From Eubacteriales bacterium mix99 (GTDB lineage: Bacteria; Bacillota; Clostridia; Caldicoprobacterales; DTU083), in NCBI GenBank assembly GCA_038396605.1, contig CP121690.1, forward strand, positions 434,001-498,000: a DNA stretch of 64,000 nucleotides, written 5' to 3'. The position numbers and the translations under genes are program-made. Shown piece by piece: positions 1-64,000 of this stretch (position 1 is the first letter of the stretch; the number at the start of each line of letters is the position of its first letter). The notes beneath the pieces were generated by a model. It saw only the letters and a program-made list of their open reading frames with translations, had not been told where the DNA came from and searched no databases.

Positions 1-200
1 ATATAATTTTATTAAAGGTTGAGATAAAAAGAAAAATTCAGCAGAAAGGAGTGCAGGATAAAATGATCAACGCAAAAAATGAGCTGGAGGGCCTATGCTT
101 CTGAACTGAATATTGGACTTCAGGGTCGTTTTTTGATGCCTTTGAAGTCGTATCTTTGCAACCATCATCTATTGATCACGGATAATTTTTTTGTCAGCAC
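1..200. other. Leading non-coding stretch without a recognised gene
   Basis: No convincing gene lies here. A 13-codon frame starts at 64 behind an AAAGGAG about 11 bases upstream, but its product resembles nothing I know. An inverted repeat GACTTCA (116-122) / TGAAGTC (143-149) could fold into a hairpin. The stretch is probably the 3' untranslated part of a transcript entering from outside the window, since it ends in two terminators. Confidence 0.4.
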
Positions 201-229
201 AAACACGAATGGTTGAAATCGTGTTTTTT
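201..229 (+). terminator. Rho-independent terminator, first of a tandem pair
   Basis: The stem AACACGA (202-208) pairs with TCGTGTT (219-225) around a 10-base loop and runs into a T tract that ends near 229. It reads in the plus direction, so it would stop a transcript entering from the left edge. Confidence 0.75.
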
Positions 230-237
230 ATTTCCTG

Positions 238-265
238 CCCCGTGGATGGTTCCGCGGGGTTTTTT
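238..265 (+). terminator. Rho-independent terminator, second of a tandem pair
   Basis: Arms 238-246 and 251-259 form a nine-pair stem (one T-G wobble) closed by a TGGT loop and followed by six T residues (260-265). Only about 10 bases separate it from the first terminator. The pair isolates the next gene from upstream transcription. Confidence 0.85.
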
Positions 266-375
266 GCACCCTTTTTTAAGGGAATTTCAGAAAATAAGGA
301 AGGAGGGGACCCAGATGACAGAAACTTCAGTTGGTTCTTCGAATACGGTGTCTTATTTCAAGGAGGGAATGATCA

Positions 376-657
376 TTGGGTTACAAAAACGGGAGGGATG
401 TCCTTCCCCGTGAATTGCTCCGGGAACTGCAAAAGTATATACAGGGTGAGTTGGTCTATATACCGAAAGAAGGTACTGCCCGTGCCGGATGGGGAGAAAA
501 CAACGGCACACGGTCCGAATTAAGAAAAAGGAACCATGAAATATACCACCGGTATACCAACGGAGCAAAAATTGAAGAACTGGTCAGCCGATATCATCTG
601 TCGGAAGACAGTATCCGTAAAATCATCGTCAAGACGTCCCATGAACAGACATGCTGA
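376..657 (+). CDS. CD3324 family small helix-turn-helix regulator
   Basis: This 93-residue protein matches the CD3324 family, which is related to Mor-type transcription activators. The family pattern is visible: an N-terminal 'VLPRELLRELQKYIQGE' amphipathic segment, the 'YIPKEG' turn, the 'WGENN' motif (residues about 40-45), and a C-terminal helix-turn-helix-like region 'LVSRYHLSEDSIRKII' (about 68-84). The start is TTG, chosen because AAGGAGGG (359-366) sits nine bases upstream; the nearby ATG at 369 is in another frame. The family's exact role is unknown to me, and DNA binding is inferred from the fold. The gene stands alone between terminators. Confidence 0.8.
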   Translation: MGYKNGRDVLPRELLRELQKYIQGELVYIPKEGTARAGWGENNGTRSELRKRNHEIYHRYTNGAKIEELVSRYHLSEDSIRKIIVKTSHEQTC

Positions 658-716
658 GAAGTCGATGATTTCAATGGTGGGCAGATCTTATTCCATCCAT
701 CCTCCCATAAAAAAGA

Positions 717-757
717 TGCGGAAGAACCGTACCCCATTTCCGGGATGGTCTTCCGCA
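717..757. terminator. Bidirectional terminator between convergent genes
   Basis: TGCGGAAGA (717-725) and TCTTCCGCA (749-757) are perfect complements. T residues follow on the plus strand and an A-rich run (708-714) precedes the stem, so it can terminate both the small regulator and the ABC exporter that converges from the right. Confidence 0.75.
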
Positions 758-766
758 TTTTTATCG

Positions 767-2593
767 TCATTCGTTGATGATTCGGTCTCCTTCTTCCTCC
801 ATGAACTGATTGGTATACAGCCGATAGTAATAGCCATTTTGGGCAAGCAGCTGCCGATGATTCCCTTCTTCCGTCACTTTCCCGTCTACAACCACCAGGA
901 TGCGGTCGGCAGTACGGATAGTGGACAACCTGTGGGCAATGATGAAGCTGGTCCTGCCTTCCAGCACATTCTGAATCGCTTTCTGAATGATCTGTTCCGT
1001 CTCCGTATCGATGGAAGAAGTCGCTTCATCCAGCACAAACAGCCTGGGATTCGCCACGATGGCCCGGGCAAAGGATATCAGCTGCTTCTGACCGGTGGAC
1101 AGCCGGTTGCCCCCTTCCCCGACTTCCGTATCGTATCCTTTTTCCAGTTTTTCGATAAAACCGTTCGCGTTGACCAGCCGGGCCGCCTCCCGAACTTCTT
1201 CGTCCGTTGCCTCCAGTCTTCCGTAACGGATATTCTCCTTCACGGTTCCACTGAACAGATGCGGGGACTGCAGCACATAGCCCAGGTTGGACTGCAGCCA
1301 GAGCTGCGACCGGTCCCGGTAATCCACCCCGTCTATCAGGATTTCACCTTTCGTGGGCTCATAGAACCGGCAGATCAGGTTTACAATGGTGCTTTTCCCC
1401 GAACCGGTCTCTCCCACCAGCGCAATGGTCTCCCCTGCCTTTACCTGCAGATTGAAATTCTCCAGTACGGTTTCGCCGCCCTGGTAGGAAAAGCTGACAT
1501 TCCGAAATATCACATCCCCTTTGATGGGCTCCCAGTTCTCCCGAATCGGATGAAACGCATCCCCGTAGGTTTGCAGCACATCCGGACGGTCCTCGATTTC
1601 CAGCGGGGTATTAATCATGGATAAGACCCGCTCCGCCGATGCCTGGGCGGACTGGAGCTCGGCAAAAATACGGGCAATATTGCCGATGGGCTCAAAAAAC
1701 TGGATGGTATAGGTAATAAAACTTGCAAGCGTTCCGAAGCTGATGGCAGAATGGATCACCATTCCGCCGCCGATCCAGAGTGCCAGGGCCGTTCCGATTC
1801 CACCCAGTGCTGATACAATGGGATAAAAGATGGAGGAAAAAATCGCGACCCGGATGGAAGCGCCCCGCATTTCCCCGGTCAGGCCTTCAAATTCTTCCAG
1901 GTTTCGCTCTTCCCGGACCAGGGTCTTGGTTGTCCTGGCACCCAGGATTCCCTCGTTGAATGCTCCGGTGATCCGGGAGTTCACCTTTCGGACCTGTCGG
2001 TATCCCTTCAGGATTCTCTTCTGAAAATAGGCACTGGCCAGCGCCAGGAACGGGACAACGGACATTGTGATCAATGCCAGCTTCCAGTTCAGCATCAGCA
2101 GGACCACGACGATTCCCAGCATCATGGTCACACCCCAGGTCAGATCCACAAGGCTCCAGGATATGGTTTCCCCCAGGCGCTGGGAGTCCGATGTCATCCT
2201 GGCCATAATCCAGCCCACCGGAGTCTTGTCATAATAGGAAAATGACAATTCCTGCAATCTTTCAAATCCGCTTTTGCGGATATCATAAACCAGACCGTTT
2301 TCCACTTTTCCTGCCGTGCGGATCAATATCCAGGTATTCCCTGCCTGGCAGACAACCAACAGGCCGTAAAGAACCGCGTACCTCCCCATGCCCTCCAGTT
2401 TCCCCGGCATGATGAAATGATCAATGGCATACCGGGTCATCAGAGGAAACACGACATCAATTCCGCCGGTCAGGATCATAATAAAGGCAATGGCAATCAA
2501 CTGTTTTCGATAGGATTTTGCATAACGGAGGAGCTGTCTCCACAGCCCCAGGTCAAGTCCCTTGGTATATTCCTGCTCTTCCGGATAACTCAT
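767..2593 (-). CDS. ABC exporter half-transporter with canonical ATPase site (BmrC/BmrD-like)
   Basis: This 608-residue protein has six membrane segments in its N-terminal half and a nucleotide-binding domain from about residue 350. Visible motifs are Walker A 'GETGSGKST', a signature written LSTGQ rather than LSGGQ, and Walker B 'LFVLDEATSS' with the normal catalytic Glu. It follows a second half-transporter whose catalytic Glu is Asp, which is the known arrangement of heterodimeric exporters such as BmrCD/YheIH, where one ATP site is degenerate. These export drugs or lipophilic compounds from the cytoplasm. The ATG start has AAGGAAGG eight bases upstream. It is probably co-transcribed with the upstream gene after a 134-base gap. 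Confidence 0.92.
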   Translation of the reverse strand: MSYPEEQEYTKGLDLGLWRQLLRYAKSYRKQLIAIAFIMILTGGIDVVFPLMTRYAIDHFIMPGKLEGMGRYAVLYGLLVVCQAGNTWILIRTAGKVENGLVYDIRKSGFERLQELSFSYYDKTPVGWIMARMTSDSQRLGETISWSLVDLTWGVTMMLGIVVVLLMLNWKLALITMSVVPFLALASAYFQKRILKGYRQVRKVNSRITGAFNEGILGARTTKTLVREERNLEEFEGLTGEMRGASIRVAIFSSIFYPIVSALGGIGTALALWIGGGMVIHSAISFGTLASFITYTIQFFEPIGNIARIFAELQSAQASAERVLSMINTPLEIEDRPDVLQTYGDAFHPIRENWEPIKGDVIFRNVSFSYQGGETVLENFNLQVKAGETIALVGETGSGKSTIVNLICRFYEPTKGEILIDGVDYRDRSQLWLQSNLGYVLQSPHLFSGTVKENIRYGRLEATDEEVREAARLVNANGFIEKLEKGYDTEVGEGGNRLSTGQKQLISFARAIVANPRLFVLDEATSSIDTETEQIIQKAIQNVLEGRTSFIIAHRLSTIRTADRILVVVDGKVTEEGNHRQLLAQNGYYYRLYTNQFMEEEGDRIINE

Positions 2594-2727
2594 ACACTGA
2601 ACCTTCCTTATTCTTAAATACGAAGTCGAAACAAATCACGCTATCCTTCAGTCCCTTCGGCTCAGACCACTTATCGGCCAACGCAGCCGGAGTTCATGGA
2701 CGAAGGTGCCGGGTACGAAACCCTTTC

Positions 2728-4539
2728 TCAGCCAACCAGCTGGCTGTTGTCCTGCAGATCCTTCTCCAGACTGTTCTGTATGGACCAGATCCGCTGATAC
2801 AGGCCGGGCTGATGAATTAATTCCTCATGGGTGCCGGACTGAATCAGCCGCCCGTCGTCCAGGACCAGGATCCGGTCTGCTTCAGACAGGGTTGCAATCC
2901 GGTGGGATATGATAAAGGTTGTAACATCCTTGCTTCTTTTCTTCAATTCCTTCCGGATCGCGGCGTCGGTCTCCGTATCCACCGCACTGAGGGAATCGTC
3001 AAAGATCAGGATATCGCTGTCCTGGATCAACGTCCTTGCAATGGCCACCCTCTGCTTCTGCCCGCCGGACAGGGTAACGCCTTTTTCCCCCACAAAGGTT
3101 TCGTACCCGTCGTCAAATTCCTCGATCACCTTATGAACGGAAGCAATGCGGCTGGCTTCATAAATCTCCATTTCGCTGACATTCCGCTTGGCAATGCCGA
3201 TATTCTCCTTAATGGTGCGGGAAAACAGGAACGGCTCCTGCAGAACAATGCCCACCTTCTGACGCAGCCACTTCCTGTCAATCTTCCGCAGCTCCACCCC
3301 GCCTATGGTGACGGATCCGCCTTTATAGTCATACAGCCTCTGCAGCAGATGAACCAGGGAGGATTTCCCCGAACCGGTGGGGCCCAGAATGGCAACCGTT
3401 TCCCCTTTCTTCACTTCAAAGGAAAGATCCTTCAGAACCGGATGTCCCCCTTCATATTCAAAACTGACATTCCGGAATACGATATTCCCGGCAATGGACG
3501 GCCTCCCGCAACCCGGGTCCTGACTTTCTGAAGGAACATCCAGGATCTCCTGGATCCGGCCCACAGACACCAGGGTTTTGCCCATGTCGGTCAAAATCCG
3601 GCCCATCTGGCGTATGGGCCAGAGAAGCATATTCACATAGGAACTGAACACCAGAAAGGTGCCCAGTGTAATGGAACCTGTCGCAGTATAATAAACGCCC
3701 ATTACAACGACAATGCCGATCTGCAGCATGGCAATCAGATCCGACAGGGACCAGTACAGGGCCATCAGATTCGTAACTCGAAAGGACAAGTCCCTGTATT
3801 CCGTATTTTTCTGATCAAACTTTTCATTCTCATAGGCCTGACGCCCAAAGGCCCGGACGACCCTCACCCCGTTCAGATTTTCCTGAATCGTATTGGACAA
3901 CCTTCCCTCGGATTCATCCGCCTGCAGAAAGGCTTTCTGAACCATCCGGAAAAAGATGAAGGAAAAGAGAAAGAGAACCGGAGCAACGGCAAGGGAAACA
4001 ATGGTCATGCGTACATTCATGGAAAGCATGATGGCAATCGCCATAACCAGCATAAACAGGGCACGGCCCACGTCCACCAGCTGCACCGCCAGAAAACGGC
4101 GGATGGTCTCCATATCGGAGGTGCAGCGCTGAATCAGATCCCCGGTCTCCGCCTTGACATGATAGTCATAGTCCAGGCTCTGCAAATGGCCGTACAGCCG
4201 GTCCCGCAGACTTTTCGCTATGGACTCCGAAGCCCGGGCGGACCATTTGCCCCTGAAAAAGACAAACAGGCCATTGATCAGATTGATGCCAAGCAGCACC
4301 AAAGCGCAGATCCACATATTGCGTTTCAAATAGTCCATGCCTCCGATGGACCGTAGAAGACCGGCAATCCGGGCAGACAGATCCGCTGGTTCCTTTCCGA
4401 TCACGGAGTCCACGGTAAACCGAACAATCAGCGGGGATATCATTGAGAGGAAGGTGGATATCCCGACACACAAAATGGATCCAACATACAGCAGACGGCT
4501 CCCCTTCATAAAGCTCATCAGCAGTTTCATGTTTTTCAT
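2728..4539 (-). CDS. ABC exporter half-transporter with degenerate ATPase site (BmrC/BmrD-like)
   Basis: This 603-residue transporter has the layout MKNMKLLMSFMKG, membrane domain, then a nucleotide-binding domain from about residue 360. Walker A is 'GPTGSGKSS', the signature is 'LSGGQKQ', and Walker B ends 'IFDDSLSAVD', so Asp515 replaces the catalytic Glu. It should pair with the next gene. The frame is open well upstream of 4539, but I place the start at 4539 (ATG ATG-rich start behind AGGAA at 4551-4555) because the upstream residues are unlike any exporter and coincide with terminator hairpins in the leader. Transcription probably passes through the attenuator described at 4575-4740. Confidence 0.9.
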   Translation of the reverse strand: MKNMKLLMSFMKGSRLLYVGSILCVGISTFLSMISPLIVRFTVDSVIGKEPADLSARIAGLLRSIGGMDYLKRNMWICALVLLGINLINGLFVFFRGKWSARASESIAKSLRDRLYGHLQSLDYDYHVKAETGDLIQRCTSDMETIRRFLAVQLVDVGRALFMLVMAIAIMLSMNVRMTIVSLAVAPVLFLFSFIFFRMVQKAFLQADESEGRLSNTIQENLNGVRVVRAFGRQAYENEKFDQKNTEYRDLSFRVTNLMALYWSLSDLIAMLQIGIVVVMGVYYTATGSITLGTFLVFSSYVNMLLWPIRQMGRILTDMGKTLVSVGRIQEILDVPSESQDPGCGRPSIAGNIVFRNVSFEYEGGHPVLKDLSFEVKKGETVAILGPTGSGKSSLVHLLQRLYDYKGGSVTIGGVELRKIDRKWLRQKVGIVLQEPFLFSRTIKENIGIAKRNVSEMEIYEASRIASVHKVIEEFDDGYETFVGEKGVTLSGGQKQRVAIARTLIQDSDILIFDDSLSAVDTETDAAIRKELKKRSKDVTTFIISHRIATLSEADRILVLDDGRLIQSGTHEELIHQPGLYQRIWSIQNSLEKDLQDNSQLVG

Positions 4540-4574
4540 GTAGTTGTCACTTCCTGTTTTTAATCTGTGTGGAT

Positions 4575-4740
4575 GGCTTTTATAGCATAAAAAAGCCACA
4601 GGGCCTGATCCTCCCATGGCTTCTGCGAAATGGTATTTCTCACGGCAGCGCATCGTTGCATGGCTGCCCATACATCTTTCTGCAAAAAGCCACAGGGCTC
4701 TCCACTGCAGTCCCATGGCTTTTCCTTGTCAAAAAGCAAA
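4575..4740 (-). promoter_or_regulatory. Tandem attenuator: two near-identical terminator hairpins plus competing folds
   Basis: Read on the minus strand, AAAAGCCATGGG pairs with CCCTGTGGCTTTTT (hairpin 1, 4684-4723), and the same arms recur about 100 bases later (hairpin 2, 4589-4622). Both end in T tracts pointing at the exporter. Three GGCTTTT-like blocks (4732-4737, 4684-4691, 4589-4598) alternate with three AAAAGCC-like blocks (4717-4723, 4617-4622, 4575-4581). Hairpin 1 could therefore be disrupted by an upstream GCTTTT/AAAAGC pairing (4718-4737), and hairpin 2 by the downstream pairing 4575-4597. Together with the leader peptide this resembles the bmrB-bmrCD attenuator of Bacillus subtilis. 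The regulatory role is inferred. Confidence 0.7.
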
Positions 4741-4758
4741 ACCGGCAATCGTAAGAGA

Positions 4759-4890
4759 TTATCCGATCCAGGAACATATGGAGAAAGGAAAAGAGTATGC
4801 AGGAATTCCGGCATCAGAACTGTCATACGTATCGGCAGAAACATCAGCAGTCCATCCTGTCATTCGAAACTTCATGCGGTTCATCCTCAT
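4759..4890 (-). CDS. Leader peptide (43 residues) of the ABC exporter operon
   Basis: An ATG at 4890 follows a near-ideal ribosome site (AAAGGAGG, centred at 4900-4906) by nine bases and opens a 43-codon frame that stops at 4759, about 35 bases before the first terminator hairpin. The peptide is Met- and Arg-rich at its start (MRMNRMKFRM) and aromatic at its end (AYSFPFSICSWIG). It has no similarity I recognise. Its position between promoter and tandem terminators suggests a translated sensor: ribosome stalling, for instance by an antibiotic, would change which hairpin forms. It is too short for usual gene finders. Confidence 0.65.
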   Translation of the reverse strand: MRMNRMKFRMTGWTADVSADTYDSSDAGIPAYSFPFSICSWIG

Positions 4891-4983
4891 CTCCAGGTTC
4901 CTCCTTTTCCTTGAAATTTTCAATAGAATTTACACACTTTCATAAAGCAATGATAACAAGTTTCCATGCACTTTCCAGATATC

Positions 4984-5012
4984 AGTATACGATGTCCGCC
5001 GGGGAAAAGCAA
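4984..5012 (-). promoter_or_regulatory. Sigma-A promoter for the exporter leader
   Basis: On the minus strand TTGCTT (5007-5012) and TATACT (4984-4989) are separated by exactly 17 bases. Transcription would start near 4977, about 87 bases before the leader peptide and about 440 bases before the exporter start. Confidence 0.7.
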
Positions 5013-5114
5013 GCAGATATTTACAGAACTATTGATTATAATCATTCTTTCCGGAACCGCCGGCAAATGTCTTGCTTTCCTCCATACTTATTTCCCGCTT
5101 TGTCCCGCACTCTT

Positions 5115-5141
5115 TTGATATTCTTTGCCCTGTGTTAGAAT
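5115..5141 (+). promoter_or_regulatory. Candidate promoter for the GH5 gene
   Basis: TTGATA (5115-5120) and TAGAAT (5136-5141) are 15 bases apart, shorter than ideal, but a TG one base before the -10 box (5133-5134) makes an extended -10. The start of transcription would be near 5148. Confidence 0.45.
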
Positions 5142-5291
5142 CAGGTAAGAACCATTCGGATCATGCAGCTTCCCCGGATATCTGAATTTTCACAGAAACA
5201 GCCACACCCCTTTACAGGGATGTGGAAACGTTACGGAAGGAAAAGCACAAAGGCTGCAGATCCGGCATACAAAAAAGGAGGCCCTGACAAA

Positions 5292-6935
5292 ATGAGTGAA
5301 AAGATTTGTCCTTCCCATGCAGAAAACTCCAATGTAAAAGGATTCCTGCACACCCGCGGGCAGAAAATTGTAAACGGATCCGGAGACAGGATCCTGCTGA
5401 CCGGCTGGGGATTGGGAAACTGGTTATTGCCCGAAGGGTATATGTGGCTTGCGGGGGACGGAAACCGCTTTGACCGGCCAAGAAGAATCGAAGCCGTCAT
5501 CCGGGAACTGACCGGTCCGGACTATGCAGCTGCTTTCTGGAAACAATACCGGGAAAATTATGTGACACGGGAAGATATCGCCTTCATGGCGGATCTTGGT
5601 TACAATTCGGTAAGAATTCCCATAAACTGGAGGATCCTGATGGAGGAAGGCCCGGGCTGTATCTGGAAGGAAGATGGTTTTGCGCGGATCGACCGCTGCC
5701 TGGATTGGTGTGAGGAATTCAAATTATACGCATTTCTGGACCTGCACGGCGCTCCGGGCGGCCAGACAGGCGCAAACATTGATGACTCCATTGACGATAT
5801 TCCCCGGTTATTCACCGATGAGGACAGCAGAACCAAATGTCTGGAGCTTTGGAAAGAGATCGCCCGGCGTTACAGGGACCGGTGGATTGTAGGCGGTTAT
5901 GACCTGCTCAATGAGCCCCTGTCGCCGGTCCATGGCAGGGAATATGCATTGAATCCGCTGGCGCCCGCCCTATCCGTATTCTACGAGGAACTGATTGCTG
6001 AAATCCGGAAAACAGATACCAGACATATGCTTTCCATGGAAGGTTCCCAATGGGCCACCGATCCATCCATATTCTTTAAGAAATACGACGGGAACATGGT
6101 GATCCATTTCCATCGGTATGCCTGTAAACCGGGCATGGAGGCCTTGCAGCCTTTTCTGGAGTATTCCGAACGGCTGGATCAGCCGCTATGGCTGGGAGAA
6201 ACAGGGGAAAACACTCTGGAATGGTATACTGCTATGTATCCTCTGTGCAGCTCCCTGGGAATCGGTTTCAATCTCTGGCCATGGAAAAAAATGGACTGTA
6301 CAAATTCCCCCTGCTCAGTGAACAAACCGGAAGGATGGGATGAAATCATTCAATATACGCATGGAGCAAAGCATCCCGGTACCGAACGGACAAGAAAGAT
6401 ACTGGACGAATTTCTGCAGAATATCCGTATTTCACACTGCAGGTGGAATCCCGATGTCACGAATGCTGTCTTTCGCCGGCCGGACTGCAGCGTACGCGCC
6501 ACGGACTTTAACCTGGTGCCCGGAAAGGGTATTTCCTGCAGCGGTTTCCGAACTGAGGGCAATCTGTATCATTATCAGACAAGGACCGGGATGGCAATTG
6601 TTGCTGCAGAAAAGCAGCCCGTTCCGCGAAGATTTGCCTTCGACAGCGGATGGGATCTGCTGGCTCTGGAAATGCGGCAGGGAGAATTTGCAACGTATTC
6701 TATCAATGAAGTACCGGAAGGCTGCACCGTCCGTGTTGAGCTGTTATGCAGGGAACCTGCACAGATTTGCTTCACGCAGGACAGCAAAACGGTCCGGACG
6801 TTCACCCCGGAACCGGCCATGCAGCCGCAGACACTTTTTGCATGCAGACTTTCCGAAGCAAAAAGATCCCTTGTCAAAATTCATGTATTGAGCGGATCGC
6901 TCCGGTTCTTCCGACTGATTTTTCAAAAGGACTGA
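5292..6935 (+). CDS. Glycoside hydrolase family 5 protein, cytoplasmic
   Basis: This 547-residue protein has a GH5 (clan A, TIM-barrel) catalytic domain over roughly residues 20-370. Typical landmarks are 'LGYNSVRIPINW', 'FLDLHGAPGGQTG', the acid/base motif 'LLNEP' with Glu208, 'VIHFHRYA', and the nucleophile motif 'WLGETGE' with Glu303. The C-terminal 150 residues look like a beta-rich accessory domain that I cannot name. There is no signal peptide, so it probably cleaves imported beta-linked oligosaccharides. I start it at 5292, where AAGGAGG precedes the ATG; the frame is open further upstream but has no ribosome site. The exact substrate (glucan, mannan or xyloglucan fragments) cannot be told. 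Confidence 0.85.
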   Translation: MSEKICPSHAENSNVKGFLHTRGQKIVNGSGDRILLTGWGLGNWLLPEGYMWLAGDGNRFDRPRRIEAVIRELTGPDYAAAFWKQYRENYVTREDIAFMADLGYNSVRIPINWRILMEEGPGCIWKEDGFARIDRCLDWCEEFKLYAFLDLHGAPGGQTGANIDDSIDDIPRLFTDEDSRTKCLELWKEIARRYRDRWIVGGYDLLNEPLSPVHGREYALNPLAPALSVFYEELIAEIRKTDTRHMLSMEGSQWATDPSIFFKKYDGNMVIHFHRYACKPGMEALQPFLEYSERLDQPLWLGETGENTLEWYTAMYPLCSSLGIGFNLWPWKKMDCTNSPCSVNKPEGWDEIIQYTHGAKHPGTERTRKILDEFLQNIRISHCRWNPDVTNAVFRRPDCSVRATDFNLVPGKGISCSGFRTEGNLYHYQTRTGMAIVAAEKQPVPRRFAFDSGWDLLALEMRQGEFATYSINEVPEGCTVRVELLCREPAQICFTQDSKTVRTFTPEPAMQPQTLFACRLSEAKRSLVKIHVLSGSLRFFRLIFQKD

Positions 6936-6947
6936 GATGCATTTTCA

Positions 6948-6976
6948 TTGCTTTTCCCCCGGAATTCATGTATACT
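6948..6976 (+). promoter_or_regulatory. Sigma-A promoter for the aminotransferase gene
   Basis: TTGCTT (6948-6953) and TATACT (6971-6976) lie 17 bases apart, giving a start near 6983, about 40 bases before the gene. Boxes and spacing are identical to those of the exporter-leader promoter. Confidence 0.7.
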
Positions 6977-7024
6977 GAATGAAAATTTATACATTACTTT
7001 TCAATGGATTTGGGAGGCTGGAAA

Positions 7025-8266
7025 ATGTCAGTTATCAAAAAGTCATCAAAGCTGGACAATGTCCTGTATGACATCCGGGGTCCCGTTATGGATGAAGCCA
7101 AACGTATGGAAGATGAAGGCTACCATATTCTCAAGCTGAATATCGGCAACCCGGCCCCCTTTGGATTGAACGCCCCGGACGAAATCATTCAGGATGTGAT
7201 TTCAAATGTACGGAATGCCCAGGGATATACCGATTCCAAAGGTATCTTCCCGGCACGCAAGGCCGTTATGCAGTACTGTCAGCATAAAAACATCGAAAAT
7301 GTATCGGTAAATGATATCTTTATCGGAAACGGCGCCAGCGAGCTGATTATTATGTCCATGCAGGCCCTGCTGGACCATGGAGATGAAATTCTGGTGCCTG
7401 CGCCGGATTATCCGCTGTGGACCGCATCGGTCAATCTGGCCGGCGGGACTGCCGTCCATTATCTGTGCGACGAGGAATCCGACTGGTACCCCGATATTGA
7501 AGACATGAAAAAGAAAATCACTCCCCAGACCAGGGGCATCGTCATTATCAATCCCAACAACCCCACAGGAGCAAACTATCCTGAATCCGTCCTTCAGGAA
7601 ATTGTGAGGCTGGCAGTGGAACATCACCTGATCCTGTTTTCGGATGAGATTTATGACCGGATTCTTTACGACGATGAGAAACATGTATCCACTGCATCCC
7701 TGATCGATGATGAGGTGCTTTGTGTAACCATCAACGGGCTGTCAAAATCCCACCGGATCGCCGGGTTCCGGGCCGGATGGATGGTTCTGAGCGGGGACAA
7801 GTCCGGCGCCTCGGATTACATTGAGGGCATCAATATGCTGGCATCCATGCGTCTTTGCAGCAACGCCCTGGCCCAGTTCACCATCCAGACGGCTCTCGGC
7901 GGCTATCAAAGCATCCGGGAATTTATTGTACCGGGAGGACGACTGAGAGAGCAGCGGGATATCGTTTATCAAATGCTGAACGCCATTCCCGGCCTGTCCT
8001 GCGTGAAACCAAAAGGCGCGTTTTATGCTTTTCCCAAAGTGGATACCGAAAGGTTTCATATAACGGACGATATGCAATTTATCAAGGATCTCCTGTCGGA
8101 GAAGAAAGTGCTTCTTGTTCAGGGAACCGGTTTCAACTGGCCGGCTCCGGATCATTTCCGGGTGGTTTTCCTGCCGGCAAAGGAAGACCTGAAAATGGCC
8201 ATCCGGCGCATCGGCTCTTTCCTGGAAGACTACCGGCAGGAAGACGGAGGAAACCCTACAGAATAA
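7025..8266 (+). CDS. alaA: Pyridoxal-phosphate aminotransferase, AlaA-like (glutamate-pyruvate)
   Basis: This 413-residue class I/II aminotransferase closely resembles AlaA-type alanine transaminases, which make alanine from pyruvate and glutamate. Seen directly: the N-terminal 'YDIRGPV..EA' and 'ILKLNIGNPAPFG' motifs, 'GNGASELI', 'IINPNNPTG', 'SDEIYDRI', the PLP lysine in 'LSKSHR' (Lys241), and 'RAGWM'. The length is normal for the family. The ATG at 7025 follows GGGAGG by seven bases and replaces a longer open frame starting at 7004. It has its own promoter. Specificity for alanine rather than another amino acid is inferred from similarity. Confidence 0.88.
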   Translation: MSVIKKSSKLDNVLYDIRGPVMDEAKRMEDEGYHILKLNIGNPAPFGLNAPDEIIQDVISNVRNAQGYTDSKGIFPARKAVMQYCQHKNIENVSVNDIFIGNGASELIIMSMQALLDHGDEILVPAPDYPLWTASVNLAGGTAVHYLCDEESDWYPDIEDMKKKITPQTRGIVIINPNNPTGANYPESVLQEIVRLAVEHHLILFSDEIYDRILYDDEKHVSTASLIDDEVLCVTINGLSKSHRIAGFRAGWMVLSGDKSGASDYIEGINMLASMRLCSNALAQFTIQTALGGYQSIREFIVPGGRLREQRDIVYQMLNAIPGLSCVKPKGAFYAFPKVDTERFHITDDMQFIKDLLSEKKVLLVQGTGFNWPAPDHFRVVFLPAKEDLKMAIRRIGSFLEDYRQEDGGNPTE

Positions 8267-8303
8267 AACCCCTTCAGAATGGAATTGGAAACCCCTTCAG
8301 AAT
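8251..8303. repeat. Three short direct repeats spanning the aminotransferase stop codon
   Basis: AAACCCTACAGAAT (8251-8264), AAACCCCTTCAGAAT (8266-8280) and the same 15-mer again (8289-8303) are repeated in tandem. The first copy lies in the last codons of the gene and the others beyond its stop. The cause is probably local slippage duplication. Confidence 0.7.
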
Positions 8304-8311
8304 AGAGATCT

Positions 8312-9544
8312 TCAGGATCTCCCCGATTCAGTGGTATCGCTGCCGTCGGACTGGGGAGTTTTCATATCCGAACCGGACGGACTCTGGAAAATCCGGAGAC
8401 CGAACTGCGGCAGGACAGCAAGGACATGATCAAAAATATCTGCCTGTATCTCCTCACAGATTGCCCAGTCCGTGGTATCGGCAAAGCAGTAGATCTCCAC
8501 CGGAAGCCCGTATTGGGACGGAGCCAGCTGCCGCACCATCCGGGTCATATCCCCGCGCAGCGAAGGGTGATGTTTCAGATAAGCCTGGATATATTCCCGG
8601 AAGATTACAACATTGGAAATCCGGAGGCTTTCCCCTCCCGCCTCCCGTTTCTGCCGGATACCGCGGATGTACTCCTCTAAATAATCCATTTTTTCAAATC
8701 GGTCCAGCATCTCTTCGTTACAAAATTCGATACTGTCCATATTGATGAAAATGGGGCTCTGTATCTTCCGTCCGCCGGATTCCACCATACCCCTCCAGTT
8801 CCGGAAGGAATCGGTTACCATGGCGCGGGTCGGTATCATAACAACGGTTTTATCCCCGCCCTTCAATTTCACCGTATTCAGGGTAATGTCCACCACTTCC
8901 CCTTCCGCGCTATATTTCGGCACCTCGATCCAGTCCCCCACATGAACCATATCGTTCCCGGAAAGCTGCACTCCTGCAACGAAACCCAGAATGGAGTCCT
9001 GAAAAATCAGCATCAGTACGGCGGAAAACACGCCAATCCCGCTGAGCAGCGCCCAGGGAGACCGCTCAATCAATGCCGAAACAATGATAATGGCAGCCAA
9101 TATGGACAGAACAATCTTCACGATTTGAAGAAACCCCTTGATCGGTTTCTCCCTGGAGATGGAAAAGGAACGATAGATCCTCTCAATCTCGTCCAGCAGC
9201 GTAAACAGGATCCGGATAATCGTGAATAGAATGAAGCAGAACACCAGCCGCTGGATCCAGCCCTGCTGCTTTGGAAATGCCGGTGCCGAAACATGAATGA
9301 CAACCGCAGCTGCCAGCCTGGAAAGCAGTACAATGAGCTTCCCGTTCCGAAGGGCACTGCCCCATTTGTTTTTAATAAATTTCCCATACACTTCGACCAT
9401 CCGGGTAAGGATTCGCTTCACAACATAATACACAAAGGTACTGCCCAGCAGGATCAGTACGACAGCTGCAAAATTGGCCAGAATCCTTGCCCATATCTCA
9501 TAGAACCCGTGATGAAGTAAAAACTGTTGAATCGATTGTACCAT
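8312..9544 (-). CDS. MscS-family mechanosensitive channel (YbdG-like)
   Basis: This 410-residue membrane protein begins with about five hydrophobic segments within residues 15-190. The MscS pore helix and beta domain follow: 'DSILGFVAGVQLSGNDMVHVGDWIEVPKYSAEGEV' and 'VMIPTRAMVTDSFRNWRGM'. The length and the large C-terminal cytoplasmic domain fit the YbdG/YnaI-like subgroup. It would sit in the cytoplasmic membrane and open under membrane tension during osmotic downshock. The ATG at 9544 has only a G-rich, weak ribosome site. It is convergent with the aminotransferase and 56 bases downstream of the deacylase gene, with which it may share a transcript. Confidence 0.87.
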   Translation of the reverse strand: MVQSIQQFLLHHGFYEIWARILANFAAVVLILLGSTFVYYVVKRILTRMVEVYGKFIKNKWGSALRNGKLIVLLSRLAAAVVIHVSAPAFPKQQGWIQRLVFCFILFTIIRILFTLLDEIERIYRSFSISREKPIKGFLQIVKIVLSILAAIIIVSALIERSPWALLSGIGVFSAVLMLIFQDSILGFVAGVQLSGNDMVHVGDWIEVPKYSAEGEVVDITLNTVKLKGGDKTVVMIPTRAMVTDSFRNWRGMVESGGRKIQSPIFINMDSIEFCNEEMLDRFEKMDYLEEYIRGIRQKREAGGESLRISNVVIFREYIQAYLKHHPSLRGDMTRMVRQLAPSQYGLPVEIYCFADTTDWAICEEIQADIFDHVLAVLPQFGLRIFQSPSGSDMKTPQSDGSDTTESGRS

Positions 9545-9600
9545 AACGCCCCCGCCTTATTTATCGCTATCCTTCTATATGCCCTGCTGCCATGCCAGAC

Positions 9601-11265
9601 TCAAAACCCTGCGTCTCCATATCTCATGGCTCCTGTATGGCAGGCACCGATCTGCCTGCCTTCGTTCCAGACCAGTCTGCCGTCCAGAAAAGCCATATCC
9701 AGTCCGGACGCCGGACGCTTCGGATTCTCATAGGTCGCTCTGTCCTTCAGCCTCTGCGAATCAAAAATATTGATGTCCGCATAATTCCCCACCGACAGGG
9801 TCCCCCGCCCGGCAATATGAAAACGCTGCGCTGTCATCTGCGTCATTTTGTGAATCGCCGTTTCCAGACGAAGTACTCTCCGGTTCCGGACCAGTTCATG
9901 GATCACTCTGGGAAAGGAGCCATACAGCCTGGGATGGGGTGAATCCACATTGCCGTACAGAGAATCGGAGATAATCATGGAGTAGGGCAGCTGCGCGATG
10001 GCATTCACATCCCTTTGATCCATACTCATGAGGAGAATCCCCACTCTGCCCTGTTCCTTCACCAACAGCCGGCACATAAAATCTGCCGGATCCCCATAGC
10101 CTTGTTCGTGCGCGGCTTCCTGGATGCTTTTCCCCACGTACGGCTTGTCTTCCTCCCGATTGGCCGAGCTGATCCGGATCCGGTCCCAGCCGATATCCAG
10201 AACCATATTGTCCCAGCCCTTGTGTTCCCGGTAAATCTCCCGCTTCAACCGCCCGGCGCCGCCGGGAGTATCCAGCATGCGAAGGGTATCCTGAAGGTCC
10301 GGTTCCTGTATGCCGGGAGGAAGCAGTGTCATCAGAGTGGTGGATCCTCCGGTATAGGGATAGAAATCCACGGTTACATCCTGCCCGGCGGCTCTGGCTT
10401 TCTCAATTTTATCCATCGCCTGATATATGGTTTTGTGCCAGTTTTTCAGGCCCACTGCCTTGAAATGGCTGATGTTCACCGGTATCTCTGCATCCCTGCC
10501 GATTTTCAGCACTTCCTCAACGGAAGAAACCAGGCTGTTCCCCTCCCCACGGATATGGCAGGTCAGAATCCGGCCCATTTTTGCCGCTTCCCGAACCAGT
10601 TCTGCAAACTCTTCCGTGGTGGAATAGCACTCCGGAACATACATGATCCCCGCAGACACGCCAAAAGCACCGGCCTCCAGTGCTTCCCGGAGATATCCCT
10701 TCGCCCGGTCCATCTCCGATGGGGTAAAAGGTGTCTTTTCAAATCCCTTTGCCGCAATCTTCACGGCACCGGTTCCGATCATCTGCCCCACATGAAGAAC
10801 CGGATTCGCATCCTCCAATGCTTTCATATATTCGGGAAACCCGGAAAACTTCATCCATTCCGGAGCTTTCCCGAGACACGGTTCCATGAAATCCAGCATC
10901 TGCCGCCCGGTATCCTTCGTATACGGAAACGGCGACATGCCGCAGTTTCCGCCGAGAACCGCCGTAATCCCCTGCGCCAGTTCCAGGTTACCGAAATCCG
11001 GATCCGAGACGGCAGCAATGTCGCAATGCCGGTGAGAATCAATAAAACCAGGCGTCACCGCTTTTTTGCCGGCATCCATCACCCAGTCGGGATTCCATTC
11101 ATTGTATGTATCGATTGTATTTTTATGAGCTTCATTTTGATCGGCAGGCATTCCCTGCCGGACACGGATTGCTGCAATCCGGTCATTTTCGATCAGAATA
11201 TCTCCGTTGTAAGCCTTTCCGCCGCTGCCGTCATAAATCATGCCGTCCTCTATCATGATCCTCAC
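9601..11265 (-). CDS. N-acyl-D-amino-acid deacylase family amidohydrolase
   Basis: This 554-residue protein belongs to the D-aminoacylase branch of the amidohydrolase superfamily, zinc enzymes that remove acyl groups from N-acyl-D-amino acids. It shows the N-terminal 'IYDGSG' strand, the metal motif 'TPGFIDSHRHCD' (the family usually has HxHxD), 'GITAVLGGNCG', 'GMMYVPE'-like 'GIMYVPE', 'ISHFKAVG', 'DFYPYTGGST', and the C-terminal 'GNYADINIFD'. I chose the GTG at 11265, behind GGGGAGAGG; an ATG three codons later is also possible, while the longer open frame to 11367 lacks a ribosome site. A role in recycling D-amino acids or in peptidoglycan turnover is inferred. Confidence 0.85.
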   Translation of the reverse strand: MRIMIEDGMIYDGSGGKAYNGDILIENDRIAAIRVRQGMPADQNEAHKNTIDTYNEWNPDWVMDAGKKAVTPGFIDSHRHCDIAAVSDPDFGNLELAQGITAVLGGNCGMSPFPYTKDTGRQMLDFMEPCLGKAPEWMKFSGFPEYMKALEDANPVLHVGQMIGTGAVKIAAKGFEKTPFTPSEMDRAKGYLREALEAGAFGVSAGIMYVPECYSTTEEFAELVREAAKMGRILTCHIRGEGNSLVSSVEEVLKIGRDAEIPVNISHFKAVGLKNWHKTIYQAMDKIEKARAAGQDVTVDFYPYTGGSTTLMTLLPPGIQEPDLQDTLRMLDTPGGAGRLKREIYREHKGWDNMVLDIGWDRIRISSANREEDKPYVGKSIQEAAHEQGYGDPADFMCRLLVKEQGRVGILLMSMDQRDVNAIAQLPYSMIISDSLYGNVDSPHPRLYGSFPRVIHELVRNRRVLRLETAIHKMTQMTAQRFHIAGRGTLSVGNYADINIFDSQRLKDRATYENPKRPASGLDMAFLDGRLVWNEGRQIGACHTGAMRYGDAGF

Positions 11266-11305
11266 AGGAACCTCTCCCCCATCTTTTTTTCTTCCGCCCC
11301 TTTCG

Positions 11306-11336
11306 ATTATACCATCCTGTTTCAAATTACGAAACC
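11306..11336 (-). promoter_or_regulatory. Candidate extended -10 promoter for the deacylase gene
   Basis: On the minus strand TATAAT (11306-11311) is preceded by TGG, giving an extended -10, and a poor -35 (TTTCGT) lies 17 bases upstream. It is divergent from the metallophosphoesterase. Confidence 0.5.
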
Positions 11337-11443
11337 CAGGAGAATGGACAATGGCTGAAAAAGTCATCGTAAATTATAGTGAATGGAAAAAGAGATCAGC
11401 AGAGTAATAAAGCAATGGCGTAATAGCGGATCAAAAAAGAATA

Positions 11444-11480
11444 TGGAAACAGGATGGAACCCGTAGTATAATTCTATAAT
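11444..11480 (+). promoter_or_regulatory. Candidate promoter for the metallophosphoesterase gene
   Basis: TGGAAA (11444-11449) and TATAAT (11467-11472) are 17 bases apart. A second TATAAT follows at 11475-11480. The untranslated leader would be only about 20 bases, and AAGGAGGA directly precedes the gene. Confidence 0.5.
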
Positions 11481-11497
11481 GATCAAGGAGGAGTATC

Positions 11498-12592
11498 ATG
11501 TACGAAAATAATGAAAAATCCGGCACAGTAAAAAACGGCGAAGGGAGCGTTGTGTTTGGAGTCTTTACGGACTTGCACATGGATATTATGCACGACTCCC
11601 TTTTCCGGCTGAGAACCTTTCTGAATGCGGCGGAGCGCTGCAATGTGGACTTTATTGTAAACCTCGGAGACTTTTCCTATCCGGACAGGGACTTTCTGAA
11701 CCGGGAAACAAACGGAAAGCTTTCCGGCTACAAGATAGATCCAAGGGCCTTCCAATGTAACCGGGATGATGAAAAGCGCGAGGCAATCCGCATGCTGCAT
11801 TCCTTTAAAAAGCCTGTCCATCATGTGCTGGGCAATCATGACATGGATATCTGTACCAGAGATCAGGCGCTGAAATTTCTGGGAGCCGGCCGTGCTTTCT
11901 ATTCCTTTGACAGGGGGCATCATCATTTTATTGTGCTGGACTGCAATTATGTGCGCGGAAAGGACGGCAAGTTCCTGCACTTTCAGCACTGCAACCATTA
12001 CCAATATTCCAATGAAAGTTTTCCGTTTCTTCCTCCGGAGCAGCTTTCCTGGCTGGAACAGGATATTATGGCTTCGCCATGGCCGTCCGTGGTCTTTTCC
12101 CACCCATCCCTGTCGGACTCGCACATGGGGTTACAGAATCGGGAAGATGTGTGGAGGATGTTCCACAGGGTCAATGAAGACAAAAAACGTGTCATTCTAT
12201 GCATGAACGGCCACAGTCATATCGACGGTGTGACCCTGCGCGGCGGGATCTGCTATGCCAACGTGAACAGCATCTCCAACATGTGGCTGGGAGAGAAATA
12301 CTCCCATATCCGATACAGCAAAGAAATCGACCGGGAGTATCCCTATCTTAAAAAGACGGCGCCCTATCGGGATCCGCTTTATGCCATGGTAACGATATCG
12401 GAGGATCAGGTCCGGCTGAAAGGAACCAGAAGTACCTTCGTCGGACCCTCACCCTATGAAACAGGATACCCCGTATCCGGCAGCGAGTTTCCGACGACCC
12501 CTGTCCTGTCTGACTTTGTGCTCTCCCTGAAGTCCCCTGATGAAAATTTCCGGAAGGAAAATCCGGACACGCCGTTGCATAGGATCCCATAA
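11498..12592 (+). CDS. Calcineurin-like metallophosphoesterase
   Basis: This 364-residue protein carries the full set of dinuclear-metal motifs in order: 'FTDLHMD' (DxH), 'NLGDFSYP' (GD), 'LGNHDMD' (GNHD), 'VFSHPSL' (H) and 'NGHSHIDG' (GHxH). There is no signal peptide, so it is cytoplasmic. The C-terminal 100 residues are less conserved. Proteins of this kind hydrolyse phosphomonoesters or diesters; the substrate cannot be read from the sequence. The start is well supported by AAGGAGGA about five bases upstream. Its 3' end lies 19 bases from that of the convergent GH2 gene, with no terminator visible between them. Confidence 0.85.
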   Translation: MYENNEKSGTVKNGEGSVVFGVFTDLHMDIMHDSLFRLRTFLNAAERCNVDFIVNLGDFSYPDRDFLNRETNGKLSGYKIDPRAFQCNRDDEKREAIRMLHSFKKPVHHVLGNHDMDICTRDQALKFLGAGRAFYSFDRGHHHFIVLDCNYVRGKDGKFLHFQHCNHYQYSNESFPFLPPEQLSWLEQDIMASPWPSVVFSHPSLSDSHMGLQNREDVWRMFHRVNEDKKRVILCMNGHSHIDGVTLRGGICYANVNSISNMWLGEKYSHIRYSKEIDREYPYLKKTAPYRDPLYAMVTISEDQVRLKGTRSTFVGPSPYETGYPVSGSEFPTTPVLSDFVLSLKSPDENFRKENPDTPLHRIP

Positions 12593-12611
12593 TTCCTTAG
12601 ATTTCCGGGAC

Positions 12612-15600
12612 TTACAGCACAGCGGTTTCCACAAAACAGGGTGCAAAACCATAGCGGCCGGAACAGGCACCATACAGGGTCATGCCTCCTTCGTCACAGC
12701 AAAAGCGCAGGGTATGTGTTCCTCTGTCCAGTCCATCCGGGACCGGCACCTCAAAGCGTTCTCCGTAGCCAAGCCGCCCTGTCCTGCCGTAATGATACGG
12801 ATCACCGCCCTGCATGGAATTGGAGAAGAGGCCGCGTTCGTCCGAAGGGTCATCTGCCGGTGCGATGGTTTGAAGAAGTTTCCCATCCAGATGGATTTCA
12901 ATATGGCTCCCGTGGAGACATTCATCGGTTACCTTTACGGCATTCTTCCCCTCCCTGGCGCCGGCTTCCAGAATGAGTACGGCTTGTGCCGCGGATCGTT
13001 CCGCCGTAAACGAATATTCCAGGGATCCGCGCCCGTGAACGGCAACGGCCGAAGCCCCGCCGCAGCTTTCTTCAAACAGATAATCGCCCTGTGCGCTCCG
13101 ATAGTTTTCCACAGGAATCTCAGCCAGTTTCCCTATCCTGTCCCGGACATTGCGCACGCAAAGCTGAATGTAGCTGCGGCATAGAACGGTTTCGCCGTCC
13201 TTTACTTCCGCGAACAAATAAGCGCCCCGGATGGTTTCAGGAACGGCCATTTCAAAAGCAGCCTGCTTTTCCACAGCAAACGGTAGGAAATCCACAGCCG
13301 TATCCCGGGAAAACAAATCCGGCAGGTATCGCCCCAACGTGTCGATCCCCGTCACCGTAATGTGAAGGACCGGCTTTTTCACGGCTTTCCATGAAAAATG
13401 GGAAGTATAGAGACCCACAGATACAGTTTCGCCGGGCCTGGCATAAAAGATGCGGTTCTGATCCCAGACCACCATGTCCATGTTGTTGACCATATCATAG
13501 CCAACAGGATTCAGATCCGAATCCACGTATCCATAATCCCGTTCCCATCGTTCCGCAGTCAGCGGACCGGAATCCTCCGTCTCATGGGATGCCACATTCA
13601 TGCGCACATATCCGGCAATCTTCTGAAACATACGCAGCTGCATGTCAATGCCGTTGATATGAAGAAACTCGCTGACCAGAATTGGCCGGCCGGTCTGCAC
13701 CGCTTCCCCGATGGCATGGGGTGAGTGACTGTGATGAATGCAGTTGTAGGTGGAACCCGGATAGCAGTCCCGGACGAGCTTTTCCCAGTGCTTTTTGGCA
13801 TCCCAATGCCCCGGGGGATAGATATGAAAGTCATTCAGCTCACAGGCGGCGGTTTTCCCATATCCGGAATTGTCACAAATCAGCACATGGGGCCAGGCAT
13901 TTTTTGTTTCGCGGGCAGCGTCTTCCAGAAAGCGGGATTTCAGCTCGTTCTCCCATGGCGTCCGGTTATGGGTACCGGTGACGCCCCAGGATTCGTTGAT
14001 GCTGGATACCATGAGGATGGAGGGATGATTGTGCAGCCGGGACAGCATGCCGGTCATTTCCCGGCGATATGCCGCCTGCCAGTTCGGATTTTCCGGTTCT
14101 GCGTAAAAATTGGACGGATGCTCGGTCCAGACGGGCAGCCCTGCGCGGTCGCATTCGTAATACCAAAGCGGTTCGTTTTCCTTGATGTGAACACGGGACA
14201 CGTTGTATCCATAGGCAAGGGTCCGGTTGATATCATAAGCGATGGATCCCCGTACTCCCTGCGGGCCTTCCTTTCCAAAACTGCGGTATGTGTATATGCC
14301 AAATGGGTTGTAGCACTGATCCAGAACCCCGAGTACATAAAACGGCCGGTTGTTCAGGTATACATACTGATACTGCTCCTCCGGATCCCGGGTCTCCTCC
14401 GGGCTGTGCCCGGGCAGCCATTTTGTTTCCACCTTGCGGAGCCCCACATAACTTTTTACGGCATCGGTTTGTTTTCCGTGTACAAGAAGCCTTGCTTCCG
14501 CCAGATAAAGCCGCCCTTCCCGGTATTGCCAAAGTTCCGGTTCCGTGACAGGGATTTCCGCCTGTCCTTTCCTTTTGGAGATCTCTCCTCCCCCGTTGGA
14601 AAGCGGAATGTCCGCCTCAAAAGTTCTGCCGGATTCCGGCGCCTTCAGGGACAGGAGAATATGCCCATCCCGCCCTTCTTCCACTCCGGAGGCGGATACC
14701 GAGGCCCGCACCGTCGCTTCAGTACAGGTCTCCCCATCGAATCCCAGCTCCGGCGTCAAATGAAAGGTTTCAATGTAGGCGGAAGCACGGTGCTCCAGCC
14801 ACACGCTTTGCCAGATCCCCGGCGCGCTGGAAAACCAGAAAATCTGTTTCCCCATGTTGTGGGATAGAATATCGTGGGGATATTGCACCTTTATGACAAG
14901 CAAATGTTCCGAACCCGGGGCAAGCCGGCCCAGATCAAAGGAAAGATCGCTGTATTCGTCTACCCGCATGCCTTGATAGCGGCCGTCCAGCCAGACATTT
15001 GTGACGTTGGAGCACGCACCGATGTGCAAAATGACATCTTCTCCGGCCGGGAAAGATTCGGGGACGGTAAATTTCCGGCGGTACCAGGCATGCTCCCCGG
15101 TCCGGTGATAATTGTTGAACATGGTATTGCTCTCATGCAGAGTATCTCCACAGACAAGATGCTCTTCCCCAAAGCCCATCAGGGAAGCCCAGGAAAACGG
15201 AACCCGTATGTGCCGGTCAAACCGGACATGCTCCGGCTCATACCAGTGATCCTGAATTCCGGTATTGTCCGGATCAAACTGAAATTCCCAGGTGCCGTTC
15301 AGCTGCAGGAACCCGCCTTCCCTCCGGTCAAACAAGGGGTTGTTGTATTCTTTCCGAGGGCAGGTCCCTGCGCTTTCCGGAAGAATGACAAGGGTCTCCT
15401 CCCGCAGCTGCCCCGGGATGCAGGAAACTTCCGTGCCGGAAAACGCATAGCCCTCCGCAGCGGCGATCAGCATATGGGCGCCGCGGGGTACGTCCCCTAT
15501 ATGAAAGTGCCCGGTTTCATCCGCCCGTGTAAAAAACGCATCAAATCCGGCAATATGCACTCCCGCATAAGGTACCGGAGCCTGATTCGTCCCGTCCCGG

Positions 15601-16220
15601 ACAGTACCGGACAATTCTCCTGTCGGAGCAAATCCTTCCATGCCGGCCCGGTCCAGACAGGCATACCCTGGCGTAAGCCGATCCTTCCATGGCAGGGCCT
15701 TGAACAAAGCCCTTGCATCCCCCTGGATTTCCGGGATATCTGCCTCCAGACAAAGCCTGCCGTTGACTTCCCCACGATAGGTACACCCGTTTCGTCTCAG
15801 AGCCAGCTGTACCGGAAACCTGGGCTTCCACCCCGTCTGTGCGACGACATACCACCTGGGCTGAGACGGCATAAAGGCATCCCCGTTCTGTCCGCCGGAG
15901 GGGACGCGCAGTTCGATATGCGTCTCTGTAGCCGCAAGAAGCACATAGTTGGAAAAGCTGCCGTCTCCTGCATAATATCCCACTGCCGCACCGGAAATTC
16001 CCCTGTCCCATCCGGTAAACGTACCCTGGACGCAGCTGATTTCCTGCAGAAAACGACGACTCAGGAGACAATTTCCTTCGTTCCATCTGTCATGCTCCGG
16101 AAGTGCCAGGACCGAATCCCCCACATGCTTTGCAGCTTCCGTACACGGACTGGTCATATTGCAGAAAACCCAGTGCTCCGGCTGCAGGGACTCCTCCGTA
16201 AAATGGTCCGTCCAAATCAT
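12612..16220 (-). CDS. Glycoside hydrolase family 2 protein with N-terminal accessory domains
   Basis: This 1202-residue protein has three parts. Residues 1-190 form a beta-rich, laminin-G-like segment. Residues about 200-285 form a carboxypeptidase-regulatory-like fold ('GTVRDGTNQAPVPYAGVHI'). A GH2 protein then runs from about 295 with the sugar-binding jelly roll ('LNGTWEFQFDPDNTG'), an Ig-like domain and the TIM barrel. The acid/base is Glu743 in 'SSINESWG' and the nucleophile is Glu851 in 'ILVSEFLH'. No signal peptide is present, so it should act in the cytoplasm on imported oligosaccharides, as the last gene of the locus. GH2 covers beta-galactosidase, beta-glucuronidase, beta-mannosidase and arabinosidase activities; I cannot choose among them. 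Confidence 0.87.
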   Translation of the reverse strand: MIWTDHFTEESLQPEHWVFCNMTSPCTEAAKHVGDSVLALPEHDRWNEGNCLLSRRFLQEISCVQGTFTGWDRGISGAAVGYYAGDGSFSNYVLLAATETHIELRVPSGGQNGDAFMPSQPRWYVVAQTGWKPRFPVQLALRRNGCTYRGEVNGRLCLEADIPEIQGDARALFKALPWKDRLTPGYACLDRAGMEGFAPTGELSGTVRDGTNQAPVPYAGVHIAGFDAFFTRADETGHFHIGDVPRGAHMLIAAAEGYAFSGTEVSCIPGQLREETLVILPESAGTCPRKEYNNPLFDRREGGFLQLNGTWEFQFDPDNTGIQDHWYEPEHVRFDRHIRVPFSWASLMGFGEEHLVCGDTLHESNTMFNNYHRTGEHAWYRRKFTVPESFPAGEDVILHIGACSNVTNVWLDGRYQGMRVDEYSDLSFDLGRLAPGSEHLLVIKVQYPHDILSHNMGKQIFWFSSAPGIWQSVWLEHRASAYIETFHLTPELGFDGETCTEATVRASVSASGVEEGRDGHILLSLKAPESGRTFEADIPLSNGGGEISKRKGQAEIPVTEPELWQYREGRLYLAEARLLVHGKQTDAVKSYVGLRKVETKWLPGHSPEETRDPEEQYQYVYLNNRPFYVLGVLDQCYNPFGIYTYRSFGKEGPQGVRGSIAYDINRTLAYGYNVSRVHIKENEPLWYYECDRAGLPVWTEHPSNFYAEPENPNWQAAYRREMTGMLSRLHNHPSILMVSSINESWGVTGTHNRTPWENELKSRFLEDAARETKNAWPHVLICDNSGYGKTAACELNDFHIYPPGHWDAKKHWEKLVRDCYPGSTYNCIHHSHSPHAIGEAVQTGRPILVSEFLHINGIDMQLRMFQKIAGYVRMNVASHETEDSGPLTAERWERDYGYVDSDLNPVGYDMVNNMDMVVWDQNRIFYARPGETVSVGLYTSHFSWKAVKKPVLHITVTGIDTLGRYLPDLFSRDTAVDFLPFAVEKQAAFEMAVPETIRGAYLFAEVKDGETVLCRSYIQLCVRNVRDRIGKLAEIPVENYRSAQGDYLFEESCGGASAVAVHGRGSLEYSFTAERSAAQAVLILEAGAREGKNAVKVTDECLHGSHIEIHLDGKLLQTIAPADDPSDERGLFSNSMQGGDPYHYGRTGRLGYGERFEVPVPDGLDRGTHTLRFCCDEGGMTLYGACSGRYGFAPCFVETAVL

Positions 16221-16232
16221 ACTCCGTATTCT

Positions 16233-16264
16233 CCTTTCGTCCTTTCGTCCTTTCGTCCTTTCGT
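16233..16264 (-). repeat. Four perfect octamer repeats containing the ribosome site of the GH2 gene
   Basis: CCTTTCGT occurs four times without interruption, 13 bases upstream of the GH2 start codon. On the mRNA each unit reads ACGAAAGG, so every copy supplies a Shine-Dalgarno-like AAAGGA; the one nearest the start reads AAAGGAG. Slippage would change the number of ribosome-binding sites and the distance from upstream elements. Confidence 0.85.
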
Positions 16265-16311
16265 TCCATTAATTAAGATCATGCTGTTATTCAGGTTGTG
16301 CTGTTATCCTG

Positions 16312-18543
16312 CTATTTCAGATCAAAGCGGACCCGTGAAAAGGTAACGCGCGCTCCAAAAGAACCCACTGCTGCCATCCCATAGGGCAGGGAATCGTTAT
16401 CCACTGCTGAAAGGACATATTTCCCATTTACGGATGCCGTGATCTCATTTCCCCGGATCTCCGCGCGGATCCGGCAGGAAGTTCCCGGCTGAATAGGAAA
16501 GCGGGCCCGGGCCAGCACCTTTTTATCGAAGTTCATGCGCCAGATAAACACGTGATTCCCGTCAAACCCCACATAATATCCCCGATGGCCGATCCGGACC
16601 TGGTCCGGGTAAAAAGAATTTTCACTGACACGGAGAAAAATGCCTGCGGAACGCTGGATCTCATCCCCGCGGAAAATCACATCGGCCTCCATGCACTCCT
16701 CGGTATGGAACCGCGACCCAAACTGACACAGGGCATGACCCGGACGGTCCATCTGCAGCCCTTCCATCCGGTCAATGCAAATGTCCCCTTCGATTTGCCT
16801 TGTGTTTTTGCAGAGCGTAAGGCCGCTGAATTCCTCAGCAGACGGTTCCTCCACCGGAAAAAGATCAAATCCGCGCAGCTGCAGCGCCCCGCTTAACACA
16901 GTCAGAGCCCATTCCTGACACCCTTTCTTCAGGACAGCCGTGCCAAGCCCGACCCGCTGAAGGGCCGGCTGAACGGAAAACTCCCTTTGTCCCTTCCCTG
17001 ATTTCACGCACCACTCCACTTTGGTTTCGCCGAAGGACTGCAGAGTAGCCTGAAGATGATACCGTGCTTCCCGGGTAACGTTGATCCGAAAGCGGATGCT
17101 CTCTCCGGCATGCAGAATCCGCCGCGTTTCCTCCTGTGGACAGGCCAGCGCTTCGCCGCCGCTGCCGGACAGTGCCGTCATACAGCCCAGAAAGCCGGGG
17201 ATATGCTGATAATGCTCCCTGTCGCTGGATTGATGAACATGATGGGTAAATGCCATGTAAGATGTGCGCAGCGCATCCTTCGTTCCGATCCGCCCGGTGC
17301 AGGAGATTGCCGGGATACATCCCCTGCGCATCCGGTCCACAAGGAAGGTAATGTTTTCTTCGTCTCCCTCCATCCTCAGGGTATGCAGCACATCCTGCCG
17401 AAAGCCTTCAAAAAGAGGTGCTGAAAGAAGACAGCTCCGGCTGCCGTTCTTCACGGAGAAGATACGGAGCTCCCCGTCAGAAAGCACTGCTTCATGATAG
17501 TTGGACGCATCCTGCCAGGCAAAAACAGCGGCGCCGTTTTCTCCCGGCGAAAACGTGATTTCCGCCGTTCCGCACGGGGACATTTCCCGTGCAGAGAGCA
17601 CCAGGTTATCTTTATGCAGAAACAGCCGGGAATTTGAATCCGTTTCCTCATCTGCCCAGCCGTAAAAATCCGGCAGCTCCGGCACCGGCGTTTCCGAAAG
17701 GCCCGGACCGCTTACATATAGTTCATCCCCATTGAACAGCATGCGGTCCATGTGAACAAACCGGCCGTGCCGGCGGATTCCATGGCCGGCGTCCTTAGGC
17801 TCCATCCGGAAGCTGTGATAGAAAATCCAGTAGCTGTCCAGATCCGGACCGATCACCGTGGAGGAATGTCCCAGGCTTCCATATTCATATGCCGAGTTGA
17901 CCAGCAATGTTTTATTCCGCGGTATCCGGAACGGGCCAAGCGGACCCTCGTTGCTGTACGCATAGTCCACACGATAGGCCCGGGAGTGCAGGTGATTGCC
18001 TGTCATGGTAATGTAGTATTTGTTTCCGCGCAGAAAAACCCCGGGGCCTTCCGTCCAGTGTCCCATGGAAGTGCCGTACAGCTCCTGCCCGGGGTGCAGG
18101 GTACCGTCCGGATCCATGCGGTGTCCGTAAATGGAGGGATACTCCGCATGATAGAAATAAAGCGAACCGTCATTGTCTGCAAACATGGAACCGTCAATGG
18201 TTTGGCCGAGATTCCCCGTCAGCTTTCGATACGGACCTCCGGGAGAATCGGAAACAAAAATGTAGTGTCCTTCCCCGTCTGGGGATCCGACGAGATAAAA
18301 CGTACCGTTGTAATAAAAAATCTCCGGTGCATACGTATGGTGCAGCAATGCATCAGGAGCTACATTTCCCAGGAAACTCCATGTCACCATATCCGTGGAT
18401 TCCCATAATAAAACACCCTGCTTTTCCCCGCCGGGGGAAGGGCACAGATAATACCGTCCGTTAAACCGAAGGACAAATGGATCGCCGAGCCCCTGTTCCG
18501 GGTCCTGCCTGGGCAACGAAAGAGGATTCTGATACGTTTTCAT
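16312..18543 (-). CDS. Glycoside hydrolase family 43 protein, cytoplasmic
   Basis: This 743-residue protein has an N-terminal five-bladed propeller over residues 1-300 with the GH43 triad: the general base in 'GLGDPFVLRFNG' (Asp21), the pKa-setting Asp in 'TIDGSMFADNDG', and the acid Glu in 'HWTEGPGVF'. About 100 residues of uncertain fold follow, then a beta-sandwich CBM6-like segment (about 440-560) and a C-terminal laminin-G-like segment (about 580-743). There is no signal peptide. The start is the ATG at 18543 behind AAAGGAC; a longer frame to 18582 has no ribosome site. GH43 enzymes are mostly beta-xylosidases or alpha-L-arabinofuranosidases. It is a close relative of both halves of the 1638-residue lipoprotein. 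Confidence 0.88.
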   Translation of the reverse strand: MKTYQNPLSLPRQDPEQGLGDPFVLRFNGRYYLCPSPGGEKQGVLLWESTDMVTWSFLGNVAPDALLHHTYAPEIFYYNGTFYLVGSPDGEGHYIFVSDSPGGPYRKLTGNLGQTIDGSMFADNDGSLYFYHAEYPSIYGHRMDPDGTLHPGQELYGTSMGHWTEGPGVFLRGNKYYITMTGNHLHSRAYRVDYAYSNEGPLGPFRIPRNKTLLVNSAYEYGSLGHSSTVIGPDLDSYWIFYHSFRMEPKDAGHGIRRHGRFVHMDRMLFNGDELYVSGPGLSETPVPELPDFYGWADEETDSNSRLFLHKDNLVLSAREMSPCGTAEITFSPGENGAAVFAWQDASNYHEAVLSDGELRIFSVKNGSRSCLLSAPLFEGFRQDVLHTLRMEGDEENITFLVDRMRRGCIPAISCTGRIGTKDALRTSYMAFTHHVHQSSDREHYQHIPGFLGCMTALSGSGGEALACPQEETRRILHAGESIRFRINVTREARYHLQATLQSFGETKVEWCVKSGKGQREFSVQPALQRVGLGTAVLKKGCQEWALTVLSGALQLRGFDLFPVEEPSAEEFSGLTLCKNTRQIEGDICIDRMEGLQMDRPGHALCQFGSRFHTEECMEADVIFRGDEIQRSAGIFLRVSENSFYPDQVRIGHRGYYVGFDGNHVFIWRMNFDKKVLARARFPIQPGTSCRIRAEIRGNEITASVNGKYVLSAVDNDSLPYGMAAVGSFGARVTFSRVRFDLK

Positions 18544-18582
18544 ATGCGCCGTCCTTTCGCAATGGATCAGTTTATATGGCAC

Positions 18583-18600
18583 GGACCCCCAAAGGGGCCC
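18583..18600 (-). terminator. Short GC hairpin between binding-protein and GH43 genes
   Basis: On the minus strand GGGCCCC pairs with GGGGTCC (one G-T wobble) around a 4-base loop. No T tract follows, so it is more likely an mRNA-stabilising or attenuating hairpin that lowers GH43/GH2 output relative to the binding protein than a full terminator. Confidence 0.45.
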
Positions 18601-18635
18601 GCACCGGTTATGATTTGTTCCTTTGTCCTTTGTAG

Positions 18636-20096
18636 TTATGATTTTTTGGAGGATTTCAGCTGGTCACTGACATCGTTTACCGCATCCCTGAACTGCCTGG
18701 CCATCTGGTCGACGGCCTTCTTCACGGAAAGGTCTCCGGTCAGCACGGACTGGATCGAGTTTTCTTCAATATCCGCAATCTGTGCGGACACAAACGGAAT
18801 ATCCGTATCGGCAAGCTGCCTTGCGACGGAAAGACTGTCCATCAGTGCTTTATAGAATGCCGGATCGCTGGTTTCCTTTACAATGTCACGTTCATAATTT
18901 GAAGTACGGCACGGATCCATCGTGTATCCGATCTTAATATATTCGCCGTCCTTTGAGGTAACCATTTCACAGAACTTAAACGCCATTTCCTCCTCAGCAC
19001 TGTCCCCTGTGATTGCCATGGCCCATCCGCCAAGGGTTGGGCTCTTGCCCGGGCAAACCGCATATCCCACTTTCCCTTTGGTGGGAGAGCCCTCCTGATT
19101 GCAGGTAAGATACAGCCCCGGCCATTGTTCCATCATGGCCGCATTGCCCTGGGCAAAATAGGTGTTGGACGTATCCCAGTCAAAGGTCAGAGCATCTTCT
19201 GGAGCACATTTCACCAGATCCACCTGGAACTGAAGGGCCTTTTCCCCGCTGCCGTTCGTAAAACCCGGTTCAAAATGATCGCCGACTTCGCTGCCTCCAT
19301 AGTAACCAAGCCGGTTGAACCAGGAGAAACGGCTGTTGGGTTTGTTCAGCATGGTGGAGTATCCATACTGAACCGGGGAATCCGAATTCATAGATTTGGT
19401 AAAGAATTTAGCGACGTCCAGCATTTCCTCCGGTGTTTCCGGGACGGTCAGTTCCCGTCCATTCTTTGCCTGAAAGTTCTTTTTCTGTGTTTCGTCCTCA
19501 AAAAGATCCTTGCGGTAGAAAAGCATCTGCGCATCCGGCTTGAAAGGGAGCGCGACAATCATATGATTGTAGTTTGCGTAAGTATCGTACAGGCCGGGAA
19601 GAAAATCGTCCGGATCGTACCCCGGGCTGGCCTTGGAACTCAGCATTTTCGTTAAGTCAGCAAGCAGACCGGAATAGGCAAATGAATGAATATAGGCAAT
19701 GGGCATGACAATCACGTCAAACTGGCCGCCGGTATTGAGGGCCATCTGTGCCTTTTCAAACAGCTGGTCCGGAAAAGACTGTATTTCCACCTCGCCGCCG
19801 GTGAGTTCATGAAACAGTTGTTTGTACACCTTCATGCTTTTTTCATAATCTCCGGCGCTGGTGGCAACGACAATCTTCTTGCCTTTGTACATGCCGGGCT
19901 TCAATGTGCCGTCCAGATCAAGATTTTTCAGCATCGGATATTTCTTCAAAACCGAACCTTTTACCGGGGCTTCGGAAGCACCCGGGGTTGCCGTGGCGCC
20001 GCCGGGTTTCTTGTCGGAAGTGCCGGACTTACATGCCGTAGCAGCCAGCAGCAGCATGCACAGCAAAATGGCTGAAATGGATTTCCACTTTTTCAT
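18636..20096 (-). CDS. Sugar ABC transporter substrate-binding lipoprotein (system 3)
   Basis: This 486-residue extracellular solute-binding protein of the MalE/UgpB class (family 1) starts with a lipoprotein signal, MKKWKSISAILLCMLLLAATAC, in which LAATAC is the lipobox. A short Gly/Thr/Ala linker follows. The mature part shows the usual pattern: 'KKIVVATSAGDYEKSM', 'FDVIVMPIAYIHSFAYSGLLADLT', 'DAQMLFYRKDLFED', and 'AMAITGDSAEEEMAFKF'. I begin at the ATG at 20096 rather than the adjacent TTG because AAAGGTGG is then seven bases away. It captures an oligosaccharide outside the membrane and delivers it to the two permeases encoded just upstream. Confidence 0.9.
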   Translation of the reverse strand: MKKWKSISAILLCMLLLAATACKSGTSDKKPGGATATPGASEAPVKGSVLKKYPMLKNLDLDGTLKPGMYKGKKIVVATSAGDYEKSMKVYKQLFHELTGGEVEIQSFPDQLFEKAQMALNTGGQFDVIVMPIAYIHSFAYSGLLADLTKMLSSKASPGYDPDDFLPGLYDTYANYNHMIVALPFKPDAQMLFYRKDLFEDETQKKNFQAKNGRELTVPETPEEMLDVAKFFTKSMNSDSPVQYGYSTMLNKPNSRFSWFNRLGYYGGSEVGDHFEPGFTNGSGEKALQFQVDLVKCAPEDALTFDWDTSNTYFAQGNAAMMEQWPGLYLTCNQEGSPTKGKVGYAVCPGKSPTLGGWAMAITGDSAEEEMAFKFCEMVTSKDGEYIKIGYTMDPCRTSNYERDIVKETSDPAFYKALMDSLSVARQLADTDIPFVSAQIADIEENSIQSVLTGDLSVKKAVDQMARQFRDAVNDVSDQLKSSKKS

Positions 20097-20197
20097 CAAT
20101 GATCCACCTTTCCTGTTGTAATTTTACTTACATGAATTTTATAAAATGTGTAACATTCTATGAGCTCCGCCTGCCGGGTGATTGCCTGTACCAGCCA

Positions 20198-21043
20198 TCA
20201 CCCTTTGACCGCTCCGGCAGTAAATCCCTTCACAATGTACTTCTGCATGGTCAGCGAAAGAATAATGGCAGGCAGCATGGCCATGGTTCCCACCGCAGCC
20301 ATGGAACCAAAGGGCGTATCCCGTTCCCTCTGGATCATGGAATTAATGCCGATGGGCAGTGTTTTATAAGCATCCCGGAAGGTCAGCGTCAGTGCCAGGC
20401 TGAACTCATTCCAGGCTCCAATAAAGCAGAGAATCGCAACAACGGAAACGCCGGATAAAACCAGCGGCAGGGCAATGGAAATAAACATTCTGTAGTCCGA
20501 GCATCCGTCAATGCTTGCTGATTCATAGATTTCCTTCGGGATCTCCTCATAAAAGCTGAGGAACAGCCATATGGACATGGGAAGGGAAAAGGTACAGTAT
20601 GCAAGGATCAAACCCCAGCGGTTGTCAATCAGATGAATCTGTTGGTAGATCATATACAGCGGTACCGTGTAAACCAGCCCGGGCACCATACGTATGATAT
20701 AGATCCCGGTGGAAATCTGACTGCGTCCCGATACGGAAAACCGCGTCAGTCCATAACCTGCCATTGCAGCAATGATCACGCAGATCAACGTGGTCACAAG
20801 GGAAACCATAATGCTGTTCCCTGCAAACGTCGGGAAACTGGATCTCTGCATGATTTCCACATAGTTTTCCAGTGTTGGCCGAATGGGAAAGAACTGCGGG
20901 ATCGTCACAAGGATATCCCCCTTCTTTTTAAAGGACATGGTAATTGCCCAGTATATGGGGAACAGGAAAAAAACTGCAGCCACCAGCAGACCAATAAACA
21001 TACCAACCCGCCCGGCGTGCCCGGAACGTTTTTTTGATTTCAA
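20198..21043 (-). CDS. Sugar ABC transporter permease, MalG-like (system 3)
   Basis: This 281-residue membrane protein has six predicted membrane helices and the ATPase-contact EAA loop 'IYESASIDGCSDYRMFISIALPL'. The start is TTG at 21043, eight bases after AAGGAGG; a GTG at 21052 overlaps that ribosome site and is unlikely. It forms a heterodimer with the MalF-like permease 13 bases upstream. No ATPase gene accompanies the system, so it must borrow a multitask ATPase of the MsmX/MsmK kind. Confidence 0.92.
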   Translation of the reverse strand: MKSKKRSGHAGRVGMFIGLLVAAVFFLFPIYWAITMSFKKKGDILVTIPQFFPIRPTLENYVEIMQRSSFPTFAGNSIMVSLVTTLICVIIAAMAGYGLTRFSVSGRSQISTGIYIIRMVPGLVYTVPLYMIYQQIHLIDNRWGLILAYCTFSLPMSIWLFLSFYEEIPKEIYESASIDGCSDYRMFISIALPLVLSGVSVVAILCFIGAWNEFSLALTLTFRDAYKTLPIGINSMIQRERDTPFGSMAAVGTMAMLPAIILSLTMQKYIVKGFTAGAVKG

Positions 21044-21056
21044 ATGAGTCACCTCC

Positions 21057-21974
21057 TTAGTCTTCCCGTTTTCTCATCAGCATCATGGACAGCAATGATA
21101 CGATGGATATGACGATAAAGAACAGGAATGCACCGGCCGACCCCTGCCCTACCTGATAATACCGGAACGCTGCCTTGTAAATCGTAGTTCCGATGGTTTC
21201 CGTGGTGGATCCGGGGGCCCCGTTTGTCAACTGCATGACGATGTCAAATATCCGCAGGGAATCCGCAATCCGGATGGACACCACCAATGCAATGAAATTC
21301 CGGATGCTCGGCAGGGTAATGCTGAAGAAAACCCGGCCTGCCGAGGCTCCGTCCACCCTGGCTGCTTCGATCATTTCCGTGGATACGGTATTCAGCGCCG
21401 CCTGATATACCAGAATGCAAAAGGGCGTTGCCCCCCAGATCTCCACAATGATAATGGCAATCTTCGCATAAAACGTTTCGCCGAGCCAGTTCGGACCATT
21501 GATTCCCAGCATGGTCAATGTGTTGTTCAACACGCCATATACCGGATAGTACATCAGTTTCCAGATGGTTGCCGATACCACCGGCGCAATCATCATCGGG
21601 ATAATCATAATGGTCTTGAACGGCGCCGAATATCTTTTTGTGCTGTCACTGTGCAGCATCAGGGCAATGCCCAGACCGAGGACGGTTTCAAACACCACCG
21701 ACACCGAGGAAAAGATCAGCGTCCAGCCCAGAGATTCCCGAAACGCAGGTTTTAAGAGCATGGTGCGGTAGTTCTCCAGCCCGACAAACTTCATCGGCCG
21801 ATTTGGCATGGAAAGATTGTAGTTTTGTGTGCTCAGATACAGTGAATAACATAATGGCACAACAGAAATCAGAATCAACAGAATAATGGCCGGCCCCAGA
21901 AATACCACCGGTGCGAGTCTTGTGGAAAGGTTTGTCTGCCGAACCATCCCGCTTCTATGTTTCCTGTCTCTCAT
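21057..21974 (-). CDS. Sugar ABC transporter permease, MalF-like (system 3)
   Basis: This 305-residue permease has six hydrophobic segments and the EAA loop 'MIEAARVDGASAGRVFFSITLPS'. The first ATG (21980) directly abuts the GGGGAGG ribosome site, so the second ATG (21974) with a six-base spacer is taken as the start. It is the first gene of the third importer. A gap of about 200 bases separates it from the GH43 lipoprotein gene, so an internal promoter is likely, though I see no strong one. Confidence 0.91.
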   Translation of the reverse strand: MRDRKHRSGMVRQTNLSTRLAPVVFLGPAIILLILISVVPLCYSLYLSTQNYNLSMPNRPMKFVGLENYRTMLLKPAFRESLGWTLIFSSVSVVFETVLGLGIALMLHSDSTKRYSAPFKTIMIIPMMIAPVVSATIWKLMYYPVYGVLNNTLTMLGINGPNWLGETFYAKIAIIIVEIWGATPFCILVYQAALNTVSTEMIEAARVDGASAGRVFFSITLPSIRNFIALVVSIRIADSLRIFDIVMQLTNGAPGSTTETIGTTIYKAAFRYYQVGQGSAGAFLFFIVISIVSLLSMMLMRKRED

Positions 21975-21980
21975 AGTCAT

Positions 21981-22181
21981 CCTCCCCTCTCAGTTCAAAG
22001 CTTAGCATATGGAACTCCTGCAATATATATAAAATACATGATAAAATGAGCCGGCTTCCGATAGAATGATGCAAAAATCATTCCCTCCATCCCTGCTTTG
22101 CTCAAGCGATAGTATCCCCATCTTTCTGGCAAAAAATGCGAAACCAGAAATGGATTTCTTAAAGTTACAGCAGCGAACAGG
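21981..22181. other. Intergenic gap before importer 3
   Basis: On the minus strand an imperfect hairpin (TCTGG / CCAGA with CCAT / ATGG flanks, about 22107-22160) is followed by AT-rich sequence with several TATA-like hexamers (22020-22045). It may combine a weak terminator for the lipoprotein gene with a promoter for importer 3, but no element reaches consensus quality. Confidence 0.3.
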
Positions 22182-25100
22182 CTAATCCGACCAGGCCTTC
22201 AGATCCCTGTAAACGGCTTCCTCATGAAAAGACCAGATGCCAATCCGCCCATACAGAAAAGGCTCCGGATCCGTGCAGGAAATAACGGGATCCTTCCGGT
22301 CGTTCAAATATACCTGAATGCAGCTGCCCCGTACGGTTCCCCGAAGGGTATACTCTTTTCCCTTTTCCGGCTGGAAGGGCACTTTCTCCATCACCCTGGA
22401 ATCTTCGTAATTCATCCGCCACAAGGAAATCCCGTCGCTTTCCATCCCTATAAAATAGCCCTGCATGGCATTGGGATTCTGATCGGGATGATAGGATTCG
22501 TTGGTGGAACGCACCATCAGTCCGGATCTTCCCATACCAAAGGAGCCCGGCGTCACAGTAACCTGCACCGTGTAATCCGTCCATGCCTTACTGCCTGTGA
22601 TCATCTTCCCGTCGCCACGGCGGGGCATCTTCATTCCCTCTGCACGGAAAACAAAGCGTGGGCTGCCGATGATCTTCATTTCCTTTTGCTTCCTTGTCAG
22701 CGGCAAATCCATGGGAAAACCAAGACTCTCCGCATGATACAGCTGCACGTCCAGAATCTCCGGATCCCGCCCTCCGGCAAACCGGAAGGTAAGGCGGTGC
22801 TGGCCGGAGGATAACCGTATTTTCCCCAGCGGAACGGGGGAAAGATCCGCCGGGCCTGCCTTTTCTCCCTTTGAGGCTGCCCTGCTTTCCCCATTTTGCG
22901 AATCGTTTTGCGGATGGGCGGAAAAAATATCAAGACTTTTTCCATCCTGAAGGATCTCCAGTTTGCTGTCCTGAAAAGCCTCATCATCTGTCGTCTTTTC
23001 CTTTCGGCGCATCTGAAGCGCCACCCCATAGAGACCTTCTTTTTCCACATTCACCGCATAGGATGCCCAGGCTCCTTCTTCCTTCAGCTTCAAAGTCCGA
23101 ACATCCCCCGGCAGGCTGCCTGTCCCAACCTTCCCGCCAAAGCCTTCACCTTCCCCGGGCAAATGATGAATGGCATCAAATTGCCCTGGTACGGGCTTGA
23201 CTGACTGCCCGTCTCCCGATCCCCGGCAAGCATCGGAAAAGCCCGTAAAGCCAATCTCCGGCCGGGAACCGGTGTAGATATATCCGATTTTTCCGGCACC
23301 CGGACCGGGGTCGGCACATGTCAGCTGATGCATATTGTCCAGAAAGACATCCAGCCTCTGCGGACCGAACTGGATCCGGATTGTATGCAGCACCTTCCAG
23401 TCAAATCCTTCCGGCAGATCGAAGGTCCCTAAAAGCTCCGCAGTGCCCCTGCTGTGCTTTTCAATTTTCATCTCCGTCCCGTCCTTTTCCCGGAGCAGGC
23501 GGATGTCTGAACCTTTCCCATCGCTGCAGCAAACAATCCCGGTATCCCCGCTTCCTCCGGACAGGTTCCATTCCGCAGTATAACAATCCTGCGTCTTTTC
23601 CCGGGATAACAAAATCTTCCATTCGCCGTCCTTCGACGTTTCCATATGGGATACCGGATCGTTCTCCGGCCACAGGGCAAAATTCGGCAGAGACGCCTTC
23701 GGCATGGGAAACCAGGTGGGACCGTTTACCGTCATGCGACTGCCATTGAAGGAAAGCCGATCCAGATTCAGCAGTCTGGGAGAAACGCCCTCCGAATAGC
23801 AATGATAGGCAATATAAACGGAATCCAGATCCGGGCCGGGAACAAAGGAACTGTGACCCAGAGAATGCTGGGAATCCTGATCATTGATCAATATTGGATT
23901 ATTTGTCGGCCGGCGATACGGTCCCAGTGGCCCATCCCCGGAAACGGAATAATTCACCCGGTACCCGCTGCTCTGGAAATGATTGCCGGTATAGGTCAGA
24001 AAGTATCGCCCATCCCGCTTCAGGATCATGGGGCCTTCCGTCCAGTGTCCCATATACGTGGAGCCCAGCAGCTTCCCCGGGAGATCAATCTCCGTGGGAG
24101 ACGACATGGAATGGCCCAGGATCCCCCGATCGCCTGCATGGGTAAAATACCAGGATCCGTCATCTTCCATGAAAATCGAACCGTCGATCGTCAGGCCAAT
24201 GTTGTCCGTTACAGGTTCAAAGGGACCGTCCGGCTGATCCGAACGGAGAACATAATGACCGTTCCCCGCAGGAGACGTATACATGTAAAACTGTCCGTTC
24301 CGGTAATAAACCTCAGGCGCATACGCTGCCTTCAGCGGTTTTTGAGGATTGGCCGTGCCCGCATAGGTCCAGTCCGCCAGGTCCCGGGAACGCCAGATGT
24401 TTACTTCCCCGGTGGTATAGAGGTAATACCATCCATTGTATCGCATGATAAAGGGGTCTGCTGCTCCATCCCGCGTTTTCACAGGAAGAGATATCGGGTT
24501 GCAAGTCGTGTTTTTCATTTTCCGTTCCTTTCCTTCGGATTGATGTATTGATGAGTTCGTGAAAGGAATTGGTTTCACAGAAAGGTGGCGGACTGTCAGT
24601 TCCCTTCCGAAACTGTAGAATCCAATCCGGCCGTACAGCCATGGCCGGGGATCGTAAAAGTCCATTGCCGGTTTCTTTTCCCCTTTCCGGTAAATGCGGA
24701 TCCGGTTGTTTTGAACGACGACCCGGAGCCGGACATGATCCGAATGATTTTCCCCCAGCCGGATGATACGACTGGTTCCTATTTTGCCATAGTTATACTT
24801 GCAGAATGTCATATTTTCTTCGCCGATGCTGAGCCCATACCCGGTAAAGGATTCCCGTACCTGTGCATCCATCCGGGATGGATTCGTCACACGGAACATG
24901 ACCCCGGATTCGCCGGATCCTTTCCGGGGAATTTCCATATCCAGATCCATTTCATAATCCATCATTCCCGGCTTGCCAACCACGGCCATTCCATCCTGTT
25001 CACCTTTTATCGCCAGTTTTCCGCCTTGCATCTTCCATGGCCCCAGAAGCAGCCATTCCTTCCGGTCCTGCCGGATGGAAAACTGACTGTCATAATCCCA

Positions 25101-27098
25101 GTCCCGGGATGTGATGTTATGAAATTCAAACATGTTTGCCCGCAGCTCCCCTTCCAGAAGGCAAAGCGTCAGCGTATGAAATCCCTTCTCCAGCTCCAGG
25201 TTTCCAAGATGGAGCCCCGCCAGATCCTCCTTTTCCAGTCCTGTCTCCGGGACCGTAAATGAAAACGCCTGGCCGGGATCTTCATCCACAATCCATTGAC
25301 ACACCGCACCGCTGCTTTCCGGACCCAAAGTGGCCGTAACGCCGTAAAGACCGTCTTCGGCAGCATTGACAGAATATTCGGTCCAGTCACCGGGAGTGTT
25401 CAGAACCAGGGAATGGGATCCGTTCCGGTGTACCATACTGCTTTCCTTTTCTCCGGGACGCAGTCCGTCTTCCTTTTCTGCCGCCTTCCGGATATGAAAG
25501 CCCCGGTTTTCTCCTTTCAGATAATGCATGGCGGCAAACTTGCCGGGAAGGTTTTTGACCCCATCGAAATCCCCGGAACCCAGAGCCTCCCCGTTGGCCG
25601 CGATATAACCGAATATGGCATGGCTGCCGGAAGCCCCGATTTTTCCCCCTGGAATATCCGCCTTGTGAAGCGCCAGCTTTCGGGCGCCATTCCAGTATAC
25701 ATAGGTCACCTCCGGCGTATTCTCCACACGAACCGTGCACAATCTCTGATAGTTGTGGACTCTGATCTTTTCCATAGCCACCCTTTTCTCCACCCCATGA
25801 TCTGCCGAGACTAGAGAAAGCGTGTTGTTTTCCGTATCCACCCGGACCGCCCACCAGGAGTCCCCGTCAATCCCGAACTTCAGATCCACCGGACATTTTT
25901 CCCCTGACAATCGAAAATGATACTCTGCGGTAAAGACGCCGGGTACCCTGTCGTTGCTCAGGATTCCCTGATCAGAAACCATAAAGGATTCCGTAGTATG
26001 CGGATCTTCTTCGTCCAGCCATCCATATATGGAAGGCATGGAGGGAACCGGTACCGGAAAGCTCGTGTCTCCCGTGCTGTAAACCAGCCCGCCGTTGGTC
26101 ATCAGCCGGTCCAGGTCATACCTTCTCTGGGGACCGTCCAGCGCAACCAGATTATGATAGGGGGAATAAATGCTGTCCAGATCCGGGCCTGTCACATTGG
26201 AACTGTGCCCCAGCCCGTGAAACGGATCCTCCTGCTCCGACCGCAAAAAGAGGATATTATCCTCCGGCATGATATACTGCCCGAAGGGATTGTCCCCGGT
26301 ATAGGAATAGGCAACCCGGTATCCGGTACTGAGCACATGATTTCCTGTATAGGTCAGGTAATGATACTTCCCCCGCCGGAACATCCCGGGGCCCTCTGTC
26401 CAGCCGTGAAGGGTGGCATTCAGATCCACCTTCCGCAGAGAAGGCAGCATGGTTGCAGGATCCAGACGGGCTGAGTGAATCCGGTTTTCTCCCGGATAAA
26501 GGAAAAACAGGTCCTCATCGTCCGTGATCCAGAAAGAGCCATCTATGGAATGTCCGAAATTATCGGTTACCGGTCGAAACGGTCCCAGGGGACTTTCACT
26601 TTTCAGAATAAAATGGCCCTTGCCTTCCGGAGAGGTGCACATATAAAAGGATCCGTCGTAATATACCACTTCCGGTGCATAGGCAAAATACACATCATCG
26701 CCTTCCGTGGCATACCCCTTATACTCCCAGTGAACCAGATCCACGGATTCATAGACCCGGACCCGGTTTTCGCAGGAAGAGGGATACAGATAATATCTGC
26801 CGTTATACCGCATCACGAAAGGATCTCCGATCCCATATTCCCCACTCCCGGTGAATGGACTTTTCCCATGCTGGCCCTTGATCTCCATGGGATTCTGATA
26901 GGTTTCCGCCTTTTCGGACCCAACTCGTTCCGTCCGGTGAGGAATCTTCTCCCGCATGTCGTTTTCTATCTCCTTCCTGGCTTTCTTTACAGCAGTCTTT
27001 TCACCGCGGGGCTTTCCCGGTCTGCATCCGGCAGAAAATGCCATACACAGGGCAATGAACAAGATGCCGGCTTTTTTACAGAAATCAGAAAACCGCAA
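22182..27098 (-). CDS. Giant lipoprotein: two GH43 proteins fused in frame
   Basis: This 1638-residue protein begins with a lipoprotein signal ('LFIALCMAFSAGC'), so it should be anchored outside the membrane. Module A: GH43 propeller (about 85-400) with 'GIGDPFVMRYNG', 'SIDGSFW' and 'GWTEGPGMF', then a CBM6-like and a laminin-G-like part. Module B repeats the same order from residue 861: 'GAADPFIMRYNG', 'TIDGSIF', 'HWTEGPMI', then the same accessory domains. Both triads are intact. At the junction, AAGGAAAGGAA lies six bases before ATG 861 (24518), and from there the protein starts MKNTTCNPISLP, like the MKTYQNPLSLP start of the neighbouring 743-residue GH43. A lost stop codon between two ancestral genes is likely. 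Confidence 0.87.
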   Translation of the reverse strand: MRFSDFCKKAGILFIALCMAFSAGCRPGKPRGEKTAVKKARKEIENDMREKIPHRTERVGSEKAETYQNPMEIKGQHGKSPFTGSGEYGIGDPFVMRYNGRYYLYPSSCENRVRVYESVDLVHWEYKGYATEGDDVYFAYAPEVVYYDGSFYMCTSPEGKGHFILKSESPLGPFRPVTDNFGHSIDGSFWITDDEDLFFLYPGENRIHSARLDPATMLPSLRKVDLNATLHGWTEGPGMFRRGKYHYLTYTGNHVLSTGYRVAYSYTGDNPFGQYIMPEDNILFLRSEQEDPFHGLGHSSNVTGPDLDSIYSPYHNLVALDGPQRRYDLDRLMTNGGLVYSTGDTSFPVPVPSMPSIYGWLDEEDPHTTESFMVSDQGILSNDRVPGVFTAEYHFRLSGEKCPVDLKFGIDGDSWWAVRVDTENNTLSLVSADHGVEKRVAMEKIRVHNYQRLCTVRVENTPEVTYVYWNGARKLALHKADIPGGKIGASGSHAIFGYIAANGEALGSGDFDGVKNLPGKFAAMHYLKGENRGFHIRKAAEKEDGLRPGEKESSMVHRNGSHSLVLNTPGDWTEYSVNAAEDGLYGVTATLGPESSGAVCQWIVDEDPGQAFSFTVPETGLEKEDLAGLHLGNLELEKGFHTLTLCLLEGELRANMFEFHNITSRDWDYDSQFSIRQDRKEWLLLGPWKMQGGKLAIKGEQDGMAVVGKPGMMDYEMDLDMEIPRKGSGESGVMFRVTNPSRMDAQVRESFTGYGLSIGEENMTFCKYNYGKIGTSRIIRLGENHSDHVRLRVVVQNNRIRIYRKGEKKPAMDFYDPRPWLYGRIGFYSFGRELTVRHLSVKPIPFTNSSIHQSEGKERKMKNTTCNPISLPVKTRDGAADPFIMRYNGWYYLYTTGEVNIWRSRDLADWTYAGTANPQKPLKAAYAPEVYYRNGQFYMYTSPAGNGHYVLRSDQPDGPFEPVTDNIGLTIDGSIFMEDDGSWYFTHAGDRGILGHSMSSPTEIDLPGKLLGSTYMGHWTEGPMILKRDGRYFLTYTGNHFQSSGYRVNYSVSGDGPLGPYRRPTNNPILINDQDSQHSLGHSSFVPGPDLDSVYIAYHCYSEGVSPRLLNLDRLSFNGSRMTVNGPTWFPMPKASLPNFALWPENDPVSHMETSKDGEWKILLSREKTQDCYTAEWNLSGGSGDTGIVCCSDGKGSDIRLLREKDGTEMKIEKHSRGTAELLGTFDLPEGFDWKVLHTIRIQFGPQRLDVFLDNMHQLTCADPGPGAGKIGYIYTGSRPEIGFTGFSDACRGSGDGQSVKPVPGQFDAIHHLPGEGEGFGGKVGTGSLPGDVRTLKLKEEGAWASYAVNVEKEGLYGVALQMRRKEKTTDDEAFQDSKLEILQDGKSLDIFSAHPQNDSQNGESRAASKGEKAGPADLSPVPLGKIRLSSGQHRLTFRFAGGRDPEILDVQLYHAESLGFPMDLPLTRKQKEMKIIGSPRFVFRAEGMKMPRRGDGKMITGSKAWTDYTVQVTVTPGSFGMGRSGLMVRSTNESYHPDQNPNAMQGYFIGMESDGISLWRMNYEDSRVMEKVPFQPEKGKEYTLRGTVRGSCIQVYLNDRKDPVISCTDPEPFLYGRIGIWSFHEEAVYRDLKAWSD

Positions 27099-27171
27099 TT
27101 TTTCTCCCCTCCCGATCTTTCCTTCTCCTGCTTTCCTTCCTGCAGTCCGTCCGATTATCAGCCATCTGCCG

Positions 27172-28044
27172 CTACTTCATCCCGGAGTAAGCCATTGTGT
27201 TCATGACATTGCTTTGAAGAATCACAAAGAGAACAACATTTGGCATGAACATAATCAGACCAGCCGCTGCAGCAACGCCCTGTCCGGCAACAATATTGGT
27301 GTTGGAAGCCAGGGAATTCATGAAAAACGCCAGGGTTCTCATGTTCTCCTGTGTGACAAACAAAGTGGAAGTCTCCACATTGTTCCACACCGCCTGAAAC
27401 GCCAGGATGGCAATCGTAGCAAGGGCAGGCCGGATCATCGGCAGCACGATCTTCCAGTAAATACGGTAATGGGACGCACCGTCCACCACCGCCGCTTCCA
27501 TCAGCTCATCCGGCACCTGGTCAATAAACTGCTTCACAAGGAACAGCCCCACCGGCATGGCCATCAGCGGAAGAATGTGCGCCAGATAGGTATCCATGAT
27601 CCCCAGCCGGTCTATGACCAGATATCTTGGAATGGTTACCGCTACCGGCACAAACATCAGGGCAATGGTGTTGATCTCAAACAGCTGGTCCTTTCCGCGA
27701 AACTTCAGTTTCGACAGGGCAAAGCCGGCCATGGAACTGATGACAACGGTCAGAAGCACAACGACAACGGTAATCACAACGCTGTTGAACAGATACCGCC
27801 CCATGGGGATCCCTGATTGTTGGGTAGTCTGAAACAGCTTTCGAAAATTATCCGTTGTGGGCTGATGCGCAAAAAACCGGGGTGGAAAGGCAAACAGCTC
27901 ATTGATCGGCTTAAAGGCGTGATTTATGATATATACAATGGGAAGCAGCATAAAAATGGAAATGGGGATCAAATAGGCGTAAATTTTCAGCTGACTTTTG
28001 TGAAATCTCTTTGGATCAATCCGGGTCGCCTGTCGGACACTCAT
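27172..28044 (-). CDS. Sugar ABC transporter permease, MalG-like (probably system 1)
   Basis: This 290-residue permease has six hydrophobic segments and the EAA loop '[23 protein letters not shown]'. AAGGAGG lies seven bases before the ATG. The adjacent system 2 already has its own MalF/MalG pair, so this permease is the natural partner of the lone MalF-like permease at 35870-36814. That assignment is inferred from counting partners, not from sequence. It lies between the system 2 binding protein and the GH43 lipoprotein. Confidence 0.9.
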
Positions 28045-28111
28045 AATCCAACCTCCTTAAAATGCAGGCATACAGACTCCCTCCTGCATGCCTGCATTGA
28101 CTCCGTTATTT

Positions 28112-29566
28112 TTACTTGATGGAATAGAGCTCTTTGATCAGCTCCACGTCTTTCTCCCTGAATTCATTCAATTTATCGTTCAGTTCCTCCACAACATCCT
28201 CCGGACGGACTTCCCGGCGTTCAATCTTGCCTATCATGTCCTGATCTCCCATCCAGGCATCAAAATCCGCCCAGCCGGGCGCAATGGGCCATGGAGATGG
28301 CGTAATATCCGTCAGATGTTCATAAAATGCCTTCATAGACTCATTGGGAGCTGTGTCAATGATCTGTTTCCAGACCTCCTTGTTGGTAATAACAGGTAGA
28401 CGTGATACCGGCGCTCCTGCTTTCTTGTATCCTGCCAAACGATTCTTACAGGCTTCCTTTCCCCAGGAAGTCCATTTCTGAAGTTCCCAGGCTTCCCTGG
28501 GGTGTTTCGTGGTGGCAGAAATCACACTGTTGTCAATCAGGGCCATCTGGCGTCCGGTGGGTCCCTTGGGCAATGGATAGAACAGGAATTCCATTCCCGT
28601 TTCCTTGGACACTTCATCCTGAAATTTGGCTATGGTCCAGGGCCAGTCAATATGCATGGCTACCCGTCCTTTTCCCGGAGGCCATGCTGCAGGATCACCC
28701 AGGACATTCTGCTTTTCATCCTCGCTCATCCACTCGCAAACCTTCTGGTCAATCCAGTCCAGCCTCCAGTTCCAGGCATCTACCCAGGTCTGTCCCATAT
28801 CATACTTTTTCCCGTCCCAGCCGTAACGGGTTTTTCCGTTATACCAGGCGTCCATCAGATCGTAATAGATGGGTTGGGAAGTTCCGAAATAATAATCCTC
28901 CGGATGGCTCATCCGTTCCGCAATTTTCTTGAAATCATCCACAGTCCAGTCATAATCCGGCAGGGGTTCGTTATACTTTTCAAACAGGGTTTTGTTGAGA
29001 AAAATCATATGGGGGAACATGACACAGGGTACATGGAACCTGTGCCCCGCAATGGTCGACAAATCCCGTACTCCCGGATAAATCTCCTTTGTATCCGGGT
29101 CAGCGTCAAACAGATCCGTTACATCCAGTGCCCATTGATTCTTTACCGCATCGGTCACACTGAACACCCAAAAAACGTCCGGCAACGTACCGGAAGCCGC
29201 ATTGTTATACAATGCTTCGTTCCAGTTGTCCTGTTCGATCTCCACAAAATTCACATGGATATTGGGATAGGCGTCCGTAAAGGCTGCCAGTTGTTCGTCT
29301 CTCGCCTCGATTTCACCCTTTTCCTTCAGACCCCAGCAGGCATAGGACAACGTGATATCCTCCTTCGTCATGGGATCCAGGCCACCCTCCTTACCGGACT
29401 TTTTTCCGTCGTCTTTGCCCTTCCCGTCAGCATCCGCGGAATTGTTTTCCTTGCCGCCTTTCGGCTGGCCAGCTGTCTTGTCCCCACCCTTGCAGGCGCT
29501 CAGGGCGGAAAGCGTAAGAACCATTACCAGCAGCAAAACAACACTCTTTTTCCCAAAATGCTTCAC
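28112..29566 (-). CDS. Sugar ABC transporter substrate-binding lipoprotein (system 2)
   Basis: This 484-residue family 1 solute-binding protein has the signal 'VKHFGKKSVVLLLVMVLTLSALSAC' (lipobox LSAC) and then a Lys/Gly/Asp-rich linker. The mature region shows 'ITLSYACWGLKEKGEIEARDEQLAAF', 'LPDVFWVFSVTDAVKN', 'MIFLNKTLFEKYNEPLPDYDWTVDDFKK' and 'RVAMHIDWPWTIAKF'. The start is GTG at 29566, nine bases after AAGGAGG; the frame is open ten codons further but then lacks a ribosome site. Permeases 29633-31589 lie directly upstream and should be its partners. Confidence 0.9.
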   Translation of the reverse strand: MKHFGKKSVVLLLVMVLTLSALSACKGGDKTAGQPKGGKENNSADADGKGKDDGKKSGKEGGLDPMTKEDITLSYACWGLKEKGEIEARDEQLAAFTDAYPNIHVNFVEIEQDNWNEALYNNAASGTLPDVFWVFSVTDAVKNQWALDVTDLFDADPDTKEIYPGVRDLSTIAGHRFHVPCVMFPHMIFLNKTLFEKYNEPLPDYDWTVDDFKKIAERMSHPEDYYFGTSQPIYYDLMDAWYNGKTRYGWDGKKYDMGQTWVDAWNWRLDWIDQKVCEWMSEDEKQNVLGDPAAWPPGKGRVAMHIDWPWTIAKFQDEVSKETGMEFLFYPLPKGPTGRQMALIDNSVISATTKHPREAWELQKWTSWGKEACKNRLAGYKKAGAPVSRLPVITNKEVWKQIIDTAPNESMKAFYEHLTDITPSPWPIAPGWADFDAWMGDQDMIGKIERREVRPEDVVEELNDKLNEFREKDVELIKELYSIK

Positions 29567-29632
29567 GATTTCACTCCTCCTTCTTTTTTGTCCCATTTAT
29601 CACATCGGCATTCGCCGTTATGACCTGAAAAA

Positions 29633-30634
29633 TTATTCCCCGGTAATCCCGGTGCGTTCAATACTTTCCACAAAATATCTCTGAAGCAGAAAATACACAA
29701 TGAGAAGCGGCAGAATACTCACCATCGTTCCCGCCATACGGATTGCCTCATTTACCACAGTATCTGCGGATGTCCCGGTAGACCAGGATCCCGACACCTG
29801 CTGAATATACTTTTTATAGTTGTCTTCAAACCGCATAAGCTCCATCAGAATCGTGGAAATGGATTTCTGATTGCCGATATTGGCGCTTCCCAAAAAGAGG
29901 GAACTGAAGTAGGTCTCATTCCAATACCAGACGAAAGAAAACAAAATGGAGACGACAAAGGCCGGTACAGCCAGAGGAACGGCAATGGTCAAAAATATCC
30001 GGAGATCCCCGGCTCCATCCACCCTCGCTGCTTCTTCCAGGGAAGCAGGCGTCTGCCTGAAAAACTGGGTAAAGATCAGAATAAAGATCGCGCTGTTCAG
30101 CCCCTGGCCCAGCATGGCGGGATAAATCAGCACCTTCATGGTCCCGATCATTTTATAATCTGAATACATCAGATATCGCGGTACCATCATGACATGAGGC
30201 GGGACCACAAAGGTCAGCAGTACCAAAAGCATCAGGAAGGATTTCCCGCGAAAGTGATATCGGGCAAATCCATATCCCGTTATGGCACTGATGGCTGTCT
30301 GGAAAAGGGAGGGAACAACGGAAAGCAACAGGGTGGGACCGATGTTTTCCCGGAACTTCATAACCTCCAGAGCCTGCTTGTAGTTCCCCAATGAGATATG
30401 TGTCGGAATCCATTTAACGGAATCGTCCAGCAGATCATCCAGAGACATAAAGCTCGTGACAAACATGCGCAGAATGGGATACAGATAGATAAACCCCAGA
30501 GCAATCAGCATGATATATACAAAGGTCAAAAAAAGGATGCCGCTTTTACTTCTCGTCCCAAAAAGAAGTTTCCTTGCCTTGTTCTTATGATTTTCCAGCC
30601 AAATCCTGTTTTTCTGAGTTACTGCGTTTTGCAT
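29633..30634 (-). CDS. Sugar ABC transporter permease, MalG-like (system 2)
   Basis: This 333-residue permease has a longer cytoplasmic N-terminus (about 30 residues) than usual. The EAA loop is 'LEEAARVDGAGDLRIFLTIAVPL'. Only four bases separate it from the upstream permease, which indicates translational coupling. GGGAGGGAG precedes the ATG. Confidence 0.91.
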   Translation of the reverse strand: MQNAVTQKNRIWLENHKNKARKLLFGTRSKSGILFLTFVYIMLIALGFIYLYPILRMFVTSFMSLDDLLDDSVKWIPTHISLGNYKQALEVMKFRENIGPTLLLSVVPSLFQTAISAITGYGFARYHFRGKSFLMLLVLLTFVVPPHVMMVPRYLMYSDYKMIGTMKVLIYPAMLGQGLNSAIFILIFTQFFRQTPASLEEAARVDGAGDLRIFLTIAVPLAVPAFVVSILFSFVWYWNETYFSSLFLGSANIGNQKSISTILMELMRFEDNYKKYIQQVSGSWSTGTSADTVVNEAIRMAGTMVSILPLLIVYFLLQRYFVESIERTGITGE

Positions 30635-30638
30635 GATT

Positions 30639-31589
30639 TCATCTCCCTCCCTGTTTGACCAGCTTTGCTATTTTTCTTTTCTGTATCTTCTGTTCCTTTT
30701 TGGCGTGTTTTTCTTCCGCATTGGACTTCTCCCGCCCGGCGATCAAATATATGACTCCCATAATAAGCAGCAGCCCCAGGGAATAGATCCAGGCCATGGC
30801 AGAGGCAATGCCAAACCCGGTATTGGGATTCAACATATTGGACTTGATCAGACCGATTACCTCATTGATCTCCGATGTCCCCAGAAATACAAGAATATAA
30901 ATTGCGTCCACCAACAGAATGCTTTTCAAGGCCGGCAGGGTAATCTTCCAGAATACCACCCAGGCAGACGCACCGTCGATCAAAGCGGCCTCATACAGAT
31001 TCGAATCAATTTTCTGCAGCCCGGCCAGGTTGATCAGAATCGGCACACCGGAATACCACAAAATCAGAATCAGCTGTTGGAACAGATAGGTAATCGGACT
31101 TTTCAGAAAGCTTGGCAGCGTTTCATTGATAATATCGTAAATCCCATACTGCTCCATCATGGGCACGGTGGTCGCGCCTTCCTGAATCAGGTTATTCAGC
31201 ACCGGACCGCTGACAACGATGATGGGAAGAAAAAACAGCGTCCGGAAGAAACCCTTGAAGTGGATTTTCTGGTTGATCAGCATGGCAATCATCAGGGCAA
31301 ACACCAATATGATCGGAAGACTGAAGAGGGTATTGATAAAGAAATCCTTCGTGCGTTCCACAAAATAAATATCTTTTGTAAAAATATAGGCAAAATTATC
31401 AAAACCCACCGGCTTCACGATCCTTGCCTTTGCCGTAATGCGTACGCTGCTAATGCTGTAAAGTACAGACTGAACAATGGGGTTGGCAAAAAAGATCAGA
31501 AACCCCACGGTCCAGGGCAATACAAAAAGATAACCTTTTCTCTCCTGACGAGCTGTCACACTTCGTACGGACCCTCGTTTCCCGATCAT
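30639..31589 (-). CDS. Sugar ABC transporter permease, MalF/LplB-like (system 2)
   Basis: This 316-residue permease has the start segment 'RKGYLFVLPWTVGFLIFF', six hydrophobic stretches and the EAA loop 'LYEAALIDGASAWVVFWKITLPA'. The C-terminal tail is strongly basic (Lys/Arg-rich, last 25 residues). It starts one base after the DUF5696 gene ends, so it is co-transcribed with it. Confidence 0.91.
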   Translation of the reverse strand: MIGKRGSVRSVTARQERKGYLFVLPWTVGFLIFFANPIVQSVLYSISSVRITAKARIVKPVGFDNFAYIFTKDIYFVERTKDFFINTLFSLPIILVFALMIAMLINQKIHFKGFFRTLFFLPIIVVSGPVLNNLIQEGATTVPMMEQYGIYDIINETLPSFLKSPITYLFQQLILILWYSGVPILINLAGLQKIDSNLYEAALIDGASAWVVFWKITLPALKSILLVDAIYILVFLGTSEINEVIGLIKSNMLNPNTGFGIASAMAWIYSLGLLLIMGVIYLIAGREKSNAEEKHAKKEQKIQKRKIAKLVKQGGR

Positions 31590-31590
31590 A

Positions 31591-33834
31591 TCAATTCACC
31601 TCAAATAAACGATAGGACTGCGGCTCCACCGTTGCATTCCTGTATGGGAAATCCTGCCTCCCATAATTCACCACAATCTCCACCCCGTTATCATAAACAA
31701 CCTTCACCACATCCTCCGACAAAGCCTCATGCTTCTGGATACCCGCATCCCCGATCCGGTCATGCAGTTCCCGGAACAATCTGTAATATTCCTTGACCAC
31801 CGGTTCATAATCCGTAAATTTGGAAGCAAAGAAATCCGATGAATTCGTATCCTTCAATTCTGTTGAGTCCTCCCAGGTCAGAAGGAAGGACGGATAAGCC
31901 CCATACTCCACCATTTTTAATAAAAATTTTGTTCGATTCGGCTCAAAGTTGGCATAATCTGAATAATAAGGAAGGATTCCTTTCAATACCATGGGCAGGA
32001 ACGGAACCTCCCGACTGATATAATTGTAATTGGAAGTCGCCAGGGGGAGATCGAAATAATGGTCCGTATATTTCCACAGATAATCAAAGGGTCGGATCAT
32101 CGCCTTCTGATACCCCTGGAATCCTTTCATCATGGAATCTGTCATGTTCCTGGTTTCCTCCCTGGGATGCACTGCGCCCCGGGAAAAATAAGAGTATAGG
32201 GTATTGGCATTGGAGCCTACCGTAATCCCATGAAGGTTGGTATCTTCAAACTTCTCCCGGAATTTCCCCGAGTCCGACAGGGAACGGGGAGGCGTCAGAT
32301 AATAGAATTCCGGGTACAACGGCTTGTTGGTTTTCTTTTTCGCTATCGTCTTTCCCAGATTCTTTGCGATATCGGTGGAGGAGTCATACTTCCGGTCCGG
32401 ATTGGCCAACAGGAAATCCTGATACAGCATCAGCTCGGAGCCTTTCTTTTTCAGCCTGGCCGCCAGGCCGTTCAGCTGATCCATATCTCCTACCGACTTT
32501 TCCACGGTATAGTTGTTGCTGCCGTATGCCAGGGAAAGGCCGCCGCTTTGCCATCCCATATAGGTCGGCAGAATCCGGTCCACGCCCTTTTTCTCCAGTC
32601 TTTCCATCATGGATCCCATCTGTTCCACCGTGGTCATAGGTACCTTTGCCTTGAATACGATCCATTTCTTGCTTTCTGCTCCCAGAAAATCCAGGCGAAT
32701 CCGAAACTCGGTATCTTTTTTCTCCAGCCTGTCTGTTTTCAGCAGGTAATTGCGGTAGGCTTTTGCCATCCCGGAATAGTCCGCCTGATCTCCGGACAAC
32801 ACAATGAACCGTACTCCCACATCACGGAAGCTTCCTTCCTTCGGTGCGGCGATAATGCCGCTGCCACGGGATACCTGTGTAATAAACTCCTTGCGGTACA
32901 GGTACTTCACCGTCACCCAGTTGTAGTTGGTCATTACGCCATTCGGGTAGGCCAGAAGCTCAGCGTCGGATGTCCCGTCCTCCGCAATGCCAAGCAGGGC
33001 CATGTTCCGGTCCGTATGGGCGATGCCGAAAACCGGCATAACGATTTGTTCCGGAGGCTTCACACTGGGCCAGTTCATCTTCTGGGAAACCTCAGCATCC
33101 ACGGCGATATTTTCCCCGTATATTTTCTTGGCATAGGGAGCATTGTAACGGCCCTTGTTATCCTGCAATTCCACCAGCGCGCCGGAGCCTTCCGGAATAA
33201 ACAGGTATCCTTTCTCCTCATCCAGACGGGAAGCTCCCATGAAGGGATACAGATAAACTGCACCCAGACGGAACTGCTCCCCTTCATAGATGCTTTCCGC
33301 CGGAACCTTTGCGGTCATGCCGTCCTCTGTCAGCTCCACCACAACGGTAAAGGCTATTTTCAGTTTTTCGTAGGAAATCGTGGCCTGAAATCCATTTTCC
33401 TTCTTTTTTATGTATTTCTGCGGCGACCGGTTGAACATATCCGCCCGCTCCAAAGCAGGAGAAGTTCCATTGTAAAATTCGATGGCGACACCGGACTCCA
33501 GAAATCCTTTCCAGGATTCATTCAGCGGATCCTTTCCCGGATTGAAAACAGAGGACATGGTCTCGCCGGTGGATTTGTCCTCCAGGGTAATCCCCAGGGA
33601 AACCGGATCCAGAATCATTTTCAGCCTCTGATTTTCTGCAGCCACAAAGGGCGAATCCCCTGTCCCCCTATCGGAAGACCCCGGCAAAAATTTTGAAAAG
33701 TCCCCGGCTTTTCCTCCTTTCCCGGCTACCTTCGTTCTGTGATTGATTGCATAGATCAGGCCGGCAAAAACAGCCACAACACAAATCAGTATCCCAATAT
33801 TCCGCAGAAAAGCAGCGACCTTCCTATGAGACAC
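31591..33834 (-). CDS. DUF5696 family membrane-anchored extracytoplasmic protein
   Basis: This 747-residue protein has a short cytoplasmic start, one membrane helix (about 11-29) and a large exported domain. The whole agrees with the DUF5696 family that I know beside sugar importers and Yip1 proteins in Paenibacillus and Clostridia. Motifs such as 'DRILPTYMGWQSGGLSLAYG' and 'YLTPPRSLSDSGKF' and the alternating pattern in residues 350-650 suggest a TIM-barrel-like, glycosidase-related domain, but no catalytic pair can be assigned. The GTG start at 33834 follows AAAGAGGTG and overlaps the end of the Yip1 gene by 11 bases, so the two are tightly coupled. Function unknown; a role in handling polysaccharide at the cell surface is inferred. 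Confidence 0.75.
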   Translation of the reverse strand: MSHRKVAAFLRNIGILICVVAVFAGLIYAINHRTKVAGKGGKAGDFSKFLPGSSDRGTGDSPFVAAENQRLKMILDPVSLGITLEDKSTGETMSSVFNPGKDPLNESWKGFLESGVAIEFYNGTSPALERADMFNRSPQKYIKKKENGFQATISYEKLKIAFTVVVELTEDGMTAKVPAESIYEGEQFRLGAVYLYPFMGASRLDEEKGYLFIPEGSGALVELQDNKGRYNAPYAKKIYGENIAVDAEVSQKMNWPSVKPPEQIVMPVFGIAHTDRNMALLGIAEDGTSDAELLAYPNGVMTNYNWVTVKYLYRKEFITQVSRGSGIIAAPKEGSFRDVGVRFIVLSGDQADYSGMAKAYRNYLLKTDRLEKKDTEFRIRLDFLGAESKKWIVFKAKVPMTTVEQMGSMMERLEKKGVDRILPTYMGWQSGGLSLAYGSNNYTVEKSVGDMDQLNGLAARLKKKGSELMLYQDFLLANPDRKYDSSTDIAKNLGKTIAKKKTNKPLYPEFYYLTPPRSLSDSGKFREKFEDTNLHGITVGSNANTLYSYFSRGAVHPREETRNMTDSMMKGFQGYQKAMIRPFDYLWKYTDHYFDLPLATSNYNYISREVPFLPMVLKGILPYYSDYANFEPNRTKFLLKMVEYGAYPSFLLTWEDSTELKDTNSSDFFASKFTDYEPVVKEYYRLFRELHDRIGDAGIQKHEALSEDVVKVVYDNGVEIVVNYGRQDFPYRNATVEPQSYRLFEVN

Positions 33835-35866
33835 GATAGCTCACCTCTTTCCAGATGGACACAACAAAGTCAACGACCTGATGAATCAAAGCAAAGATGA
33901 TTACGCCGGCAACAATGAAAAGAAACATGGTAAACAGCGTCAGGCCGATATTTTGAAACGTTTCCCGCCAGGAGTAGTTCTGAATCTCCCGAACCATGAC
34001 GACGATCAGAATTGCCATCGCGAGGACAACAATAAAGTTCAGCAATCCAATCAGAAAAGCTTCATTCTGAGTCAGCACATGACTCAAGAGAATAACGACA
34101 GGCTTCAGAACCAGATAGGGCATGGTCGCATAAGCCAGAGAGCAGTATATATCCTTCAGTTTTCCCTCTCCGTCCCGGATGGAGGAGACCAGATAATTAC
34201 ACAGAATAAACAGGAAGAATATACCGAACACCAAAGCGACGTCCATCCCCAGCTCAAACCGCCCTTCCTGTACCCGTTTGAACAAAAATCCGGAGAAATA
34301 CTTGTCCGCCACATATAGGATGAAGAAAACAAGATACAGCAAAGTGGAGGAGAAAATGGAGACCTTGCTCTCTCTTTGAATCCCATAATAGGCATCCGCC
34401 GGATTTTTCGGCACATAAGCCACAAATCGCAGCTCCCGTACCAGTCGCTTGTCCCCGGCTGAAGACAGGAAGCCCCGGACCGGCCGGAGTATGCCAAATT
34501 TCCGATCCAGCTTCTGAAGGGCCTTTCTGAAGACATACAACACGAGAAAGATGATAAGTATCAAAAAAAGATGATTTTTCAGAAAAACATTCCGCACTTC
34601 CCAAAAGGAATCGGAGTAGCCGTCCTTATCCCCTGCCAGGCGAAATGCCGACAGGGATCGGTCGTAATCCTCCAGCTTGTAATAGGCCTGCCCCAAACCC
34701 CTGTAGGCATAGTCAAAGAAGCTGTTCTGCCGGAGCACTTCCTCCCACGGCTCCTTGCTTTCAACATAATGTCCTTCCTGGTAGAGACGCAAGGCATGGT
34801 GAACAGTATCCGCATACTCGGTCTGCTCAAAAACCTGTATTTTGCCGGCTTCCTGATCCAGAACATACAAATGTCCGGATGCATCCACATCAATGGCAGC
34901 CGCATTGACGAACAGACCGCTGCGGTTCTTTCCGTCATCGCTGCCGCCGAACAGAAAGAGCAGATCCCCTTCCCTGGAATATTCATAGAGATATCCGGTG
35001 GCAGACACGACAAATATGTTTTCTATCGAACCGACTGCCACATCCGCGATGTTCTCATCGGAAAGCACATTGTTCAGCATATTGATGCCGGCCATATTGA
35101 ACTTCTTCACCCCGTTTGCTTCGGATCCCTGGGTCACAGTATAGATCAGTCCCCTGTCATCTATGGCAAGATTGACGGGAGAAGGAGGAACATTTCGCTT
35201 TAGCTGCTGCTTCTGTTCCTTCGTGGAAATCAATCTGCGAAAGGCGTCCCGAATAGGAAGCGGTGTACTGTTGGCCCCGAAGTATCCAAGAAAGTCCTTC
35301 TGCTCCCCGATCTGGGCAATTCCGTTGGTGTTGCCCTCTGCAATAACGTAAAGGCTTCCGGCAGCATCCACCACCAGCTTTTTGGGAACAAACTTATTCT
35401 TCTTTCCATACAGGGGGCCTTCCGGTTTGCCATATTCCCCGATCTGCTTTCCGTCAGATGAGAAAACAATGATTTTCCCCTGCCTGGGGTCCGCCGCATA
35501 GAGATTGCCCTTTTCATCCACAAAGATACCGGTAGGACCCTTCAGCACCCCTTCCCCGATGGAGGCAAGGAATTCCCCTTCCAGTGTGCAACGTACCACC
35601 CTGGCATTTCCCGTATCGGCAATGTAAAGCATATTCTTTCCGTCTATAAAGATGTCGCCCGGCTTCTTGAGCTCCTTGCCTCCCAGCTTGGTAATGGCGT
35701 TTTGTGGCAGGTATCCGTCCTGGCTGCTGACAAGCCGGCCTCTGTGATCCTGTGTCATGGTGGTATACGGCGCATCGGAGGCAAATGCAGCAGGGCAGAG
35801 GAAAAGCAGCATCAGCAAAGTGAGCAAAGCGGGACAAAAAACAGACCGGATCATCCTTTTCTTCAT
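33824..35866 (-). CDS. NHL-repeat/TPR/Yip1 membrane protein
   Basis: This 680-residue protein has a Sec signal ('LLMLLFLCPAAFASDA', cut after about residue 29). NHL-type propeller repeats follow over about 55-350 ('DIFIDGKNMLYIADTGNARVV', 'IFVDEKGNLYAADPRQGKI', 'VDVDASGHLYVLD'-like units). A TPR-like pair (about 355-420, 'GLGQAYYKLEDYDRSLSAF'), a membrane helix (about 430-450) and a C-terminal Yip1 domain with four or five membrane helices complete it. The propeller and TPRs should face outward and the Yip1 part lie in the membrane. It is flanked by, and coupled to, a permease gene (three bases away) and the DUF5696 gene (overlapping). No function is established for this combination that I know of; a surface scaffold or sensor is a guess. 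Confidence 0.8.
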   Translation of the reverse strand: MKKRMIRSVFCPALLTLLMLLFLCPAAFASDAPYTTMTQDHRGRLVSSQDGYLPQNAITKLGGKELKKPGDIFIDGKNMLYIADTGNARVVRCTLEGEFLASIGEGVLKGPTGIFVDEKGNLYAADPRQGKIIVFSSDGKQIGEYGKPEGPLYGKKNKFVPKKLVVDAAGSLYVIAEGNTNGIAQIGEQKDFLGYFGANSTPLPIRDAFRRLISTKEQKQQLKRNVPPSPVNLAIDDRGLIYTVTQGSEANGVKKFNMAGINMLNNVLSDENIADVAVGSIENIFVVSATGYLYEYSREGDLLFLFGGSDDGKNRSGLFVNAAAIDVDASGHLYVLDQEAGKIQVFEQTEYADTVHHALRLYQEGHYVESKEPWEEVLRQNSFFDYAYRGLGQAYYKLEDYDRSLSAFRLAGDKDGYSDSFWEVRNVFLKNHLFLILIIFLVLYVFRKALQKLDRKFGILRPVRGFLSSAGDKRLVRELRFVAYVPKNPADAYYGIQRESKVSIFSSTLLYLVFFILYVADKYFSGFLFKRVQEGRFELGMDVALVFGIFFLFILCNYLVSSIRDGEGKLKDIYCSLAYATMPYLVLKPVVILLSHVLTQNEAFLIGLLNFIVVLAMAILIVVMVREIQNYSWRETFQNIGLTLFTMFLFIVAGVIIFALIHQVVDFVVSIWKEVSYRVS

Positions 35867-35869
35867 GGC

Positions 35870-36814
35870 TCAATCCTCCCGAAACATTCTTCTGGCCAAT
35901 TTGGACGCCCCATAGATAATGAGGAGCAGAACAACGGAAACGGCGGAGGCATATCCCATCTCATAACGGATAAATCCATAATCCTCTATATGATTGACAA
36001 TCAATTGTCCCGCATAGGATGGGGTGGGATTTGTCCCGCTCAGCGCCACTCCGATATTCCCGACCTGGAACGTATTGACCACGGCCATAACTGCACCAAA
36101 AAGCATCTGCGGCTTCATCATGGGAATCGTGATATAAAATACTTCCTGCATTCGATTCCGTATGCCATCAATGCTGGCCGCTTCATAAATACTGCTGTCA
36201 TAGTTCAAAAGACCTGCAAGCATTGCGAGAAATCCCACCCCCATGCTCCCCCACAGGGCCACGATAATCATGATAGGCATCAGAAAATCCGGGGACTGAA
36301 GAAACTGAATCGGTTCGGTGATCCAGCCCAGATCCAAAAGCAGATTGTTCAGATACCCCATCCGGTCTCCGCTGAATAAGATCTTCCAGATTACGGCCAT
36401 AGTCACGCCGGAGGTCATGGACGGAGAGTAGACAATCAGCGCCAGGATGGTTCTCGGTACTTTTTGAATTTGACTCAGGGACCAGGCGAGGAAAAAGGAA
36501 AGGGCATAGCCCACCGGCCCGACAATGACGGCAAACAGGATGGTATTGGGCAGAACATACTGCATGAATATGGAGTCCTGTGTCAGCAAATTGATGTAGT
36601 TTAAAAAATAGGTAAAATCGGGAACCTGCACCGCATTGAAATTCGTAAAGGAAAGCAGAATAGCCAGGGTCACCGGTATGACAATAAATATAGTAAACAA
36701 CAATATGTAGGGAAAAAGAAACACAAAAGCAGGATTCAGCCTGTGCCTCTGCTCCCGTGGTGGAACCTTCGGCTTTACCACTCTTTCTTTTCCTGTTGCC
36801 AGATGACCTTCCAT
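35870..36814 (-). CDS. Sugar ABC transporter permease, MalF-like (system 1)
   Basis: This 314-residue permease has a basic N-terminus ('[14 protein letters not shown]'), six hydrophobic segments and the EAA loop '[25 protein letters not shown]'. The ATG overlaps the region of the preceding stop (TAA ATG), so it is translationally coupled to the 987-residue binding protein. No MalG-like partner follows directly; the unpaired one at 27172-28044 is the likely mate. Confidence 0.91.
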
Positions 36815-39778
36815 TTACTCCACCCACTTTCTCACTGTATCAATATCCGGCACCTGAAAGGTCTTTACCACCTGGCCATCCGACAGGTAGCCAAACTCCT
36901 CCAGCTTTCTGGTAATCTCCCGGTTGATCCGCTTTATGGCTTCATCCATGGCAGAACGGACATTTTCGCCTTCCATGACCGTCTGCGTCACCACATTGCT
37001 CAGTTCCCTTTCTATCATGTATCCTCCCAGAATCCTGGGCGGTTCCCTGGTCCATTTCACCTGCTCCAGAATGGCTTTGTGTTTTCGGATCCATGGCGTA
37101 TTGGCCATTGCCTCCAGGTTGGAGGTATTCCACAGATATTCGTTGCCCAGAGTGGATTGCAGGGTATTGGCAAACCGGGTCTGGACATCGGTGGATGTCC
37201 ACCAGTCCAGGAATTTCCAGGCCTCTTCCTTCCTTGTGCTGTTCTCGAAAATTACATCGCTTTCCGCAGAGCCCAGCGTCCACCGCTGCACCTTCCCGGT
37301 TTTGTCCCGGACTCCGGGATACGGTGCCACTTCCCACATACCTGCGATCTCAGGCGCCGCGTTGGTCAACAGATTCAGCATTCCATAATCCGCGATACCA
37401 ATGGGAATCCGGCCGTCCCGGAAGCTCTGATAAAAGCTCTGTACTTCATAGGGCATATCATAAATCGTATAGTTTTCCGTGAGCATCGTCATGCCCCGAA
37501 GCGCTTCCTCCGTATCCAGATTGCAGCGCATTTTCTTTTCATCAAAAAGTGTACCGCCGTTTTGATAGATAAACGGAACAGTTGCGGCAAAGGGCTTGGT
37601 CCCGACAAAATTGGAAACATGGCTGTTGAAATTCAGTCCTCTGCGCTGAAGCTGCGGCAGCATCTGCCGAACTTCCTCCATAGTGTCCGGAGGCTTGAGA
37701 CCCATGGAATCCAGTATATCCTTTCGGTAAAACATGACCCAGAAATTGAATGTTTCCGGAATCCCATACAGCCCGTCATCTGCAACCCCTGGTATCAGCA
37801 TCCCCGGTGCGAACCGACGCCCCACTTCCCGGAAGCGGTCAAATTTCCTCATATCCGCCAGAACTCCACGTATCGCCAGATCATAGATCAGACCGGATCC
37901 GATGGCCATGGCCACATCCGGAGACTTTCCGGAGGCATTTGCAAGAATCAGTTTATTCTGATCCGGCATGATGGAGAGATCCACATCGATGCCATATTTT
38001 GATTTGAAGTCGGTATCCGCCATTTTCTGTATCATTTCAAGATACTGTCTTGGCCGCCTGACCCAGACCTGCAGATGATCGGTATCGTCCTGATAGGTCG
38101 GAGTATATTCCTGTTCGCCAAAGGAATAAAAGAAACGCCGGACTTTTTCTGTCGTCCCCCGGAAGAAACCCATTCCCTCCGGAAGCCGTTTCCCATCCTG
38201 AAAAATGAAAATCTTATCCAGTCCCAGCGGGCTTTGATTCAATTGTTCAATCATCGTGGTCAGGTTCTGCCGGGCGGAGCCGGTACCCTGATTGAAAGCA
38301 TCCATTTTCTTTGGAAGTTCATCGGGTTCCTTTGCCAGGTCCGTCATGATCCGGGCTGCCATTTTGAGAGGTGCCAACTCTCCGATATTGTCCACGCCAG
38401 GGTTGAAAGATGCCAGGAAACGATATACTTCATCTATGATTTCTTTCCAGTAATGAAGCTTTCCAGTGACATCAAAATTGAAATCCTTCAGCCGGAAATC
38501 CCGGAACCGGCCTGTATTGCCACCGGTGATCCTGCCAATGTCCAGGGCCAGCTGATTCATTTCGTCTGTTACCTTTGTCAGAATCCGGATCGCATCCCGT
38601 ACATGGTCCAGAGAAACTTCCACTGCTATGGTGTGCGGACCTTTCTCCAGAAAAACAGCCGCCTTTTTCCCGTCCGCTTTGGTAACAATCTGGTTCTCAA
38701 ATTTAGTCGTATAGGGAAACGGCATATTTTGAAACGCATCAGAAAGTATTTTTCCATCCACATAGACATTTCGGAATACAGGAAAATTTGCCTTGTCACT
38801 TTGACGATAACGGAAGCCAATCCGATACCAGCCGCTTTCCTTTACCTGAAAATCATATTCGATCCGGTCTCCACCTGACTTAAAGGAAGAATCGGCAACA
38901 ACATTCAGCACTTTCTTCTTAGCATGATATGGAGTCAGAGAAGTGTCATAGATGCTGTCCGGACGGATATTGGGGCTGTTTCGCCTGGTCATGTGCTCCG
39001 CCTCAATGGGAATCAGCCTGTTCCCATCCGGCTTTCCCGATCGTTCTTTCGGTGGCTCCGGGAAGGATTCCTCCGGCTGCCTTGCTGCGGAAAGGGTGAA
39101 ATCGCCGATCAGCAGTGCCTCTTCCGTGCAGGTGACGGAAAGCGTATTGGTCCCTTCCTTCAGGGCGGTGACCAGAGGCGTGCTGAAAAGATGGTCTTCA
39201 CTGAACAGATATGTATGATTCCAGGTATGCTGCTTCACCGGGATCGCCATGACTTCATTCCCATAACGGTCATAGGGGAAGGAATCACTTTCGTCCGCCC
39301 AGGTATTGTCCACGGAAAGCCTTTTCATCTCAGGGAAGGGATATTCCCCGTTCACCATTATGGCCACTCCGCCCGGCAGGATATCTTCATCCGCCGTACG
39401 ATACTGAAATCCGATTTGATACAGCCCCTCCTCAGGAGCCTGGATTTGAAAGTCCCTGGTCTGACCGGGATCCATTCGAATACCGCCGTCCTCCAGTTCA
39501 CCGCCTCCGACAAGCTCCTGAACCGGGCACAGGATCTCTTCCCCTTTATAGAACTGATTCCCCTGTCTGCTGATATAGTGATAATAATCATTATCCGGAA
39601 TATCGTCCATGGAAAGGTAGATCTGACGTAAATCCGGTACATCCGCTTTCGCGGCATCTGAAGCAACAGCCGTACCGGGAACCGCCACACCAGGCAGTAA
39701 AGCAGCACACAGTATCCATGCTGTAAGCCTTGCGGTCCAACCCGCGAAATGACTTCTTCCCTTTTTCATGATCATCAT
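36815..39778 (-). CDS. Giant solute-binding protein with duplicated carbohydrate-binding-like modules (system 1)
   Basis: This 987-residue exported protein is twice the usual length. A Sec signal ends in AVASDA (about residue 40); there is no lipobox. Two similar beta-sandwich modules follow, about 60-235 ('GLYQIGFQYRTADEDILPG') and about 255-410 ('GWYRIGFRYRQSDKANFPV'). A helical linker (410-540) leads to a family 1 solute-binding domain (about 560-970: 'KSPDVAMAIGSGLIYDLAIRG', 'GIPETFNFWVMFYRKDILDS'). It probably binds long chains at the surface and feeds the permease gene next to it. Several start codons cluster at 39769-39778 and I cannot pick between them. It is the first gene of the locus, divergent from the ArsR-type regulator. 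Confidence 0.85.
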   Translation of the reverse strand: MMIMKKGRSHFAGWTARLTAWILCAALLPGVAVPGTAVASDAAKADVPDLRQIYLSMDDIPDNDYYHYISRQGNQFYKGEEILCPVQELVGGGELEDGGIRMDPGQTRDFQIQAPEEGLYQIGFQYRTADEDILPGGVAIMVNGEYPFPEMKRLSVDNTWADESDSFPYDRYGNEVMAIPVKQHTWNHTYLFSEDHLFSTPLVTALKEGTNTLSVTCTEEALLIGDFTLSAARQPEESFPEPPKERSGKPDGNRLIPIEAEHMTRRNSPNIRPDSIYDTSLTPYHAKKKVLNVVADSSFKSGGDRIEYDFQVKESGWYRIGFRYRQSDKANFPVFRNVYVDGKILSDAFQNMPFPYTTKFENQIVTKADGKKAAVFLEKGPHTIAVEVSLDHVRDAIRILTKVTDEMNQLALDIGRITGGNTGRFRDFRLKDFNFDVTGKLHYWKEIIDEVYRFLASFNPGVDNIGELAPLKMAARIMTDLAKEPDELPKKMDAFNQGTGSARQNLTTMIEQLNQSPLGLDKIFIFQDGKRLPEGMGFFRGTTEKVRRFFYSFGEQEYTPTYQDDTDHLQVWVRRPRQYLEMIQKMADTDFKSKYGIDVDLSIMPDQNKLILANASGKSPDVAMAIGSGLIYDLAIRGVLADMRKFDRFREVGRRFAPGMLIPGVADDGLYGIPETFNFWVMFYRKDILDSMGLKPPDTMEEVRQMLPQLQRRGLNFNSHVSNFVGTKPFAATVPFIYQNGGTLFDEKKMRCNLDTEEALRGMTMLTENYTIYDMPYEVQSFYQSFRDGRIPIGIADYGMLNLLTNAAPEIAGMWEVAPYPGVRDKTGKVQRWTLGSAESDVIFENSTRKEEAWKFLDWWTSTDVQTRFANTLQSTLGNEYLWNTSNLEAMANTPWIRKHKAILEQVKWTREPPRILGGYMIERELSNVVTQTVMEGENVRSAMDEAIKRINREITRKLEEFGYLSDGQVVKTFQVPDIDTVRKWVE

Positions 39779-40174
39779 TACCCTATCCCCCTATGTACCA
39801 GTCTTCCTCATTCCCGGCAATGCTCAATTCAAAACTGTCCAATCCACCTTTTCCAACTAAGAAAATCAAAATACATGGACTATAACAAAAATATTGTATA
39901 TAATAAGGTACAGCGAGATTTATTTTTCAACTATTAGTTTAGACTATGTTTCTGTATATGTCAATACACATAGTAGATTTTATTTATAAATTGTATATTT
40001 CAACAAAGTAAGTGATTCTATCGATAGCATATGTAAAACATTTACTGTGCATTATTCTATATTTTCTGTATATAATGAATCGCGTGAAGCTGTTTTTCAT
40101 GATTTGTAGAAAAATATGAAGTATAATGAATCACAAAAGGGTAAGCTTACAACCATTAACGGGAGGGATGACAA
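39779..40174. promoter_or_regulatory. AT-rich divergent control region of the polysaccharide locus
   Basis: This roughly 395-base gap separates the 987-residue binding protein (left) from the regulator (right) and is far more AT-rich than its surroundings. It contains an exact direct repeat TATAATGAATC (40071-40081 and 40122-40132, 51 bases apart), the palindrome CTATCGATAG (about 40018-40027), and an inverted repeat ACTATGT (39943-39949) / ACATAGT (39968-39974). Either TATAAT could be a -10 box for the regulator, but neither has a good -35. On the minus strand TATAGT-like boxes near 39880-39900 could serve the locus. The repeats are the best operator candidates for the ArsR-type protein. Confidence 0.55.
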
Positions 40175-41131
40175 TTGCCCAAAGAAATCATATTGGGAAT
40201 ACACGACAGACAAAAACTGTTTGTTTCGGCAAAAGCAATGGCTTCTGAAAGCAGGCTTGAGATTATCAATCTGTTGAACCGAGGCAGCTACAACATCAAT
40301 GAGATTGCCGAAAGACTGGATATGCCGGTCTCCACAGCAGCCATGCATGTCAAAGTGCTGGAGGATGCCGATCTGATTCGTACCGAACTGCAGCCAGGCA
40401 TCCGGGGATCCATGAAGCTTTGCAGCCGAAAGATCGATGTCGTCCATATCAATTTAGCCAATCCGGAAAACAATCTGAGCAATCTCTTTGAAATCAACAT
40501 GCCCATTGGCAACTATGTGGACTGTAAAATTCAGCCAACCTGCGGCCTCGCCAGTGAAAAATCCTTTATCGATACCGATGACAGTCCAAGAGCCTTCTAC
40601 AATCCGCTGCGGACGGAAGCGCAGATCCTGTGGCTTGGAAATGGATATGTAGAATACCGGTTTCCCAACAGCATCCTGCTCCATGCAAATCCGCTGTCCA
40701 TGGAACTCTCTATGGAAATATGCTCGGAAGCACCGAATTACCGGAACAACTGGCCATCGGATATCACCCTGTGGATCAATGGAACTGCGGTTGGCACCTG
40801 GAGAAGTCCCGGCGATCTTGGCGGGCGCAGAGGCAGACTGAATCCCACATGGTGGCCGGACGCCAGCACACAGCATGGTTTGCTCAAAACCTGGAAAGTA
40901 AACGCTGACGGTTCCTTTATCGATGAAGCCCGCGTATCCGATGTGACAATTGACCAGCTGGACCTGAAGGACAACGATTATATCACTGTCCGGATTGGCA
41001 TCGCAGAAGATGCGGAAAATGTGGGGGGTATCACCATCTTCGGAGAAAAATACGGCGATTACGAACAGAACATCCTGATGCGACTGGATTACACGACAAA
41101 CTTCAACGGGGAGGAGAAAACCGGGCAATGA
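40175..41131 (+). CDS. ArsR-type winged-helix regulator with large C-terminal ligand-binding-like domain
   Basis: This 318-residue protein starts with an ArsR/SmtB-like winged helix (residues about 10-85: 'MASESRLEIINLLNRGSYNINEIAERLDMPVSTAAMHVKVLEDADLI'). No metal-binding Cys motif is seen. The C-terminal 230 residues look like a beta-rich domain with many Trp, Gly and Pro ('LNPTWWPDASTQHG'), which fits sugar binding better than metal sensing. The start is TTG, seven bases after GGGAGGG. It is divergent from the locus and probably controls it in response to an oligosaccharide. The DNA-binding part is clear; the ligand is inferred. Confidence 0.82.
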   Translation: MPKEIILGIHDRQKLFVSAKAMASESRLEIINLLNRGSYNINEIAERLDMPVSTAAMHVKVLEDADLIRTELQPGIRGSMKLCSRKIDVVHINLANPENNLSNLFEINMPIGNYVDCKIQPTCGLASEKSFIDTDDSPRAFYNPLRTEAQILWLGNGYVEYRFPNSILLHANPLSMELSMEICSEAPNYRNNWPSDITLWINGTAVGTWRSPGDLGGRRGRLNPTWWPDASTQHGLLKTWKVNADGSFIDEARVSDVTIDQLDLKDNDYITVRIGIAEDAENVGGITIFGEKYGDYEQNILMRLDYTTNFNGEEKTGQ

Positions 41132-41146
41132 TTCCGGCTTTCCTAT

Positions 41147-41175
41147 TTGCATCCTGCCTTTCCTTATTATATAAT
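41147..41175 (+). promoter_or_regulatory. Sigma-A promoter of the second ABC exporter pair
   Basis: TTGCAT (41147-41152) and TATAAT (41170-41175) are 17 bases apart, with the gene starting at 41257. No attenuator like that of the first exporter is present. Confidence 0.75.
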
Positions 41176-41256
41176 GGAGATCGTATCTTCCGATTGATTA
41201 AAATGGAAATCATTTAAGAATAATCTATCAAGAAGACAGCATTGGGGAGGAATATT

Positions 41257-42981
41257 TTGCTGAAACGATTGGCCGCTTATTTTCACAATTACCGCAGGGA
41301 ACTGGCAGGAAGCGTCTTCTGTGTCGCAATGGAAGCCGTTTTTGAACTCGTGATTCCCATACTCATGGCGGAGATTATTGATATCGGTATTCCAAACCGG
41401 GACAAAAGCTATGTCCTGGGAAAAGGCGCCGCCATGGCAGGCTGCGCACTGGTCGCACTGGCCCTTGGAGTGCTGTATGCCCACCTTTCTGCAAAAGCCG
41501 GACAGGGATTCGGCGCGGAACTGAGAAAGGCGGAGTACAGAAAACTGCAGGGGTTTTCTTTTTCCAACATGAACCACTTCAGCGTTCCTTCGCTGATTAC
41601 CCGCTTAACCAACGATATTACCATATTGCAGCACGCAGCCTGCACCGGCCTGCGTCCAATGGTTCGCGGCCCCGTCATGATGGTCATGGCTCTCGCCATG
41701 TCCATCACCATGAGTCCGCAGCTTGCCCTCGTATTCCTTGTGGCCATGCCTGTTCTGGCCGCCTGTCTGGTTCTGATTCTCCGAAAGCTGGGTCCCATGT
41801 ATGCCGGAATGCAGAAGGCCCTGGATGAAGTAAATGCCATCGTGGAGGAAAACCTCAGAGCCATCCGTACCGTGAAAGCCTATGTAAAGGGCGACAGTGA
41901 GTATCAGAAATTCAGCGAAGGCAACGAAGCGTACCGGCAGACAGCAGAACGGTCCTTCCACTATGCTGTCCTGAACCTTCCCTGTTTCCAGGCTGTTATG
42001 TATGCGACGATTCTCTGCATTCTGTGGCTGGGTGGAAACTATATTCATCAGGGGACTATGAAGGTCGGTGTGCTGACCGGCTTTTTAAGCTATGTACTGC
42101 AGATTTTGAATTCCCTGATGATGATTTCCAATGTTTTTCTCCTGCTCAGCCGGTCCATAACTTCCGCACAGCGTATTTTTGAAGTACTGGATGAGCCTGC
42201 CGCCATCCACGACGGCCCCGGTTCCTATACCGTGCATCACGGAGAAATTGATTTTGAAGATGTCTCCTTTAAATACCAGGAAACTGCAGAGGAATATGTG
42301 CTTTCCCATATCAACCTTCATTTCGGCGCCGGGCAGACCATCGGAATCATCGGAGGAACCGGATCTGCCAAGTCCTCCCTGGTGCAGCTGATTCCAAGAC
42401 TGTACGATGTTTCCGAAGGGGTCCTGAAAATCGACGGGCACAATGTCCGGGAATATTCCCTGGTTCATCTGCGGGATGCCGTGGGCATGGTACTGCAGAA
42501 CAACAACCTGTTCTCCGGGACCATCCGTGAAAACCTGAAATGGGGCGACGAAAACGCAACGGATGAAGATCTGGACTGGGCTTGCCGGATTGCTTGTGCA
42601 GATGAATTTCTTTCCCGCATGCCGGAAGGATATGACATGGATCTGGGACAGGGCGGAGTGAATGTTTCCGGCGGGCAGAAACAGCGCCTCTGCATTGCCA
42701 GAGCCATACTGAAGCAGCCCCGCGTGCTGATCTTCGATGATTCCACAAGCGCCGTGGACACGGCAACGGAAGCAAGGATCCGTCACAGACTCGCTTCGGA
42801 GCTGAAAAATACGACGAAGATCTTTATTACCCAGCGGATCCGATCCATTGAGGATGCCGATCAGATTGTGGTATTGGACAACGGAACGGTCAGCGCCGCC
42901 GGCACACATGATGAGCTGATGAAGAGCAGCGAAATTTACCGGGATATTTATGAATTCCAGCAAAAAGGAGTTTTGGAATAA
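41257..42981 (+). CDS. ABC exporter half-transporter, degenerate ATP site (second pair)
   Basis: This 574-residue protein has an N-terminal membrane domain and a nucleotide-binding domain from about 330. Walker A reads 'GGTGSAKSS' (Ala where Gly is usual), the signature is 'VSGGQKQR', and Walker B is 'LIFDDSTSAVD' with Asp495 instead of Glu. The start is TTG at 41257, six bases after GGGGAGG; the frame's upstream TTG lies inside that ribosome site. It forms a heterodimer with the next gene. Substrate unknown; drugs, lipids or peptides are possible. Confidence 0.9.
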   Translation: MLKRLAAYFHNYRRELAGSVFCVAMEAVFELVIPILMAEIIDIGIPNRDKSYVLGKGAAMAGCALVALALGVLYAHLSAKAGQGFGAELRKAEYRKLQGFSFSNMNHFSVPSLITRLTNDITILQHAACTGLRPMVRGPVMMVMALAMSITMSPQLALVFLVAMPVLAACLVLILRKLGPMYAGMQKALDEVNAIVEENLRAIRTVKAYVKGDSEYQKFSEGNEAYRQTAERSFHYAVLNLPCFQAVMYATILCILWLGGNYIHQGTMKVGVLTGFLSYVLQILNSLMMISNVFLLLSRSITSAQRIFEVLDEPAAIHDGPGSYTVHHGEIDFEDVSFKYQETAEEYVLSHINLHFGAGQTIGIIGGTGSAKSSLVQLIPRLYDVSEGVLKIDGHNVREYSLVHLRDAVGMVLQNNNLFSGTIRENLKWGDENATDEDLDWACRIACADEFLSRMPEGYDMDLGQGGVNVSGGQKQRLCIARAILKQPRVLIFDDSTSAVDTATEARIRHRLASELKNTTKIFITQRIRSIEDADQIVVLDNGTVSAAGTHDELMKSSEIYRDIYEFQQKGVLE

Positions 42982-44804
42982 TGGCAAATCAGATAAGACG
43001 CAACAAACCAAGAAACATTCGCGGGACACTTGCGTTTATCGGAGGATATCTGAAACAGCACACTGCTGCGCTTGTTCTTGTCTCCCTGATGACCCTCATC
43101 AGCGCCGGAGCCAATGTATACGGAGTGTATTTGATCAAGCCCATCATCAACCAATATATCCTTCCCGGGAACCTTGCCGGGCTGGCGCGGATACTTGTTC
43201 TTCTGGGAGCGGTTTATCTTGCGGGAGTGGCTTCTTCCTACGGATACACCCAGCTTATGGTCAAAACCGCACAGCAGGTGATTTTGGAGATCCGGAACGA
43301 TCTTTTCCGAAGACTGCAGACCCTGCCGCTTTCCTTTTTTGACGCGAATACCCATGGAGAGCTCATGAGCCGGTTTACAAACGATATCGACACCCTGTCC
43401 AATGCCCTGAACAACAGCTTTACCGTAGTGATCCAGAATTTTGTGATTCTCGTCGGTACCTTCACCATGCTGGCGATCCTGAGTCCAAGGCTTTCCCTCA
43501 TTGTTCTGACAACTTTTTTCTGCATGTTCCTGTTCATCCGCTACAGCGGTAAAAAGAGCCATTCCTTTTTCACACGTCAGCAAAAATACCTGGGAAGCCT
43601 GAACGGGTTTATCGAAGAAATGACAGCGGGCCAGAAAGTTGTAAAGGTATTTAACCATGAAGAAAACAATATGAAGGAATTCTCCCATCGGAACGAAATG
43701 CTTCGGGATGCTGCAACCAATGCCGTCACGTATTCCGGAGTCACCGTACCCGTGGTGGTCAGTCTTTCCTATTTTAACTATGCCATCACTGCCTGCCTCG
43801 GTGCTTTTCTGGTCATGAGCGGGCATATGGATCTGGGCAGTCTTTCCGCTTATCTTGTCTACGTACGCCAGACAGCGATGCCAATCAATCATTTCTCCCA
43901 GCAGCTCAACTTCCTTTTGGCTGCCCTGTCCGGAGCAGAGCGGATTCAGGAAGTCATGGAGCAGAAGCCGGAGGTAGATAACGGGAAAATAACCCTGCTG
44001 CGCAAACCCACTGAGGAAGGCGCCGCAAAAAGCTGGGAATGGTGCAAACCGGACGGACAGCGTATTCCCCTGAGAGGGGATGTCCGATTCCATGATGTGG
44101 CATTCGGATACGAAGTCGGCAGACCCATTTTAAATCAGATCAACCTGTATGCAAAGCCCGGTCAGAAAATTGCCTTTGTCGGATCCACCGGCGCAGGCAA
44201 AACAACCATCGCCAGCCTGATCAACCGATTTTATGAAGTGATATCGGGTTCCATCACCTACGACGGAATAGATGTACGGGATATCCGCAAGGAGGATCTG
44301 CGGCGCTCCATTGCCGTGGTCCTGCAGGACACTCATCTGTTTTCCGGAACCATTCTGGACAACATCCGCTTCGGAAACCCCGAAGCCACCCGGGAGCAGG
44401 CAGTGGCAGCCGCAAAGCTCTCCAACGCCCATTCGTTCATTCGTCGCCTCCCGAAGGGATACGACACCGTCCTGACCAATGACGGAACCAATCTGAGCCA
44501 GGGGCAGAGACAGCTCCTGTCCATAGCACGCGCAGCCGCAGCCGATCCGCCGGTTCTTATTCTGGATGAAGCCACCAGTTCCGTGGACGCCCATACGGAA
44601 AAACTGATCGAATCCGGAATGGATCGTTTGATGGCCGGACGTACCGTATTCGTGATCGCACACCGGCTTTCCACCGTACGGAATGCAAAAGCCATACTGG
44701 TGCTGGAGCATGGAACTGTACTGGAACGGGGCAATCATGAAGAATTGCTTGCCGCAAGGGGCAGATATTATCAGCTTTATACCGGAATGTCCGAGCTGGA
44801 TTAA
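42981..44804 (+). CDS. ABC exporter half-transporter, canonical ATP site (second pair)
   Basis: This 607-residue partner of the preceding gene shares the TAATG stop-start overlap with it, so translation is coupled. It has six membrane segments, Walker A 'GSTGAGKTT', signature 'LSQGQRQ' and Walker B 'LILDEATSSVD' with the catalytic Glu. A loop of about 30 residues before the ATPase domain ('LLRKPTEEGAAKSWEWCKPDG') is typical of this subgroup. Confidence 0.92.
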   Translation: MANQIRRNKPRNIRGTLAFIGGYLKQHTAALVLVSLMTLISAGANVYGVYLIKPIINQYILPGNLAGLARILVLLGAVYLAGVASSYGYTQLMVKTAQQVILEIRNDLFRRLQTLPLSFFDANTHGELMSRFTNDIDTLSNALNNSFTVVIQNFVILVGTFTMLAILSPRLSLIVLTTFFCMFLFIRYSGKKSHSFFTRQQKYLGSLNGFIEEMTAGQKVVKVFNHEENNMKEFSHRNEMLRDAATNAVTYSGVTVPVVVSLSYFNYAITACLGAFLVMSGHMDLGSLSAYLVYVRQTAMPINHFSQQLNFLLAALSGAERIQEVMEQKPEVDNGKITLLRKPTEEGAAKSWEWCKPDGQRIPLRGDVRFHDVAFGYEVGRPILNQINLYAKPGQKIAFVGSTGAGKTTIASLINRFYEVISGSITYDGIDVRDIRKEDLRRSIAVVLQDTHLFSGTILDNIRFGNPEATREQAVAAAKLSNAHSFIRRLPKGYDTVLTNDGTNLSQGQRQLLSIARAAAADPPVLILDEATSSVDAHTEKLIESGMDRLMAGRTVFVIAHRLSTVRNAKAILVLEHGTVLERGNHEELLAARGRYYQLYTGMSELD

Positions 44805-44843
44805 CTGGATTAAGCAGATACAAAGGAAACCTCAGGATAAAAA

Positions 44844-44869
44844 AATCACCCTGCGGCATCAGAGTGATT
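44844..44869 (+). terminator. Possible weak terminator after the exporter pair
   Basis: AATCAC (44844-44849) pairs with GTGATT (44864-44869), followed by a broken T-rich run (TATCTTCTT). The stem is short and the tract is interrupted. Confidence 0.4.
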
Positions 44870-44947
44870 ATCTTCTTCAGCGCATAAAGCAATCAAAGCG
44901 GTTGCCGCCATATTTCAAACATTTTTAAATAATCTGACAATTTCAGG

Positions 44948-44975
44948 TTGAATGCGGGATCTGTTTTGATATAAT
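44948..44975 (+). promoter_or_regulatory. Sigma-A promoter of the nitroreductase gene
   Basis: TTGAAT (44948-44953) and TATAAT (44970-44975) are 16 bases apart. The untranslated leader would be about 95 bases long; I see no conserved RNA element in it. Confidence 0.65.
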
Positions 44976-45075
44976 AATAGTGGTGGTGCCATTGTTTGTG
45001 GAAAGACAATTGTATTTTAAAGTGAAGCAAAGAAAATATACATACTTTCCGGCACCCCGGTAAGGAGGATAAAAT

Positions 45076-45603
45076 ATGAGTTTTTTGGACATTGCAAAGA
45101 AAAGATGTTCCGTCCGGAGCTATCTCCCCCGGGAAGTGGAGGAGGAAAAGTTACTCCAGGTACTGGAAGCTGCAAGGATCGCCCCCTCGGCATGCAATAT
45201 GCAGCCCTGGCAGATCTTTGCTGCAAGGGATCCGCAATGGAAAGCGGATCTGGTAAAAGCTTACCCAAGGGATTGGTTTGCCAGGGTACCGGTTATCCTG
45301 GTGATATGCTGCGATCATTCCCAATCCTGGAAACGACAGAACGACAACAAGGATTATGGTGATGTGGATATCGCCATAGCAACCGATCATATGACTTTGG
45401 CGGCAGCAGACCTGGGACTTGGCACCTGCTGGCTGGGTGCCTTTGATCCGGAAATATGCCGAAAAGCATTGAACCTGCCGCAATACATGGAGCCGGTTGT
45501 CATGATGCCTCTGGGTTATCCGGCACAAACGGATTCTGCCGACCGGCATCGAACGAGACGCAAACCTCTTGAGGATATCGTCCGGTGGGATTCTGCTGAA
45601 TAA
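45076..45603 (+). CDS. Nitroreductase family flavoprotein
   Basis: This 175-residue member of the FMN-dependent nitroreductase family shows the N-terminal 'RCSVRSYLPREV' FMN-binding motif, 'EAARIAPSACNMQPWQI', 'DVDIAIATDHMTLAAADLGLGTCWLGAF', and the C-terminal 'PLGYP'. It is of short, clostridial type. Such enzymes reduce nitro compounds, quinones or flavins with NAD(P)H, and the natural substrate is unknown. TAAGGAGGA precedes the ATG. Its stop codon lies two bases from that of addA on the other strand. Confidence 0.88.
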   Translation: MSFLDIAKKRCSVRSYLPREVEEEKLLQVLEAARIAPSACNMQPWQIFAARDPQWKADLVKAYPRDWFARVPVILVICCDHSQSWKRQNDNKDYGDVDIAIATDHMTLAAADLGLGTCWLGAFDPEICRKALNLPQYMEPVVMMPLGYPAQTDSADRHRTRRKPLEDIVRWDSAE

Positions 45604-45605
45604 AT

Positions 45606-48600
45606 CTACAGGGAAACCGCCTGATTGATGCTGAGCAGGCAGAGAATGCGCTCTCCCACCGGCTTGCCGGTGATTTTCTCCAAGGCCTCCGTATAGTAAT
45701 CGATCTGCACCCGGTATCGGTCCACCAGCTTCCGGACTCCTCCCCTGGGATCCACGTAGTCGGTCTTATAATCAACCAGGATCCATCGTCCATTCTCTTC
45801 AAAGACACAATCCATAATCCCTTGAATCAAAAGGTTATCATCACCTGTCTCCATTCCTTCCATGACCTCGGACGCCTTCTTCCGCAGGTTGAAGGGAACC
45901 TCCCGGCGGACACCTTTTGCATTCCGGATGCGCAGTCCGGTCCTGCTGCAGAAAAAGGAATCCAGGATGCCGACATCCACCGCTTCCGCCTCTTCCTGCG
46001 TCAAAAGCTCCTTCTCCACCATTCCGGATATCTGCCGGCGAATTTTCTCCTCATTATCCACCTGGGACAAGTCCAGATGCTGCAGGACAAAATGGACAAT
46101 GGTCCCTCTTTCTGCACCTGTGAATTTCCGGCTGCTTTCCAGAAATCCGGGGTGATCGATCAGGGAAGGCATCGGGTCCGAAAGGACTTTTACCACAGTA
46201 TCCTCTTTCCCCGGCAGCTCCGCTCCCCGCAGACCCTGCATGTTTTTAATTTCCGTTACCGAAAGCTTGGATGGAACGGTGATGGAACAGCGATGTGGAT
46301 AGATCCAGGAAAATCGGTCATTTACGGTTTTCCTGCTTTCCTCCAAAAGATCCTTCTCCTGGTCACCCAAATCCTTTTGATCCGCCTGCGTTGCGTCTTT
46401 CTTCCCCAAATCTTTACGGGTATCTTTCTCAGCAGGCTTTGAATCCTTTTCCTCTTCCAGGGATTTCAAATATTCCTCCGGATTTTCCAGTCGGTACAGC
46501 ATCGCCTTTTTGTTCTGAGCCCCTTCCCTGGCAAGTCCGGTGACTTCTCCCCTGTCATGAAGCTCTACCTTCCACACGGACGGATCCTCCGCCAGAGACT
46601 CTTCCGTTTCCGCAGCGCCTGCCAGCTCCCGCAGGGGGCTACCGTCCGGATGCCGGATCAGAGGCGGACAGATCCAATCCAAAAAGCATTTTCCCCGGGA
46701 AAGGGAATAGGGAGTAAATGATTTTGCCCAATTCCCTGCTGCTTTGCCCAAGTCCCGGACCGAACCCAGAAGAATCAGTTTATCCTTCGGACGGGTAAAG
46801 GCAACATATAAAATACGCATTTCCTCCGACAGACTTTCCATGCGGATCACCTGCTTCATGGCAGACCTGGCGATGGTGTCACAGGTCTGCCGGGTTTCCG
46901 GGTTGACATACTTCGGACCCAGCCCCAGATCCTTGTGAAACAGCACGTCGGCATTGGTGTCCATCCGGTTGAACTGCTTCCCCAGCCCTGCTGCGATCAC
47001 CACTGGAAATTCCAGACCCTTGCTTTTGTGAATGCTCATAATACGTACCACGTTTTCATTTTCACCCAGAATCCGGGCCGCTCCCATGTCGCCGCTGCTG
47101 TTTTGCAGCTTGTCAATAAACCGGATAAACCGGAAGAGTCCCTTTATGGAAGTTTGCTGAAACTGGTGGGCCCGATCCAACAGGATCCGCAGATTGGCCT
47201 GCCGCTGTTCTCCGCCGGGCATGGCCCCCACATAGGAATAATAGCCGGATTCCGTATAAAGCTTCCAGATAAAGTCCTCCATGGAAAGATAGCGGGATGC
47301 CATCTGCCACTGTGCGATGTTTCCGTAAAAATCCCTCAGCCGCCGGGACAGCCTGTCCTCCCGGTTTGCTACATATTCCGTAGCGGCCTGCCAGAAGAAC
47401 CGCCCGTGGCTGACCGTCCGGATCCGGATCAGGTCATCTGCGCAGAATCCTCCGATGGGAGAGCGCAAAACGGTCAGCAGGGGGATGTCCTGACATTTAT
47501 TGTCGACGACCTTCAGCAGGGCGATCACCGTTTTCACCTCAAGAGCTTCAAAATAACCGGTGTTCACATCCGCATAGACCGGAATTCCCGCCGCCGCAAA
47601 TACCTCCTGAAAAACGGAGGCCCATCCGACTGTGCTTCGCATCAAAACCACAATATCCCGATAATCCACCGTGCGGACCCCCTGGCCGCCTTTTTCGCCA
47701 GGCACCGGAAGTTCCGTGCCAACCAGACTTTGAACCCGCTGCGCAGCGATCCCTGCCTCCACTTCAATATCACTCAGGCTTTCCGTGTCCGGGTCCGGGT
47801 CCTCCTTTCCTGCCTCCGCCTTTTCCACCAGATGAAGCTCCGTTTCCGGATCCGGCAGATCTTCCGTATTCAGACCCGGATAAAGGGCAGCGTTGCCATC
47901 ATAATCCATTTCCCCGAACTGCGCGGACATAATATTCCGGAACAGATAATTGACGGCATTTAATATGGATGGACGGCTCCGGAAATTCCGATTCAGATCG
48001 ATCCGGCGGTTTTTGGTCCCCTCCTCTGGCAGACTGGCGCGGTACCGGGACAGAAAAACAGACGGATCGGCCAGCCGGAACCGGTAAATGCTCTGCTTCA
48101 CGTCCCCCACCAGGAACAGATTGTCTTCCCTTGCAATCTTATTTACAATGGTCTCCTGCACCAGGTTGCTGTCCTGGTATTCGTCCACAAAAATATAGGA
48201 ATATTTGCTGCGGAGTTCCTCTGCCACCTCTTCATTCTTGAGAATATCCAGGGCATAATGCTCCAGATCATTGAAATCAATGATTCCCCGCTCCTGTTTC
48301 TGCCGCCTGTACTCCCGGTCAAACTTAAAAACCAGATCACAGAGATACTGCATGTAAGGATACAGTTCGTTCAGCTGTTCCACGCTGTGTTCCAGTCCCA
48401 CAGAGAGAAAGCCGTCGCCCAGATTTTTGAAGATTGCCTTTGCCTGATTTCTCTGCTCCTGAACCGCTTCCTTCAGGGAGTCCTCCACATCCCTGCCGCA
48501 CCGTTTCAGATTTTTGAACTTGATTCCCGGATAAGCCTGACAGCATGCCCGAAGGCCTCTGTGCTGTGTCAGGGACAGCAGATCCTCCAGCTGCGACAGG

Positions 48601-49352
48601 TCGTCCAGAAGATTCGCCTCGTAAGCCATTGGCCCGCCAGGCTTTCTGCACAGCGCAAGGGCATCCTGCAGCAGATCCATGGCCCCGGCAAGATCCATAC
48701 GGATCTGGGACAATAACGCCTGATACCAGGGGCTGGCCCCGATTTCCTCCTCCTTCAGGGCAAAATCCTGTACCCGCACCTCCATCCACCGCTCCGGATC
48801 GGGCTTGCTCTGGATAAAGCCGTGCAGCCTCAGCACAAGATCCTGAAGCGGTGTATCCTGCCGGTTATTTCCGAAACGTTCCACCAGGCCGTAAAATTTC
48901 TCCGAACCTTTTTCATATTCCTTTTCAAACAAATCGTCGATGGCATCCAGCCGGATCAGGCTGCACTCCGTGTCATCCCCGATCCGAAAGCCGGGATCCA
49001 GATTGATAACATGAAAATACTGGCGGATGATGCGAATGCAGAAAGCATGCAATGTACTGATGGAAGCCTTGGGCAGAAGGTTCATCTGCCGTCTTAAGTG
49101 CCTGCTGTCTCCCCTGTTTTCATCCAGAGCCTTCATCAGGGCCGCTCCGATCCTCTCGCGCATTTCCCCTGCTGCTGCATTGGTGAATGTCACCACCAGA
49201 AGACGGTCCAACTCCGCTTCGTCCTTCAAAATCAGCTGCAGAATCCTCTCCACCAGGACCGCTGTTTTGCCCGAACCGGCTGCAGCTGCCACCAGAAGGT
49301 TACAGTCCCTGGCATCGATGGCTGCCTGCTGTTCCACCGTCCATTTTGGCAT
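45606..49352 (-). CDS. addA: AddA: helicase-nuclease subunit
   Basis: This 1248-residue subunit of the AddAB (RexAB) double-strand-break repair complex degrades DNA ends until Chi and loads RecA. It shows the superfamily 1 helicase motif I 'AAAGSGKT' (residues 23-30), motif Ia 'TFTNAAAGEMRERI', motif II 'YIFVDEYQDSN', 'GDVKQSIYRFR', 'VRIMSIHKSKGLEFP', and the C-terminal RecB-type nuclease motif 'WILVDYKTDYVD' (Asp1194, Lys1196). A highly charged insert rich in Lys, Glu and Asp (about residues 955-1010) is longer than I would expect. It is second in the addB-addA operon. Confidence 0.95.
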   Translation of the reverse strand: MPKWTVEQQAAIDARDCNLLVAAAAGSGKTAVLVERILQLILKDEAELDRLLVVTFTNAAAGEMRERIGAALMKALDENRGDSRHLRRQMNLLPKASISTLHAFCIRIIRQYFHVINLDPGFRIGDDTECSLIRLDAIDDLFEKEYEKGSEKFYGLVERFGNNRQDTPLQDLVLRLHGFIQSKPDPERWMEVRVQDFALKEEEIGASPWYQALLSQIRMDLAGAMDLLQDALALCRKPGGPMAYEANLLDDLSQLEDLLSLTQHRGLRACCQAYPGIKFKNLKRCGRDVEDSLKEAVQEQRNQAKAIFKNLGDGFLSVGLEHSVEQLNELYPYMQYLCDLVFKFDREYRRQKQERGIIDFNDLEHYALDILKNEEVAEELRSKYSYIFVDEYQDSNLVQETIVNKIAREDNLFLVGDVKQSIYRFRLADPSVFLSRYRASLPEEGTKNRRIDLNRNFRSRPSILNAVNYLFRNIMSAQFGEMDYDGNAALYPGLNTEDLPDPETELHLVEKAEAGKEDPDPDTESLSDIEVEAGIAAQRVQSLVGTELPVPGEKGGQGVRTVDYRDIVVLMRSTVGWASVFQEVFAAAGIPVYADVNTGYFEALEVKTVIALLKVVDNKCQDIPLLTVLRSPIGGFCADDLIRIRTVSHGRFFWQAATEYVANREDRLSRRLRDFYGNIAQWQMASRYLSMEDFIWKLYTESGYYSYVGAMPGGEQRQANLRILLDRAHQFQQTSIKGLFRFIRFIDKLQNSSGDMGAARILGENENVVRIMSIHKSKGLEFPVVIAAGLGKQFNRMDTNADVLFHKDLGLGPKYVNPETRQTCDTIARSAMKQVIRMESLSEEMRILYVAFTRPKDKLILLGSVRDLGKAAGNWAKSFTPYSLSRGKCFLDWICPPLIRHPDGSPLRELAGAAETEESLAEDPSVWKVELHDRGEVTGLAREGAQNKKAMLYRLENPEEYLKSLEEEKDSKPAEKDTRKDLGKKDATQADQKDLGDQEKDLLEESRKTVNDRFSWIYPHRCSITVPSKLSVTEIKNMQGLRGAELPGKEDTVVKVLSDPMPSLIDHPGFLESSRKFTGAERGTIVHFVLQHLDLSQVDNEEKIRRQISGMVEKELLTQEEAEAVDVGILDSFFCSRTGLRIRNAKGVRREVPFNLRKKASEVMEGMETGDDNLLIQGIMDCVFEENGRWILVDYKTDYVDPRGGVRKLVDRYRVQIDYYTEALEKITGKPVGERILCLLSINQAVSL

Positions 49353-49438
49353 GAACCCTTTCCCCTTCCCTTACCGTTATCGTTCTCGTTTTATGCATTC
49401 CATCGTTCTCTTTTCATTACTTTCATCGTTTTCCCTTA

Positions 49439-52400
49439 TTACGTTGGTTTCCGGTCGTCTTCTTCTATTTTCCGGAGAACCTCCTTATCCTTCAGCGGAT
49501 GGATCAGACGGTATCCGTTGTCCTCCAGACGGCTGTCAAACTGGCAGATCCCGTCATAGGGGCAAAACCGGCATGCGGTCTCCTTTCCTTTCCGGACCGG
49601 CTCGATCCGTATGTTTCCGTGCAGCATTTCGTCGCCGATATCCCGGATCAGCCGTCTGATATGACCCAGAAGCCGGAAGAACTGCTCCTCCTCCAAAACG
49701 GAAGAACGACTGTGAAAGGTTCCGTCCTTTTTAATCCCCAGGGGAAGGACTTCGGAATACCCGTTTATATCACGGTCCATGCACTGAACAACATGGACAT
49801 CCTTCAGAACCAGTCCCTTCAGTTTCAGCTTTTTGCGGATCTCGCCCTGAATCACATCCGCCACCTGCTCCTGGGTGTTGATCAGGGGATCGTCGATCCG
49901 GAAATAGAAGATTCCTCCGGGCCGGGCCTTTCCGTTGATCTTTCGCTGCTCCATCTCCAGCAGTGCTTCCAGATAAACAAGCAACTGCAGTTTCAGCCCG
50001 TAATAGGCATCGGACAAATCAAAGCTCTCTGTACCGGATTTGTAATCGACGACACTGAGGTATGCGTCCTCCCCTTCCCGGTAAATATCCGCCCGGTCGA
50101 TCCTGCCTTCCAGATACATTCTCTCTCCCCCCGGAAGCTCGATCTCAATAGGCGGATACGTCCCCCTGGTTCCGAAACTGATTTCGTTTCCAATGGGACG
50201 GAAGCTGCTCCGCCGGATATGATCGGTCAGAAGCCATACCGCCCGTTTGCCGGTGCGTTTCAGACGTTTCGCCAGATATTGATAGCGATGGGTGCTCAGC
50301 AGCACTCCATGGTTATGCTCCGGCAGGATCCGGTCCATGATTTTATCGATCATAGCCCCGCACTTTTCATCATCCAGTGTCCGCCAATCCAGTCCTTCCT
50401 CCGCAACCTCTGCGGTAAATCCCTCAATGGACTGATGAAACAGTTCTCCGATGTCCGGCGCTTCCACTGCATACTGTTTCCTTTCTCCGGGCCGCAGGCC
50501 GTATTTGATAAAATGGGAAAAAGGACAATGGACATACTGCTCCAGCCGGGACACGCTGGCCCGAATCGGGAGGGAATACAGTCCCGCTGCCTTATCCCGG
50601 CCAAGCGGTGCCTCCTGATTTCGGTAAAACAGTGCCTTTTCCAGATCCTGTCTTCTCTTTTCCCAGGCCGGATGCCGGAAATACCAATCATAGACCAGCC
50701 ACCACAAATCCGATTCCGGCTTGCCGTCTGCAAGGCTCCGCATATGGCACACCATATGGGGAAATGTGCTCTTTGGGGTAACAATCCGCATCAGCGGTTC
50801 TGTGTCCACATGCCGGTCTCCCGTGATCTCCAGCCGGGGAAACAGCTTTTTCAGCCGATCCATCAGAATGGACGGACGAAGTGCCCTGCCTTCCGCGTCG
50901 GAAACGGCATAGCTGACCGACAGGAAGTGGGAGGGCTTGCAGAATGCCGTGTAGATGCCGAATCGTTCCTCCGCAGAAAGCAGCTCGGTGCTTCCGCCCA
51001 GGTCCATTCCCATACTGCAAAGCATGTCCCGTTCCTCTGCCGCCAGAAGGCCTTCCTCCTGCCTTCCGGAAGGCAGGATCCCGTCATTGCAGCCAACAAC
51101 GAACAGTGCCCGGACATCCTGGCTCTTGGACCGGCGAATATCCCCCACCAGAACCTGATCCAGCGTCGTAGGAATCATGCCAACTTCCAGAGAGGAAAAT
51201 CCGGATTCCAGAATACGATAAAATCCCTCCGAAGAAACTTTCTGATCCCCCAGAATCTCCACCAGCTGATCCAGAGTCTCCATGATAATGTTCCAGATCT
51301 GGGCGTTCTCATTGACTTGATCCAGCTTTCCCATTTCCCGGAGTTCCCGGATCCATTCCCTCAGCTGCTCCTGCAGATGAATCTCCGTCAGATACTGATA
51401 CAGGGCCTTTACCATGCCTTCCACCGTACTGCTCCGTTTCAGGCGTTTCTCCAGCAGGAGACAGGGGGAAACAAACCGCTTCCTGTAGTCATTCAATGCC
51501 GCAAGGGTTTCATCCGATTCCCCATAGATAAAGGGTTCCTGCCATCCTTTGCCCCGGATCCCGAATTCCAGACAGTAATTCTCCAGCTGCTCCGTCTCGT
51601 CGGTGGACAGGCCGCAGAATCCGGTCTTCAGCAGTTTAAAAACGTCATCGTACCGGTAGCCGCGTCTTACCACATGCAAAACGGTCAGGACCAGATCCAC
51701 GACAGGATTCTCCATCACCGGCCGTTTTTCATCCAGAAAAAAGGGAATGTCATATTCCGGGAAAACCCGTTTGATGATACCGCCATAGGTTTCCATATCA
51801 CCGGAAACAACGGCCATTTCGTTGTAACGCCAGCCCTTCTCCCAGGTAAGGGAGACGATCCGGGCTGCCAGATTTTCCACTTCGGATTCCGGATTGTTGC
51901 CGGCAAATGCTTCAATATGATGTACTGCATCCGGCCAGGTCCGATAAGGGTAATGGTAAAGCTCCCGCTCCAAATGACGGATCTCCGGAGCCCCCGTGGC
52001 CCGGAAAGGTCCTCTTCCGGAACCGGCAAGATGAGTGAAACGTTCCTTTTTGTGCAGTTCCTTTGCCATCCGGCGCACTTTTTGAAGGGAGAGGGCATGA
52101 ACGCGGAAAACATCCTGATCCCTGCCGGTGTCATCCAGACCAACAGTAAAGGTAATCGTCAGATCCCGGGCCAGGACCGCCAGCTTTTCCATCACCCGGA
52201 TGGTCTGCGGCGGATAATAGTCAAAACCGTCCATCCAGATCCGCACACCGGAAAGAAACGAGGACTGATCCATCCGTTCAATCAGGGCATTCACCGCATC
52301 CTCTGAATCAATGTACCGATCCTTCAGATAACGATTGAATTCCTCATAGATCCGGGCCGTATCCTTGAGCTTTCCGGAAAGCAGCTCGTTGGAGTCCAGT

Positions 52401-52831
52401 CTCTCCGCCTGCCGGCGCATCTGCTCCGGCATGATATCGTGCTGTTTCAGATCCGCCAGCAGATCGCTGATCTGTTCGATAAAACCGCTTTGTCCGGATA
52501 CCGTTTTATAAACCGTGAGGCGATCCCGGCAGGAATCCAGAAGCCTGCGCAAAATCATCCGCCTGCCCTGGTCATTGATATGGATCTGTGTCAGTCCTCC
52601 CACTTCATTGAATACCCTGTGGGCGAGGCGGGAAAAACTCAGCACCTCCACATCCAGGAGTCCGGGCAGATTCAGCTTCCGGATCAGATCCCGCTCGGCC
52701 TGCAGTGTAAACTGCTCGGGAACCATAAGGATCAGGCGGCTGTCCCCCCGTTCCAAAGCCCTCCGGATCTCCCGGTATACCTGCATGGTCTTCCCGCTGC
52801 CGGAACGCCCGGTAATATAATGAATCCCCAA
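49439..52831 (-). CDS. addB: AddB: helicase-like/nuclease subunit with iron-sulfur cysteines
   Basis: This 1130-residue partner of AddA has an N-terminal Walker A 'GRSGSGKT' (residues 8-15) at the expected position. Its C-terminal nuclease domain has 'VVDYKSG' and the iron-sulfur cysteines: one in 'YVHCPFSHF' and three near the end (Cys1087, Cys1090, Cys1096). I start it at the TTG at 52831, ten bases after AAGGAGG, because the protein then begins MGIHYITGRSGSGKT, as AddB proteins do; an upstream in-frame ATG at 52852 is the alternative. Length is close to that of B. subtilis AddB. Confidence 0.93.
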   Translation of the reverse strand: MGIHYITGRSGSGKTMQVYREIRRALERGDSRLILMVPEQFTLQAERDLIRKLNLPGLLDVEVLSFSRLAHRVFNEVGGLTQIHINDQGRRMILRRLLDSCRDRLTVYKTVSGQSGFIEQISDLLADLKQHDIMPEQMRRQAERLDSNELLSGKLKDTARIYEEFNRYLKDRYIDSEDAVNALIERMDQSSFLSGVRIWMDGFDYYPPQTIRVMEKLAVLARDLTITFTVGLDDTGRDQDVFRVHALSLQKVRRMAKELHKKERFTHLAGSGRGPFRATGAPEIRHLERELYHYPYRTWPDAVHHIEAFAGNNPESEVENLAARIVSLTWEKGWRYNEMAVVSGDMETYGGIIKRVFPEYDIPFFLDEKRPVMENPVVDLVLTVLHVVRRGYRYDDVFKLLKTGFCGLSTDETEQLENYCLEFGIRGKGWQEPFIYGESDETLAALNDYRKRFVSPCLLLEKRLKRSSTVEGMVKALYQYLTEIHLQEQLREWIRELREMGKLDQVNENAQIWNIIMETLDQLVEILGDQKVSSEGFYRILESGFSSLEVGMIPTTLDQVLVGDIRRSKSQDVRALFVVGCNDGILPSGRQEEGLLAAEERDMLCSMGMDLGGSTELLSAEERFGIYTAFCKPSHFLSVSYAVSDAEGRALRPSILMDRLKKLFPRLEITGDRHVDTEPLMRIVTPKSTFPHMVCHMRSLADGKPESDLWWLVYDWYFRHPAWEKRRQDLEKALFYRNQEAPLGRDKAAGLYSLPIRASVSRLEQYVHCPFSHFIKYGLRPGERKQYAVEAPDIGELFHQSIEGFTAEVAEEGLDWRTLDDEKCGAMIDKIMDRILPEHNHGVLLSTHRYQYLAKRLKRTGKRAVWLLTDHIRRSSFRPIGNEISFGTRGTYPPIEIELPGGERMYLEGRIDRADIYREGEDAYLSVVDYKSGTESFDLSDAYYGLKLQLLVYLEALLEMEQRKINGKARPGGIFYFRIDDPLINTQEQVADVIQGEIRKKLKLKGLVLKDVHVVQCMDRDINGYSEVLPLGIKKDGTFHSRSSVLEEEQFFRLLGHIRRLIRDIGDEMLHGNIRIEPVRKGKETACRFCPYDGICQFDSRLEDNGYRLIHPLKDKEVLRKIEEDDRKPT

Positions 52832-52961
52832 ACCGTCGCTTCCTCCTTCCATGCGGCCGGCAGTCCCCAAACGGGTTGGCTTCTTGCAACCAGACATCTG
52901 CCGGCGCAGATGCCGGCTGCAGCAGTCCGAATCCATCTGCTGTACCGGCCGTACAAGTACT

Positions 52962-52990
52962 ATTATATACTATCCCGGAACTATATTCAT
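52962..52990 (-). promoter_or_regulatory. Candidate promoter for addBA
   Basis: A minus-strand TATAAT (52962-52967) lies about 130 bases before addB, with a poor -35 (TGAATA). It sits just beside the remnant of a permease gene on the other strand. Confidence 0.4.
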
Positions 52991-53154
52991 CCCGCTTCGT
53001 TGTCACCAATACCATCATCGGCGCTCTCGTGATCATGTCTCTGACCAACGGAATGAACCTGATGGGAATTGATATCTCCTATCAGTATATCGTAAAGGGA
53101 ATCATCTTCATCCTGGCAGTCGCCTTTGACGTAAAAACCAAAAAGCAGGCGTAG
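52990..53154 (+). pseudogene. C-terminal remnant of a monosaccharide ABC permease (XylH/GguB-like)
   Basis: About 55 codons ending at 53154 encode 'VTNTIIGALVIMSLTNGMNL', then 'YQYIVKGIIFILAVAFDV', then a basic tail. This is the typical last membrane segment and end of permeases of the multiple-monosaccharide (MmsB/GguB/XylH) type, which are normally near 390 residues. The frame stays open upstream to about 52876, but those residues are unlike the family and overlap the addB promoter. No start codon with a ribosome site precedes the fragment. A deletion probably removed the rest. Confidence 0.7.
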
Positions 53155-53159
53155 TGCAT

Positions 53160-53180
53160 GGCAGCCGAACACCGGCTGCC
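53160..53180 (+). terminator. Hairpin after the permease remnant
   Basis: GGCAGCCG (53160-53167) pairs perfectly with CGGCTGCC (53173-53180) around a five-base loop. No T tract follows. It may be a relic terminator of the lost permease operon. Confidence 0.45.
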
Positions 53181-53249
53181 TGTCACGGCTGAACTCCACC
53201 GGAGGGAATTGTTCTGATCCCTCAGTCCATTGCCTGATATACTTCAGGC

Positions 53250-53732
53250 TTAGCTCCGCCCGGAAGGAAACAGATATTTGCTGTATTTGTCCAGAACCAG
53301 CATCAGGACAGTCCCCAGCCCATAACAGGTCACCACTTGTCCAAACATAACGGACAAAACAGAAATCCACAGAGGAAAATGATAGACATAATGAAGCATT
53401 CCTCCAATGATCAAACCATTGACAACAACCGGCGGCAGTGGAACCAGTGCTTTTTTCGGCATCTTTCGGGACAGAAAGGCGGCAACCAGGGAAGCCAGAC
53501 TGCCCAGGACCACATCAATCGGCCCCACCGGGCTGAACAAATTGGACAGGAGTACCCCGATAAAAAGGCCTGGAATGGCAGCCGGCGTGTAAAAGGGAAG
53601 TACGGTCAGCATCTCTGAAACCCGGAATTCGATCAGACTCTCCCCAAAGCTGATGGGCGAAAAGAGCAGGGTCAGCACCACATAAATGGCAGCAATGACC
53701 GCTGCCTGAACCAGAAAACGTGTATTTTTCAA
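53250..53732 (-). CDS. queT: QueT: queuosine-precursor ECF transporter substrate-binding component
   Basis: This 160-residue integral membrane protein of the QueT family has five or six hydrophobic segments, with the characteristic N-terminal 'QAAVIAAIYVVLTLLFSPISFG', 'IEFRVSEMLTVLPFYTPAAIPGLFIGV', and the 'GSLASLVAAFLSRKM' loop. As the S component of an energy-coupling-factor importer it brings in a queuosine precursor (preQ1 or preQ0) using the shared EcfAA'T module, which is not in this window. The preQ1-I riboswitch upstream confirms the assignment. The initiator ATG is at 53732, with GGAGGAAG upstream. Confidence 0.93.
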   Translation of the reverse strand: MKNTRFLVQAAVIAAIYVVLTLLFSPISFGESLIEFRVSEMLTVLPFYTPAAIPGLFIGVLLSNLFSPVGPIDVVLGSLASLVAAFLSRKMPKKALVPLPPVVVNGLIIGGMLHYVYHFPLWISVLSVMFGQVVTCYGLGTVLMLVLDKYSKYLFPSGRS

Positions 53733-53813
53733 TTATTTCTTCCTCCATTTCAGCGGCAACCCCCTCTCTCCATACTTTTCGCAATGAAAAAACGGGCAAT
53801 AAAAAAGCATAAC

Positions 53814-53913
53814 AAAAAAGGCATTTCCGCCTTACCAAACAAAAATGCCCCTGATACGGTGCCCCGTATGAAATCCATAGTTTTGTTTCAAGACAGGATG
53901 GTTGCGAACTGTC
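53814..53913 (-). ncRNA. preQ1-I riboswitch with terminator platform
   Basis: On the minus strand the aptamer (53875-53913) has P1 GACAG / CTGTC, the loop TTCGCAACCATC and the A-rich tail TTGAAACAAAACTATGG, whose end can pair with CCAT of the loop to make the pseudoknot. Stem-loop-tail order and wording match preQ1-I aptamers such as that of Thermoanaerobacter tengcongensis. A small hairpin (ATACGG/CCGTAT, 53854-53869) and a terminator (GGCATTT / AAATGCC, 53820-53849, then T tract 53814-53819) follow. Binding of preQ1 should stop transcription before queT. Confidence 0.85.
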
Positions 53914-53930
53914 TATTCATTTCTCTTTCC

Positions 53931-53960
53931 ATGATAACACATTTTCTCCTGTTCCGGCAA
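53931..53960 (-). promoter_or_regulatory. Promoter of the queT riboswitch transcript
   Basis: TTGCCG (53955-53960) and TATCAT (53931-53936) are separated by 18 bases, placing the start near 53924, about ten bases before the riboswitch stem. This separates queT from lepB. Confidence 0.6.
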
Positions 53961-53973
53961 GAACCAAACTGTC

Positions 53974-54546
53974 TTACCGCAGCAGCTTGCTGATATCCGC
54001 CACCATGGTGCCTTTGATATTGGCACAGGGGATAAATCCGATTTTCCGGCTGTCCATGCTGTTATTGCGGTTGTCCCCCATCACAAAAACAGAACCCTCC
54101 GGTACGACAAACCGCTCATCCGGACCATATGTGAATTGATCCAGAAGATAGGGCTCCTCCAGGAGCTTTCCGTTCCGATATACCGCTCCCGCCCGGATTT
54201 CAATCACATCACCCGGCTGCCCGATCAGCCGCTTAATCCACAGATCCCGGCTTCCCAACCGATGAAAAATACGAATATCGGAAAGGTCATCCAGCAGGGA
54301 TCGTTCCCGGTCTGTACGGTGATCCACAACGACGATATCCCCATACTTCGGATGAAGATGCAGCGTCTTGCCAATACGGGACAGCAGAACGAAATCGTCG
54401 TCATGCAGGGTGGGATACATGGACTTTCCATCCACCTTTATGGGCTGCATGATAAATAAATTGATGAGAATGGCAAGGACAAAGGAAAAGCCAATCAGCC
54501 CGACCCATTCCAGCAGTGTGTTCAGCAATTTTTTCAGTCCGGCCAC
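53974..54546 (-). CDS. lepB: Signal peptidase I
   Basis: This 190-residue type I signal peptidase has one N-terminal membrane helix (about 14-33), the catalytic serine in 'DGKSMYPTL' (Ser42), the general-base lysine in 'WIKRLIGQPGDVI' (Lys105), and the 'VMGDNRNNSMDSRKIG' box. It cleaves Sec and Tat signal peptides on the outer face of the membrane; the binding proteins in this window are potential clients. The GTG at 54546 lies six bases after GAGGTG; another GTG three codons upstream overlaps that ribosome site. Confidence 0.94.
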   Translation of the reverse strand: MAGLKKLLNTLLEWVGLIGFSFVLAILINLFIMQPIKVDGKSMYPTLHDDDFVLLSRIGKTLHLHPKYGDIVVVDHRTDRERSLLDDLSDIRIFHRLGSRDLWIKRLIGQPGDVIEIRAGAVYRNGKLLEEPYLLDQFTYGPDERFVVPEGSVFVMGDNRNNSMDSRKIGFIPCANIKGTMVADISKLLR

Positions 54547-54586
54547 AATGCACACCTCAGTTTCTTTTGAAACCTTTTACAGATAT

Positions 54587-54613
54587 ATTATACACGATAG
54601 GAAAGTATTTCAA
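54587..54613 (-). promoter_or_regulatory. Candidate promoter of lepB
   Basis: On the minus strand TTGAAA (54608-54613) and TATAAT (54587-54592) are 15 bases apart, which is shorter than ideal. Confidence 0.5.
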
Positions 54614-54640
54614 AAGGAAAATTTTCAGAAGAAAGGTTCT

Positions 54641-54662
54641 CCTTTCGGAAGGTTCCGAAAGG
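54641..54662. repeat. 10-base-arm palindrome between lepB and the small lipoprotein gene
   Basis: CCTTTCGGAA (54641-54650) and TTCCGAAAGG (54653-54662) are perfect inverted copies separated by two bases. It lies between divergent genes and close to the lepB promoter, so it could be an operator. The two-base gap is too short for a good RNA hairpin. Confidence 0.6.
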
Positions 54663-54777
54663 GATTTCCCCTCGGAAGCAGAATAGATAAGTAGGAGGAT
54701 CGGATTGCCGGACAATTGGAATTTATCGGAGAAAAGGCTCTGTTTTCGTTTATTCCATCAAAAAGAAAGGACATGGT

Positions 54778-55086
54778 ATGATGAAAAAGAGAACAAGGAA
54801 AAGAATGCTGCTGCTCCCGGTTATGATACTATTGTTGCTGCCCGCTCTGACCGGTTGTGTACCGGGAGACGGCAGGAATACGCCGGCGCACCCGGCCGGG
54901 TTTTTCTGGGGAATATGGCATGGCTGGATTGCTCCGGTTTCGCTGATCTTATCCATATTTCGAAAAGGCATACGGATTTACGAAACGGCAAATACCGGAT
55001 GGTGGTATGATTTCGGCTTTTACATCTCCGTCATTGCTGGTTTTGGCAGCTTGTCCCTGTTCCGTAAGGCGAAAAAAAAGGATTAG
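54778..55086 (+). CDS. Small conserved lipoprotein-like membrane protein
   Basis: This protein of 101-102 residues has a basic start, a hydrophobic segment ending in the lipobox-like 'ALTGC', and two further hydrophobic stretches ('FFWGIWHGWIAPVSLILSIF' and 'FGFYISVIAGFGSLSLF') with a basic tail. I have seen this pattern in uncharacterised proteins of Firmicutes and Actinobacteria; no function is known to me. AAAGGAC precedes two adjacent ATG codons (54778, 54781), and either may be used. Its last four bases overlap the convergent deacetylase gene. Confidence 0.7.
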   Translation: MMKKRTRKRMLLLPVMILLLLPALTGCVPGDGRNTPAHPAGFFWGIWHGWIAPVSLILSIFRKGIRIYETANTGWWYDFGFYISVIAGFGSLSLFRKAKKKD

Positions 55087-56177
55087 GGTGCAAGGCTGTT
55101 GGAACGTGAGCCCGGGATCCGTTCAAAACGATAATTTTTGGACTTCAGATAATGAATGATTTCCGGCAGGGCTTTTACAGTGGATTGTTTCCCCGGAGCA
55201 TCGTGCATCAGCACAACCAATCCGTTCTGATGATGGACGGTGTCCTCCAGCCGGGCAATCAGCTGTTTTGCAGAGCGGGGTTTACGGGTTTCCGCATCCC
55301 CATTCAGGCTGTTCCAATCCACATACACATAGCCTGCATGGTTGGCCGCTTCCCGATAGGGCGCAAGAGTCTTTCCAAAGGATCCCCCCGGGAACCGGGT
55401 CAGCTTGAATTCCTTGTCCTGTCCCAGTATGGACTTCAGGATCTGCTCGCAGCGCACCACTTCAGCCATATAAATTTTGGGATCGCTGTATATTTGCCTG
55501 AACTCATGGCTGTAGCTGTGAGATCCGATCCCATGTCCCTCTGCGTATTCCCTTTTTATCATCTCCGGATAACGTTCGGCATTGGATCCAATGGAAAAGA
55601 ATGTTGCCTTGATTCCTTCCGCTTTCAGGATATCCAGAACGGGGGTTGTCTGAGAGGGGGTTGGACCGTCGTCAAACGTAAGGTATGCTGTCTTCTCTCC
55701 CTCCTGATGATAAATGCCGTCCAGCGTGGCCTGCAGCTGCTGCGTACTGGCCTCCACGGCCGGAATTGTACCGGACGCATTCCCCGGATCTGCTGAAGTC
55801 CGGGGTTCCGGGCCGGATGCTGATCCTGGATTGGATGTGGATACCGGGCCGGCTGCAGGTGTGGATTGCGGGCCGGATGTAGATGCCGGATCGGACGTGG
55901 ATGCTGCACCATTTGTTTCGTTTGGATTCTTTTTTCCCTGATACACCGGCTCTCCAAGCCGGTCCCCGACGATGCTTTTTTGAACCGGCAGGGCAGATGG
56001 CTTATTCATCAGACTTGCCGCCAATCCATAGCTTTCGCCCCCGTAGGATTCTCCTTCAGAACTGGAAACAGCCGACCCGGTTGCTTTATGAAAAAGAAAG
56101 ATGACAGATATATTCAAAATCAGAAAGAGCAATGTCATCCTTCCTGCAAACCTGCGTTTCCTGGTAATTTTAATCAT
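55083..56177 (-). CDS. Polysaccharide deacetylase, membrane-anchored
   Basis: This 364-residue protein has an N-terminal membrane helix (about 13-30) and then a low-complexity linker (about 85-140) made of Ser, Gly, Pro, Ala, Thr and Asp. A NodB-homology domain follows (about 155-355): 'KTAYLTFDDGPTPSQT' with the metal-binding Asp pair, 'GIGSHSYSHEF' with the His pair of the HSxSH zinc motif, 'RFPGGSF', and 'VVLMHD'. Such enzymes remove acetyl groups from peptidoglycan N-acetylglucosamine or from other glycans at the cell surface. The ribosome site is weak, so the exact start is uncertain. Confidence 0.87.
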   Translation of the reverse strand: MIKITRKRRFAGRMTLLFLILNISVIFLFHKATGSAVSSSEGESYGGESYGLAASLMNKPSALPVQKSIVGDRLGEPVYQGKKNPNETNGAASTSDPASTSGPQSTPAAGPVSTSNPGSASGPEPRTSADPGNASGTIPAVEASTQQLQATLDGIYHQEGEKTAYLTFDDGPTPSQTTPVLDILKAEGIKATFFSIGSNAERYPEMIKREYAEGHGIGSHSYSHEFRQIYSDPKIYMAEVVRCEQILKSILGQDKEFKLTRFPGGSFGKTLAPYREAANHAGYVYVDWNSLNGDAETRKPRSAKQLIARLEDTVHHQNGLVVLMHDAPGKQSTVKALPEIIHYLKSKNYRFERIPGSRSNSLAP

Positions 56178-56443
56178 CTGCGCGCCCCCATATCTGCTGC
56201 ACTCCTATAGTAAGTATATGCATACAGCAATATTTATGCCCCTATATTACAGCTATATGAATGGGTACCTTTCCCTTTGGAAAAGACATCTTCCGAGTGG
56301 ATTCCTCAAAATAACCGAGGCTCTTTTCCATTTCCCATTCTACCATATGAGACGCGTGAAATGTATAAATAGTTGTCATATTTTCATACTCTAACAAAGG
56401 CTTAATGACTTGTAACAATTGTGTTATATGTCGTATCCTACAA
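56178..56443. other. Gap between deacetylase and helD terminator
   Basis: About 265 AT-rich bases without a supported gene. On the minus strand TTGCTG and TATAGG near 56200-56230 are 15 bases apart and could serve as a weak deacetylase promoter. Nothing else is recognisable. Confidence 0.35.
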
Positions 56444-56471
56444 ACATCCTGTCGAATAAACGACAGGATGT
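56444..56471 (-). terminator. Terminator-like hairpin after helD
   Basis: ACATCCTGTCG (56444-56454) and CGACAGGATGT (56461-56471) form a perfect 11-base stem with a six-base loop, 27 bases beyond the helD stop. The T tract on the minus strand is short (TTTG). Confidence 0.65.
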
Positions 56472-56497
56472 CTCAGTGCCGGATGTGTCCTTATGCG

Positions 56498-58753
56498 TTA
56501 CAAACGTTCATAGTATTTCTGCGGGATATCCCTGAAAAATGGGGACAGCTCTCCTTCCGCAAACAGATGGAGCCGGTGCAGCGCCCGGGTACACGCCGTA
56601 TAAAACAATCTGCGGTCTCTCTCCAGACCATAATTTTCCGCATCTGTCCCATATACCACCGCCGCATCAAATTCCAGTCCCTTTGCAAGATATACAGGAA
56701 GAACGACAATTCCTTTGCTGAAATTGACGTCGTCCCTGGTCAGCAGGGAAACATGCAGCTTCTTTTTGATTGCGTCATGAAGCCGTCGGCTCTTTTCCGC
56801 CGTTTTACAGATGATGCCTATGGATTCCATGCCTTCATCTGCCAGATCCCGGATGTCCTTCACCAGCTGCTCCGTCAATTCCCCTTTGACCTCCGCCTGA
56901 TAAAGCCGGGGCTTTTCCCCATGCCTCTGAATGGACTCAATTTGCTGCCCGTCCTTCAGCACCGAACGGGTAAAGTTCACGATATCCGCCGTGGACCGGT
57001 ACCCTCTGACCAGCTTCAAAACCGCCTGGCTGTGTGGCTTTATGACTTCCGTAACCGTCCGGTATTGGAAAGCCCCCTTCAATGGATTAATCACCTGATT
57101 GAAATCTCCGAGCAGAGTCATCTTCGTTTCGGGAAACAGCTGCTTCAGGATTCCATACTGAATCGGGGTATAGTCCTGCGCTTCGTCCACCACCACATGG
57201 CGGATCTGTCCCATCTCGGGAACGCCTTCCAACATTCCCTTTAGATATACAAAAGCGGCAATGTCCTCATAACCCGGTATTTTTCGGGAAAACCGGGCAG
57301 CGGTATCTGCACAGATCTCCCTGTAGTGTTCCGGCAGATGTTCGCCTGCCAGGGAAACAAACAGATCCACGTTGGAAAACAGCTCCTTAAAAGCCTGATA
57401 CCCGTCAAACTGCAGCATATCTTCAATTTCCCTTCGGACTTTCTTAAATTCCCTGTAGACAAATAACCGGCTGTATGCTTTTGCATTGCTCCTGTATTCC
57501 GGGGAGCCCAGAAATTCATCCCATAATTCCTTCCACCGCCGGTACCATGCCGGCCGGATCCGGTAATACAGGCGACTTTTGATTTTCTGTAGTCTTTTTG
57601 CCAGGGGAAGAGGTGCATAGTCCTCTTCATACAATTGCCTGATCTCCTCAACGGATACCAGCGTCTCGCCCCGGAAGGCAATATCGTGAAACCGCATGGC
57701 CTGAAATTCCAGATAACGGGCATAGCCATTGAGGAGATGATAAAAATCAACCGAAGACTTATAGGCGATGCCCCACATTCTCGGAAGCTGATCTTCCCGC
57801 TGTCCGGAGGCCAGGATATATTCCATCTGTTCGCTGCTGGTCTCATAGGTCAGTCCCCTGCCGGCCATCTTCGCAATATATTCATCAAAGGTGGTCTGCT
57901 GCATATTCTCTTCTCCCAGCTCCGGAAGCACATTGGAGATATAGTCATTGAATACGGTATTAGGGGAAAAGATCAGAATATTTCCGGAAGTCATGTTCTC
58001 ATCCCGATACTGATACAGCAGCCAGGCAATCCGGTGCAGTGCGATGGAAGTCTTTCCGCTGCCTGCGACCCCCTGCACCATCAGCAGCTGATGACCTTCA
58101 TCCCGGATCACGCGGTTCTGTTCCTTTTGAATGGTGTTGACAATGTTGCGCATCTTTTCATCGGTGTTCTTGCTCAGAATCTCCTGCAGAAGCTCATCGT
58201 CAATCTTGATGCCGGTATCCAGCATATAGTCCAGCCGGTCCTCCGTGATCCGATACTGGCGTTTCAGATTAACACGGCCTTCTATCACGCCATCCATGCA
58301 GCGATAGGATGCCGGGCCCAGTTCATAGTCGTAGAAAATGCCGGAAATCGGCGCACGCCAGTCATAGATGAGAATGTTTCCCCGTTCATCAAAAAAGGAA
58401 GTAATTCCGATATAAACCTGCTCGGTATCGATACTGCCATTTTCCATAAAGTCAATTCTTCCAAAATAAGGGGACTTTTTCAGCCTCTCCAGTTTATTCA
58501 GTTGATTTCTGGCAATCCGAAATCTCTGATTTTCCTGTTTGAGGGCATCCATGGACTGCTTGAGTTCCACCGCAGCATCCGTATCCCCGTAGTTCCATGT
58601 ATGATCCCCTTCCTCCCATATCGATTGCCTGGTTTTCAAAATAGACGTCCGATAGGACTGCACCTCGGACGATCTGCGGGAAAGCTCCCTCCTGATTTTT
58701 TGATAAACCTGTGCAAGACGCTTCGCTTCCCTGTCCCACTGACTCGGATCCAT
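56498..58753 (-). CDS. helD: HelD-type RNA polymerase-recycling ATPase
   Basis: This 751-residue superfamily 1 helicase-like protein has an N-terminal coiled-coil arm (residues about 5-100), which in HelD inserts into stalled RNA polymerase. It also has 'RAPISGIFYDYELGPASY', Walker A 'GVAGSGKTSIALHR', 'VVDEAQDYTPIQYGIL', 'TLLGDFNQVINP' and 'GLEFDAAVVYG'. HelD uses ATP to pull polymerase off DNA and recycle it. The start is the ATG at 58753 after GGGGAGATGGAG; the frame continues upstream to 58897, but those residues come from an AT-rich promoter region. Confidence 0.88.
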   Translation of the reverse strand: MDPSQWDREAKRLAQVYQKIRRELSRRSSEVQSYRTSILKTRQSIWEEGDHTWNYGDTDAAVELKQSMDALKQENQRFRIARNQLNKLERLKKSPYFGRIDFMENGSIDTEQVYIGITSFFDERGNILIYDWRAPISGIFYDYELGPASYRCMDGVIEGRVNLKRQYRITEDRLDYMLDTGIKIDDELLQEILSKNTDEKMRNIVNTIQKEQNRVIRDEGHQLLMVQGVAGSGKTSIALHRIAWLLYQYRDENMTSGNILIFSPNTVFNDYISNVLPELGEENMQQTTFDEYIAKMAGRGLTYETSSEQMEYILASGQREDQLPRMWGIAYKSSVDFYHLLNGYARYLEFQAMRFHDIAFRGETLVSVEEIRQLYEEDYAPLPLAKRLQKIKSRLYYRIRPAWYRRWKELWDEFLGSPEYRSNAKAYSRLFVYREFKKVRREIEDMLQFDGYQAFKELFSNVDLFVSLAGEHLPEHYREICADTAARFSRKIPGYEDIAAFVYLKGMLEGVPEMGQIRHVVVDEAQDYTPIQYGILKQLFPETKMTLLGDFNQVINPLKGAFQYRTVTEVIKPHSQAVLKLVRGYRSTADIVNFTRSVLKDGQQIESIQRHGEKPRLYQAEVKGELTEQLVKDIRDLADEGMESIGIICKTAEKSRRLHDAIKKKLHVSLLTRDDVNFSKGIVVLPVYLAKGLEFDAAVVYGTDAENYGLERDRRLFYTACTRALHRLHLFAEGELSPFFRDIPQKYYERL

Positions 58754-58838
58754 AAACTCTCCATCTCCCCTTTCCCGGTAAACGCTTCCTCCCGGAAGCT
58801 TCAGGAAAAATAAAATACAACAAATATTCCAGAATCTA

Positions 58839-58867
58839 TTGACAGTTAAGTAATAGTCTGATATAGT
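58839..58867 (+). promoter_or_regulatory. Near-consensus plus-strand promoter with no gene downstream
   Basis: TTGACA (58839-58844) and TATAGT (58862-58867) are exactly 17 bases apart, the best promoter in the window by eye. It points away from helD into a 230-base gene-free stretch that ends in a strong hairpin. Confidence 0.7.
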
Positions 58868-58873
58868 ATATAT

Positions 58874-59078
58874 TGATGTTTTTTGCTTAATTATCACATT
58901 TTTACATGATGATATTTTACGCTATTTTATTGGGCTTGTCAAGATGATTGGACGATCTGGAGTTTTAAAGCCCTCCGGATCATGAATGTTTTCAAACAAT
59001 AAAGAACGCGGAATATATAAATGCGGAGGTCAGAAAGGCCGGTGGGAAATCCACCGGCCTTTCTGACCTCTGTCTTAA
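58874..59078 (+). ncRNA. Candidate small RNA of about 200 nt
   Basis: The interval between the promoter at 58839-58867 and the hairpin at 59026-59070 holds no convincing coding frame; the only ATG frame is 13 codons without a ribosome site. A transcript would end in the 20-base-pair hairpin followed by TGTCTTAATTATTTTC. No known RNA family is recognised. The 3' part overlaps the 3' region of yhaM on the other strand. Confidence 0.4.
59026..59070. terminator. Perfect 20-base-pair hairpin downstream of yhaM
   Basis: Arms 59026-59045 and 59051-59070 are fully complementary, with a GAAAT loop. A weak T-rich run follows on each side (plus: TTAATTATTTTC; minus: CATTTATATATT). It probably ends yhaM transcription on the minus strand and any plus-strand RNA. 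Confidence 0.7.
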
Positions 59079-59100
59079 TTATTTTCTCTTCCAAAGCCTG

Positions 59101-60111
59101 TCAGGCTCCCTGTACCGTCTGACGGTCGGAATCATCCGTTTTCTCCGGACTGTCTGATTTCTCCGCTTTCGGTTTATACATCTGCCGGTTATTGAGCAGC
59201 CAGACCCGATCGGAAAACTCACCCGGTTTTACTGCCTTCAATGCCTTTTGCATATCATACATTCTTGCATCAATCATATCCAGATAATGCAGGATCTCCC
59301 CTTCCGGAATCATAGGCCGCTTTGGGCTCCCGAATTCCGGCTCATAGTGATGAGCCAGTATCATATGTTCCAGCAGCATGACCGTTTCTTGATTCGCATG
59401 GATTTCCCTGCCGACCCGGTCGATATCCATGATCCCCTGGACGATATGTCCCAGAAGCACCCCTTCCGGAGTATAGGAAGATACGACTCCGAGTTCGTTG
59501 GCATCCATTTCCTCTGTCTTTGCCAGGTCATGCAGGATGACTCCGGCATACAGCAGATCCCGGTTCAAAAATGGATAAACTTCCAACACCCTCTCGGCCA
59601 TTTTCAGCATGGTGGAGGTATGATATAACAAACCGCCCCGAATGGAGTGATGGTTTTTCATTGCCGCCGGATAGCACATCAGTTTTTCCCGTTTTTCATT
59701 CAAAAGTGTGCTGGTGATCTGCTTGAGATCCTTATCCTGGATCCGTATGACAAACTGCAGTATCTCTCCCAGCATATCCTCGGAAGAATAAGGTGCTGTC
59801 GGTACGAAGTCCTCCGGTCGGACATGGTCCTCCGGACGGATGTCCCGGATTCGCTCCACTTTCACCTGAAGCTGGCCCTGCCATTCGTTGACCAGCCCTT
59901 TCAGCTTGACCAGCATGCCATCCTTTAATTTCATGTTCCGCATCATATTATCCGGATCCCAGATCTTCCCGTTGACTTCTCCGGTGCGATCCGCAATGGT
60001 CATATCGATATATCTGTTATTTGCATTTGACGTCCTGAGAACGGCAGTCTTGATCATATAGAATCCCTGCACGGTCTCTCCCTTGCCAAAAGAGATTACC
60101 TCCTTCTGCAA
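59101..60111 (-). CDS. yhaM: YhaM family 3'-5' exoribonuclease
   Basis: This 336-residue protein combines an N-terminal OB-fold (residues about 10-95, 'DRTGEVNGKIWDPD') with an HD domain (about 150-300: 'HHSIRGGLLYHTSTMLKMA', the HD pair in 'ILHDLAKTEEM', 'LEHMILAHHYEPEFGSP'). This is the YhaM/CBF1 layout, a Mn-dependent exonuclease of RNA and single-stranded DNA in the cytoplasm. The start is TTG, preceded by AAGGAGGGG seven bases upstream. The C-terminal tail is charged and variable. It stands alone. Confidence 0.9.
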   Translation of the reverse strand: MQKEVISFGKGETVQGFYMIKTAVLRTSNANNRYIDMTIADRTGEVNGKIWDPDNMMRNMKLKDGMLVKLKGLVNEWQGQLQVKVERIRDIRPEDHVRPEDFVPTAPYSSEDMLGEILQFVIRIQDKDLKQITSTLLNEKREKLMCYPAAMKNHHSIRGGLLYHTSTMLKMAERVLEVYPFLNRDLLYAGVILHDLAKTEEMDANELGVVSSYTPEGVLLGHIVQGIMDIDRVGREIHANQETVMLLEHMILAHHYEPEFGSPKRPMIPEGEILHYLDMIDARMYDMQKALKAVKPGEFSDRVWLLNNRQMYKPKAEKSDSPEKTDDSDRQTVQGA

Positions 60112-60263
60112 ATCAACCCCTCCTTTTCTACTCTATTGATTCTATCATGATCCCCCGCAAAAAAGAAGGCATATTTTGAAAACAAACCCGCTTTGCGGAG
60201 GTAAGAGCCGTTCGGGAGAGGATCTGCAGAATGGCGGATTGCCCTGCAGGGCAGAATCAGCCG
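60112..60263. other. Gap between yhaM and the peptide/oligosaccharide importer operon
   Basis: This holds the yhaM ribosome site and an extended -10 candidate (TGATAGAAT on the minus strand). A short CCGC-AAA-GCGG hairpin followed by GTTTGTTTT (about 60178-60201, minus) may be a weak terminator of the importer operon. No gene is seen. Confidence 0.4.
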
Positions 60264-61079
60264 TCATGCATCCAGATTCCATTCTTCATAAATCTTCGGC
60301 ACATCTTCGATCAGATGCCTGGTGTAAGGTGCCTTTGGATGCAGGATGACCTCATCCGCTGATCCATGCTCCACAAACTTTCCATGCTCCATAATATATA
60401 CCGTATCGGATACATAATAGGCCAGACCGATATCGTGGGTAATAAAAAGGACCGTCATATGGCTCTCCCTCCTCAGCTTCTGAAGCATATCCAGAATAGT
60501 TGCCCTGGAGCAGGCGTCAATCATGGAGGTAGGTTCATCCGCCAGAAGAATTTTCGGCTTCAGCAGGAAGATCCTGGCGATCATCAGCCGCTGCATCTGG
60601 CCGCCGGACAGCTCAAAAGGATATTTGTTGGTCAGTTCCTCAAACTTCAGATTGACAAAGCCGCACGCTTTCGTCATCTTCTCTGCTTTTTGCTCCCTGG
60701 AAAGATGTTTTCCACCCCGCATATTGATACAGTCCAGCAGTACGGAATCAATCCGGTTAAACATATTATAAGAGGCAAAGGGATCCTGAAAAATAGCCTG
60801 AATGTTCTTCCAGTATTCCTTTCTCTTTCTCCCGGTGGAAATATCCCTGGGCTTCCCCTGATACCGAATCTCCCCTTCCGTAAGAGAAATGAGTCCCAGC
60901 AGCATCTTGGAAAAAGTGGTTTTGCCGGAGCCGGACTCCCCCACAAGGGAAATAAATTCTCCTTCGCGGAACTCAAAGTCCACATGATCCACTGCGACAG
61001 TCCCGTTCTCCCCTGTCCCGAATACCTTTGTCACGCCCCTGCCGGAAAGACAGAAATTTTCCTCCTTCGTTTTATTCAT
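60264..61079 (-). CDS. ABC transporter ATPase, OppF/DppF-like
   Basis: This 271-residue ATPase of the dipeptide/oligopeptide (or cello-/xylo-oligosaccharide) importer class shows Walker A '[16 protein letters not shown]', the signature '[14 protein letters not shown]', Walker B '[12 protein letters not shown]' and the H-loop 'LFITHDIG'. It lacks the C-terminal zinc-finger-like extension common in OppF. The start is the ATG at 61079 with GGGAGGTG upstream, overlapping the end of the preceding gene by eight bases; a longer open frame to 61217 only reads that gene's tail out of frame. Confidence 0.88.
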
Positions 61080-62079
61080 TGCCGTACACCTCCCGGATTC
61101 TTTTCTCCGACATAATGCAGCGATAGCTTCTCCCGTTGGAAAGCACTCGCTCCTCCGGCCGGCCTCCCCTGCACGCAGGAACCCCATAGGGACAACGATC
61201 CGCAAACAGGCAGCCATCCGGCGGATGCTTCAAATTCGGCGGAGTCCCGGGAATGGCAGTCAGCTTCCGATCCCGTACCCCTTTCTCCGGCACAAGGATG
61301 GAGCCCATCAGGCCTTTGGAGTAAGGATGCAGCGGATCAAACACCATTTCCTCCGCATTGCCTTTCTCCACGATCTGGCCTGCATACATCACCATAATAT
61401 CATCTGTCACGTTATAGAGCAGAGGCAATTCATGGGTGATAAAAATCATGGACTGGATCATTCCCTTTTCCATCAAATCCCGCAGCATCCGGATTACCTT
61501 TTTCTGTGAGGTGACATCCAGCGCAGAAGTGGGCTCGTCGGCGATCAGTACCTTCGGCGAGAGAATGGTTGAAATGGCGATCACGGTACGCTGTTTCATC
61601 CCACCGGACAGCTCCACTGCGTGTTTCTGCAGTACCTGTTCCGGAAGGCCCAGTATCCCGAAGCGCTTTCTGGCCAAATCATAGATATCCTTTTTCTTTT
61701 TTTTCGGATCGTGGGCATGGATCACATCCTCCACGAAGTGGATGATCTTCTGGGTCGGGTTCAGGGCATTCATGGCCGACTGGGGAATATAGGCGATCTC
61801 ATTGCCCAGAATGTTTTTCCTCACCGTATTCGGATCCAGTTCGGAAATTTTCTTTCCGTCCACTATAATGTCTCCGCTGATATAGTGCAGCGGTGCAAAA
61901 TAGTACCCCATCAGCGACAGAGCCAGGGTGGATTTCCCGCAGCCCGATTCTCCTGCAATCCCCAGGGATTTTCCCTCTTCAAGTTTCAGGGAAACACCGT
62001 TTACCGCATACACATCTTCATGAAAGCGGGTCACATATTTTGTTTTCAAATTGTTTACTTCCAGCAGGTTTTTTCCCAT
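61072..62079 (-). CDS. ABC transporter ATPase, OppD/DppD-like
   Basis: This 335-residue ATPase has Walker A '[17 protein letters not shown]', the signature '[13 protein letters not shown]', Walker B '[12 protein letters not shown]', the H-loop 'IFITHELP', and the C-terminal oligopeptide-importer extension with the Cys motif '[18 protein letters not shown]', which in this subfamily can carry an iron-sulfur cluster. It pairs with the OppF-like ATPase under the two permeases. Confidence 0.9.
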
Positions 62080-62088
62080 AGTTGCCTC

Positions 62089-63342
62089 CTAATCCCTTAA
62101 CTGAGGATTGAATACCTGGTCCAGGCCGGTATTCATCAGATTCAGTGAGAATGAAATCAGGGCAATCATCAAAACAACCGGAAAATAAGCCCACCAGGAA
62201 CCGTTCAGATGAGCCGAGTACATGGTGGCCCAGTTCATCATCAGGCCAAGGGTGGCCGTTTTTGTGGTTGCCGGTCCAAGGCCAATCATGGACAGCTGTG
62301 CCTCCGACAAAATTCCGGAAGAGATCTGAAGGATGAATGCCATCACCACATAGGACGCGATATACGGCAGAATATCCGTCAGTATAATGCGTATCGTACT
62401 GTGCCCGGACAATTTGGACAGATTGACATGATCCCGGTTGCGGAGGGACATCACCTGAGACCGTACCGAACGGGTGGTCCATGGCCAGGAAGTGCATCCG
62501 ATCAGAATGGCCACCATCATGATTCCCCTCTGGGATTCCCCTACACTGTAGGAGATCAGGATCAGCAGCACAAAAGACGGAATCACGGTAAACAGATTGG
62601 TAAAGAACACAATCAGATTATCCGCAAAACCGCCGAGATATCCGGCAAGAAGCCCGAGAATCAGTCCCAGGACGGTTGCAATCACACCGGCAATCACCCC
62701 GATCTTCAATGAGGATCGGGTAGCTGCCACCAGCTCCGTCAGTACATCCCGGCCAAAATTATCCGTACCGAGGGGAAAGGTGTGTTTGTTCTGAATATCC
62801 TTTTCATTCACATACTCCGTTTCCCCAAGTTCCTCCACTTCCTCCAGATCCCCGGTCTCCTCATTTTTCTCTGCAAGAAACAATGCCTTGCTTTTCATGA
62901 TGTCCCGGATTTCCTTATCCAGACGACGGAACTTCTTTTTCTTTGCCGCCGTCATGCCTTTCTGCTCTGCTGCGAGATCATAATGATCCTGCCAGAGTGC
63001 AATCAACCCATCTGCATCCGACACATCAATTTCGGAGGATTTCACCCCACCGTATTTTTCCAGCCATTCCGCCATGAATCCACGGGTGTCATTTTTCAGC
63101 CTGCGGTCCACCTGAGCTGCGGCGGCATCCACATTCAGCTGATAACTGTCCCCGGATCCCGCCACCTCCGATTTGGACACATAAGTGCCGGGCCGGAAAA
63201 AGTTCCCTTCTCCCATCATCTTCAGAGGATCCCTGGTGATAATCAGAGGATAGATAAAAATCGTCAGGAGAATAACGATAAAAATCACAAATCCCGTTAT
63301 GAATTTCCCGGAGTGAAAAACCTGTCTGATTCTATTTTTCAT
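62089..63342 (-). CDS. ABC transporter permease, OppC/DppC-like, with large insert
   Basis: This 417-residue permease is about 110 residues longer than usual. After the first membrane helix (about 17-34) comes a hydrophilic insert (about 45-195) rich in Lys, Glu and Asp, and then the normal core: 'HTFPLGTDNFGRDVLTELVAATRSSLKIG', five further helices and the terminal 'LMNTGLDQVFNPQLRD'. The insert should lie outside the membrane. The second ATG (63342) is preferred over 63348 because the latter abuts GGGGAGG. Confidence 0.88.
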   Translation of the reverse strand: MKNRIRQVFHSGKFITGFVIFIVILLTIFIYPLIITRDPLKMMGEGNFFRPGTYVSKSEVAGSGDSYQLNVDAAAAQVDRRLKNDTRGFMAEWLEKYGGVKSSEIDVSDADGLIALWQDHYDLAAEQKGMTAAKKKKFRRLDKEIRDIMKSKALFLAEKNEETGDLEEVEELGETEYVNEKDIQNKHTFPLGTDNFGRDVLTELVAATRSSLKIGVIAGVIATVLGLILGLLAGYLGGFADNLIVFFTNLFTVIPSFVLLILISYSVGESQRGIMMVAILIGCTSWPWTTRSVRSQVMSLRNRDHVNLSKLSGHSTIRIILTDILPYIASYVVMAFILQISSGILSEAQLSMIGLGPATTKTATLGLMMNWATMYSAHLNGSWWAYFPVVLMIALISFSLNLMNTGLDQVFNPQLRD

Positions 63343-63354
63343 AGCCATCCTCCC

Positions 63355-64000
63355 CTAATCCTGCTGACTTGCTTTCACACGCGGATCAATAACGCCATAA
63401 ATCAATTCCACAATCAGATTGGCCAGCAATACCATGATGGTGATGATCAGCGTACAGGCAGAAAGCAGTGGATAATCCTGTCCGGTGACTGCTGCAAGCA
63501 ATGTAGTGCCCAGTCCCGGATAACTGAAGATAATCTCCGCCACCAGCGCACCGCCCATCATCGTGCCAAGGGATAACGCCAGTCCTGTAATCTGGGGAAG
63601 CATGGCATTGCGGAACACATATTTTACAATGGTCCGGTCCTTGATCCCCAGGAAGCGGCTGTATTTCACATAATCGGCATTCAGCTCATAAATCGCCATG
63701 GACCGCATCCCGATGGCCTGTCCTCCGATGGTGATCAGTACAATGGACCAGAACGGAAGCTGGTAATGAACAATCACGGATTTTACAAAAGCCCAGGTCG
63801 CACTGGGCATCATATTGAATCCATACCCACCACTGGTGGGAAGAATGCCCAGCCTGACACCAAAAACAAACAAAAGAATAATCGCCATGCCAAAGGCGGG
63901 AATATTACTGATAAACAGAAAGGCTGGCAGGATCGCCTTATCGAATACGCCTTTCCGGTAAGCGGCCACTGCGCCAAGAACATTGCCCAGAACCCATCCC
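63355..64000 (-). CDS. ABC transporter permease, OppB/DppB-like, truncated by the window edge
   Basis: The last 215 residues of a permease read continuously from the right edge ('[17 protein letters not shown]' at the margin). It shows the conserved '[33 protein letters not shown]' EAA region, '[20 protein letters not shown]' and the 'VIDPRVK' end. The N-terminal helix and start codon lie outside the window, as does any substrate-binding protein. It pairs with the OppC-like permease 12 bases downstream. Confidence 0.88.

Follow-up and report, generated by a model that had tools for sequence, protein, structure and literature searches.

A short ORF followed by two nearly identical terminators stands upstream of a two-gene ABC exporter in a 64,000-nucleotide stretch (hereafter the window) of the 3.13-Mb single-contig genome of Eubacteriales bacterium mix99, and the question raised by this arrangement is how a leader with two terminators could stay inducible. 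An initial annotation of this DNA had proposed ribosome-mediated attenuation, as in bmrCD of Bacillus subtilis, with the second terminator either tightening the off state or answering a second stalling position. The leader ORF, the pairings of its segments and the folds computed with a ribosome masking part of the RNA support, in silico, an attenuator of this kind upstream of a BmrCD-type exporter, and we lean, with moderate confidence, towards a ribosome-mediated transcription attenuator whose six segments are chained in the order S-Z-A1-B1-A2-B2.

Organization of the locus

The elements follow one another on the minus strand as promoter, 43-codon leader ORF, terminator T1, terminator T2 and two ABC exporter half-transporters. 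The promoter TTGCTT-17-TATACT is read from the sequence at 5012-4984, with an expected transcript start at about 4977; the leader ORF, of 43 codons plus stop, runs from the ATG at 4890 to the TAA at 4759 (MRMNRMKFRMTGWTADVSADTYDSSDAGIPAYSFPFSICSWIG), its start being preceded by the strong ribosome site AAAAGGAGGAACCTGGAG; and the two near-identical terminator hairpins lie at 4723-4685 (T1) and 4623-4590 (T2). These three features had all been put forward in the initial annotation and are present, so arranged that a translatable ORF with its ribosome site lies between promoter and terminator. Both terminators start beyond the stop codon of the ORF, and a single terminator within the ORF, of the bmrB type, was not found here.

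Segment S (4910-4891, minus strand) is the Shine-Dalgarno region of the leader ORF and can pair, according to pairing statistics, with segment Z (4792-4768, minus strand), which comprises codons 33-41 (SFPFSICSW) and which, in the fold with a ribosome at the start, can pair instead with A1 and the T1 loop. From folds and alignment, T1 consists of A1 (4723-4712), a loop (4711-4698) and B1 (4697-4685), with the arms AAAAGCCATGGG/CCCTGTGGCTTTT, and T2 of A2 (4623-4613) and B2 (4603-4590), with the arms GAAGCCATGGG/CCCTGTGGCTTTTT; alignment and covariation give B1 as the alternative partner of A2. Two further hairpins are predicted on the same strand. One, past the stop codon (4737-4718, GCTTTTT/GGAAAAGC), competes with A1 and is, read by eye, shorter by one base in the genus-mate G001, the exporter contig of which gave 93% identity. 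The other lies in the spacer between T1 and T2 (4668-4644, GGCAGC/GCTGCC); in the genus-mate it reads, again by eye, AGCGGC/GTTGCT, so that one pair has changed on both sides and two others on one side only, to G-U.

Three GGCTTTT-like blocks alternating with three AAAAGCC-like blocks had also been described, as a source of mutually exclusive folds. The mutually exclusive folds hold, while the triple alternation is only partly right: the first GGCTTTT-like block belongs to the post-stop hairpin, and the third AAAAGCC block (4581-4575) was rejected as an antiterminator, being placed past the second U-tract, too late for termination, and reading AGGAGCC in the genus-mate. Also rejected was a 94-codon overlapping ORF which extends beyond both terminators, its frame being broken by indels in the comparison with the genus-mate. 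On the other side of the promoter, a divergent ORF for a glycoside hydrolase of family 5 (cellulase) occupies 5163-6935 of the plus strand and starts at most a few hundred bases from the leader promoter.

The two exporter subunits are encoded on the minus strand at 2728-4539 (subunit 1) and 767-2593 (subunit 2), and both carry the Pfam domains PF00664 (ABC_membrane) and PF00005 (ABC_tran). Walker B reads DD in subunit 1 and DE in subunit 2, a pattern which we take to be that of heterodimeric exporters with one degenerate site. Sequence matches in the PDB include TM_0288 for both subunits, together with YheI (BmrC) for subunit 1 and YheH (BmrD) for subunit 2, the top matches for both being ABCB1 and its kin, so that YheI and YheH are not the best by sequence. 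Pfam and PDB matches together identify a heterodimeric ABC exporter of the BmrCD type downstream of the leader.

The pairing of the two terminators is unusual within the window. A loose scan gave 424 terminator-like hairpins on both strands, among which T1 and T2 are the sole adjacent pair at most 200 bases apart sharing at least 7 bases of 3' arm and U-tract; in fact, they share 13 identical bases across this region. A generic hairpin scan did not report T1 and T2 as such, giving just a 5-bp hairpin that overlaps the 3' arm of T2. The folding of the entire leader beats 99 of 100 dinucleotide shuffles. Eighteen of 21 relatives have a promoter of the form TTGNNN-16..18-TA[TA]ANT within 160 bases upstream of the leader, where mononucleotide shuffles gave 1.7 on average; one of the misses (L019) has only 23 bases of upstream DNA. 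A covariance model of the T1-T2 region, R1, was built from 23 sequences, that of the window included; in its own genome it gives a single match at E up to 0.1, and a second copy of the element in the same genome was consequently discarded.

Distribution among exporter relatives

The upstream DNA of 59 exporter relatives was inspected (L053 and L063 were without usable upstream DNA, and L010, L023 and L030 were left out). Fewer than 200 bases were available in five of the 59 (L012, L021, L054, L061 and L073), and 18 named genomes together with L013-L016 were first judged by a stem finder, only L013 and L015 of these being also inspected as sequence. With this scope, conservation in relatives, which had been proposed as a check, was found for the hairpins: leader position and both tandem terminators upstream of the exporter are kept in 24 of the 59 relatives, belonging to five families (f1, 6/7; f3, 6/6; f23, 8/8; f24, 1/1; f48, 3/3). 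L005, the one f1 member where the pair was not seen, gives a weak match to R1 upstream of the exporter (E 0.079). Tandem terminators were not seen in families f2 (6 members), f9 (4), f42 (3), f43 (1) and f70 (1), nor in the 18 named genomes, 14 of which have one terminator after a leader ORF; the single f18 member was ambiguous in this respect, and no leader was seen upstream of the exporter in L013-L016, L056 and L062. Of 391 genomes of the class, 50 contained R1 matches at E up to 0.01; out of 14 match loci inspected, L117 and L123 lie upstream of the same exporter, others being upstream of other genes or chance-like.

Some related arrangements were observed in passing. Five loci (L119, L120, L121, L124 and L128) have the same pairing between ribosome site and ORF end and two hairpins, no downstream exporter ORF being recognised in the available DNA, and in L119 the S:Z helix is the two-sided variant GGUUGUG/CACAACC. 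Upstream of the exporter, the rumen clostridia L025-L029, L031-L033, L037 and L042 encode a short leader peptide, 20-25 residues long and CR-rich at its end (e.g. ACRRHG), followed about 18-28 bases past the leader stop by a single GC-rich hairpin.

A proposed chain of alternative pairings

The mechanism proposed for the six segments would run as follows. With no ribosome on the leader, S would pair with Z and T1 (A1:B1) would form, stopping transcription, with T2 (A2:B2) next in line. If a ribosome came to a halt within the first two thirds of the leader, as would be expected with translation-inhibiting antibiotics, it would mask S and leave Z free; Z would then pair with A1 and the T1 loop, and the released B1 would pair with A2, so that both terminators would fail and the exporter would be made. 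A ribosome reaching about codon 34 would mask Z and let T1 re-form. The likely logic is read-through with early-stalled ribosomes and termination with absent or finishing ones. Beyond this, it is tentatively proposed that one ribosome may set off a domino of six alternately pairing segments, in which a single stall opens two consecutive terminators and B1, the 3' arm of T1, provides the second antiterminator; this would account for the terminators being near-copies.

All six segments are carried by 21 leaders, for which the duplex energies of pairs from the same species were compared with those of segments permuted among species. The neighbouring pairs S:Z (-19.2 for own pairs, -13.2 across families) and Z:A1 (-19.4 and -13.5) were matched by none of 20000 permutations, and B1:A2 (-16.3 and -13.6) by one; with permutation restricted to within families the counts became 0, 3 and 742 of 20000, respectively. 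Among the control pairs of non-neighbours, S:A2 was equalled by 19477 and S:B1 by 13694 of 20000, while Z:A2 also beats most permutations (203 as good, or 7270 within families) and is not a clean negative. In the leader of the window (L003), Z:A1, at -20.1, is not better than letter shuffles (-20.6), and S:Z, at -17.5, is slightly better (-15.2). When codons were shuffled, S:Z was equalled by at most 10 of 200 shuffles (5% or fewer) in 28 of 34 leaders, these being the 21 and 13 others; the misses are the window (40 of 200), L004 (11), L009 (26), L018 (12), L070 (19) and L071 (22). The S:Z helices themselves differ, with two-sided changes between genera, e.g. GGUCGUG/CACGACC, GGUCGCG/CGCGGCC, GGUUGUG/CACAACC and GGGGCGUAUA/UAUACGUUCC. 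Mutually exclusive anti-antiterminator, antiterminator and terminator are thus found for the leader set, S:Z and Z:A1 in the window alone not being clearly above shuffles.

The second half of the chain has to be weighed against a plainer reading, in which the ribosome acts on T1 alone, T2, as a tandem copy, does no more than tighten the off state, and the complementarity of B1 to A2 is a by-product of copying. The pair A1:B2 was chosen as the control, because simple duplication should give it a complementarity equal to that of B1:A2. In the alignment of 23 sequences, T1 is paired in 96.5% of cells and T2 in 92.7%. Covariation of the leader in relatives, which had been suggested as a check, was borne out for T2, whose score is higher than in any of 500 shuffles, and for B1:A2, where the percentage paired (91.5%), the score and the number of cells with two-sided change (17) are each above all 500 shuffles, with no excess of pairs with two-sided change (85/500) or of pair types (479/500). 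The control A1:B2 is paired in 88.4% (148/500) and its covariation score was reached by 102 of 500 shuffles, a difference from B1:A2 which speaks against a mere by-product of copying.

In family f3, moreover, the terminators are no longer copies, and A1:B2 has been lost (mean -2.6 kcal/mol) with B1:A2 kept (-8.0). Over the whole set of 23 sequences B1:A2 exceeds A1:B2 in stability in 16, equals it in 2 and is weaker in 5 (Wilcoxon p 0.046, a value that ignores kinship). This contrast stems from f1, f3 and f24. It is mixed in f23 and reversed in f48, so that these two families do not favour B1:A2 over A1:B2, as the copy reading would have it. The same reading gains from the window and its genus-mate, where the cores of T1 and T2 are equal: in L003 and L004 all four arm combinations are equivalent, and therefore the window itself is silent on B1:A2 versus A1:B2 and its genome alone cannot discriminate. 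Against it may be set that a T2 which could not be opened would hold the gene off. Taken over the leader set, we consider a redundant T2 rather unlikely, and the data are better explained by terminators linked via the B1:A2 pairing, with ribosome site and ORF end forming part of the switch.

Predicted effect of ribosome position

The folds were computed at equilibrium, on transcripts ended just past each terminator and with everything up to the ribosome front omitted, the sequences being related to one another; an early ribosome means free RNA from 16 or 30 bases past the start codon, or from mid-ORF. For the 21 leaders the mean probability of T1 is 0.95 without ribosome and falls to 0.48 with an early one, a level that none of 60 null sets reached, against 0.87 for codon-shuffled ORFs. 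This switching is found at no more than 3 of 60 codon shuffles in 12 of the 21, the window's included, and no early-ribosome switching was seen in the folds of seven (L018, L055, L057, L059, L064, L069 and L072). Ribosome position thus alters the predicted formation of the terminator, in silico.

In the window, T1 has a probability of 0.99 without ribosome, and a ribosome at the start takes T1 to 0.00 and T2 to 0.02, B1:A2 and Z:A1 then forming about 13 and 14 bp, respectively. Tested at every third codon, T1 stays at or below 0.09 for ribosomes at codons 1-31 and returns to 0.82-0.98 at codons 34-37 in transcripts ending at the U-tract, the value at codon 34 being 0.04 with three extra bases. 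The scan shows this one early zone of T1 suppression, and the two stalling positions that had been suggested were not borne out. At codons 40-43 T1 falls again to 0.01-0.30, because of the post-stop hairpin. In the genus-mate T1 takes values between 0.01 and 0.90 for codons 1-31, and of at least 0.88 from codon 34 onward. A clean early switching-off is thus predicted for the window and an uneven one for the genus-mate, the late return of T1 being clean in the genus-mate and not in the window. In L008, L069 and L072 a ribosome at the stop codon would itself obstruct T1.

The link to T2 is the weakest part of the evidence. Mean P(T2) in the 21 leaders is nearly flat over ribosome position (0.68 without ribosome, against 0.58 for one at the start and 0.60 for one at the stop), which again suits a redundant T2. 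With A1 and B1 both omitted as paired the mean is 0.98; with A1 alone removed, T2 falls below 0.5 in only 7 of the 21, a further point for redundancy, and the window keeps 0.97, because release of B1 there needs Z to cover the T1 loop too. In the window transcribed to T2 without a ribosome, equilibrium favours B1:A2 (T2 0.18), and therefore T1 has to act first if the off state is to hold there. What the computations show is the six segments, how these are conserved among a set of relatives, and a predicted T1 that switches with the ribosome; for the linked switch to work in the cell, real ribosomes and drugs would have to act in this way and B1 would have to reach A2 before T2 closes, and the inducer would presumably be an antibiotic.

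Leader peptide

The leader ORF of the genus-mate is open and without indels. Seven codons have changed between the two genus members, six of them non-synonymously, a result which goes against a conserved leader peptide, and peptide conservation was set aside as the chief signal, not being seen for the leader of the window. That the peptide is distinct is supported, the window's being unlike those of relatives. The fixed Z motifs were scanned in 31 leaders: CACGRCC or its variants fall in frame 1 in 11 leaders, frame 2 in 3 and frame 0 in 2 (the last two looking like one lineage), and for the five-base motif GTTCC/GTCCC the counts are 3 leaders in frame 1, 2 in frame 2 and 1 in frame 0. It seems that this end of the ORF is conserved for its RNA, because a peptide motif would hold its frame and the bases of the Z core occur in all three.

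These data bear on a sequence-specific arrest peptide, in which a drug or a nascent-chain motif would stall the ribosome at a fixed leader codon. Recurrent C-terminal ends fit such a peptide, namely (A/L/T)RP in f23 and f48, PPxCSK in f42 and ACR-like ends in the rumen relatives, but the peptide of the window is without them and 6 of its 43 residues differ in the genus-mate, with one silent change, whereas another leader that these two genomes share is identical in 27 of 27 residues, also with one silent change. Together with the three frames of the Z core, this leaves a fixed arrest motif improbable. A ligand-binding riboswitch or a protein-binding leader with no need of translation, which the conserved alternative hairpins upstream of a transporter would suit, is hardly credible, considering that Rfam gave no match in the window at the gathering score nor in seven loci up to E 0.5, that by eye no conserved block was noticed beyond the named segments, and that the ribosome site is itself one arm of the switch.

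The leader used for contrast lies outside the window (L130, G000:C1:867579-867659, minus strand, grouped with L129, L125 and L126; MYFTDRLTRKLSSVQSIPMKHCAEYSV, identical in the genus-mate) and is followed, by eye, by two terminator-like hairpins and then by an ABC-F-like ATPase. Two distant genomes have a related motif, SVQxxPMKHCxEYS, in a leader ahead of a MATE-like efflux gene (by eye). Elsewhere, a PP pair near the leader C-terminus in L034, L036, L065, L068 and L071 (LRPPVVC, LRPPAAC, FMPPACSK, FQPPVCSK and FPPPVCSK, respectively) marks possible stall sites.

Comparison with known systems

The comparisons below follow the accessible portions of the cited papers. The bmrB leader of bmrCD in B. 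subtilis needs translation, is induced by lincomycin, erythromycin and chloramphenicol, and has a leader ORF, a terminator with predicted antiterminator and anti-antiterminator (the role of the latter being called unclear) and a heterodimeric ABC exporter downstream, as found here; nevertheless, its one terminator lies within the ORF, whereas here two lie beyond it and B1 would be part of the second antiterminator (PMC4191407). In vmlR of the same species the anti-antiterminator cannot form when a ribosome has stalled on the uORF; the antiterminator then forms in its place and termination fails, which is the logic proposed here, but with a three-codon uORF, one transcription terminator, an ABC-F gene and a further hairpin hiding the ribosome site of the gene (PMC9226507). 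The clostridial case, cplR of Clostridioides difficile, likewise has a uORF-controlled terminator and answers lincomycin and retapamulin; unlike the present leader, it has a three-codon uORF (MRI), a single terminator that also hides the ribosome site of the gene, and an ABC-F gene (PMC10201436). Rli53 and Rli59 of Listeria are antibiotic-responsive attenuators as well, Rli59 lying upstream of the ABC transporter gene lmo1652 and answering several translation inhibitors; tandem terminators are not mentioned for them in the accessible part of a review (PMC8079631).

Two attenuators within one leader are known from mgtCBR of Salmonella, where two ORFs answer two signals (ATP and proline) independently, while here one ORF would serve linked terminators (PMC3641672). 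The mefA/msrD macrolide-resistance operon also has two ribosome-mediated attenuators, each with its own leader peptide and a different gene downstream, and at msrDL it is the stalled ribosome that stands in the way of the terminator (PMC10314930). A second tandem terminator in an attenuated leader is reported for rimP in some Gammaproteobacteria (PMC2965389). The accessible part of one survey held nothing matching the leader of the window (PMC11109978), and literature searches made mainly outside subscription papers found no description of one leader ORF with linked tandem terminators.

If true, the proposed switch would show how an attenuator gains a second terminator and yet stays inducible, and would provide a rule for recognising linked terminators, namely that B1 must pair with A2. 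It would also point to a set of clostridial exporter leaders, here without an Rfam match, which are probably antibiotic-responsive. The kind of switch is the one known from bmrB, vmlR, cplR and Rli53/Rli59, and the linked second terminator is what differs.
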